Source: a virus
DNA: 34,177 nt
IMG/VR virus record: IMGVR_UViG_3300032213_003085
Location: 1 to 34,177 of that record
Strand: one strand, 5' to 3'
The first letter of the stretch is position 1. Each line of letters opens with the position of its first letter. Below are positions 1 to 34,177 of this stretch, in pieces. Below the pieces are notes generated by a model. That model was not told where the DNA came from, searched no databases, and saw only the letters and a program-made list of their open reading frames with translations. A program made the position numbers and the translations under genes.

Positions 1-13
1 AGCAAAAGCCACC
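1..13. repeat. 13-nt terminal direct repeat, left copy (cos candidate)
   Basis: The first 13 bases, AGCAAAAGCCACC, are identical to the last 13 bases of the window. The right copy lies 135 bp upstream of the small-terminase start, where lambda-type phages carry cosN. The length is close to the 12-nt lambda overhang. A circular-assembly overlap would look the same. Confidence 0.6.
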
Positions 14-74
14 CGCAGGGGCTTGGCCGTCAAAAAGATTCCTTAGCCCCCTTGGCGGTCAATGCCGAAAAACC

Positions 75-86
75 TTGATAAATCAA
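75..86. promoter_or_regulatory. TTGATAAATCAA near-palindrome, copy 1
   Basis: Two 5-bp arms, TTGAT and ATCAA, flank a central AA. It is one of five exact 12-mers within 2.3 kb and is followed by CG. A dimeric DNA-binding protein could bind it; the ribbon-helix-helix protein at 1946-2176 is the nearest candidate. Confidence 0.6.
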
Positions 87-126
87 CGATTGCAGCCCAT
101 GGCGCGGCGGGGTCGACGGGAAAACG

Positions 127-138
127 TTGATAAATCAA
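127..138. promoter_or_regulatory. TTGATAAATCAA near-palindrome, copy 2
   Basis: Exact copy of the 12-mer. It shares a longer 23-bp context (118-140) with the next copy (192-214), beginning GGGAAAACG and ending AAGG. Copies 1 to 3 are 52 and 74 bp apart, so they are not all on the same helical phase. Confidence 0.65.
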
Positions 139-200
139 GGGAAACGCGAGGATGACGCGACGAAATCCCGACCGAGGCGACCGCCGAAAGGGGGAAAACG

Positions 201-212
201 TTGATAAATCAA
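201..212. promoter_or_regulatory. TTGATAAATCAA near-palindrome, copy 3
   Basis: Exact 12-mer inside the second copy of the 23-bp direct repeat at 192-214. Confidence 0.65.
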
Positions 213-324
213 GGAAAACGCCGAAAAACGAGGCGAAAACCCGAACGAGCCGAGGCGCGACGCCCCACCGACCCCCAAAACGCCGCCGCAATCCGCGCCA
301 GAGCTCGCGACCGACTGACCCGAA

Positions 325-552
325 TCGGAAGAGCGGAGAGCAAAACAGAAATCCCTCGCCGGAAATCTTAAACCTTTTTACTTTGTCTAATCTTTTCCGA
401 AGCTTCCGAACCTCCGAAAAACGTTAATAGATCAATATAAATACCATCGGAAGAGAATCGGAAGTCGGAAGTGATTTGAGAATCTGCCCCCCGTGGCGAT
501 GATTTCAGTGTGAAAATCGCTATGCTCGGAAGTCATCCCCGAGCACTTCCGA
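325..552. repeat. Cluster of TCGGAAG heptamers (iteron-like)
   Basis: TCGGAAG occurs at 325-331, 447-453, 458-464, 465-471 and 526-532. Its complement CTTCCGA occurs at 403-409 and 546-552. A near-match lies at 394-400. The cluster surrounds an AT-rich stretch (about 361-400 and 421-445). Clustered short repeats beside AT-rich DNA are typical of iteron origins, but no initiator protein was recognised. The copies at 526 and 546 form an inverted repeat. Confidence 0.5.
424..435. promoter_or_regulatory. Degenerate copy of the TTGATAAATCAA site
   Basis: TTAATAGATCAA differs from the consensus at two positions and keeps the same AAAAACG prefix as copies 2 and 3. It is probably a decayed or weaker member of the family. 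Confidence 0.4.
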
Positions 553-553
553 G
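525..553. other. 9-bp perfect inverted repeat
   Basis: CTCGGAAGT (525-533) and ACTTCCGAG (545-553) are perfect complements around an 11-nt loop. The T-run needed for an intrinsic terminator is on the wrong side for either strand. A protein-binding dyad within the TCGGAAG cluster is more likely than a terminator. Confidence 0.45.
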
Positions 554-682
554 AAAAAAAGGGGGCGGCGCGAAGGCAAGGGCGATGGAAGCGGAAGGCA
601 AAGGAATAGGCGGCTAGCGCCGCTGGGTCAGGAGGCCGCCGGGCGGCTCGCTTGGTCAACTCGATGCGCAGAGATCCGGGCG

Positions 683-795
683 ATCGTTCCCAGGGCGTCG
701 CGCATGCTCAGGAGGCGGCGCAGGCCGTAGGCCGGGGAACGATGGTAGCATGCTTATCGATGCCAGCGCATGCCGTTTAGAACTCCATGGCGCTG
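683..795. other. Paired inverted repeats, possible structured RNA or origin element
   Basis: ATCGTTCCC (683-691) pairs perfectly with GGGAACGAT (735-743) across a GC-rich 43-nt interior. CAGCGC (764-769) pairs with GCGCTG (790-795). There is no open reading frame worth annotating. This may be DNA secondary structure, a small RNA or an origin component; none of these is proven. Confidence 0.3.
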
Positions 796-868
796 TGTGT
801 GGATGCGAAAATAAACAAAAACGCAGCAAAAACGGCAGTACATGACAAAAAAACTCATCGGAAAATCA

Positions 869-880
869 TTGATAAATCAA
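869..880. promoter_or_regulatory. TTGATAAATCAA near-palindrome, copy 4
   Basis: Exact 12-mer, 122 bp upstream of the 1002 start codon. With copy 5 (2348-2359, opposite orientation) it brackets the plus-strand gene unit at 1002-2176, as expected for autoregulatory operators or partition sites. Confidence 0.6.
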
Positions 881-919
881 GGCATGCAGAAAAAAGATGC
901 GATTTTAATAAAAAATAAC

Positions 920-946
920 TTGCACGGCGCGGCGTTTGCTGATAAT
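920..946 (+). promoter_or_regulatory. Weak promoter candidate for the plus-strand unit
   Basis: TTGCAC (920-925) and GATAAT (941-946) resemble -35 and -10 boxes, separated by 15 bp, which is shorter than the usual 17. They would give a leader of about 50 nt before the start codon at 1002. This is a single-sequence guess. Confidence 0.25.
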
Positions 947-1001
947 TTTTCGCCGTCGCACGCAACGCGGCGTTTTACCAACACAATTACTACAACGAAT
1001 T

Positions 1002-1556
1002 ATGAAAATCGAATCATACACACCAGTTACGGGAAACCCATTTTTTTACGCCAAAACACAGCACGGTTTTTTGTGCTCGTATCGTAAAGATTTTGAAGAT
1101 GTTTGGTTTTGCGACGATCTCAACTCGGACGAGCCGCAATACGGCCCAGAGGGGCGAGAGCTTGACGCATTGATTACAGAGGTTGTTGCAGCCAATAAAA
1201 ACAGTATCACGCTGAAACCTGATCAAAAACTGCGTGATGCCGTCATGGATGACAGCGGCGACAGTTATTTTACTACGTTTGAGTATCGCGTAGAGGGCGA
1301 CGAGGAGCTTCTTGGCGACCAATGGCGCGATGGTCGCATTGTATGGATGGTAACAGACGCATGGAGAGCCGAGGAGGAGCGCGTGAGAGAGGAGATGGCA
1401 CAAAATGAGCGCGATGGATATTCAAACAGATTTGTTGACATTGGTATTTTGGATGATCAATCAGAGGCCTGCGATTGGGGCAATTTCGCCGTCATCGATG
1501 AGGCTGGCAACGACATCACCGGCATGGTTGCCGATGAAATCCGCGCCATGCTGTAA
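1002..1556 (+). CDS. Hypothetical protein, 184 aa
   Basis: I do not recognise a family. The protein starts MKIESYTPVTGNPFF and is acidic and soluble, with no membrane segment. A longer in-frame start lies upstream at 936, but it would add an arginine-rich, unstructured-looking head. The ATG at 1002 is preceded by ATTACTACAACGAATT, which resembles the ACTAC-containing leaders seen before other genes here. There is no Shine-Dalgarno sequence. It is the first of three plus-strand genes next to the repeat region, so a role in regulation, early takeover or maintenance is possible, but nothing in the sequence shows it. Confidence 0.7.
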   Translation: MKIESYTPVTGNPFFYAKTQHGFLCSYRKDFEDVWFCDDLNSDEPQYGPEGRELDALITEVVAANKNSITLKPDQKLRDAVMDDSGDSYFTTFEYRVEGDEELLGDQWRDGRIVWMVTDAWRAEEERVREEMAQNERDGYSNRFVDIGILDDQSEACDWGNFAVIDEAGNDITGMVADEIRAML

Positions 1557-1588
1557 CGCCACTGATGAGCCGCTGGGCAGAGCGGCGA

Positions 1589-1621
1589 AACCCCTTCGGG
1601 GGTCTGGCAAAAGCCAATTTT
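1589..1621 (+). terminator. Two adjacent small hairpins, one with a UUCG loop
   Basis: ACCCC-TTCG-GGGGT (1590-1603) is a 5-bp stem closed by the very stable UUCG tetraloop. TGGC-AAAA-GCCA (1605-1616) follows directly, then ATTTT. Together they could be a weak terminator or an RNA-processing block between the first two plus-strand genes. Confidence 0.4.
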
Positions 1622-1626
1622 CAACC

Positions 1627-1809
1627 ATGTCATTTATCATTGCTCAAATCATCATTAATGCTCTCTTTTTTGCAGCGGGGTACGTCATTCGCTACGCTCA
1701 ACAATGCGAGCAAGAGGAGCTCGACAGCATCGATGCCGACGAACTTACCCCCTGCGAACTGCGAGGGGATTTTGAGACTCGCCAAGCGCTGATCAAATCT
1801 GTCGACTAA
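1627..1809 (+). CDS. Small single-pass membrane protein, 60 aa
   Basis: Starts MSFIIAQIIINALFF, and residues 2-21 form a clear hydrophobic helix. The following 38 residues are acidic and hydrophilic (EQEELDSIDADEL). Longer in-frame starts exist, the furthest at 1405, but they overlap the upstream gene and would bury the membrane segment. The gene lies 70 bp downstream of the 1002 gene, after two hairpins, and is followed closely by a perfect 11-bp stem-loop. No family is recognised. Its position beside a ribbon-helix-helix protein allows, without proving, a maintenance, toxin or exclusion role. Confidence 0.55.
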   Translation: MSFIIAQIIINALFFAAGYVIRYAQQCEQEELDSIDADELTPCELRGDFETRQALIKSVD

Positions 1810-1817
1810 AACGAAAA

Positions 1818-1845
1818 CCCCTAGGAGTGGGAAAACTCCTAGGGG
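1818..1845. terminator. Perfect 11-bp stem-loop
   Basis: CCCCTAGGAGT (1818-1828) and ACTCCTAGGGG (1835-1845) pair perfectly around a GGGAAA loop. On the minus strand the stem is followed by TTTTCGTTTT, so it would stop leftward transcription before the 1627 gene. On the plus strand there is no U-tract, so it may instead act as an RNA-stability or attenuation element between 1809 and 1946. Confidence 0.6.
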
Positions 1846-1945
1846 CTAACTCATGAGCATCTCATCTCTCAATGCCGGGCACCCGCTCGGCATGCGTATT
1901 TCTACGCCTTGCCTTGCCAAAAATCAACAACAAACATCAAAAATC

Positions 1946-2176
1946 ATGCCGAAAACGACGAAAAAAACACGCACGACCACAAAGGCCGCTGCCAAAGCGA
2001 GCGAGAAAAAGCCGCGGAAAGAGCGCGTAAAAACCGGATGGAAAACAACCGTAGTCGCGCTCTCGATTCCTAGTGCGCTCATGGAGCAGATCGAGAGCGA
2101 GCGCGACGGGAAACGATCAGCGTATTTTTTGCGCCTCATCATGGCCGGTCGCGAGGCGCTGAAATCGCAATCATGA
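1946..2176 (+). CDS. Ribbon-helix-helix DNA-binding protein, 76 aa
   Basis: Residues 1-29 are a lysine/threonine-rich flexible tail. Residues 32-41 (KTTVVALSIP) fit the DNA-contacting beta strand. Residues 42-50 and 55-73 fit the two helices of an Arc/CopG/MetJ-type fold. Proteins of this fold bind operator repeats as dimers and serve as plasmid copy-number regulators, centromere-binding proteins or antitoxins. I chose the ATG at 1946; an in-frame start at 1853 would run through the leader that follows the stem-loop. TTGATAAATCAA sites lie on both sides of this three-gene unit and are the obvious candidate targets. Fold assignment is by pattern only. Confidence 0.65.
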   Translation: MPKTTKKTRTTTKAAAKASEKKPRKERVKTGWKTTVVALSIPSALMEQIESERDGKRSAYFLRLIMAGREALKSQS

Positions 2177-2192
2177 TTGCGCTCAGTCCATC

Positions 2193-2255
2193 GCCCTGGG
2201 CGCTCCATCGGTATCGCCACCGGCATCGATGGCCGTGCAGATCCGCGCCCAGGGC
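2193..2255. other. Nested inverted repeat, possible structured RNA or cruciform
   Basis: GCCCTGGGCGC (2193-2203) pairs perfectly with GCGCCCAGGGC (2245-2255). Inside, CCATCG (2205-2210) pairs with CGATGG (2227-2232), and GCC/GGC form an inner stem around ACC. There is no U-tract, so it is not a classical terminator. It begins 16 bp past the ribbon-helix-helix stop codon. Confidence 0.4.
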
Positions 2256-2347
2256 ACGCGCTCGGCAGTGGAACCGCGCCCAGTTGCGGCAGCGGCGGGA
2301 GGGTCGCGCCGTCATCGATGGCAGGGCATGGCGACACGCTGCAACCA

Positions 2348-2359
2348 TTGATTTATCAA
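2348..2359. promoter_or_regulatory. TTGATAAATCAA site, copy 5, inverted orientation
   Basis: TTGATTTATCAA is the reverse complement of the consensus. The CG flank seen in copy 1 is kept at the equivalent position. It closes the 1002-2176 unit on the right. Confidence 0.6.
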
Positions 2360-2501
2360 CGATTCTCACGACCCGACCCACAGCGGCGCGGCGGCATGAT
2401 CGCGCATCGATCGCCCGACGCAAAAACACGTTAGAAATGGCCGAAATCGGGAAAATCGGTCAATTTCGCGAGGTTATCGGGTGAATCGTCACAGCCAGCC
2501 A

Positions 2502-2518
2502 CCCCCTAAAATAGGGGG
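2502..2518 (+). terminator. C/G hairpin, possible plus-strand terminator
   Basis: CCCCCTA-AAA-TAGGGGG is a perfect 7-bp stem. The next plus-strand bases include a T-run only after about 8 nt, so termination alone would be weak. It backs onto the stronger terminator at 2544. Confidence 0.4.
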
Positions 2519-2533
2519 GTTATGGGTTTTTGG

Positions 2534-2568
2534 AAAAAAAATTGGGCCTCTGTTTTAGAGGCCCTTTT
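2534..2568. terminator. Bidirectional intrinsic terminator
   Basis: GGGCCTCT (2544-2551), a GTTTT loop, and AGAGGCCC (2557-2564) form a perfect 8-bp stem. TTTT follows on the plus strand. AATTTTTTTT follows on the minus strand. It ends the leftward early operon 16 bp after the helicase stop and also the rightward unit. Confidence 0.85.
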
Positions 2569-2583
2569 GCGTTTTTTGGCGCA

Positions 2584-4215
2584 TCAGAAATCCGATTCCT
2601 TGTCGGCGATGCGGCAGGGGTAAACCGACCCGCCACAGCCATCGCGGCGGGCGAATTGGAAGAATTTCCCGTCGGTTCTGCGGTAGATTCTTCCGCGGAA
2701 CTCGGCCAGCTTTTTCCCCCATCGAATGCGGTCTTTTTTCGGCAAATCGCCATCGGAGAATGTTCCCACGTAATACTCCAAAATCCCCAGCTCACGGGCG
2801 AGATTGACGATGTTGGGCACGGTGAACTCTTGCATTTCCGATACCACGCTATCAGCGGCCGCAATAAGTAGCTGCTTGAACTCGCGGGACTCACTGTCAC
2901 CCCCAGAGATGCCGGGCGCTTCGATGTAGGGATCGCTCCAGCCGTTCACAGCGAGCATGCCGCCGATGACCCGACAATACATCTCGAACGATTTAATCGT
3001 GCGACGTGGGCCAAATGAGCTCAAATGCTCGCGGTTCTCGGCCCAGTGTCGGACCATCGCCCACATGGCGGCGAGAAGCTCGCTGCGGACCTCATCCTTT
3101 GCCAGCATGGAGTCAGTGATTTCGAACTTGAACTCTCGATCTTGCACTTCACCGGCCAAGAATAGCTCAGCCCAGATCACACGACGCTTCACGTTGGCTT
3201 CGATGGGCAAGTCATTGCCGGTCACAAACACCTGCGTCACGTTGTCGATCGAGAACGTCTGCTGCGTGTAAAGTCGCGTGCCGCCGTGTTTCGAAGCGGT
3301 GATGAATTTATTCAGCGCGTTCGAGCGAATCATGCGGCCCACGTCATCGAGGAAAAGAAACGGCTCCATGCCCAGCGCGGTCGATTCGAGCAATCGTTCG
3401 AATTTTTCTTCGGTGGGCGGCAGCGACATCTCAGGCGGCATGCCGTACACGGGCGACATCATCATTTTGCAGAGTGTCGTTTTGCCCGTGCCGGGCTGGT
3501 TGCCCGATACCACCGCCATGGGGCGCTTCACCCCTGGGCCAAACATCGGACGGCAAAACACGCCGAGCATGCCCGACATGACCACAGCGGCATCACGGGA
3601 CTTTTCGAGTGTCCATTCCGACTGCAAGAGTTGTCGATCCGCCCACGGCCATTCGCCAAAATATCGATCGATGACCATGTTTGCGGTCGAAATGTCCATT
3701 TCGGCATCGTAGGCGAGGCCGTCGAGCGTCCATGATTCTGTTTGATCGTCGTAGCCCTCTTGCAGCAATTCCACCTCGCCATTTGGGCGCAGGACGGGCA
3801 AGCGGACGGGGAAGAAAAATTTCAACTCGCGGATTTGGACCTTGAAGCAGTCGGCAGCGAGGATCTTCTTGGCGAGGTCCGTGGACATGGTCGCGGCGTG
3901 CTCTCCACGTTCTTTGGTGTAGCGCGATGTCGTGACGAATTTTTCCACCCACGAACCGAAACGTTCGGGGCTCATCGGCTCCAGCTCGCCACGGTCATCG
4001 ACCGCAACAAGGTTGCCCGCCCGAAAGAAAATCGGCTGGCGCGAGCACAGGCCGCCCAGCTGTTGCGCGATGTCCGATACCGGTTCGTCGAGATCGATGG
4101 TAGGTTGATACTGGATTAGCCCTGGAATCTCCACGCCCGCCGCTTCTGCGGTCGACCGTAGTTTTTGCAGCTGCTCCTTATCCAGCTTGATTGTTTTTTT
4201 CCCGGCTTTGCTCAT
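2584..4215 (-). CDS. SF3-like replicative helicase / P-loop ATPase, 543 aa
   Basis: A P-loop ATPase of the phage/plasmid primase-helicase type. Walker A is at residues 238-247 (GNQPGTGKTT) and Walker B at 286-291 (FLFLDD). A sensor segment VTGND sits at 331-335, with an arginine pair at 344-345, matching superfamily 3 motif order. The N-terminal 230 residues are not recognised. The gene is the last of the leftward early operon, 50 bp after the primase-like gene, and is followed by a strong terminator. It probably unwinds phage DNA with the adjacent primase. No phage DNA polymerase is present, so host polymerase is presumably recruited. Confidence 0.8.
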   Translation of the reverse strand: MSKAGKKTIKLDKEQLQKLRSTAEAAGVEIPGLIQYQPTIDLDEPVSDIAQQLGGLCSRQPIFFRAGNLVAVDDRGELEPMSPERFGSWVEKFVTTSRYTKERGEHAATMSTDLAKKILAADCFKVQIRELKFFFPVRLPVLRPNGEVELLQEGYDDQTESWTLDGLAYDAEMDISTANMVIDRYFGEWPWADRQLLQSEWTLEKSRDAAVVMSGMLGVFCRPMFGPGVKRPMAVVSGNQPGTGKTTLCKMMMSPVYGMPPEMSLPPTEEKFERLLESTALGMEPFLFLDDVGRMIRSNALNKFITASKHGGTRLYTQQTFSIDNVTQVFVTGNDLPIEANVKRRVIWAELFLAGEVQDREFKFEITDSMLAKDEVRSELLAAMWAMVRHWAENREHLSSFGPRRTIKSFEMYCRVIGGMLAVNGWSDPYIEAPGISGGDSESREFKQLLIAAADSVVSEMQEFTVPNIVNLARELGILEYYVGTFSDGDLPKKDRIRWGKKLAEFRGRIYRRTDGKFFQFARRDGCGGSVYPCRIADKESDF

Positions 4216-4265
4216 GAGTTGTGTGTTCTGGTAAATGCCCTTCCCAAGGCATGTGAAATATCAAA

Positions 4266-5354
4266 TCAACGCCGAATCGGCTTGTTGATCATCGCCCGAC
4301 CATTCGGCTCGGGATCGAGCCACAGAAGCTCTTGCTTCCCTGGCACTTGCCACGGGACATAGGTCCCATCTTTCTTCTCGCTGCCCATCCGGAGAGTGAA
4401 GGGAAGGCGCGTGAGACGAACCGCCGACATCGCGGCACCATCGGCCCCCACAGCCGTCATGAGCGGCGATAGCTCATTGCGCACCATGTCCCATTCCGGT
4501 TTGGCATCGGCCCCCACACGCACAAGCGCATGGATCGATTTCCCGCCCGACGTGTAAATCGCCGCGATCGGTAGGCGCAATGGCACCAAGACGCGCAGCC
4601 ATACCTCAGGCGTTAGTTCATCCGATTCCAGAACCAGATAGCGAAACGAAGTGACCGCCGATTCCGCGCGGCGCGACAGCTTGCGTTGTCCTTTCTCCAG
4701 ATACTTCGATGGATGCCACTTTCCATCCACGGGATTCGCGAGAAACCACACGCCACAGCGTGCCTTGCGCGGCAGGTCCGAAGGCACCGCCTTCACGCCC
4801 TCGCGTTCGCCGAGTCGGAATCCACCCTTGCCCACCCACCACAAAAAATCACCCTGCGACGTGAACCGGGTGAAAATCAAAACGCGCTCATCGGGCTCAT
4901 ACAGCGCGGAAAAAAAGTCTTCAAAAGTCGCCGTTTTGGGATCGATCGGCGAGCGACGCGCCAACCATGCGGCATCGATGGCTGGCACGCCTTTCGTAAC
5001 GTGCTCGATCGCGGCCTGATTGATCGGTTGCCGTTTTTTGATATCATCGGCTTTCGGCACCGCAGCCACATTTCTGTCTTCGTCGCCATAAGTCCCATTG
5101 TGGCGAGCGTTCCCGTGCTCGGCTCGCCAAATGCGCTTCCGAAGCTCGGCGTTAAACTCATCGACGGCAGCCGAACAGGAATTGTGAAAGCAATGCCCTG
5201 TGGGAGCGCCTTCAAGGATCACCCGGAAATCCTGAGCGCCGTTTTTCCCGCTGTGCAAGGCCTCCCCAGGGCAACGAGCAAAGCCGCCCCATGGTTCCGT
5301 GAGCGACTGGCCCAGAAGCTCTGCCGCAATGTTTCTCCGTTGTTCGATGTCCAT
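4266..5354 (-). CDS. Primase with zinc-finger-like head and AEP-type core, 362 aa
   Basis: The N-terminus has a zinc-ligand pattern: C28, H34, C55, H57 and C60 (GHCFHNSC at 53-60). The C-terminal half carries motifs of archaeo-eukaryotic-type primases found in phages and plasmids: an acidic LESDE at 241-245, SGGKSIH at 268-274 and RLTRLP at 312-317. The start at 5354 is chosen because the upstream extension is hydrophobic and runs through a hairpin. No Shine-Dalgarno sequence is visible; the leader is T-rich, ending ACTAAC. It lies directly upstream of the helicase and presumably primes replication together with it. Confidence 0.75.
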   Translation of the reverse strand: MDIEQRRNIAAELLGQSLTEPWGGFARCPGEALHSGKNGAQDFRVILEGAPTGHCFHNSCSAAVDEFNAELRKRIWRAEHGNARHNGTYGDEDRNVAAVPKADDIKKRQPINQAAIEHVTKGVPAIDAAWLARRSPIDPKTATFEDFFSALYEPDERVLIFTRFTSQGDFLWWVGKGGFRLGEREGVKAVPSDLPRKARCGVWFLANPVDGKWHPSKYLEKGQRKLSRRAESAVTSFRYLVLESDELTPEVWLRVLVPLRLPIAAIYTSGGKSIHALVRVGADAKPEWDMVRNELSPLMTAVGADGAAMSAVRLTRLPFTLRMGSEKKDGTYVPWQVPGKQELLWLDPEPNGRAMINKPIRR

Positions 5355-5397
5355 GTTAGTAAAAAAGTGTGTTGTAAAAAGGTGAACCAGAAATAGC

Positions 5398-5415
5398 AAA
5401 AAAGCCCCGTAGGGC
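5398..5415 (-). terminator. Short intrinsic terminator upstream of the primase gene
   Basis: On the minus strand GCCC-TACG-GGGC is followed at once by TTTTTT. It lies between the PAPS-reductase-like gene and the primase gene. It could lower expression of the replication genes or act in attenuation. Confidence 0.6.
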
Positions 5416-5433
5416 AATGAGAAATTCTAAAAA

Positions 5434-5479
5434 CTTCGCCAGCCCCGAAATATCGTGTGCATATCAGAAACTGGCGAAG
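5434..5479 (-). terminator. Stem-loop with U-tract after the PAPS-reductase-like gene
   Basis: CTTCGCCAG (5434-5442) and CTGGCGAAG (5471-5479) form a perfect 9-bp stem with a 28-nt loop. TTTTTAG follows on the minus strand. The loop is long for a simple terminator, and with the hairpin at 5398 it makes a tandem barrier. Confidence 0.5.
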
Positions 5480-5516
5480 CGAAGCGAATCAAAACAAATG
5501 ATTGGAAATCAAGAAT

Positions 5517-6395
5517 TTAGGTTTCCGGAGCTGAACGAACTCCGCTGTTCTGGAGAGATGAAGAATCGGCCTCACTCATGCAGAAAAGGCCGCAAGATAT
5601 TTTCGGGTCTGCCCCCTTCGGATCGCCTGGTGGGATGTCGTAGAGTGGCACATCGTATTTCACTCCCTTGCGCGTCACGCGGTTGATCGTATAGCCCAGT
5701 TCTTTTTCCAGCTTGGCCACGCGCTCGAAGTGCGCGGGGAAGTGAAGGCGGACACGCTTCCAGTAGTCGATTGCGTCACGCGCTTTCACGCATCCGATGC
5801 AGTTGTTGTTTCGGAAGCCGAGCTTATACATGGTCGGAAGTTCGATTCCGGCAGCGAGCAGGATGTCGAAGCATTCCGGCTTCGAGATTCCCAAGTTGAT
5901 CAGCGGGCATTCTATCCGCCGCTCCGTGTTGTCCTCGATCCATTGGTTGAGCCGGTGCTTTTCGTCGGCGGTGTAGCCGAAGATTTCCACGTCACCGAGT
6001 CCCCAGATTCCATTAGCAGGAGTCTTTTTCATTGCCGAGGTGCATGGCGCACCATTTGGCGACGAGAGGAACCGCTGGCGTTCGCACACCTCCATCGCGT
6101 CTGCGTATTCCGTGCTTTTCAGCGTCGTGATCTTTTGCCCGAACCACTTTTCGCAGTCAGCCAGGAAGCGGTGATTGTCTGGGTGTTCGCTCCCCGTGTC
6201 GGTGTAGTAGATTCCCACGGTGCCATATTTTTCGATGGCCTTTTTCGTGGCGACGGCAGACGCGGCACCGCAGGAGAACCACGATATTACGCGGCCTGAA
6301 TCCCACGGAAGAGAAGATCCAGAACAAGAGATCGCTGCCAATGACTCCCGCGTAGGAGTCGGTGACAAGGCGGAGTTGGAGGGCGCGGGATTCAT
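5517..6395 (-). CDS. PAPS-reductase-like PP-loop protein, 292 aa
   Basis: A member of the phosphoadenosine-phosphosulfate reductase / adenine-nucleotide alpha-hydrolase superfamily. The PP-loop region reads SWFSCGAASAVA (about residues 39-49), with cysteine and alanine where SGGxDS is canonical. A later cluster, NNNCIGCVKA, could bind a metal or act in sulfur chemistry. Relatives include phage PAPS reductases, DndC-type phosphorothioation proteins and IbrA. I chose the ATG at 6395 because its ATGA overlaps the upstream stop. A longer in-frame start to 6458 exists. Sulfur assimilation, DNA or tRNA thio-modification, or regulation cannot be separated from sequence alone. Confidence 0.75.
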   Translation of the reverse strand: MNPAPSNSALSPTPTRESLAAISCSGSSLPWDSGRVISWFSCGAASAVATKKAIEKYGTVGIYYTDTGSEHPDNHRFLADCEKWFGQKITTLKSTEYADAMEVCERQRFLSSPNGAPCTSAMKKTPANGIWGLGDVEIFGYTADEKHRLNQWIEDNTERRIECPLINLGISKPECFDILLAAGIELPTMYKLGFRNNNCIGCVKARDAIDYWKRVRLHFPAHFERVAKLEKELGYTINRVTRKGVKYDVPLYDIPPGDPKGADPKISCGLFCMSEADSSSLQNSGVRSAPET

Positions 6396-6709
6396 GGCAG
6401 GATACTGGCGTTCTCCCCAAAAACTTCGTGCGCCTTCTCGAAGATCGGGTCCATCCAAGCGTCTTCATCTTCGTCCACGGCATCCATGGCGTTCAGGAGG
6501 TCGCCCAGCATTTCCATGATTTCCGCGCTTCGGACGCATTGGAGTTCCATCACTCCGCGAGACTGCACCGGGAATGCCGTCAGCGTTTGCTCGTGGACGG
6601 TTTTCAGTGATGTCGCCATGTGGATCACGGCCTTGTATTGGTTCGCGGTTTGCTCTTTGAGATCGGCATCGGAGATGCTCGCCAGCTTTTCAGTTCGGTC
6701 TGTATTCAT
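6392..6709 (-). CDS. Hypothetical protein, 105 aa
   Basis: Starts MNTDRTEKLASISDAD; mostly helical in appearance, with an acidic patch (AVDEDEDAW) towards the end. No family is recognised. Its stop overlaps the start of the PAPS-reductase-like gene as ATGA, so the two are probably translationally coupled. The ATG at 6709 is preferred over an in-frame non-ATG extension to 6754. It lies between the methyltransferase and PP-loop genes and may serve either. Confidence 0.65.
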   Translation of the reverse strand: MNTDRTEKLASISDADLKEQTANQYKAVIHMATSLKTVHEQTLTAFPVQSRGVMELQCVRSAEIMEMLGDLLNAMDAVDEDEDAWMDPIFEKAHEVFGENASILP

Positions 6710-6769
6710 GATTTCTCGTAGTTCGGAATAGGGAGAACCAGCCGTGGATGGCAACGGCTGGAACGTCGG

Positions 6770-7513
6770 TTAGGTATTCGGGCCACCATCTGGCCGTGCC
6801 ATCACAGAGGCGTTATGCTGAGAATGGAAGAGGTCGCTCTCGAGTTCGCGCTTGATGCGTTCCACGGCGGTCGCGTAGTGGCCGGGATCGCGTTCGACTC
6901 CCACGAAGCTCCGCCCCGTGCGGATGCAGGCGATTCCGGTGGTGCCGCTTCCCATGTAGGGATCGAAGACGGTCGCGCCGCTTGGCACTTTCATTGCGTC
7001 CATCGTCCACACCATCGCCAGCACTGGCTTTTGCGTCGGATGGTCGTTGCCGTCGCGCCTCGGCATCGTCTTCATGCGGGCGGCGAAGTTTCGAGATGTC
7101 CAGCAGAGTTCTGCATCGGCAAGGCTGAATCCCGTTTCGGCTTCTGGCTTGCGCCAGATCAGCCACCCGCCACTTGCAGGGAAGCAGTCCGCGAAGTAGT
7201 TCCCTCCCCACACGGCCACCAGATCGGCGAGCGTTGGCAGTTTCCGCAGCGTCTCAGCGGCGGGGCGTTGCTTGTCCCATTCGCTTTCCGGCCACGCTCC
7301 ATTGTCTCGGATAGAGCTGTGCGCCTTTGCTTTGTCCGCCTCTATCCCATACGGTGGGTCAGTCACCACGGCGTCGCATGGGATAGCTGGCAGCGTCTCC
7401 CAGTCCCCGAGATACAGCGTCACCCGGCCACACGGCGAGGCATAACAAGGCACGCCAGGACAACCGCCATGAGCGGCGGAGTTTATTTTAGAATCGGAGT
7501 CGGTTGCGCTCAT
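6770..7513 (-). CDS. DNA N6-adenine / N4-cytosine methyltransferase, 247 aa
   Basis: The catalytic motif TDPPYG is at residues 51-56. The SAM-binding motif DPYMGSGTT is at 184-192, preceded by DHPTQKP at 157-163. This order, catalytic motif before SAM motif, is that of beta-class N4/N6 methyltransferases. DPPY favours adenine methylation. The short length and absence of a partner endonuclease fit an orphan phage methylase used against host restriction or for regulation. Its start overlaps the upstream stop as ATGA. The target sequence cannot be read from the protein. Confidence 0.85.
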   Translation of the reverse strand: MSATDSDSKINSAAHGGCPGVPCYASPCGRVTLYLGDWETLPAIPCDAVVTDPPYGIEADKAKAHSSIRDNGAWPESEWDKQRPAAETLRKLPTLADLVAVWGGNYFADCFPASGGWLIWRKPEAETGFSLADAELCWTSRNFAARMKTMPRRDGNDHPTQKPVLAMVWTMDAMKVPSGATVFDPYMGSGTTGIACIRTGRSFVGVERDPGHYATAVERIKRELESDLFHSQHNASVMARPDGGPNT

Positions 7514-7902
7514 GTCGGTGCCTGCGTTTTATCGTTGGGTGGACTCAAACTCCACACATCCACGTAGTCCTTGCTCCTCAGCGGAATCACCGTGATCCAG
7601 CGCGTTCCGTTGACGTAGAGCTTGGCGATGTCAGCATCCTTCGCTTGGTCCTTCAGCAGTTTTTCTAGGTCCGCGAGATAGAGTTGATGTGGCAGACGAA
7701 GGAATCCAATCGGCTTCGGCCATCCAGCATTGAGCCCGCCTCCCGAGTTGAGCAGGACCATGATCGCGTCGCAGTCCCTGGGGATGCAGCTATCGAGACC
7801 AAGGTATTTCCCGAACGTGCTTTCCCGGATCGGGACTTGCACAAAGCCACCCAACAAGGCGGTGGACTCGATCGGCTTAACGGTGTTGTTAGTTTCGCTC
7901 AT
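7510..7902 (-). CDS. Hypothetical protein, 130 aa
   Basis: Starts MSETNNTVKPIES and contains a glycine turn (LLNSGGGLNAGWP) and alternating hydrophobic segments suggesting an alpha/beta fold. No family is recognised. It is coupled by an ATGA overlap to the methyltransferase. The leader is AACTACTACC directly before ATG, with no Shine-Dalgarno sequence; this is a clear example of the ACTACTA-type leader in this genome. Confidence 0.65.
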   Translation of the reverse strand: MSETNNTVKPIESTALLGGFVQVPIRESTFGKYLGLDSCIPRDCDAIMVLLNSGGGLNAGWPKPIGFLRLPHQLYLADLEKLLKDQAKDADIAKLYVNGTRWITVIPLRSKDYVDVWSLSPPNDKTQAPT

Positions 7903-7940
7903 GGTAGTAGTTCATTTTTTCGCTTCGATGACGGTCGCTC

Positions 7941-8171
7941 TCAGCCGACCGAGTCACCTTGATCGTTCGCTGAGATAATTTTGTGAGACTCCATTCTGTA
8001 TTCCTCAATCCCATCGTCTTCGGATTTCAGGAAGTGAAAAGCAGCGTCTTGGTTGTCAAAGATCCCAAGAATTTCGTAGCTACTGCCAAAAAGCTCTCGG
8101 CGGATTACAACCCAACAGCGACCAAGGCGGTCGAGGTCAACGGGCGGGGCGGTATGTGTCGAATTTTCCAT
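7941..8171 (-). CDS. Hypothetical protein, 76 aa
   Basis: A small acidic protein starting MENSTHTAPPVD with a compact alpha/beta-looking middle (CWVVIRRELFGSSYEILGIF). No family is recognised. The start lies 4 nt after the stop of a 17-codon leader ORF (8176-8229), so translation may depend on it. Confidence 0.55.
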   Translation of the reverse strand: MENSTHTAPPVDLDRLGRCWVVIRRELFGSSYEILGIFDNQDAAFHFLKSEDDGIEEYRMESHKIISANDQGDSVG

Positions 8172-8175
8172 GTGG

Positions 8176-8229
8176 TTAGAGAGTTTGATCTTGCGACGAC
8201 AAAGGGATTGGTTGAATATCTGATTTCAT
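8176..8229 (-). CDS. 17-aa leader peptide candidate
   Basis: Reads MKSDIQPIPLSSQDQTL and then a stop. Its upstream sequence, GCTACTATCAACAATACTATG, closely matches the leader of the 8253-8468 gene, GCTACTACAAACAACACTATG, so the start context is duplicated. The stop is 4 nt before the 8171 start codon. It could be a regulatory leader peptide or the remnant of a duplicated leader. Confidence 0.35.
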   Translation of the reverse strand: MKSDIQPIPLSSQDQTL

Positions 8230-8252
8230 AGTATTGTTGATAGTAGCTAAAA

Positions 8253-8468
8253 TTATCGACGACCTCCTTGAAAAAAAAATGTCCATACAGGTGCATCAGG
8301 AAACCTCTCGCGATAGGCTGCAAATTCAAAATAAATGGCACCAATCAGAAGCCCGATTATGCCGCCGATTACGACGAAAATCATGAGCAAGGGTTTGGCA
8401 GTGTATTCCCACCAATCGCTTAAGCGTTCGCGGTAGGTTTTCGTTTTCGATTCTTGTTGTTTTTTCAT
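8253..8468 (-). CDS. Small membrane protein, 71 aa
   Basis: Starts MKKQQESKTKTYRERL, a basic head that should stay in the cytoplasm. One strong membrane helix follows (PLLMIFVVIGGIIGLLIG). The tail is short and ends FFFQGGRR. A longer in-frame start at 8519 would run through a hairpin and is rejected. No family is recognised. It lies between parB-like and methyltransferase genes in the early operon. Superinfection exclusion or holin-like roles are possible but unproven. Confidence 0.6.
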   Translation of the reverse strand: MKKQQESKTKTYRERLSDWWEYTAKPLLMIFVVIGGIIGLLIGAIYFEFAAYRERFPDAPVWTFFFQGGRR

Positions 8469-8497
8469 AGTGTTGTTTGTAGTAGCAATTTTGTTAA

Positions 8498-8542
8498 GCC
8501 TGCAAGAGTGGGTATCCACCTCTAGTTACCACCCTTGCAGGC
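8498..8542. other. Long stem-loop after the ParB-like gene
   Basis: GCCTGCAAG (8498-8506) pairs perfectly with CTTGCAGGC (8534-8542). After one mismatch the stem continues GTGG/CCAC. On the minus strand the flank is TTAACAAAATT, a poor U-tract. It may be an attenuator or an RNA-stability element separating parB-like from the downstream genes. Confidence 0.5.
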
Positions 8543-8562
8543 CCTGTTGGATTTCCCTGCCA

Positions 8563-10011
8563 TCACTCGATGGTGGGAGATTCTTTTGGTTCGTTCCAAA
8601 TCTCTTCCAGTTCTGCGAGCGTGCTGCATGTAGGGCAGCCGTCGAGAACCCATTTCAAAAAGGTAGCAATTGCATGAGATTCCCAGCATGTGAACAATCG
8701 GCAATCAAGCACTTCATTCATGGGTTTGGATTTTTCTTCATCTTCCCAAAACAAAGCAGGAAGGTCTAAATAATCACTTGCATCAAGCTGGACATGAGGC
8801 GCCATTTTCACCAAATTTATCGCTCGCTCGATCTTGTCGCGGCTTACGAGGATCATGCTGCCGGAATCATGGCGCACATGGCGTTCTTCGGGCGGGGCCT
8901 CGGGTTTGGGCTCATCGGGCATCCATTCATCGGCGGCGACTGTGGCCACTTCGTCATCGTCTTTCGCCACTGGCACAGCTGAGGCAAACGCAAGGAAACG
9001 CGGCATGTCGTGCTCGGCTTTGGCTCGCTCGCCTTCCAAACACAGATCCTTGCGCACCATGACCGACGGCTCATCGTTCGGGCCCCAGGGCAAGACATCG
9101 CCGAGAAGATCATGAGATGCGGCCACTTGACCCCAAGTTAGCGTCCCGTCGGCATACTCAGGCAAAAGCAAATCAACCGGCACCGTGGCAGATGCTTCCA
9201 CATACACGTAATCCTTGCAGTTTTTCATGGCAATCACATCCTCATACGAATTGACCACGATACGCAACACAGGCGCTTTATTCCAAACCGCCTGCCACTT
9301 TTTCTGAACTTTCGGACGATTGCTTTCCCATTGCAGCTTCGCCTTGCGGGGGCCTTCAATTTCCGTCTGAATGATTTGCTTCGCTTGCCGCGGATTGAGC
9401 GGCTCGGACTGCATGCTAGGGAAAAGCACCAGCTGCGCCGCCTGGCAAAACGATTCAGGGTCGGACACATGACCCAGCACAAGCAAGGTTTCCTTTTTCA
9501 CCGCACCGGTCCGCACCAACTTGCGACTGGGCATGTCGAGATCATTCAAACGCAGCATCGCTTGCACGTAGTCGAGAGGTCGACCAATTCGTTTTGCGAC
9601 CGATGCCATGCCGACATCACAAACGCGCATCCATGCGTCGAGGCCTTCCGCCTCTTCCATGGGATTGAGCGGCTTACGCTCGAAATTCTCGATGAAGACA
9701 ATTGCCATCGCTTCGTCATCCGTGCAACCGTGTCGGATCAAACAAGGAACCGTTTCCATCGCCAGCCAGCTGGCCGCATGGGCGCGTCGATGCCCCGCAA
9801 GGATCTCGTAAACCTCCTCGGCTTCGTCATCCGTGCGTCGAACCGTGATCGGCTGAATAATGCCGCTTTGCTCGATCGACGACTTCAGCTCTTCCATGTC
9901 AGGGCCGTTATCGATCGTGCGATTGTCCGGATGCGCACGCAGCGCGGCCAGTGGCAGATAGGCGAACTCCAGACGATGCTGGAACATTTCAATTTCATTG
10001 CTCGTAGTCAT
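8563..10011 (-). CDS. ParB/Spo0J-family protein, 482 aa
   Basis: Residues 15-120 are a ParB N-terminal domain: ILAGHRRAHAA holds the GHRR motif at 73-76, and ENFERKPLNPMEEA at 108-121 matches the ENxxR segment. These motifs bind CTP in chromosomal ParB. A helix-turn-helix-like segment follows at about 134-155. The C-terminal 300 residues are not recognised. At 482 aa it is longer than typical ParB. No ParA-type ATPase was found, so partition is uncertain. Lone phage ParB-like proteins may also be regulators or nucleases. The start overlaps the upstream stop as ATGA. A PAPS-reductase-like gene lies in the same operon, recalling the IbrA/IbrB pairing. Confidence 0.75.
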   Translation of the reverse strand: MTTSNEIEMFQHRLEFAYLPLAALRAHPDNRTIDNGPDMEELKSSIEQSGIIQPITVRRTDDEAEEVYEILAGHRRAHAASWLAMETVPCLIRHGCTDDEAMAIVFIENFERKPLNPMEEAEGLDAWMRVCDVGMASVAKRIGRPLDYVQAMLRLNDLDMPSRKLVRTGAVKKETLLVLGHVSDPESFCQAAQLVLFPSMQSEPLNPRQAKQIIQTEIEGPRKAKLQWESNRPKVQKKWQAVWNKAPVLRIVVNSYEDVIAMKNCKDYVYVEASATVPVDLLLPEYADGTLTWGQVAASHDLLGDVLPWGPNDEPSVMVRKDLCLEGERAKAEHDMPRFLAFASAVPVAKDDDEVATVAADEWMPDEPKPEAPPEERHVRHDSGSMILVSRDKIERAINLVKMAPHVQLDASDYLDLPALFWEDEEKSKPMNEVLDCRLFTCWESHAIATFLKWVLDGCPTCSTLAELEEIWNEPKESPTIE

Positions 10012-10700
10012 GATTTCTTTCGATTTTGATTACCTTTGGCAGACTCTGCCATTTTTGCGCGAGCCACATCCGATTTCATGTATCGGCCATGCACGTGCGC
10101 GGCGTGAGCGCCACCGATGTGACGCAAAACTTGGGGGATGCGGGCCGACCAGCGAGCACGCGATGATTTCCGGTTCGACTCGCCAAAGATATCGCCCAGC
10201 ATTTCCAGACTGGCCGAACCAATCAAATCCTCGTCGAACACCTTGGCCAAGGCATAATAACGACGTGTCAGTTCGAGAATCCACAGCGAGCCCTCCAAAT
10301 GCGCTGCCATTTTGACCAAGACAGCCGACACAATGCGCTCAGGCACATCGCGCACCATTTGATGCACCCCATGGCCTGCGCCCGACACAAGGCCCACACC
10401 ACGGCGGCGGGAACTGGCATCAGGACCACAATGCAGCCATACCGATGGAGCGTATTCACGATAAAGGACCTCAATCGCGGCGGCAGCATAATCCCAGCCC
10501 AGCGCTTGAGAACTTTGAGGATCGTGGAAAACGAAGCAGAGAATCCGCCGAAACACCTCACTAACCGACCACTCCACATCGTCAAACTCACCCTCTTCCG
10601 ACCGCATAAGCAATTCATCCGGCGGCAAGACAACATGACCCGAGGCCCCGTCGGCAGGGTCTTTGTCTCGTCCAAAATACTCATCGTCGGCATCCAGCAT
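10008..10700 (-). CDS. Hypothetical protein with possible DNA-binding tail, 230 aa
   Basis: Starts MLDADDEYFGRDKDP, acidic at the N-terminus and strongly basic at the C-terminus. The last 30 residues (HGRYMKSDVARAKMAESAKG at their core) resemble the short helix repeats of NUMOD3-type DNA-binding modules. The middle is helical and not recognised. Its stop overlaps the ParB-like start as ATGA, so the two are coupled and may act together. The resemblance is by eye. Confidence 0.6.
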   Translation of the reverse strand: MLDADDEYFGRDKDPADGASGHVVLPPDELLMRSEEGEFDDVEWSVSEVFRRILCFVFHDPQSSQALGWDYAAAAIEVLYREYAPSVWLHCGPDASSRRRGVGLVSGAGHGVHQMVRDVPERIVSAVLVKMAAHLEGSLWILELTRRYYALAKVFDEDLIGSASLEMLGDIFGESNRKSSRARWSARIPQVLRHIGGAHAAHVHGRYMKSDVARAKMAESAKGNQNRKKS

Positions 10701-10704
10701 GGCT

Positions 10705-11160
10705 TCAGTTCAAGTGAGAAACTCCCAACCCACCAACACGACACAGAAACTTGTATCGCGCCACCGATACCTTGCCCCGCCCCACATCCATGGTGTCATA
10801 CTCATACGACAACACCTCTTTGCTATCGCGATCCACCAGCAAAATGACAGGCGGCAAGCGCAGATCTTGATGCATCAGCGAAAAGCCGTCGAATCGACCC
10901 TTCTCAAACTTTACCCGAATGCCTTTTTTCAGGCTTCGAATCATGCCAACAAGCTCCGCTTCCTCGCGCAACCAGTCCTTTTCATCCAAAAGCTCTTGCG
11001 TCGAAACAGTCATATTGCCCGGCGCTGGCGCAATACGATGCGACATCGGCGCAGGCGGAGCAATCGGAGTAGAAATGGGAATCGGCGGGGTAAGTCGATT
11101 TGCCAACTGCAAGATGCAGCCTGACAGCGACAACAACCATTGTGTGATTTTTAGTTTCAT
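10705..11160 (-). CDS. Putative lipoprotein or membrane-anchored early protein, 151 aa
   Basis: Starts MKLKITQWLLSLSGC, a short basic and hydrophobic signal ending in LSGC, which fits a lipobox with cysteine 15. A proline-rich linker follows (about residues 23-45), then a compact domain. If real, the mature protein would be anchored in an envelope membrane, as superinfection-exclusion lipoproteins are. The start overlaps the upstream stop as ATGA, which supports this ATG over an internal one. The function is inferred only from the signal. Confidence 0.55.
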   Translation of the reverse strand: MKLKITQWLLSLSGCILQLANRLTPPIPISTPIAPPAPMSHRIAPAPGNMTVSTQELLDEKDWLREEAELVGMIRSLKKGIRVKFEKGRFDGFSLMHQDLRLPPVILLVDRDSKEVLSYEYDTMDVGRGKVSVARYKFLCRVGGLGVSHLN

Positions 11161-11495
11161 GATGGAGATGATGAGAAATCTTTGCCGCAAAGCTGCGGCG
11201 TGAAGCCGAGGATAAAAAACAGAACCGCTTCCTCATTCACAAAAGGCTGCGTGCTCTTGCCAAAGTTTTCGCAGTATCTCAGATACCACGATGCCCACGA
11301 AATCGTGGGGTCGAGCATAGGGTCATAACCCTGGGACGAGCTGACCAACTGATGAACCAGCGAAAAAAGAATCTCGCGCTCCCCCCAGCACTCACTGGCC
11401 GGAATCATGATTTTCTGCTGTCGAAGATCGGCAAGGCGCAACACATGCTTGCGCAGCAAAGCTCGCGCCATATCGGGATTGATGATCGTGCTCAT
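11157..11495 (-). CDS. Hypothetical protein, 112 aa
   Basis: Starts MSTIINPDMARALLRKH; helical and tryptophan-containing (WASWYLRYCENFGK). It ends in a serine-rich tail. No family is recognised. It is coupled at both ends by ATGA overlaps, between the lipoprotein-like gene and the 74-aa gene. In-frame sequence upstream to 11567 lies inside the preceding gene and is not used. Confidence 0.6.
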   Translation of the reverse strand: MSTIINPDMARALLRKHVLRLADLRQQKIMIPASECWGEREILFSLVHQLVSSSQGYDPMLDPTISWASWYLRYCENFGKSTQPFVNEEAVLFFILGFTPQLCGKDFSSSPS

Positions 11496-11716
11496 GGCAA
11501 GGGATTTTCTTGGGGTTCGGTTCGTTTCAGTTTCCACACCGCCAGCGCTCCCCAGGTGCCGCGGCAAATCATTCCATCGAGCTCCATACGCGTCATCACA
11601 CGCTCATACTGTGGGCCCGATACTTCCGAGCCAAGATAGCCCCGCAAAGAATCAGATGTCGAGTTGCCGACAATGAGATACGAGACGATTTTTTTCATAG
11701 CAAGGTCATCGCTCAT
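11492..11716 (-). CDS. Hypothetical protein, possible winged-helix, 74 aa
   Basis: Starts MSDDLAMKKIVSYLI. The pattern YERVMTRMELDGMICRGTWGALAVWKL looks like a recognition helix followed by a beta hairpin, as in small winged-helix proteins. It has a strong Shine-Dalgarno sequence (AGGAGGTC) 5 nt before its ATG, embedded in the 3' end of the upstream gene. The DNA-binding suggestion rests on secondary-structure impression only. Confidence 0.6.
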   Translation of the reverse strand: MSDDLAMKKIVSYLIVGNSTSDSLRGYLGSEVSGPQYERVMTRMELDGMICRGTWGALAVWKLKRTEPQENPLP

Positions 11717-11955
11717 GATTGACCTCCTTTCTCAGAAAAATTGATCAAGTCGACTCCAGTCCCGTGAACAGAAATCGCACGGGGGTCTTTAATCGCCATG
11801 TCGATTTCTTCTTGCGTCCAGGTTAATTCCCGCTTCTGGCCCAGAATCTTCAACGCCATTTCATAATTTAGATTGAGTTGCTGCAAATGGCAAATTTCGC
11901 ATTTCATTGCATCAAAGCACTCAATCATTCTACGCATCGAATCGATCAGCATCAT
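11713..11955 (-). CDS. Hypothetical protein, 80 aa
   Basis: Starts MMLIDSMRRMIECFDAM and has a CxxC pair (CEIC). It ends in GGQS because the Shine-Dalgarno of the next gene is read in frame as Gly-Gly. It has its own strong AGGAGGTC site. No family is recognised. Confidence 0.6.
   Translation of the reverse strand: MMLIDSMRRMIECFDAMKCEICHLQQLNLNYEMALKILGQKRELTWTQEEIDMAIKDPRAISVHGTGVDLINFSEKGGQS
11721..11728 (-). promoter_or_regulatory. Strong Shine-Dalgarno AGGAGGTC for the 11716 gene
   Basis: AGGAGGTCAATCATGA combines ribosome-binding site, stop (TGA) and start (ATG) in 16 nt. An identical cassette precedes the 11955 gene. These are unusual in a genome where most starts lack a Shine-Dalgarno sequence. 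Confidence 0.8.
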
Positions 11956-12200
11956 GATTGACCTCCTTCCACGGCGGCGAGGGCTTCAATCGCTACGCTT
12001 TTGGGATCGTCTTCGCCGAAATTACCTTGGTAGTCTCTTACCTTGTGCAAAGCCTCCGCCAGAGTGTCGCGTTGCTTCAGCACCTCAGCAAGCTCGCATT
12101 GCAGTTCCCGATACCGAAACAGCGGGACGACTTCGATTTCGCCAAGCTCCGTCCCCATAAAGCAAGTGCGTATGGGCAAATTGATTGATTCGTCACTCAC
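11952..12200 (-). CDS. Hypothetical protein, 82 aa
   Basis: Reads from a GTG start as (M)SDESINLPIRTCF. The GTG is supported by AGGAGG six bases upstream and a GTGA overlap with the previous stop. The middle (REL..CELAEVLKQRDTLAEAL) is a probable coiled coil. It ends VEGGQS, again with the next ribosome-binding site embedded. The family is unknown; similar short coiled-coil proteins are common in phage early operons. Confidence 0.6.
   Translation of the reverse strand: MSDESINLPIRTCFMGTELGEIEVVPLFRYRELQCELAEVLKQRDTLAEALHKVRDYQGNFGEDDPKSVAIEALAAVEGGQS
11960..11967 (-). promoter_or_regulatory. Strong Shine-Dalgarno AGGAGGTC for the 11955 gene
   Basis: Second copy of the 16-nt AGGAGGTCAATCATGA coupling cassette, identical to that at the 11716 start. 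Confidence 0.8.
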
Positions 12201-12412
12201 ATCCCACCTCCTTTTTTCTTGTTTCTGCCATAATGAAATTTCCGTTTATGGTAATCCTTTTCCCGTTTTTCAAGGAATAGGTCGCATGCTTGATTGAACT
12301 CTGCAATAATGATTTGCTCATACCCGCCGATACCAGACACTTCAAGCTCTGAAGTTTCGTGGCAAGCGCCACCACGGACCGAGCGCACGTATTTTTTCTG
12401 TCCCGCTTTCAT
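12197..12412 (-). CDS. Small basic hypothetical protein, 71 aa
   Basis: Starts MKAGQKKYVRSVRG and ends with a lysine/glycine-rich tail (RNKKKGGGM) created by the embedded AGGAGGTG ribosome-binding site of the next gene. The middle is helical. The start overlaps the upstream stop as ATGA. The basic charge would allow nucleic-acid binding, but no fold is recognised. Confidence 0.55.
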   Translation of the reverse strand: MKAGQKKYVRSVRGGACHETSELEVSGIGGYEQIIIAEFNQACDLFLEKREKDYHKRKFHYGRNKKKGGGM

Positions 12413-12771
12413 TTGTAGATCACATCTAAACGATCATCAAAACGGCCTGCGCGACGAATGCGCACGGTTTGAAGGCCTCGGTCGCGCATGATGTCCCAGA
12501 TCGCGCTGATATGCGCGTCGAGCAGATCCACCTCCAACCGCTGCGCCCATTCCGCGACAATCTCGCGGCCTGCGCTGTCATCGGTCGCTTTGACGTCAAC
12601 AACGGTCACTTGCTCCCACTCAAAACCATGCTCACGCGCGATTTCTTCAATCGTCTTGCGCTGGGAACGGGGGATTGTCTGGGCATCGTATTCTTTCAGG
12701 ACGGCAAGTTTCTTGCCCATCAGTTGCAGTTTTGCCAACTGTTCATCCATAGCTTCTTTCGTAGGTGTCAT
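12409..12771 (-). CDS. Hypothetical protein, 120 aa
   Basis: Starts MTPTKEAMDEQLAKLQ, a helical N-terminus. The segment RKTIEEIAREHGFEWEQVTVVDV is followed by a C-terminal half ending RRAGRFDDRLDVIYK. No family is recognised. ATGA overlaps at both ends place it second in the early operon. Confidence 0.6.
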   Translation of the reverse strand: MTPTKEAMDEQLAKLQLMGKKLAVLKEYDAQTIPRSQRKTIEEIAREHGFEWEQVTVVDVKATDDSAGREIVAEWAQRLEVDLLDAHISAIWDIMRDRGLQTVRIRRAGRFDDRLDVIYK

Positions 12772-12941
12772 TTTGTTGTTCGAATAGTGAGATTGAGAAA
12801 ATGCGTTGTCAGATCGACACCCGCCGATGCTGCCGATGCCACAAACGAAGCCAGCTCGGCGGCAGTCAACTCGGCAGCAAGATCAAACTCCACCTTCGTG
12901 GAACTGATCTTGGGCTTGCGTTGCTTGCGTGAAGTGCTCAT
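12768..12941 (-). CDS. First gene of the early operon, 57 aa, unknown
   Basis: Starts MSTSRKQRKPKISS, a basic tail, followed by an alanine-rich helical segment (AAELTAAELASFVASAASAG). This tail-plus-helix pattern is shared by many small DNA-binding proteins, but the fold is not clear. It faces the divergent regulator across an operator-bearing gap and is the likely first target of repression. A TTGCGTGA half-site lies inside its 5' end (12925-12932). Confidence 0.55.
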   Translation of the reverse strand: MSTSRKQRKPKISSTKVEFDLAAELTAAELASFVASAASAGVDLTTHFLNLTIRTTK

Positions 12942-13029
12942 GTGCGAATCGGTGAGAGCAATTTGACAAAAAAATCGAAATGCGCAAGAAAAAAGTTGCG
13001 TGACGCAACAAAAAAAATATTGTGCGGCC
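12942..13029. promoter_or_regulatory. Divergent control region between early operon and regulator
   Basis: An 88-bp AT-rich gap between oppositely oriented genes. It contains the palindrome at 12995-13009, a TTGACA at 12964-12969 on the plus strand and a TATTGT just before 13030. A TTGCGT...TATTGT pair with 16-bp spacing could start a nearly leaderless transcript of the regulator gene. Promoter calls are tentative; the divergent layout is clear. Confidence 0.5.
12995..13009. promoter_or_regulatory. Operator candidate GTTGCG-TGA-CGCAAC
   Basis: A perfect 6-bp dyad around TGA, 21 bp upstream of the regulator start. The partial site TTGCGTGA recurs at 12925-12932. Size and placement suit binding by a helix-turn-helix dimer such as the product of the adjacent gene. 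Confidence 0.6.
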
Positions 13030-13341
13030 ATGAACAGCATGCACGACCTACAAAAAAAGCTCGCCGAGCACTGCCAAGAACGAGGATTTATGAGCAAGAT
13101 CGCCGAAAAAATGGGCGTTGCCAAATCCACCGTAAGCCGGTGGGCCGATGGTGCCTACATTCCCGAGAGTCGACGGAAAATGCTAGAGCTTTGCCTCAAT
13201 GAAACGATGCATCAAAAAACAATGCTCACGTTCACCTACAGCGAGTGGCAAATCGTGAGCATCATGGCGCGACGCGCTGGCCGCAGTGAAAAGTCATGGA
13301 TTGTCAATCAAATCCGACGCATCATTCAAGCTCATCCGTGA
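13030..13341 (+). CDS. Helix-turn-helix regulator with ribbon-helix-helix-like tail, 103 aa
   Basis: Residues 5-56 match a Cro/XRE-type helix-turn-helix: MSKIAEKMGVAKSTVSRWAD (21-40) holds both helices. Residues 63-100 show a beta strand (KTMLTFTYSE) and two helices (WQIVSIMARRAGR and SEKSWIVNQIRRIIQ), resembling a ribbon-helix-helix unit. A fusion of the two folds is unusual. An in-frame GTG at 13000 lies within the operator, so the ATG at 13030 is preferred. It is the only plus-strand gene after 2176 and faces the early operon, as lambda-type repressors or Cro proteins do. Its end overlaps the converging 13322-13642 gene by 20 bp. Confidence 0.7.
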   Translation: MNSMHDLQKKLAEHCQERGFMSKIAEKMGVAKSTVSRWADGAYIPESRRKMLELCLNETMHQKTMLTFTYSEWQIVSIMARRAGRSEKSWIVNQIRRIIQAHP

Positions 13342-13642
13342 TGACATCGATCAAATCATCTTGCGTGTGAATTTCGCGCTGCGTGCCATCGGAATAAATC
13401 ACCGGATAACCTTTGCGTCCGCAATCGTTCTCATAAAGCCACCAATAGAACCAACCATTGATGTCGATCAATTTCAGCATGTTTTCAAAGCTCTGCCAGA
13501 TCGCCTCGTAAAGCGGCCCATTTTGATCCATCGCGCCAATGTTGCAGGCTGCGTGCGTGGTTTCACTGATTTTCTCATAAGCTTCCTGGGCGATTTTGAG
13601 TCGGCCCAAAAGCTCCTCGCGTGTGTGTTGGTTTGTTGTCAT
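13322..13642 (-). CDS. Hypothetical protein, 106 aa
   Basis: Starts MTTNQHTREELLGRLK with an N-terminal helix, then a tryptophan/tyrosine-rich centre (INGWFYWWLYENDCG). No family is recognised. An in-frame extension to 13702 is not used, since it overlaps the upstream gene. Being the last minus-strand gene before the convergent regulator, it could belong to the end of the late operon or be a separate unit. Confidence 0.6.
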   Translation of the reverse strand: MTTNQHTREELLGRLKIAQEAYEKISETTHAACNIGAMDQNGPLYEAIWQSFENMLKLIDINGWFYWWLYENDCGRKGYPVIYSDGTQREIHTQDDLIDVITDELE

Positions 13643-13661
13643 GTTAGGACAAGTGGTTGTG

Positions 13662-13892
13662 TTAATTATTGTTTTCTTGCGAGCGAAAAGAGATTTTTTC
13701 ATTCAACGATTCACGGCGAGCCTTACACCCTCCGCAGTTTTGCACATCGGTGCCAAATGCCGCATCGATGGTTCGGGCGATTGGTTGCGCGATCATGGCG
13801 ACCACATCACCTAGGCCTTTAATTGTGGATTTGCTAGGCAAAATGATTTTGTCACTAACCTTCACACTTACTGTTTTGATTTCGTTTATCAT
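13662..13892 (-). CDS. Small phage protein with CGGC motif, 76 aa
   Basis: Contains AQPIARTIDAAFGTDVQNCG followed by GCKARRESLN. The C53-G-G-C56 pair followed by KxRRExLN recalls a widespread family of short uncharacterised phage proteins; this is from memory of the pattern. A role at the tail or in metal binding is possible. The start overlaps the stop of the 403-aa gene as ATGA, so it is expressed with the distal tail genes. Confidence 0.65.
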   Translation of the reverse strand: MINEIKTVSVKVSDKIILPSKSTIKGLGDVVAMIAQPIARTIDAAFGTDVQNCGGCKARRESLNEKISFRSQENNN

Positions 13893-15100
13893 TCCTCTGC
13901 ATCTAAGACTCCATCTTGGTCGATGTCTGCCGTGTTAAAAATGTTTTCTGGCGCTGTAAATTTTTGACCGTATTGCGAGCGGTAACATAAAATTTTTACG
14001 TTTCTCAATTCATATTGACCAGTGAAATAGAATCGGTTTTCATTGTCAGGATCTCCTACCAAGTCAGGAAAAAGGTTTTGCCACGGGGATTTGCGAGATT
14101 CTTGATTAAGTCGATTGGTGTAATCATCTGGATCGGAAAAATCGCAATCACCTAGCGCCACACCCTGCCACTCCCATGTTTTTGCTGTGATCGTAGGCAT
14201 ATCAGGCGGGGGATTGCTTACTGGATCAAAAGCTTCTATTTCGCCCTCTGACATCGATGCCGAGTTTAACCATTCGAGATACGATTCACTAAAAAAAACT
14301 TCATCCCATTCGATTCTATAGTAACTGCCTGGATGGCACGGGGGCACAGTCCAACAATATTTCGACAAATAACCCCTTCCTTGTGAATTGCACTCTCCGC
14401 ACTCATACTGCACTCGTAGCCCTGATGAATCAAAGAATAAATTGTCAGGAGCGTCATTGTGACGATCAAACATTTCGGCGCAGTCAATCTGATTGGAATA
14501 ACCAAAATTCTCCGGCACAGTAACCCATGCATTGGGAAAAGATACACCATAAACACTGTTATTAAAAGTCGTGTATGTGTCAGGCCTATACACTGTAATC
14601 GATCCTCCAAACCGATTATCAGTAATTGTCCACATCGGGAATGATGGCCCTGGCAAAATAGGAGCTGGAGGCGGACCAGTCCACCGAGGGTCTGGCATTC
14701 CCGCCATGTCAGAAAGAACACCAAGGATCGAACCAACAGAACCCTCGTAGCGCTCGAACGTGCCAGAGCAGACAAAAGTTTTTGATAGAGTTGATGACGC
14801 GTAACAATCTCTTACTGGCTCATCTTCAAACGAATTTGTCTCTAGCAATGTGAAATTTGCAACATTTCCAAACCCGCCAGACACATTGTTGCCAATAACA
14901 GTCCTGCCGACAGTAAAAGTGTCATAAACCCCTTCACATTCGATGCCAGCAGCGTCGAATGTAAAGGCGTTGACCGCAACGCAAGCCTCACGCATAGTTA
15001 CGATCGGGCTTTCGCAGCCAGGCATAGGGCAACAACCGCAATCAGCAAGGCGCTCATTCCACGTTTGCAAGTCATCAATTGCTGGATGGTAATCGCTCAT
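13889..15100 (-). CDS. Distal tail protein candidate with C-terminal EF-hand loop, 403 aa
   Basis: A cysteine-rich protein. The N-terminus holds CGCCPMPGC (about residues 21-29), and further pairs include CGEC. Much of the rest is aromatic and beta-rich, as in tail-tip or receptor-binding proteins. The last 12 residues, DIDQDGVLDAEE, match a complete calcium-binding EF-hand loop (acidic at 1, 3, 5, 9 and 12; glycine at 6). It is coupled by ATGA overlaps to genes on both sides in the distal part of the tail cluster. Base composition is more AT-rich than in neighbours by eye, which may indicate recent acquisition. The exact role is unknown. Confidence 0.6.
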   Translation of the reverse strand: MSDYHPAIDDLQTWNERLADCGCCPMPGCESPIVTMREACVAVNAFTFDAAGIECEGVYDTFTVGRTVIGNNVSGGFGNVANFTLLETNSFEDEPVRDCYASSTLSKTFVCSGTFERYEGSVGSILGVLSDMAGMPDPRWTGPPPAPILPGPSFPMWTITDNRFGGSITVYRPDTYTTFNNSVYGVSFPNAWVTVPENFGYSNQIDCAEMFDRHNDAPDNLFFDSSGLRVQYECGECNSQGRGYLSKYCWTVPPCHPGSYYRIEWDEVFFSESYLEWLNSASMSEGEIEAFDPVSNPPPDMPTITAKTWEWQGVALGDCDFSDPDDYTNRLNQESRKSPWQNLFPDLVGDPDNENRFYFTGQYELRNVKILCYRSQYGQKFTAPENIFNTADIDQDGVLDAEE

Positions 15101-15717
15101 GGCGCGTGGCTGATGCTGCCGGGGCAGTGGTAAATGGTTTTGTCACCGCACTTTGCCGCGACAAATCGCCCATCGCGAATTTCACCTAAATTAATGTAGA
15201 CAATACCATCTGGATCAAGATTTTTAGGGATTTTATTGTCAGGCGGGTTCATGTTTGGCGAAACATATTCTGTAGTGATATCACCCAATGACAAAACGCC
15301 TGGCATTAAAACATCATCAGCTGTGACCGCCGTAAAATTTACGACAAGAAAAAGCCTTGTGCCGTTTGGTTTGGGCTCGTTTGCTAGAGTCAGCAATTCA
15401 AGCTCAATATCTTCAACCGTTGTATTTGTCGCGCCACCTGTTACGATGCCACCCGTTAGCACATCAATCGGATCACCTTCGCCTTCCGCAGGCTTTGTGT
15501 AGGTCTTAAAAAATGGAAAACAACTTGGCTCACTTACAGATGAAGTAGGAAAGCCAGGGCGCAAGCGAAAATGCGTTTCCTTGCCGCGACGGGTCACGAT
15601 GAAATCTTTCTGATCAGGCACAACGACTTTTTCTGCCGCTTTGCGAAGATGCTCATAGACTTCGGGCGACAGAAACAAGGCTTTTTTATCTCTCGGAGCT
15701 GGAGGCAAATCTTTCAT
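15097..15717 (-). CDS. Distal tail-associated protein, 206 aa, unknown
   Basis: Starts MKDLPPAPRDKKALFLS. Residues 15-60 look like a small helical head, and the rest is beta-rich with glycine/threonine turns (LTGGIVTGGATNTT), as in virion accessory proteins. No family is recognised. It lies directly before the EF-hand protein with an ATGA overlap and 3 bp after the 253-aa gene, so all three are probably translated together. Confidence 0.6.
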   Translation of the reverse strand: MKDLPPAPRDKKALFLSPEVYEHLRKAAEKVVVPDQKDFIVTRRGKETHFRLRPGFPTSSVSEPSCFPFFKTYTKPAEGEGDPIDVLTGGIVTGGATNTTVEDIELELLTLANEPKPNGTRLFLVVNFTAVTADDVLMPGVLSLGDITTEYVSPNMNPPDNKIPKNLDPDGIVYINLGEIRDGRFVAAKCGDKTIYHCPGSISHAP

Positions 15718-15720
15718 CGT

Positions 15721-16482
15721 TTAATCAGGTTGCGCGGCTTGCACGTAATCGTAGGTATCGACCACTTTCCAAAGCTTGCCAGGAATGATGATCGAAATTT
15801 TGCGGTCAGACAAAAACCATCCGGTGGGGTGATTCGAACGCAACGGTTCATTGTATCCAGTCCATTGGTATGGCGGCACGTTTGGCGCGAAAGGTGGACC
15901 CATGCCCGTGCCGATTTCCGCTGTGTCAGGCTCGGTTTTGGTGAAATAGGTATCCGTCAACGAAACAGTGGGATCATTGATGTTCCATCGCTCCGCCGCG
16001 CCGGAAGGCGTAACGATCGTGACATACTCCACATCACCATTGGCATCGAGCTTAGGCACCCGACGGCGAACTTCGACAGGATCGCCTGTGGCGGGGTCGA
16101 TGCCTTCACCTGGGCTGATTTCGATAATCGTTTTCTCAATCGGTCCAATGCTGATCGATTGCCCAAATGCCGAAATTTCGCGCAATGTTCGATTCTCGAT
16201 GGCATCGCTCAGAAAGCCGACAATCGACACCGTGACGACGGCCAGCGCCGAGCCTTCGCGTCGAATGCGATAGCGTTGCACCCAGAACTCGCCAGGGATT
16301 TCGGAGTTCGTGACAAGCTCATTTTTCTGCAAACCCAGCGCCGTCAAACCAGGCTTGTAAAGCGGCCATGCCGTCAAGACATCGACCGTTCCTTCATCGA
16401 GCGCTCCCAAATCGCCATCGTCGATTTCAAGCGAATCTTCCATGATTTGCGGGACAGCGCCCCATAGCAGTTCTGAGTTCAT
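15721..16482 (-). CDS. Tail-associated protein, 253 aa, unknown
   Basis: Starts MNSELLWGAVPQIMED. Beta-rich, with the acidic segment SLEIDDGDLGALDEGTVDV near the start. No family is recognised. It begins at an ATGA overlap with the frameshift product T, the position where lambda has its tape measure; here that gene is elsewhere. A baseplate or tail-tip role is inferred from position. Confidence 0.6.
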   Translation of the reverse strand: MNSELLWGAVPQIMEDSLEIDDGDLGALDEGTVDVLTAWPLYKPGLTALGLQKNELVTNSEIPGEFWVQRYRIRREGSALAVVTVSIVGFLSDAIENRTLREISAFGQSISIGPIEKTIIEISPGEGIDPATGDPVEVRRRVPKLDANGDVEYVTIVTPSGAAERWNINDPTVSLTDTYFTKTEPDTAEIGTGMGPPFAPNVPPYQWTGYNEPLRSNHPTGWFLSDRKISIIIPGKLWKVVDTYDYVQAAQPD

Positions 16483-16685
16483 TTCATTTCGTATTTCTTG
16501 CGGATTTCTTCAAACGTTTCATCTTCTTTCTGAAACACCTGCGGCCATGTCGTGCGCTCGCCTTCGTGGATGCGCTGTGCGTGGTAGTAGGCCCAGCCAC
16601 GGGACAAAGGGAGCTCCCAACGAATGAAATGCTCCGTCCATCCCGTAGCACGCGCCACAGTCGTCACATACAGGGATTCTTCCAC
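16479..16685 (-). CDS. Tail assembly chaperone extension (T-like), reached by -1 frameshift
   Basis: A 68-codon frame starting at a GTG, overlapping the end of the 160-aa gene. The -1 frame stays open upstream to the GGGAAAG slippery site at 16700-16706, so slippage there would fuse the 160-aa protein to this segment, ending TFEEIRKKYEMK. This is the lambda G/GT arrangement, in which the GT fusion binds the tape measure and recruits tube subunits. Independent GTG initiation cannot be excluded. Confidence 0.7.
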   Translation of the reverse strand: MEESLYVTTVARATGWTEHFIRWELPLSRGWAYYHAQRIHEGERTTWPQVFQKEDETFEEIRKKYEMK

Positions 16686-16706
16686 AGGGATGGCAAAGAC
16701 TTTCCC
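16638..16706 (-). promoter_or_regulatory. Programmed -1 frameshift signal
   Basis: The heptamer G-GGA-AAG is in the correct X-XXY-YYZ register of the 160-aa gene (codons CCG GGA AAG) and is the same heptamer as in lambda G/GT. After a 6-nt spacer (TCTTTG), CCATCCC can pair with GGGATGG 42 nt downstream (16687-16693 with 16638-16644), a possible stimulatory stem. Confidence 0.75.
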
Positions 16707-17146
16707 GGCGCATCGACAGCGTAATCGGGATCCACATCAGGCGCATGACGATTGATTCCCGCATTGTTCCAGATCTTCAATCCCGTGAGCGTGAGCGGCG
16801 CGAGGTCGGACATCTCCAAATTCCCATTAGCCCACACGTCACACGCCGCTTGCATCGCGCCAAAGCCTTCGTAGCGCAGTTGCTCCAGCTGCTCGGGATT
16901 AACGAGCGACAGCCACACAAGGCGAATCGCATCTTCAAGGAACGCATCGTGATGCACCTCCAACATGGTCGATAGTGACGGCAAGCGCAGAGCGCCACGC
17001 CACGCCAAAAACAAGGCCCTGCGGGCAACAGAAAACGGCATCAGCTTCTGCGTTCGCCAATCGCCAGGGGCGGATTGAAAAGCTTCCTCACGCTCGACCA
17101 ATGGCGGCCCTTGCACTTCTTCGGTATCTTCGATGATTTCTGACAT
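16664..17146 (-). CDS. Tail assembly chaperone (G-like), 160 aa
   Basis: Starts MSEIIEDTEEVQGPPLVE. Acidic at the start, then helical with several hydrophobic segments. Its last codons hold the GGGAAAG slippery site that gives a longer fusion. By analogy to lambda gpG it is a cytoplasmic chaperone for the tape-measure protein and is not in the virion. The leader is AACTACT directly before ATG, without Shine-Dalgarno. Assignment rests mainly on the frameshift arrangement and location among tail genes, not on sequence similarity. Confidence 0.7.
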   Translation of the reverse strand: MSEIIEDTEEVQGPPLVEREEAFQSAPGDWRTQKLMPFSVARRALFLAWRGALRLPSLSTMLEVHHDAFLEDAIRLVWLSLVNPEQLEQLRYEGFGAMQAACDVWANGNLEMSDLAPLTLTGLKIWNNAGINRHAPDVDPDYAVDAPGKSLPSLWKNPCM

Positions 17147-17167
17147 AGTAGTTAGTTTGGTGAAATA

Positions 17168-17914
17168 TTATCGACCCTTCAAAAAGGTCTCTGCTTTGTC
17201 CCATGTTTTGCCACTGGCATTCGCTGGGATGACAATTTGGCGAGTGGTGTGTTCCTTGCGCAAGAGCAAGCGACCAATCAACTGATTGACCGAGCCGATA
17301 AGGACATCGCGATTTTGCAGGAAGGCCAGCGATAAACAAAAGGCCGAGTCAGGCGCGAAGGTTTCGGGGCAATCGCGCCACTGTCTAACCAGATCGGTCG
17401 CCAGCCCTTCGCTGCCGCGATACTCGACGTAAAACAGCGAATAACGGGGATCGGTGGGGCTCGATTCCATCGCCAAGAGCCGATGACCCGCCGTCATCAG
17501 CGCGAGCGCCGTGCGGATGTTCGATGTCTTGAAAACGCCTGTTTTCGCCGCCGCAATGCCTGGCAAACCCTTGCCATCGGCATGCTGAAGCGCGTGCATG
17601 TTGGTGTCGATGATTGGCGACAGAATCAAACCCAGCGAGGGATTTTTCATGAATCGAACCAGCGCTTGACGGTTCTCACTGGCGACCATTTGACGCATAA
17701 ACGGATGTGTGATCGGCAGTGATTTTTCCCGAATCGCCACGCGCAATTTGGCAACCGATTGCGGCGGACCGCCAGCGGGATCGACCCACTTGGGGCCGAG
17801 AAGATAATGCACTCGGGTTTCTCCCGTGAGCGTGAGTGTCGTTTTTTCCGGCACCACTTGCACTTGCAGCGCAATCAATGCCGCTGCGGTTTCGTTATCT
17901 CTTTCGATGATCAT
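17168..17914 (-). CDS. Hypothetical tail-region protein, 248 aa
   Basis: Starts MIIERDNETAAALIAL. Mixed alpha/beta with no obvious motif. It follows the tube gene after a terminator and precedes the G-like chaperone by 21 bp. The terminator upstream suggests lower expression than the tube. It may be a tail assembly or minor virion protein; I do not recognise it. Confidence 0.6.
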   Translation of the reverse strand: MIIERDNETAAALIALQVQVVPEKTTLTLTGETRVHYLLGPKWVDPAGGPPQSVAKLRVAIREKSLPITHPFMRQMVASENRQALVRFMKNPSLGLILSPIIDTNMHALQHADGKGLPGIAAAKTGVFKTSNIRTALALMTAGHRLLAMESSPTDPRYSLFYVEYRGSEGLATDLVRQWRDCPETFAPDSAFCLSLAFLQNRDVLIGSVNQLIGRLLLRKEHTTRQIVIPANASGKTWDKAETFLKGR

Positions 17915-17942
17915 ATTAGTTCAAAAAGGGGTGATGTAAGGC

Positions 17943-17975
17943 AAAAGGCCTGCCGCGAACATCTCACGACAGGCC
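17943..17975 (-). terminator. Intrinsic terminator after the tail-tube gene
   Basis: GGCCTG (17947-17952) pairs with CAGGCC (17970-17975), with inner CG pairs, and TTTT follows on the minus strand (plus-strand AAAA at 17943-17946). It lies 17 bp past the tube-gene stop, as expected behind a highly expressed structural gene. Confidence 0.65.
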
Positions 17976-17991
17976 ATGCATGACAAGAAAA

Positions 17992-18417
17992 TTACGCGAT
18001 TTCCTGATAAGATCCAGTTTCAATGAAGGGGTATTGCACCACATCGAATTTCGTTTCCGCTGGATCTTCGCCGTTAAACGTGTCTTCGGGCTCTTCGTGG
18101 ATCAACACGCCAATCGAAGGATCGAAGCCGCGATATTCATCAGCGAAGTTCAAAAGGCCACCGCTACCGATACCCACACCGGGGTGCAAGTAACCAATGC
18201 CAGAACCGCCAACACCGGGCGCAGCACGCAGGCCGGTAAAGCTGAAGGTGATCAGCGGATTAACAAAGCGAGCGCCAAAAACGGCACCTTTGCCGTTCAT
18301 GTAAAGCTTCTTCGTGCGAGTCGGCTTGATGGTCAGCGACTTCACGGCAAAACCCACTTCATCGAGCAGCGATGTTTCAGGCAAGTCACCCCACTGGAGA
18401 ATGGAAATATTATTCAT
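17992..18417 (-). CDS. Major tail (tube) protein candidate, 141 aa
   Basis: Starts MNNISILQWGDLPETS. Beta-rich with glycine turns (APGVGGSGIGYLHPGVG), of a length typical for tail-tube subunits. It sits between the tail-terminator-like gene and the G/GT chaperones and is followed by a terminator, both common for tube genes. An alternative start at 18453 (MPLSDFDILRFS) would overlap the upstream gene by 14 bp. The 18417 start is preferred because TTTTGACA lies 14 nt before it, as for several other late genes. Similarity to lambda gpV was not tested. Confidence 0.6.
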   Translation of the reverse strand: MNNISILQWGDLPETSLLDEVGFAVKSLTIKPTRTKKLYMNGKGAVFGARFVNPLITFSFTGLRAAPGVGGSGIGYLHPGVGIGSGGLLNFADEYRGFDPSIGVLIHEEPEDTFNGEDPAETKFDVVQYPFIETGSYQEIA

Positions 18418-18431
18418 CGAAAAGCGCAGAA

Positions 18432-18439
18432 TGTCAAAA
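18432..18439 (-). promoter_or_regulatory. TTTTGACA motif before the tube gene
   Basis: Fourteen nucleotides lie between this motif and the ATG. It is one of five late genes with TTTGAC(A/T) at 13-16 nt from the start. Confidence 0.4.
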
Positions 18440-18862
18440 TCACTCAGGGGCATTGATGCCAATATGGCACTTGCCCGCAACCTGATCCACCACCGTTCGG
18501 TCATCGATCTTCATGGGCGGCATGCCGGTCACATACCAATGCAGCAAAACTTTCGGCGCGGGGATTTTCGTGCGCAGCACATCCGTGAAGGCCTGCGAGT
18601 TCAAATGCGCCTCCAGCCTCTCCAACACCTCGGGAGCGCCAGCCGTGACGATATCGGGATCGGTGTAAAGCGTGACCTCCCACATGACCTGTCGAAGACT
18701 GTGTCGCGTGACGTTTGTTACTCCAGCATCGGCCACGACAAGGCACGGTGTATTTAGCGGACGGGTGTCGAACTGCGATCGATACTCCAACCCCTCAAAG
18801 CCCGCAGGCAGTGAGGGAATGGGCAATTCATTGAGGGCTAAGGAAATAGGTTCTGCAATCAT
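18440..18862 (-). CDS. Tail terminator / completion protein candidate, 140 aa
   Basis: Starts MIAEPISLALNELPIP. The layout resembles gpU-type and HK97-gp10-neighbour minor tail proteins: a 'variable' N-terminal strand region, a central segment VMWEVTLYTDP, then a helix ERLEAHLNSQAF. Its ATG follows the tape-measure stop by a single base (TGATATG). The ATG is preferred over a TTG at 18877. Function is inferred from size, order and pattern. Confidence 0.55.
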   Translation of the reverse strand: MIAEPISLALNELPIPSLPAGFEGLEYRSQFDTRPLNTPCLVVADAGVTNVTRHSLRQVMWEVTLYTDPDIVTAGAPEVLERLEAHLNSQAFTDVLRTKIPAPKVLLHWYVTGMPPMKIDDRTVVDQVAGKCHIGINAPE

Positions 18863-18863
18863 A

Positions 18864-20630
18864 TCAAATGGTTCCAATGCTTTTCTGCCACAAGCGAAAG
18901 ATTTGATTCAGCACTTTCAATTGCGCCTGGTCGATGTCTTGGGTGTTCGTGACAACTTTCTGCGGCGACCCCATCCACGCTTGCGTGCGTTGCTGGAAAG
19001 CGTCGGCCTTGCGGGCAGCAGCGCCTTCGCCCCGCTGGAGCGTGCCAGGCGCTTCACCGGCTTTGTAGAGCCGAATCCGACCATCGTTTGCACGCTTGCC
19101 TGCGGCTTTTTCAAGGCCCTGCTCCAGCCGCTGTTTCTCGCGTGCCAGGGCAAGAGCTTTCTGCTCATCCAGACCCGTAGCGGCGGCGATGTTCTTGGCT
19201 TCCTGAGCCAGCGCAATACGGTTGCGGATCTCTTTCGCAATGGCATTCTGCCCTGCGGCCTGAGCGCGAAGAGCAAGGATTTCCCCCGTAACAGCGCGAA
19301 GACTCAATTCTTGCGATTTTCGTTTTTCCTCGGCGCGTGATTCTTCAACCGCTTGACGTTTTGCGGCCGCACGCGCTTTTTCAGCTTTTTGCATTTCTTG
19401 CTCAGCTTTCACTTGTGCCTGTGTCGCCAAGCGCTCTCTCTCCTGCAACTGCGCCAATTCTGTCGCTGTCGATTTTTGAATTTCCAATTCACGCGCTTTG
19501 CGCTCAGCTTCGGTCGACGCCTGACTAGCAGCACGCATCGCATCTTGGTATTGCTGTTTAGCCACAGCGGCATTTTCCATTGTCGCTTGTCGAATGGCTT
19601 GCGCAGTGGCTAAAGCTTCTTTGTCTTTGGCCAATCGCGCTTCTGCGGCAACTAGATTTGCCTGCGCATTACGAGCTTCACTACTCGACAAATCTTTATC
19701 AGAAGCTTCTTTACGAGCTTGCGCGGCATTGGCTTCAGCAAATGCCAAATTCCGTTCCATCTTCGTGATTTCAGCATCAATCTCTTGCGCAGCTTTTTGG
19801 AAAAATGATGCTGTGCTATCAGCTTGAACTTGCAAGCGATTGATCTCATCTGTTTGCAACTGAGAAAGCTTCCGCTGCAACTCAATTTCTTGCGTAAGGC
19901 GATTTTGAGCAAGTTGATTAAAAGCGTTTGCGCCTGAATTTTCAGCATTAGCCCCAGTTCCACCGGTCAATTTTTCTTCAGCGGCTGCGGCTTTGATTTT
20001 AGCCTGCAAGATTTGTTCTTCGAGAGCTTTTTGCTTTTGCAAGGCATCGATAGCATTTTGAGCCATTGAAATAGCTGGCGACTGATTTGTCGCATCTGCT
20101 TTTACCTGATTCGAAAATTGGATTTGGCTTGCTGCAAGTTGCTTTTGCACCTCCAAAGCAGCATTAGTTTCCTCAATTTTTTTGAGATTCTGCTTCAACA
20201 CATTGCCATATTCTTTTGCAGCATCGATGGCACCTTGGGTATCAGCGCTTGAATACAATTTTTTCAACGCAGGCCATGCGATGTTGGCCGCGAGCGCGAC
20301 AAGCGAAATAGCACCGGCAACGCCAGCGCCCATGCCCAGACCTTGGACGATGCCTGGAATGTTGTTGAGGATGCCTTTCAAGCCATACTGCGCGTCGTCG
20401 GCAAAGTAGGCCAACTGCAAGAGGCCCGTGCCGGTCGACTTTGCGGCGGGCTCAATGCCGCGGATGCTGTCGGCGGTTTTTTTCGCCGTGGCCTGCGCTT
20501 GGCTCATGCGCTTTTCAAGATCAGGAATGGTGTTGTTCGACACACCATCAAGCCCTTTCTGGGCCTTTTGCACCTCGGCAACAAACTCATTCGAATTGAG
20601 CGAAAACGATACGGAAATTTGGTCGGACAT
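18864..20630 (-). CDS. Tape-measure protein, 588 aa
   Basis: The N-terminal part has the segment YFADDAQYGLKGILNNIPGI (75-94), typical of tape-measure proteins, leading into a glycine-rich hydrophobic stretch to residue 119. About residues 150-480 are alanine/glutamate/lysine-rich coiled coil. Such proteins set tail length inside the tube; at about 0.15 nm per residue this one suggests a tail near 90 nm. It is short for a siphophage. Unusually it lies upstream of the tube and G/GT genes; in lambda it follows them. The leader is TTTTTTTT before ATG. Confidence 0.8.
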   Translation of the reverse strand: MSDQISVSFSLNSNEFVAEVQKAQKGLDGVSNNTIPDLEKRMSQAQATAKKTADSIRGIEPAAKSTGTGLLQLAYFADDAQYGLKGILNNIPGIVQGLGMGAGVAGAISLVALAANIAWPALKKLYSSADTQGAIDAAKEYGNVLKQNLKKIEETNAALEVQKQLAASQIQFSNQVKADATNQSPAISMAQNAIDALQKQKALEEQILQAKIKAAAAEEKLTGGTGANAENSGANAFNQLAQNRLTQEIELQRKLSQLQTDEINRLQVQADSTASFFQKAAQEIDAEITKMERNLAFAEANAAQARKEASDKDLSSSEARNAQANLVAAEARLAKDKEALATAQAIRQATMENAAVAKQQYQDAMRAASQASTEAERKARELEIQKSTATELAQLQERERLATQAQVKAEQEMQKAEKARAAAKRQAVEESRAEEKRKSQELSLRAVTGEILALRAQAAGQNAIAKEIRNRIALAQEAKNIAAATGLDEQKALALAREKQRLEQGLEKAAGKRANDGRIRLYKAGEAPGTLQRGEGAAARKADAFQQRTQAWMGSPQKVVTNTQDIDQAQLKVLNQIFRLWQKSIGTI

Positions 20631-20642
20631 AAAAAAAATTGG

Positions 20643-21467
20643 TTAAGCGGCCATGCGGGCGCGGGAGCGGATGATAGCAGAAATGGAATCGCGACACGCC
20701 TTACGAAATGCCTCATTTGCGGAATCCTGTGCCTTCGCACGATTCGCAGAAGAAAGCGCGTTATTGGCATGTCGCACGTTCGTGCTGACAGTGCATCTGG
20801 CGTGATTTCGCTGATGCGTCAAGCGCGAAGATCCAAGGCCCGCGTGTTGTCGGGCGACACGACGAATGTAATTGGGGAAAATCTCTTCCGATGTGCGCGT
20901 GCCATCGGCGCGGGTTACGGTCGACCGGACACGCCCCAAGGAACGCGCTGCTTGATACCAGCCTGCTTTGGCAAACCCGACAAGGTCTTGTTGCTGCTTG
21001 ATCAATGCGCGTTGCTGGGGCGCGGTTAGAAGAACGCGAGGCGTGTATCGTTTCGGCACGTGGGCATTTTTGCTCACGCGAGCGGCTTTCAACACGGAAA
21101 TGTCAGGCTGATTCGGCAGCGCAACAGAATTGAGGATGTCCAAGGCGCGCCGATGACTGCCTTTCTTGTGTGCGGCCCAGTATTGCTCAGCTTTCACGGG
21201 ATCGACACGACGCATCAAAAGATACACGCCGCTCGCTTGTTGTCGCGTGGTGAAGACTCGCGCCACCTCGGCGGCCACGGTGAGCTTGAACTGATTCGCC
21301 GTGACCTCGGAGAATCCGTAGGGCTGGGTGTGATAGCCCATGTTAATCGCGCAAGTGCGTGCGGCCTGCATGACGAGGCTGGGCAATTCGCGATTCAGCC
21401 GCTGCGCCATGCGCTCCCAGCGCGTGCGAATGACCTTGAAACCACTGCTTTTGATGGTGAACTTCAT
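20643..21467 (-). CDS. Tail completion / minor tail protein (gpZ-like), 274 aa
   Basis: Starts MKFTIKSSGFKVIRTRW and is highly basic with many arginines and glutamines. The N-terminal helix (MAQRLNRELPSLVMQAAR) recalls gpZ and HK97-gp10-like proteins that complete the tail. The C-terminal third is rich in Arg/Ala/Asn/Ser. It starts at an ATGA overlap with the connector gene and ends 12 bp before the tape measure. The position matches lambda Z, after FII; the family assignment is by order. Confidence 0.55.
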   Translation of the reverse strand: MKFTIKSSGFKVIRTRWERMAQRLNRELPSLVMQAARTCAINMGYHTQPYGFSEVTANQFKLTVAAEVARVFTTRQQASGVYLLMRRVDPVKAEQYWAAHKKGSHRRALDILNSVALPNQPDISVLKAARVSKNAHVPKRYTPRVLLTAPQQRALIKQQQDLVGFAKAGWYQAARSLGRVRSTVTRADGTRTSEEIFPNYIRRVARQHAGLGSSRLTHQRNHARCTVSTNVRHANNALSSANRAKAQDSANEAFRKACRDSISAIIRSRARMAA

Positions 21468-21784
21468 TTCTTACGCTCCAGAGTCAGACTCCACACGGGA
21501 TTTGTCGGGGTTTCGCCACCGATGGCGCGGATCTTCCACATGGTGCCATCGAACTTCACCAAAGAATGCATCGCCGGAGCGGTGGGCATGTTTTCTTTTC
21601 GGATGCGCACCACGTCTTGATCTTGCACTTCTTCGTAGCCTGGCACAAGGCCTACTTTTTCTCTGACACGACGTGGGCACTCGGCGGGGTATTCGATGCC
21701 GCCAATGATGACCGTGGCAGGCCACAGCGCTTCACCCACCTTCGCGGCGCGATTGGCAAATTTCGAAAGGGCACGCGGATTCAT
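21464..21784 (-). CDS. Head-tail connector protein (gpFII-like), 106 aa
   Basis: Starts MNPRALSKFANRAAKVG. The C-terminal half (HSLVKFDGTMWKIRAIGG and TPTNPVWSLTLERKK) is the beta-hairpin pattern of head-tail joining proteins such as gpFII. Size and place, after the capsid and before the Z-like gene, agree. It begins a new transcription segment downstream of a strong terminator, with TTTGACA 13 nt before ATG. Confidence 0.65.
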   Translation of the reverse strand: MNPRALSKFANRAAKVGEALWPATVIIGGIEYPAECPRRVREKVGLVPGYEEVQDQDVVRIRKENMPTAPAMHSLVKFDGTMWKIRAIGGETPTNPVWSLTLERKK

Positions 21785-21797
21785 GAACAGGCGGAAA

Positions 21798-21813
21798 TGT
21801 CAAAGCTTTGACA
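21798..21813. promoter_or_regulatory. Perfect 16-bp palindrome TGTCAAAGCTTTGACA
   Basis: A fully self-complementary site between a strong terminator and the connector gene. It contains the TTTGACA motif in both directions. It may be a regulator-binding site or part of a late promoter; no matching -10 box lies before the ATG. Confidence 0.5.
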
Positions 21814-21815
21814 CG

Positions 21816-21848
21816 AAAAAACCCTCCCGTCGTGGATCGACGAGAGGG
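21816..21848 (-). terminator. Strong intrinsic terminator after the capsid-cluster genes
   Basis: CCCTC-C-CGTCG (21822-21832), loop TGGAT, CGACG-A-GAGGG (21838-21848) form a 10-bp stem with one mismatch. TTTTTTC follows on the minus strand. It ends the head-gene transcript. Confidence 0.85.
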
Positions 21849-21873
21849 CTCACAACACTACGAGCAAGGGAAA

Positions 21874-22173
21874 TTATTCAGCGGCGGGCGATTCCTCGGC
21901 AGGCGCTTCGGGATCAGCGGGAAGCAGCTCCGGCTCAGGGGCCGATGCTTCTTTTTCCGCCTGCGTGGCTTCTTCGATGTTCGCGGCGCGGTTATCGCGA
22001 CGACGGCCACCGTTGCAGCCAGGGCGAACGTAGCGCTCGCGCACAGGATATTTCTTGTTGGGCTCATTGAGCACTTCTTTTGCTTTGTCGCCATCAGCGC
22101 CGATGTAAAGCACTTTCGAGCTTTCGCCGGTCATTTTGGCATCCGGAAAACCGATTACGAGATTAAGTGGCAT
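21874..22173 (-). CDS. Small head protein candidate, 99 aa
   Basis: Starts MPLNLVIGFPDAKMTG. The N-terminal part is compact, with a central basic GGRRRDN segment. The C-terminus is acidic and alanine/proline-rich (ADPEAPAEESPAAE). By place it corresponds to lambda FI or a similar accessory head protein. The start at 22173 has a TTACTACT leader directly before ATG and lies 68 bp after the capsid gene, across a hairpin. No family is recognised. Confidence 0.6.
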   Translation of the reverse strand: MPLNLVIGFPDAKMTGESSKVLYIGADGDKAKEVLNEPNKKYPVRERYVRPGCNGGRRRDNRAANIEEATQAEKEASAPEPELLPADPEAPAEESPAAE

Positions 22174-22195
22174 AGTAGTAAAAAGTAAAGTGAAA

Positions 22196-22231
22196 GAGAA
22201 AAGCCCCCTGATTGCCGGAGCAACCAAGGGG
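22196..22231 (-). terminator. Terminator-like hairpin after the major capsid gene
   Basis: CCCCT-GGTTGC/GCAATC-AGGGG with one bulge and a TCCG loop (22205-22231) is followed on the minus strand by GGGC and then TTTTCTC. It probably gives partial termination, leaving capsid mRNA in excess. Confidence 0.55.
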
Positions 22232-22241
22232 CGGGGGGAGA

Positions 22242-23171
22242 TTACGCAGTCACCAAGCGCACGCCAGCGCGGTCGGTGATGGAAAGGTTCGCACCACCTT
22301 GCTTACCAACGGCAGAGCCGAAGACAAGGGCAAGGGTCAGGAACATGTCCAACGTGCCGGGCTGTTGGTGAGTGATGGCAAGCAACGCGATTCCGGTTTC
22401 GGGATCTTGTTGCACGTAGTGATTGGCCACCGTAGGAATGCCCAACTGCTGCGCCAAGGCGAAGCCGTTTTGTGGCACAGCCGTGCGGACGGCGATCAGG
22501 CGAGGATCGAAGAACAAGCCCGTCATGTTGCCAGCGGTCGGAAGATCGTTGTATTCCATGATGCGGGAGAAACCTGCAAGGTTATTCCACTCCAGGTAGC
22601 CATTGGCACCCGAGCGCTGACCGTATTGATCGTTCGATGTGATCAAAGGATCGCTGTCGAGCTCCGTGGCGACGGCACTGTTGACGAATCCGTAGCGGAT
22701 CGGGCCAGCGCGGTTGACGTTGAGTTTTGCGCGGATGTTGCTCAAAATCTCTTTGTTGGTGTTGGCCACAGTTGCCACCTCGGTGGTAGTGATGTTGGCG
22801 ACAACACACTTGGCCAGCGCGTTGTCAATGACAGCTTTGCCGAGCACGTAGGCGGCATCTTCCATGACCACGTCGATCTTTTGATCGGACAAAGTCGCAA
22901 GCCATGTCAGGTTTTGCGTGACGTGGACGTGTTGGTCGAGAATGACCGGCACATCGACCAGCAAGTCCATGGCGTTGTTGGCGTTGGAGAAGTAGCCATT
23001 CGCGCCATACGCGCCAGCGGTGGGCAGCGTGCGGACGTGTGCCAGCGTCTGCTGGCCCAGCTTCATCTGGTCATTTCGCGCATCGAGCGAAATCATATCG
23101 AGTTGTGGCACGCGAGTCTTGAACGATGCCAAGGTTTGCGCGAGGAGCAATGGAACAGTCAGTGTGGACAT
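22242..23171 (-). CDS. Major capsid protein, 309 aa
   Basis: Starts MSTLTVPLLLAQTLASF. The protein has long ordered segments without signal or membrane regions. The N-terminal helix and the central ELDSDPLITSNDQYGQ and C-terminal GKQGGANLSITDRAGVRLV segments suit an HK97-fold coat protein. It follows a coiled-coil scaffold candidate, is followed by a terminator-like hairpin and precedes connector genes. No other gene in the head region has the right size. The call rests on order and length more than on recognised motifs. Confidence 0.75.
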   Translation of the reverse strand: MSTLTVPLLLAQTLASFKTRVPQLDMISLDARNDQMKLGQQTLAHVRTLPTAGAYGANGYFSNANNAMDLLVDVPVILDQHVHVTQNLTWLATLSDQKIDVVMEDAAYVLGKAVIDNALAKCVVANITTTEVATVANTNKEILSNIRAKLNVNRAGPIRYGFVNSAVATELDSDPLITSNDQYGQRSGANGYLEWNNLAGFSRIMEYNDLPTAGNMTGLFFDPRLIAVRTAVPQNGFALAQQLGIPTVANHYVQQDPETGIALLAITHQQPGTLDMFLTLALVFGSAVGKQGGANLSITDRAGVRLVTA

Positions 23172-23224
23172 GGTGATTTAGGGTAGGAAGTTACGAGGGC
23201 AAAAGTGTCAAAACAGTTGATTGA

Positions 23225-23803
23225 TCAGGCGTTGGCGCGAACAAGCTTTTTGATCTTGAGCGCCAATTTCTGGCGTTCGATAGGATCGGTGGACGCAGCG
23301 AGCTTTGCTTCCAAAGCGGCCACGGAATCTTGGGGAGGATCGATGACAGGTGGCAGCGCGGCGGCTGGCATGCCAATTCCTGCAACCAGATCGACAGCGG
23401 CGGCATTAACCGTCGTGTTTTTCTTTTCGGCAGCATCGAGCGCGTCACTGATTTTTTTCAGATCGCCCTGAGCGGCGGCAAGCTGCGCGGTGAGGTCGGT
23501 CACTTGTTGCTGATAAGAGTCGCGCTCTTGCATGACCGATTGCAACTGATTGACGGCGTTGTCGCGCTGAGTGACCAGCTCGGTTTTTTCTTCGAAGCGC
23601 GACATGATGCGTTGCACAATGCCCGATGCAGGAGGTTCGGGAGCGGCGGGCGCGGAAGCAGCAGGCGCGGCGGGGGCTTCGGAAGCGGGAGCGGAAGCCG
23701 TGGCTTCGGTTTCTCCCCAAGTCACGGCGGCGGATGGAGCGCCAGAGCCACCGGAGGGGATTTCGGTAGCGGCGGAAAATAGCATCTGAAATTTACGTTT
23801 CAT
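23225..23803 (-). CDS. Scaffold protein candidate, 192 aa
   Basis: Starts MKRKFQMLFSAATEIPSG. Residues 20-62 are alanine/proline-rich and flexible. Residues 65-125 form a coiled coil (RFEEKTELVTQRDNAVNQLQ and beyond). The C-terminus is basic (IKKLVRANA), as expected for a scaffold docking onto coat protein. It lies just upstream of the capsid gene. The ATG at 23803 is preferred over a TTG at 23824. It could instead be a different coiled-coil head protein. Confidence 0.65.
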   Translation of the reverse strand: MKRKFQMLFSAATEIPSGGSGAPSAAVTWGETEATASAPASEAPAAPAASAPAAPEPPASGIVQRIMSRFEEKTELVTQRDNAVNQLQSVMQERDSYQQQVTDLTAQLAAAQGDLKKISDALDAAEKKNTTVNAAAVDLVAGIGMPAAALPPVIDPPQDSVAALEAKLAASTDPIERQKLALKIKKLVRANA

Positions 23804-23818
23804 CAAGGAAGCAACGAA

Positions 23819-23826
23819 TGTCAAAA
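23819..23826 (-). promoter_or_regulatory. TTTTGACA motif before the scaffold gene
   Basis: Lies 15 nt before the ATG at 23803, within the gap after the endolysin stop. Part of the late-gene motif set. Confidence 0.4.
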
Positions 23827-23831
23827 CTACG

Positions 23832-24386
23832 TCACGCTTCGTTGCGAGAAATCCCGCCGGATGGTGCCACGTGATACGGTTTGACCGTGCTGGGTGTGGA
23901 CAAGTAAATGGGCCTGCGAACGGCGATGCAGCGCGATTTCATGATGCGCGTGATGGTCACGGCGTTCGATTGATTTCCGCCAAGGACGTGGTAGCACTGC
24001 GGATCTTCTGCAATGTAGATTCCCACGTGGCCGCCGGTCGGACGTTGGAAAACGAGCACGTCACCCAGCGATGCTTGCGGCGATTTTTGACCATACCGCG
24101 CCCAATTTCGCGCCCAGAGTGGATCGGCAACTACTTCCGTGGCGAGACCTCGACGGCGAAATGCCAGGATTGCCACGAACAGACCGCACCAAGGGATATC
24201 GTCATCGGAAAATCCCGAGATGCGCACAAAAGCCTCTTGCAGCTCGGTCGACCAGCTCATGATCGTGCGATTGCTGCCACGGCCCACGACTTCTTTAGCG
24301 CCAAGCAGCGCAATGCCTTCGGCCACCATGCGGGGCAAGGGCGAAAGGTCGCGAAGCCATCGATAGCGATTGAGATGTTGGTTCAT
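23832..24386 (-). CDS. Endolysin, NlpC/P60-CHAP-like (TIGR02594-type), 184 aa
   Basis: The core has IPWCGLFVAILAFRRRG with likely nucleophile C67. Then comes GDVLVFQRPTGGHVGIYIAE with likely catalytic H120, followed by LGGNQSNAVTITRI. This is the cysteine-histidine peptidase pattern of phage and prophage TIGR02594 proteins. It would cut cell-wall peptide or amide bonds. There is no signal peptide, so export relies on a holin. It is coupled through an ATGA overlap to a 21-codon ORF and sits in a lysis module placed before the scaffold gene. Confidence 0.8.
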   Translation of the reverse strand: MNQHLNRYRWLRDLSPLPRMVAEGIALLGAKEVVGRGSNRTIMSWSTELQEAFVRISGFSDDDIPWCGLFVAILAFRRRGLATEVVADPLWARNWARYGQKSPQASLGDVLVFQRPTGGHVGIYIAEDPQCYHVLGGNQSNAVTITRIMKSRCIAVRRPIYLSTPSTVKPYHVAPSGGISRNEA

Positions 24387-24448
24387 CGGAGATTGTAAGT
24401 GGTTTCGTCGTGGGAATCGAAATCGGGATCGTCGTCGTTATTTTCCAT
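24383..24448 (-). CDS. 21-aa acidic micro-ORF in the lysis module
   Basis: Reads MENNDDDPDFDSHDETTYNL plus R. Its start overlaps the stop of the membrane-protein gene (ATGGAAAATAA), and its stop overlaps the endolysin start (CGATGA). Such tight double coupling suggests a translated linker that times endolysin synthesis. A chance frame is possible at this length. Confidence 0.4.
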   Translation of the reverse strand: MENNDDDPDFDSHDETTYNLR

Positions 24449-24683
24449 TGCGCTCGATCGTGATGACTCCGGTGATGGGGTCGTAGGAGTAGGTGCCATA
24501 ATGCCCCTTCACGCGCACCGGCGCGGTGGGGATAGGGGCGCAGCTTGTCACGGCAAACAGCCACAGCAAAAGCGCTATGGCAAAAATGACAGCAATGATG
24601 TGGTCAAAAGCAATGGCCGATGGCTTGCGAAATTCTTCGTGTGTTAGCGGAGTCGCCAGCATGTAAGGATAGGTCAGTTTCAT
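24438..24683 (-). CDS. Small membrane or lipoprotein, lysis module, 81 aa
   Basis: Starts MKLTYPYMLATPLTHEE. Residues 27-46 are a membrane helix ending VTSCAPIP, where C48 fits a weak lipobox (VTSC) late in the chain. A short exterior domain follows (GHYGTYSYDPITGVITIERN). Location beside holin and endolysin candidates suggests a spanin- or antiholin-like role, but no family is recognised. Confidence 0.55.
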   Translation of the reverse strand: MKLTYPYMLATPLTHEEFRKPSAIAFDHIIAVIFAIALLLWLFAVTSCAPIPTAPVRVKGHYGTYSYDPITGVITIERNGK

Positions 24684-24699
24684 GATGATTGGATTGAGG

Positions 24700-25131
24700 T
24701 TAGACAGAGATGATTTCCACGTAGTCGCGCTGACCGTAGGCTTTCCAGCCGCCGAGCCGCACGCCTGCGTAAATGATGTGTCGCCAGCGGTAGCAAGCGC
24801 CCTCATGCACATCGAACATGGCGCGGTCCCATTCTTTGCGCGTGAGGATTTGCGCCAGCTGATACCCGAAATCGTGCAACAAAAAGCCGGGCATGGCGAT
24901 TTCATGGTCAGGCCAGCCGCTTGCGCCATCGAGTATGTAGCCGGAAAAAATGGTCAACACAAATCCACGCCACTCGCCAATGGTGTAGCCGCTGTGCGAA
25001 ACGAAAATGACGGGATTCGACATGCGAGTCGGCATGCGGTAAACGAAATTTTCTGCAAGCCGATATTTCCAAATCGGGTGACTCGTTTTGTCAATCTTGC
25101 TTCCGTGGACGTGTTGTGTTTTTGGCTTCAT
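24700..25131 (-). CDS. DUF1353-family protein, 143 aa
   Basis: Contains YILDGASGWPDHEIAMPGFL, followed by LHDFGYQLAQILTRKEWDRAMFD, matching the DGAS...H-D-x-x-Y and R/W...D pattern of DUF1353 proteins. These are common near phage lysis and fibre genes; their biochemical function is not established. The N-terminal 40 residues are basic. Start and upstream stop overlap as ATGA. Confidence 0.65.
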   Translation of the reverse strand: MKPKTQHVHGSKIDKTSHPIWKYRLAENFVYRMPTRMSNPVIFVSHSGYTIGEWRGFVLTIFSGYILDGASGWPDHEIAMPGFLLHDFGYQLAQILTRKEWDRAMFDVHEGACYRWRHIIYAGVRLGGWKAYGQRDYVEIISV

Positions 25132-25469
25132 TTCGATTTGATGTGTTCGGAGAGTCGATCAATCGACTCGCTGTATTTCTCCATTGCCACAGCTAGACGT
25201 TCGCGCATGGCGATGCTCGCGGCGGTTTCTTCGCTTTGCTTTTGCTGGAGCGCACGGGCCTCTTCGTCGTGATGCTTTTGGCGCTCGCGGCGCTCATCGC
25301 GCTCTTGCTTTAAAAGGTAGCTGAGCACGGCGATGCAAAACACAGTCGCGCCCTGGTCAAGCCATACTTCAAAAACTTCCGGAAGCGCCTGCGCCAGCAT
25401 TTGAGCGGTGTATCGAGCACCAATCGCCATCACAGCCAAACAGATTTTCGTGTTTTCGATTTCGATCAT
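25128..25469 (-). CDS. Holin candidate, 113 aa
   Basis: Two hydrophobic stretches (about residues 9-27 and 38-53, including ATVFCIAVLSYLL) are followed by a highly charged coiled coil (KQERDERRERQKHHDEEARA) to the end. Small size, membrane helices and a charged tail next to an endolysin gene fit a holin or a related pore/regulator. ATGA overlaps tie it to both neighbours. It could also be an accessory membrane protein. Confidence 0.55.
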   Translation of the reverse strand: MIEIENTKICLAVMAIGARYTAQMLAQALPEVFEVWLDQGATVFCIAVLSYLLKQERDERRERQKHHDEEARALQQKQSEETAASIAMRERLAVAMEKYSESIDRLSEHIKSK

Positions 25470-25810
25470 AGCTCTTCAACTGGGTCCGACTCAGAAACGG
25501 GGGCGGTGTAGGCAAATTGGCCATCAACAAACGCCCATCCGACGGGCATATCGACGGGTGAGCGTGTGGGGAAGCGGGGATCATTGACAAAGTCAAGAAA
25601 ACCGTTGTTAGCCTGCGTAATACTACGGCGAAGCCCGAAGAGCGTGCCGTTGTATTCTGCATTCGCGTTCAGTTCGGCAAGAATAACATCGGGATTTCGC
25701 GCCCAAAACTCCTCGTAGGATGCTTTGAAAACGACGATGGAATTATGGATAGCCTCCGCAGCAGCGATGGCTCCTTTATCGATTAGCGATGGGGTGGGGA
25801 GTAGTGACAT
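25466..25810 (-). CDS. Hypothetical protein after the tail-fibre gene, 114 aa
   Basis: Starts MSLLPTPSLIDKGAIAAAEA with an N-terminal helix, then a tryptophan/aromatic-rich section and an acidic tail (SESDPVEEL). The start at 25810 has a non-SD leader ending AATCACC; a longer frame to 25930 lies within the fibre gene. Position directly after the fibre suggests a fibre chaperone or fibre accessory, not proven. Confidence 0.6.
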   Translation of the reverse strand: MSLLPTPSLIDKGAIAAAEAIHNSIVVFKASYEEFWARNPDVILAELNANAEYNGTLFGLRRSITQANNGFLDFVNDPRFPTRSPVDMPVGWAFVDGQFAYTAPVSESDPVEEL

Positions 25811-25815
25811 GGTGA

Positions 25816-27495
25816 TTATTGTTGAGTTAATTCGAGAAAAGCTCCAGCAGCCAGAGCTGATGTTGATGCTCCAGACACTAATTGCGCATGCTGAATGGAC
25901 AAAACACCTGTTGCTGTTACGCGAAAACATACCGTTCCGCCAAAACCGTAAATATTATCAAACTGAGTATTCAAAACCACGTGACGCAACACGGGGCCAG
26001 CCCCACCGTTCCCTGTAAACGCAAATGCTGATTCGCGATCAAATGTGCCAGAAAACGCTAGGCGGAATTTAGGACTAACCCCAGAAAAACGACATGCAAA
26101 CCGTACAGCATAAGTCCCTGGAACTAAAGTAAGAGAAACGCGATCGGCTAAGACATCAGTGTTGATTGCATCAATATTTGCTGTTGTTGAAGCAAACCCG
26201 CCAGAACGCAAATACCGCGTATCGCCATCGGACAGCATGATTAGCGAGTTAGATAATGGCAATCCGGTGCCACTTGATGTCGGACGAGTAGTCGACCCGA
26301 AATTCCACGCTCCGCCAACGGTGATCGATGCTAGCGCAGCAAGTTTGCCAGTGATCCATGTCCAAATTGTCGCAAATGTCGCACGTCGGAATGCGCCAGA
26401 TGCCGCAGTTTCGGTCAAAGAAATTTGATCCGCATCAACAATCGCCGTATTGACAGTTGCAGCGTTAATCAATGCCGCGATGCGAGGCCCTGTCTCGTCG
26501 CCTGTGTTGGTGCCGCTCGATGTCCCCGAAAACGTGCCGCTTTGCGTGGCGAGTGTTCCCAAGCCAGTCACACCAGCGGCGGGAAGCCCAGAGCAATTTG
26601 TTAGCGTTCCACTGGAGGGTGTGCCTAGTGCGCCGCCGTTGACAACAAACGATCCAGCCGTGCCGACGTTGACAGCAAGCGCCGTGGTAACACCAGTGCC
26701 AGCAGTGGCTGTGGCAAGTGCGCTAAGTCCCAAAGCGCCACGATGAGTGGCGGCAGCGCCGCCAGAATACGTGAATGTAGAGACCGATCCAAATGTGGTT
26801 AGTCCAGTGACGCTGAGCGCACCAGTCGACGTGCTGTTTGTTGCGGTCAAACTGGTTGCCGCGAACGCTCCCGTTCCATCGCGTCGCACAATCGCGCCTG
26901 CCGCATTTGCTGATGTGGCCGCTGTGACGTCATCGTTAGGAAATGATGTGCGTGTATCGATGCCGCTCTTATTGATTGTCGCCCACCATGCCACAACTGC
27001 TTGACGCACTCGCTCTGCCGTCCATGCACGACGGGTAGTAGCAGTTCCAGCTTCGGCCTCAGCTTGAGTTACGGTTGTAGCAGTCCATTCGCGCGCATCG
27101 CTCAATCGCGCATCGTTGGTTGCGGCATATCGCGCATCGGCATCGGATAGCATGATTAAAGAGTTCGATGTCGGCAAACCAGTTCCGCCAGATGTCGGAC
27201 GAGTAGTCGACCCGAAATTCCACGCTCCGCCAACGGTGATCGATGCTAGCGCAGCAAGTTTACCAGTGATCCAGCTCCATACTGTTGCAAATGTTGCGCG
27301 ACGCAATGCACCACTTGCTGCCGTTTCGGTAACAGCAATTTGATCCGCATCGACAATGCTACTATCTACCGGAGCGGTATTGATGATTGCGGCTGTTGAT
27401 GCCGCATTGATGCCTAATGCGGCACGCATTTGCTGTTGCTCGTCCTGGGTAGGAGGCGTTCCGACGGGGTTATTTCCTAAGTCAATATCACTCAT
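25816..27495 (-). CDS. Tail fibre / receptor-binding protein with internal duplication, 559 aa
   Basis: Carries GGALGTPSSGTLTNCSGLP and similar threonine/glycine/serine repeats found in many phage tail fibres. Two homologous blocks, about residues 47-125 and 352-430, share the segment ITGKLAALASITVGGAWNF and an adjacent LSNSLIMLSD. At the DNA level 83 bp are identical except one base. The C-terminal 130 residues are probably the receptor-binding tip. Its ATG (27495) overlaps the upstream stop as ATGA; an in-frame TTG lies at 27507. Confidence 0.75.
   Translation of the reverse strand: MSDIDLGNNPVGTPPTQDEQQQMRAALGINAASTAAIINTAPVDSSIVDADQIAVTETAASGALRRATFATVWSWITGKLAALASITVGGAWNFGSTTRPTSGGTGLPTSNSLIMLSDADARYAATNDARLSDAREWTATTVTQAEAEAGTATTRRAWTAERVRQAVVAWWATINKSGIDTRTSFPNDDVTAATSANAAGAIVRRDGTGAFAATSLTATNSTSTGALSVTGLTTFGSVSTFTYSGGAAATHRGALGLSALATATAGTGVTTALAVNVGTAGSFVVNGGALGTPSSGTLTNCSGLPAAGVTGLGTLATQSGTFSGTSSGTNTGDETGPRIAALINAATVNTAIVDADQISLTETAASGAFRRATFATIWTWITGKLAALASITVGGAWNFGSTTRPTSSGTGLPLSNSLIMLSDGDTRYLRSGGFASTTANIDAINTDVLADRVSLTLVPGTYAVRFACRFSGVSPKFRLAFSGTFDRESAFAFTGNGGAGPVLRHVVLNTQFDNIYGFGGTVCFRVTATGVLSIQHAQLVSGASTSALAAGAFLELTQQ
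26276..26358 (-). repeat. 83-bp intragenic direct repeat, copy A
   Basis: Identical to 27191-27273 except at 26347 (G versus A at 27262), including a 71-bp exact run. The copies are 915 bp apart within one gene. Neighbouring sequence has diverged more, suggesting gene conversion or recent duplication of this core. Confidence 0.85.
27191..27273 (-). repeat. 83-bp intragenic direct repeat, copy B
   Basis: Partner of 26276-26358. Both encode the same part of the duplicated block. Recombination between copies would delete 915 bp in frame (305 codons). Confidence 0.85.
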
Positions 27496-28871
27496 GCTGT
27501 TGTACAATTTACATTATTTCCGTTATAGCGAACCAATCTCCCATTAAACAACAATGCTTTCACTGTAAAAGCTTGCAGCGGAAGGCGCTTCCATTGAGTA
27601 TTAGTTCGAAAAAATACATAGTTTTCATTCATGGCAATGTTGCCAAAAATACCAGGCGATTGCTCATCGGTAGGAGCATTTATTCCAATTGTGCAGTTGA
27701 CCAAATCACCACTTTGAGGAGCACCAAGAGCGCCGCCGTTGGCAACCATTGAACCAACTGTTCCAATATTTTTGGACAATGCAGAAACAACTCCAGTGCC
27801 TGGCTGCGTAGTTGCCAAAGGCGATAATCCGCCAACAGAACTCGCAGGGATTGTGCCATCGACACCGAAACGCACAAGCTTTCTGGCATCGGCAGCACCA
27901 TTGCCGCCGGAGCTTGCCCAACCGTTGACTTTGACGATAAACGCGCCGTTGTTGGCATTGCTGCGTTCCACCCGTCCCACGGCCTGACTGCTAGCGGCGG
28001 GGGGTGTGGCGGTCAATCCACCGCCGTTTGCGACATAAAGCTCGGCATTAACGGGGTAGGCCGCCGTGTTGAACTCGGTGATCGCGCCCACGATGACCAT
28101 GTGACCGTTGGCATTGTTTGCCAGATCGGTATCGACAATGCCAATCGCAGGCATTTTCGCAGCATTTGCGGCATCGGCTTTGCTGACAATCGGGATCAGC
28201 GTCGACCCACTGCCGTGCGAGCCCGAAACGTAAACGGGGTCGCCTTTGGCAAGCGCTTCACCGGCTCGGACGTGGGTGTAGACATTACCAGCAAGATTCC
28301 CGTGGATGTGGGCCGCAGCAAGCGTGCCGCCGATTGTGACCACGCCGCCGGAAACGGGATCGATGGTATTGGTTTGGATGCCAAAAGGAAACACAAAAGG
28401 CTCGTCATCGGGCGGGATGGGCATGTTTTCATTGCCTTTGTAAACATCATTGACCACGCGCAGGTCGATCGTATTTGACGTCTCTGTCGTTTGTGCCGTG
28501 GTGTCGGTCCATGTGATTTCCAGCAACAAATCCACCAAGCTCAGGTCATCGTCCTGCGATGCCGTTTGATCCATGTGTTCCGTCAACAACTCGCCATCGA
28601 AACGCACCACGCCATCGTAGCTGATCATGCTCGATTCATTTTTCACGAAGGTCTGCGTGAGAACAATCGCAGGGCCGGTGAAGTTGTTGCGCAGCTTTGC
28701 GCAGAAGGCAATCAAAATGCCAGTGGGCAAGGCGACCGATGCCCCGTCTTGCACGAACACAAGACTCAGCGGCAAAATATCGCCGCGCTTCACTTCGATG
28801 CGCTCGACTTCTTTGTTGAGCTTCAGACTGGAAACGATCTTGCGAGAAACGATGTCGACGTAAACGATCAT
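27492..28871 (-). CDS. Baseplate / upper fibre protein, 459 aa
   Basis: Residues 1-150 look like a beta-sandwich base domain (VKRGDILPLSLVFVQDG), of the kind that attaches BppU-type or fibre proteins to the virion. A middle domain, about 200-310 (EALAKGDPVYVSGSHGSG, ANNANGHMVIVGA), resembles fibre/decoration beta domains. Residues 330-400 hold fibre-type repeats (GGALGAPQSGDLVNCTIG) shared with the next gene. The two genes overlap as ATGA. It probably connects the second fibre protein to the tail. The homology is by pattern. Confidence 0.65.
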   Translation of the reverse strand: MIVYVDIVSRKIVSSLKLNKEVERIEVKRGDILPLSLVFVQDGASVALPTGILIAFCAKLRNNFTGPAIVLTQTFVKNESSMISYDGVVRFDGELLTEHMDQTASQDDDLSLVDLLLEITWTDTTAQTTETSNTIDLRVVNDVYKGNENMPIPPDDEPFVFPFGIQTNTIDPVSGGVVTIGGTLAAAHIHGNLAGNVYTHVRAGEALAKGDPVYVSGSHGSGSTLIPIVSKADAANAAKMPAIGIVDTDLANNANGHMVIVGAITEFNTAAYPVNAELYVANGGGLTATPPAASSQAVGRVERSNANNGAFIVKVNGWASSGGNGAADARKLVRFGVDGTIPASSVGGLSPLATTQPGTGVVSALSKNIGTVGSMVANGGALGAPQSGDLVNCTIGINAPTDEQSPGIFGNIAMNENYVFFRTNTQWKRLPLQAFTVKALLFNGRLVRYNGNNVNCTTA

Positions 28872-28885
28872 ACGGGAAAAAAAAG

Positions 28886-29707
28886 TTACTGAGGAAGGGA
28901 AACGATCAAGTCTTCGATGCTATCGGCCAGGGCATCGACCAGCCCCACGGGCGCGTTTTCGGCAAACCAGAAATCGCCGTTCATGTGCTGGGCGGACAGA
29001 CCGCGCTTTTCGGCGATGAACGACTTGAATTTCTGATCGACAAACTGCATCCGACGTTCGACAGCGGCTTCTTCTTCGGGGGTCCATGGCTTGCCATACA
29101 CGCCAGCGCCTTTGAGCTCGCCCGTGCGGAAAACCTTGGCGACAATGCCATTGTCTTCCAGTTGCTTGGAGTAGTCGTAGGCCACCATCAGGGTGGAAAT
29201 GCTTCCCAAGATCGCGGTGGGATTGGCGACAATCTTCTGACACCCGGCAATCATCCAATAGGCGGCGCTTGCGGCCATGGTGTCGGTGTAGGCATACGTG
29301 CGTTTTCCAGCCAATGCCAAATCGGTAATTTTTCGCGCCGTGGTATCTACGCCCGGTGTCATACCGCCGCCGCTGTTGACGTCCACGATGACGTTTTTGA
29401 TCATCGGATCATTCGCGATGTTGTCGATCATGCGATCGAGATAATGCAGGTCGCAGCCGTAATACCCGCCATACCCTTTCAAAATGTAGCCGGAAATGGG
29501 CAAGATTGCCGTGGCACCGATGACTTGCACCTGCGGCATGTAAGCATCGACACGATCGCCAGCCGCTGCCACAAGGGCGCAGCCCTCGGGCGAAAAGGTA
29601 AGCGCTGTGGGCAAAACAGCGAGCGGAAGCCCGAAAAATTGATTCGTGAGCATAACGGCAAAAAGATACGCTAGGGGGCTTTTGTCAAAGCCGCCCCAGC
29701 GTGTCAT
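28886..29707 (-). CDS. Prohead protease, S49/SppA-like (lambda gpC-type), 273 aa
   Basis: Contains NDPMIKNVIVDVNSGGGMTP (99-118), the serine nucleophile S147 in TDTMAASAAYW, GSI at 168-170, and the probable general-base lysine K199 in GELKGAG. This is the Ser-Lys dyad of S49 phage proteases such as lambda gpC. It matures the prohead by digesting scaffold and portal-associated proteins. The ATG at 29707 lies 6 bp from the portal gene; an internal ATG at 29653 is also possible. Unlike in lambda, no scaffold frame is nested in its 3' end, and the scaffold candidate lies 5 kb away. Confidence 0.8.
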   Translation of the reverse strand: MTRWGGFDKSPLAYLFAVMLTNQFFGLPLAVLPTALTFSPEGCALVAAAGDRVDAYMPQVQVIGATAILPISGYILKGYGGYYGCDLHYLDRMIDNIANDPMIKNVIVDVNSGGGMTPGVDTTARKITDLALAGKRTYAYTDTMAASAAYWMIAGCQKIVANPTAILGSISTLMVAYDYSKQLEDNGIVAKVFRTGELKGAGVYGKPWTPEEEAAVERRMQFVDQKFKSFIAEKRGLSAQHMNGDFWFAENAPVGLVDALADSIEDLIVSLPQ

Positions 29708-29712
29708 GCGCG

Positions 29713-31200
29713 TTATTTTGTCACCTCGCCCGTTTCATCGATCATCAGGGCTTGTTGCCCCGCCCGAGGCGAGAAGACAAGCGAGTAAGGAACATTGTGC
29801 TCTTTGCATTGCTCCATGTGGAATTTCGTTTCGGCAATCAGCTGCCGTGCCACGTCTTTCCAGTCGTCGCCTTTCTCGCGATGGTAGGCGCTGTGCGTGC
29901 TCAAGCCGCTTGCGACTTCGTCCATCTTCATGCGGCCTTCGCGACCTCGGTCGATCGTGATGTCGCGCAGCGGGACGAAGCTGACTTTCCACCACTCCAC
30001 GCCTTCGGGCGGCAGGGGCAAGCGACCGGCTTTCATTTCCTTGGCGAGGACGTAAACCCACACGCGCCGACCCCATTCTTCGAGCATTTCTTGTCGACGG
30101 CGGATCCAGCGAGAAGCCACTTCCATGACGAAACGCACGCCCGCGGAATTGAGATGCGAAATTTTCCACAGCACTTCGATGGGCAAGCCCAGCCCCACGG
30201 CAATGTCGTTGATGAGGGTTTCCCACAAAACCACTTGCTCGGGCGCGGGGCGGTTGTCGTGGAGAATTTTCAGCGTCTCGCCTGGCGGAAGTTGCGGAAT
30301 CTGCGACCCGCCCCACACTTGCGCCACATCGAACTCTCCAGACGCATTGGGATTCTGTGATTTCACGATGGCACCGGGCATTCCCGCTTGGGATTTCTGC
30401 AAGGCCGCCGTGGCACGCTCGCGGATGGCGGCGAAAAGCGAGGCGTTTTTGATCGCCGATTTCACATTTGCCCAGATCTCGACAATATCTTGCGAGTGGT
30501 TGATGCCATGCGCCAACGGCGGAATGGCTCGACGATTGCCAACGCTATCGAAGCTGCCAAAATAGATGCATCGATCGGCGGGGATGACGGTGGTATCAGT
30601 TTTGTTTTTCGCTACCGAGTAATACGTGTGACGGCCCTCTTCATTGATGAGCACGCCATCATGCCAATCACCGTCGAGTCTTTCTTTTTTCGGCATGCGG
30701 ATTTGATGCGACTCGTAAAATGCGAACATCGCCGCGCCGCTCTTGGACTCGGTGAGCACGGTCAAAAGATCGCCATCGCGCAAGGACTGGCACGTGAGCA
30801 TGTGCTGTGCACTCAGAAAATTGAACTTTCCGGCACGGTCGAAAGTGCTGGCATTTCCCGCCACACGCCAAAAGGCTTTCTCGGCCATTTCCGCCCACTC
30901 GCCTTCCACTTCGCTTTGGGGTCGCTGAGCGCCAACCAGTGTTGCGGCGTTGCGGATGAAGCCTTTTACAAATCCCACGTTCGCGGCCAGCCAGCGAATC
31001 CGACGAATCAACTCTTGGTGAGAAAATGAGTCGAGCTCATCGCGCGTTTCGAGAGTCGGCCAGAAAAGTTGGCCACGATCCAAAGACAAATTCGCGCCGG
31101 AATAGCCACTGTAGGCCTCCGGCGCTTGGATGGTATCGGCAGCCTCTGCCATCGGCGAAGGAGCGGGTGAAGAATTTCGATTGCGTTTGCGTTTGGCCAT
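29713..31200 (-). CDS. Portal protein, lambda family, 495 aa
   Basis: Matches lambda-type (gpB) portals in length and in segments such as LAANVGFVKGFIRNAATLVG, the long central APEQVVLWETLINDIAVGLG, and the following LGLPIEVLW motif. The basic N-terminus (MAKRKRNRNS) is often seen. Portals form the dodecameric DNA channel and the terminase docking site. The gene follows the gpW-like gene by 6 bp and has an AT-rich leader (AATTTTTT) directly before ATG. Confidence 0.85.
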   Translation of the reverse strand: MAKRKRNRNSSPAPSPMAEAADTIQAPEAYSGYSGANLSLDRGQLFWPTLETRDELDSFSHQELIRRIRWLAANVGFVKGFIRNAATLVGAQRPQSEVEGEWAEMAEKAFWRVAGNASTFDRAGKFNFLSAQHMLTCQSLRDGDLLTVLTESKSGAAMFAFYESHQIRMPKKERLDGDWHDGVLINEEGRHTYYSVAKNKTDTTVIPADRCIYFGSFDSVGNRRAIPPLAHGINHSQDIVEIWANVKSAIKNASLFAAIRERATAALQKSQAGMPGAIVKSQNPNASGEFDVAQVWGGSQIPQLPPGETLKILHDNRPAPEQVVLWETLINDIAVGLGLPIEVLWKISHLNSAGVRFVMEVASRWIRRRQEMLEEWGRRVWVYVLAKEMKAGRLPLPPEGVEWWKVSFVPLRDITIDRGREGRMKMDEVASGLSTHSAYHREKGDDWKDVARQLIAETKFHMEQCKEHNVPYSLVFSPRAGQQALMIDETGEVTK

Positions 31201-31206
31201 AAAAAA

Positions 31207-31494
31207 TTAGGTCTGGGTGTAGCGGTGAATGTTGGAAATGTGGACGTTCCCGCCAGTGGTCTTGCCTTCGATTTCGTTCAAGATGACCTCCAGCGCGTCC
31301 ATGGCCTCGGCGTAATGCTCGGCATCAACGACCACTTGCGCTTGGGCGCTTTCGCCCTCGGTCGACTTGCCGGTGATGATCGTCACTTCGTCAAGCCGTT
31401 GCATCCACGCTTGGAAAATCGCCTGATACGCCGCCTTGATTTCCTCAGGGGTCATAAAACGCCGCATGGCGGCTAAATGTCGGATGTCGGCCAT
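31207..31494 (-). CDS. Head-tail joining protein (gpW-like), 95 aa
   Basis: Lies between large terminase and portal, the position of lambda W. The pattern helix (EEIKAAYQAIFQAWMQRL), beta hairpin (EVTIITG...AQAQVVVDA), helix (HYAEAMDALEVILNEIEG) matches the small gpW fold. It would close the portal before tail attachment. The sequence is longer than lambda gpW (68 aa). Confidence 0.65.
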   Translation of the reverse strand: MADIRHLAAMRRFMTPEEIKAAYQAIFQAWMQRLDEVTIITGKSTEGESAQAQVVVDAEHYAEAMDALEVILNEIEGKTTGGNVHISNIHRYTQT

Positions 31495-31510
31495 TGTGAA
31501 AAGGGCAATT

Positions 31511-31525
31511 TGTCAAAGTGCCAAA
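31511..31525 (-). repeat. TTTGGCACTTTGACA at the end of the large-terminase gene
   Basis: Holds AAAGTGCCAAA on the plus strand (31515-31525), the 11-mer also found at 34061 and 34119. The terminase stop codon TGA lies inside it, and the motif ends 16 nt before the gpW-like start. Confidence 0.5.
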
Positions 31526-33327
31526 GCTGGGGCGGCAGGGATTTCTTTCGGCGGACCATCAAGCAAGCCGTTTTCTTTGAGCACGGGGGCGTTGATGTCC
31601 CACAGGGCGAGGCCGTATTTCAACACGTCGAAGTAGTCGTTTTTTCCTTTCACATGCCATTTTTGCTCTTCGAAGCCGTATTTGTTGGGTTTGACCTCAC
31701 GGTGCACCGAGGTAATTTCATCAACGAAGTCTTCGGAGATATCCCAAGGCAAGATGATGCGCTGTTTGGCGTAGTCGCGATTTTTGCCATCGCGTTTGAT
31801 GCGGTTGAAAACAAGCTCGTTGGCGTAGGCATCGTCGGACACGTGGTAGGTTAGGCACTCGATGCCCAAGTGTTCGCAGACCGATGTGGTGATCAGGCCA
31901 CGCGCTTGGTGGCGACCTCGACCTTTTACGGGGAAAATGTTGTCGTGGCGAGCGCAGTAGCTGCGGACTTCGTGCGTCCTATTGCCGTCCCCTTCGTCGA
32001 CCAATCCGCATTGCACGGTCACGTCTTCGCTTCCAGTCACGGAAATGGGAGTTTCGATGAGGAAATCAATTTCATCCCAAGTCAGGGCCTCGCCGTAGTC
32101 GATGACGATCATGTCGCCGGCGGAGGTGTAAGCGAGCAATCCCCATTTCATTGTCGCGGCCTGAACGTCAACGATGATCGCCACAAGCACGGGCGGCACG
32201 GGGCAGATGCCGCGACGATGCGATTTTTCGCGCAGGCTCAAAACTTCCTTGTCGCGCAGCTGGCCGTTGGAGCGTTTCATCGGCTCGCCAAGTCGATCCT
32301 GAACGAAGGCGGTAAGTTTGTCGGTGGATTTCTGCGCTTCGATCCATTCCACGGCCAGTTCTCCCCACGTCACGGCGTTGGAATAGAGGTCGGAAATGAG
32401 CATGGACCGTTTGCCAGGAATCGCCTTGGGATTGGTCGCACGCCACTGGCCTTTGAGAAGCATGTCGTATTTGTGACTGTGGTCGATGCCCTTTTTGCAC
32501 ATCTCGCAAGCGTAGTAAGCACCGGCTTTGATGGCATCGAGCTGCGGTTCTTGCGCCAGATCCTCAAACTCTTTGCCTTTGTAAATCACGTTTTTCCACT
32601 CCAGCGGCTGCATGTGGTCGCAGTGGGGGCAGGGCACGAAGTATTTTTCCATGGTGCCGGTCAAGCACTCTTGCCATGTCTGATCGCTTTCGAGCTTGGG
32701 CTTGCTGAATCCGAGAAGTTTGCTGTTGGGCTCTTGCTTCAAGCGCGAGCGCATCGCATCGGCAGAATTGCCTTGATGCTTCACAGGTGGGTGAGCGTCG
32801 AGCTCATCGAGAATCCCGATGCCGAGCATTTTGTTTCTCCACGTTCCTACGGAATAGGCCCCAAGCATGTGAACCAGCATCCCGCGCAGGAAGAAGGTCA
32901 TGTTGCTGAGCGAGTCTTCTTCTTCGCCGATTCGTTCGAGCAAGTTGTTTTGGGTGATCCATGGCTGGAGTCGCGACTTGCTAATTTTCCGAGCTTCTTC
33001 CCGGGAGTCGATGCAATAACCGATGTTCGTAGGCCGGTGCACGATGTGCCAGCAAATCACGATAAGGCAGGTCATGGTGAGCCCGACCTGCGAGGACTTG
33101 CAGACAAACAATTCGCTTTTGCCAGTCGAGCGAAACCAATCCATGATTTCACGCACGTAAGGCGAGTAGTCGGAGCTCCAGCGCTGACCGGCTTTCTTCG
33201 GGTTCTCGGCACCTTTGGGAATGATCAAGGTTCGCTCGGCCCATTGCCAGATGGTTTCTTTCGGTAGCGGACGATAGACCCCGGCAAGGCATCCATCGAT
33301 CCATGCTTTAATCTCGCTCTTTGTCAT
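31513..33327 (-). CDS. Terminase large subunit, GpA family, 604 aa
   Basis: A lambda GpA-type packaging ATPase-nuclease. An atypical Walker A is at 76-84 (CKSSQVGLT). Walker B is ILDELD at 172-177. A CxxC...CxxC zinc-ribbon lies at 233-236 and 274-277 (CPHC, CEMC). The nuclease domain begins with VDVQ (D387), then an acidic DEGDGNR, and ends with the typical KNDYFDVLKYGLALWD. It packages DNA into the prohead and cuts the concatemer. The start overlaps the small subunit by 20 bp. Confidence 0.9.
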   Translation of the reverse strand: MTKSEIKAWIDGCLAGVYRPLPKETIWQWAERTLIIPKGAENPKKAGQRWSSDYSPYVREIMDWFRSTGKSELFVCKSSQVGLTMTCLIVICWHIVHRPTNIGYCIDSREEARKISKSRLQPWITQNNLLERIGEEEDSLSNMTFFLRGMLVHMLGAYSVGTWRNKMLGIGILDELDAHPPVKHQGNSADAMRSRLKQEPNSKLLGFSKPKLESDQTWQECLTGTMEKYFVPCPHCDHMQPLEWKNVIYKGKEFEDLAQEPQLDAIKAGAYYACEMCKKGIDHSHKYDMLLKGQWRATNPKAIPGKRSMLISDLYSNAVTWGELAVEWIEAQKSTDKLTAFVQDRLGEPMKRSNGQLRDKEVLSLREKSHRRGICPVPPVLVAIIVDVQAATMKWGLLAYTSAGDMIVIDYGEALTWDEIDFLIETPISVTGSEDVTVQCGLVDEGDGNRTHEVRSYCARHDNIFPVKGRGRHQARGLITTSVCEHLGIECLTYHVSDDAYANELVFNRIKRDGKNRDYAKQRIILPWDISEDFVDEITSVHREVKPNKYGFEEQKWHVKGKNDYFDVLKYGLALWDINAPVLKENGLLDGPPKEIPAAPALAL

Positions 33328-34042
33328 GGATTTCGGTAAAGACTTCAGTAGTTAGGCCGTGGCAGAAGGTATCGATCAGATCTTGCCACTTGGCTTCGTT
33401 TTCGGATGTCACGGGGATTCCATAGGTTCGGGCCATGGCGGGGAAGATGCCACGGATCGCCGAGTAGATCGACGCATGACGATCGACAAGCTGCGTTTCG
33501 GCGATAATGCGCGGGATCAGTTCGCGGCGGGCGATTTCGTCTTCGCGAGCGACTTTTGCCATGACGCGCACTTGCGTGGTCATGTCGTTCCAGTTGCGCT
33601 GGGCCGCACGAATCCGACCCTCATCACGGGAATCGATGGCGGCCAGGTAGGCTCGATACGCATGCACCTCGGCATTGCGCATCCGTTTTTCCGTGGCGAT
33701 GACCCCCATTTCATCGTCACCCACCTCGACCAGTTCCATGGAAGGCGTGGAATTGCCAGTAATGGCGGGGCTTTCCGCGCCACTCAGATCCAAGGGCAGT
33801 TCGTTTTTCGGAAGCGATGGCGAAACGGGCGCGGCTTTGCTGGCAAAGGTGCCATTTCCCGCCGCAGCGGCGATGATGCTATCGGGAGCACGCTGGGTCA
33901 TGTTCTTTTCCCACCATTCCGCCATGCGCTCGGGGACATCGAGCGGAGCTTTGAGCGAGCCCCACCGCTTTACCGTCCGCAGCCCGACCCCATACCGAGC
34001 GGCATAAATCTCATATTTTTCAAGGTATCCAGAGCGGCGCAT
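33308..34042 (-). CDS. Terminase small subunit, 244 aa
   Basis: Residues 12-30 (YAARYGVGLRTVKRWGSL) are a helix-turn-helix for DNA recognition, as in lambda Nu1-type subunits. A flexible middle follows. The C-terminal helical half (about 120-244) presumably oligomerises and binds GpA. The ATG at 34042 is used; a TTG four codons upstream exists. The gene overlaps the large subunit by 20 bp and lies next to the repeats and the window end, which fits a cos site. Longer than Nu1 (181 aa). Confidence 0.75.
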   Translation of the reverse strand: MRRSGYLEKYEIYAARYGVGLRTVKRWGSLKAPLDVPERMAEWWEKNMTQRAPDSIIAAAAGNGTFASKAAPVSPSLPKNELPLDLSGAESPAITGNSTPSMELVEVGDDEMGVIATEKRMRNAEVHAYRAYLAAIDSRDEGRIRAAQRNWNDMTTQVRVMAKVAREDEIARRELIPRIIAETQLVDRHASIYSAIRGIFPAMARTYGIPVTSENEAKWQDLIDTFCHGLTTEVFTEIHDKERD

Positions 34043-34056
34043 GCTAGGGGGCAAAA

Positions 34057-34063
34057 GTCAAAA
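34057..34063 (-). promoter_or_regulatory. TTTTGAC motif before the small-terminase gene
   Basis: TTTTGACT lies 14 nt before the ATG at 34042 and is followed by TTTTGCCCCCTAGC. The CCCCCTAGC part recurs near the protease start (29669-29677). Confidence 0.4.
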
Positions 34064-34129
34064 GTGCCAAAGGTGCAACAAATCTTGTGGAACAATGCCA
34101 CAAAGCCGCAAAAATGCCAAAGTGCCAAA
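34061..34129. repeat. TGCCAAA repeats, candidate terminase-binding sites
   Basis: AAAGTGCCAAA occurs at 34061-34071 and 34119-34129. TGCCAAA also occurs at 34115-34121, and a variant with an inserted CA (TGCCACAAA) at 34096-34104. The repeats lie where lambda has the R sites bound by the small terminase. Confidence 0.55.
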
Positions 34130-34164
34130 AACTTTTTGCAACCTTTTCACTCTTTTTGGCTGCG

Positions 34165-34177
34165 AGCAAAAGCCACC
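34165..34177. repeat. 13-nt terminal direct repeat, right copy (cosN candidate)
   Basis: AGCAAAAGCCACC, identical to positions 1-13. If the window is linear with cohesive ends, this is the filled-in overhang next to the terminase genes. Confidence 0.6.

Follow-up and report, generated by a model that had tools for sequence, protein, structure and literature searches.

A 13-nt terminal repeat beside the terminase genes very probably marks lambda-type cohesive ends in a phage genome

The stretch analysed here (the window; 34,177 nt) is the entire IMG/VR record IMGVR_UViG_3300032213_003085, so the ends of the window are the ends of the record. It begins and finishes with the same 13 bases and carries its terminase genes next to one of these ends. 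This raises the question of whether the record is a complete genome whose two ends are the halves of a cos site, or whether the repeat arose in some other way.

The terminal repeat and its surroundings

The 13-mer AGCAAAAGCCACC lies at positions 1–13 and 34165–34177, exactly as the initial annotation had noticed, and no further copy exists in the window even if 2 mismatches are allowed. At the base composition of the window, 13 matching terminal bases would occur by chance with a probability of ~1.6e-8. The spacing between this repeat at the record end and the ATG of the small terminase gene, terS, had been given as 123 bp and measures 122 bp (34043–34164). Read from the record end, the genes follow the order terS-terL-portal-protease, which is the order adjoining cos in lambda-like phages:

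33308..34042, minus strand: small terminase subunit (TerS), from its position and a short HTH-like N-terminus (YGVGLRTVKRW)
31513..33327, minus strand: large terminase subunit (TerL), with GpA ATPase and GpA nuclease domains (Pfam, E=1.1e-41 and 1.9e-30)
29713..31200, minus strand: portal protein of the lambda family (domain match)
28886..29707, minus strand: S49 head maturation protease (domain match)

TerS is assigned mainly by position. It gave no Pfam or PHROG match; it is 40% identical to the gene preceding terL in a relative described below (L003), and shares with lambda gpNu1 a weak 18-aa HTH match (E=0.037). Its AlphaFold model is of low confidence (pLDDT 55), too weak for an assignment to the gpNu1 family. 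The phage also encodes a ParB-like protein (8563–10011) and a DNA methyltransferase (6770–7513).

We then joined the two ends in the terminase-first orientation, which gives CCCCTGCG-GGTGGCTTTTGCT-CGCAGCCA. The 13-mer is flanked on both sides, without any gap, by a perfect 5-bp inverted repeat (CTGCG-13-CGCAG; chance ~1e-3) that had been overlooked in the initial annotation. This dyad is an independent support, because the limits of the 13-mer are fixed by the record ends and not by the choice of the analyst. The elements of the putative junction are as follows:

34165..34177, minus strand: cosN, left cohesive end, GGTGGCTTTTGCT in terminase-first orientation, 13 nt (exact terminal repeat of 1–13; filled-in ends of 13 nt also occur at this position in relatives)
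1..13, minus strand: cosN, right cohesive end, the same 13 nt (exact terminal repeat)
34160..34164, no strand: dyad arm CTGCG, flush with the 13-mer (inverted repeat; chance ~1e-3)
14..18, no strand: second dyad arm CGCAG, flush with the 13-mer (inverted repeat)

The bases around the presumed nicks (slash) are CG/GG on the left and T/CG on the right, as in lambda, whose junction reads ACG/GGGCGGCGACCT/CGCG; both of the nick-flanking CG dinucleotides, a pair conserved in lambda-like phages (PMC4669245), are thus present. The locus further resembles the cos of lambda, 21 and N15 in its end-terS-terL order, its GpA-family TerL, its presumed cohesive ends from staggered nicks and the placing of a candidate TerS-site region between nick and terS. 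It differs in the overhang, which has 13 nt here and 12 there, and another sequence (GGTGGCTTTTGCT against GGGCGGCGACCT, as defined in PMC4669245), and in a TerS without family match beyond the weak gpNu1 HTH match.

Ends of related phages

A TerL search of viral contigs returned one relative at 98% identity (L002), one at 49% (L003) and many that are ~27% identical. Further relatives were sought among viral contigs by TerL alignment and by portal, which yielded only L002 and L003 again, and GTDB genomes held only distant prophage terminases. The near-identical L002 stops inside terS, short of the cos site, and scanning the 49% relative (L003/G003) for a dyad and for similarity revealed no cos. 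The initial annotation had suggested a search of related genomes for the same 13-mer, and this check failed: none of the other IMG/VR contigs that we scanned contains the left-end 18-mer GGTGGCTTTTGCTCGCAG, made up of the 13-mer and the 5 bases beside it.

The decisive comparison came from the ~27% group. Its contigs repeatedly finish 640–730 b upstream of terL, at GGTAATTTCGAAC, and over the whole set of loci retrieved we counted 43 distinct left ends at this sequence or close variants of it, upstream of terminase genes. The majority are flush (36 of 43), while five carry one extra T and two have CTTCCGATCT in front; both of these additions match the last bases of the Illumina adapter. For the opposite side, we scanned with the pattern GGGTCCTT-N18-GGTAATTTCGAAC and retrieved 44 stretches, among which 11 stop exactly after the 13-mer and 2 run into the AGATCGGAAGAGC Illumina adapter; the rest read through, as would be expected of permuted or joined copies. 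Three members of the group, G001 (GGTTAATTCGAAC), G021 and G025, have an exact 13-nt repeat at both ends of records of 37356, 38804 and 38903 b, and are apparently complete cos genomes. The relatives thus have the same 13 bases at both ends, with adapter ligated outside, as 13-nt 5' overhangs would give once filled in (PMC5557969). The window carries this same signature, at equal length and in an equal place: it has the short terminal repeat expected of end-repaired cohesive ends, 13 nt long as in the three relatives, and a fixed genome end adjoining terS-terL, where the contigs of the relatives finish at the equivalent place. In four IMG/VR contigs (L014, L196, L215 and L226), the Illumina adapter directly adjoins the phage terminus, which identifies the latter as a physical end of the DNA.

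The likeness between the window and the phages with the GGTAATTTCGAAC cos (G001, G021, G025) thus lies in a 13-nt filled-in repeat beginning with GGT, upstream of terS-terL. In contrast, their TerL is only ~27% identical, they have GGGTCCT ~26 nt before the nick and GAGAC repeats where TTTGGCA stands here, and they lack a flush 5-bp dyad. A literature search for GGTAATTTCGAAC found nothing. A cos with a 13-bp overhang was predicted by PhageTerm in the P2-like Burkholderia phage Mica (PMC7883832); that phage has P2-type structural genes, and the likeness is one of overhang length. Akkermansia phage Moulinsart was considered as a source of a cos sequence and rejected: a stretch of ~100 nt recurs almost unchanged at both ends of its record, which was therefore probably cut at attachment sites and yields no cos.

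Origin of the ends

Short repeats often terminate circular contigs, and the 13-nt repeat could in principle be left over from an assembly overlap, the genome being circular or headful-packaged and its ends arbitrary. We regard this as very improbable: an arbitrary break is not expected to fall just outside terS and flush with a dyad, assemblers do not usually work with a k-mer of 13, and the relatives show breaks at the corresponding position, with adapter joined on and a repeat that is likewise 13 nt long. Even smaller is the likelihood that the ends are real and differently made, either as a very short direct terminal repeat or as 3' overhangs. The polarity is unreadable from the window alone, which leaves room for such ends; however, 3' overhangs are removed by library end repair, leaving no repeat, and known direct terminal repeats start at about a hundred bases (PMC5557969), while a GpA/lambda terminase yields 5' extensions (PMC4669245).

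We are therefore highly confident that the two ends of the window together make up a cos site of the lambda type; that the DNA of this phage is cut there, and with 5' polarity, is what we infer. The record very probably represents a whole phage genome of the 5'-cos type with 13-nt cohesive ends, the polarity of the overhang being deduced from the fill-in (PMC5557969). The proposal of the initial annotation, that the genome is complete and packaged from cos by a GpA-type terminase, now has strong support from the flush dyad, from nick flanks like those of lambda, and from the physical ends and 13-nt filled-in repeats of the distant relatives. The mechanism is known and ordinary; the sequence of the site is new. 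TerS and the GpA-type TerL would nick the concatemer in a staggered manner at CTGCG-GGTGGCTTTTGCT-CGCAG, leaving 13-nt 5' cohesive ends whose annealing would circularise the genome after infection. End repair during library preparation would have filled both overhangs and so placed the 13 bases at both ends of the assembled linear genome.

The record is accordingly usable as a complete genome with defined ends. More generally, filled-in cohesive ends of ~13 nt, sometimes with adapter, occur at the ends of metagenomic phage contigs, and such ends let complete cos genomes be recognised and their overhangs read without sequencing reads. Repeats this short are easily missed, so that complete genomes are taken for linear fragments; PhageTerm works with a threshold of 20 bp when it tells cos phages from DTR phages (PMC5557969).

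Candidate TerS sites and the far end

Between the repeat and terS, the initial annotation had reported three TGCCAAA units and a CA-inserted variant, and we located them at 34065, 34115 and 34123 and, for the variant TGCCACAAA, at 34096–34104. TGCCAAA is common, with 23 copies across the genome, and for some 7-mer to appear three times in 122 bp is only slightly out of the ordinary (seen in 61 of 2000 shuffles and in 31 of 1703 genome windows). A lag test that presupposes no motif revealed an 8-bp periodicity, which was matched by 2 of 600 shuffles. Measured from the end, the units lie at 49, 57, 66, 74 and 107 nt, and a degenerate tandem array of ~8-bp period with one separate copy describes them better:

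34096..34129, minus strand: degenerate tandem array TTTGGCAC/TTTGGCAT/TTTGCGGC/TTTGTGGCA, ~8-bp period, 49–82 nt from the end; candidate TerS-binding, cosB-like (lag-8 test; binding predicted)
34065..34071, minus strand: separate TTTGGCA unit, 107 nt from the end (motif positions)

It is plausible that this array represents putative R-type TerS sites, placed like lambda cosB, on which TerS would probably dock, 49–113 nt inside the left end, and so place the nuclease. Where lambda has CGTTTCC R sites, with cores at 53, 114 (inverted) and 155 nt from the nick, the window has TTTGGCA units of ~8-bp period. We give appreciable weight, somewhat short of even, to the alternative that the array, instead of being a TerS site, serves to control transcription of the packaging operon or reflects compositional noise. 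The abundance of TGCCAAA in the genome and the modest rarity of three 7-mer copies per 122 bp speak for it; the periodicity beyond that of shuffles speaks against it, as does the position, 49–113 nt from the nick, which parallels lambda R3 at 53 and R2 at 114. In the ~27%-TerL relatives, moreover, the corresponding interval is enriched for another short motif, namely GAGAC (54 observed against 11 expected). The array here and GAGAC in the relatives fit lineage-specific TerS sites, a fit that falls short of proving binding. The 11-mer AAAGTGCCAAA does occur a third time near the end of terL, as had been pointed out (31515, besides 34061 and 34119). This copy is meaningless because 20 different 11-mers occur at least three times in the genome and because it overlaps the last terL codons.

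GGGTCCT, the 7-bp heptamer of lambda cosQ, is found in lambda 30 nt before the nick and in most of the ~27%-TerL relatives 26–28 nt before it, whereas none occurs on either strand of the window. In its stead, the window carries at its far end two repeats that follow TTGAC[CG]GCCAAG:

22..33, minus strand: TTGACGGCCAAG, far-end repeat copy 1, possible packaging-termination element (predicted function)
51..62, minus strand: TTGACCGCCAAG, far-end repeat copy 2 (predicted function)

A hairpin sought at the far end was no better than in shuffled sequence. One could imagine, as a tentative and rather doubtful extension, a cos subtype that lacks a GGGTCCT cosQ, in which a TerS of an undescribed family reads a TTTGGCA-type array of ~8-bp period rather than spaced R sites with an IHF-induced bend, and in which the TTGAC[CG]GCCAAG repeats perhaps serve as termination signal.

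GGGTCCT ~26 nt before cosN is conserved in environmental GpA-terminase phages (L036, L084, L212 and others) and in a Variovorax locus. The right end of the cyanophage S-CBS1 record also contains GGGTCCTTCCTG. Finally, five exact TTGATAAATCAA near-palindromes are clustered in the far-end region of the window (75–86, 127–138, 201–212, 869–880 and 2348–2359), and allowing 2 mismatches gives 13 matches where 3.3 would be expected; in appearance they resemble operator or replication sites.
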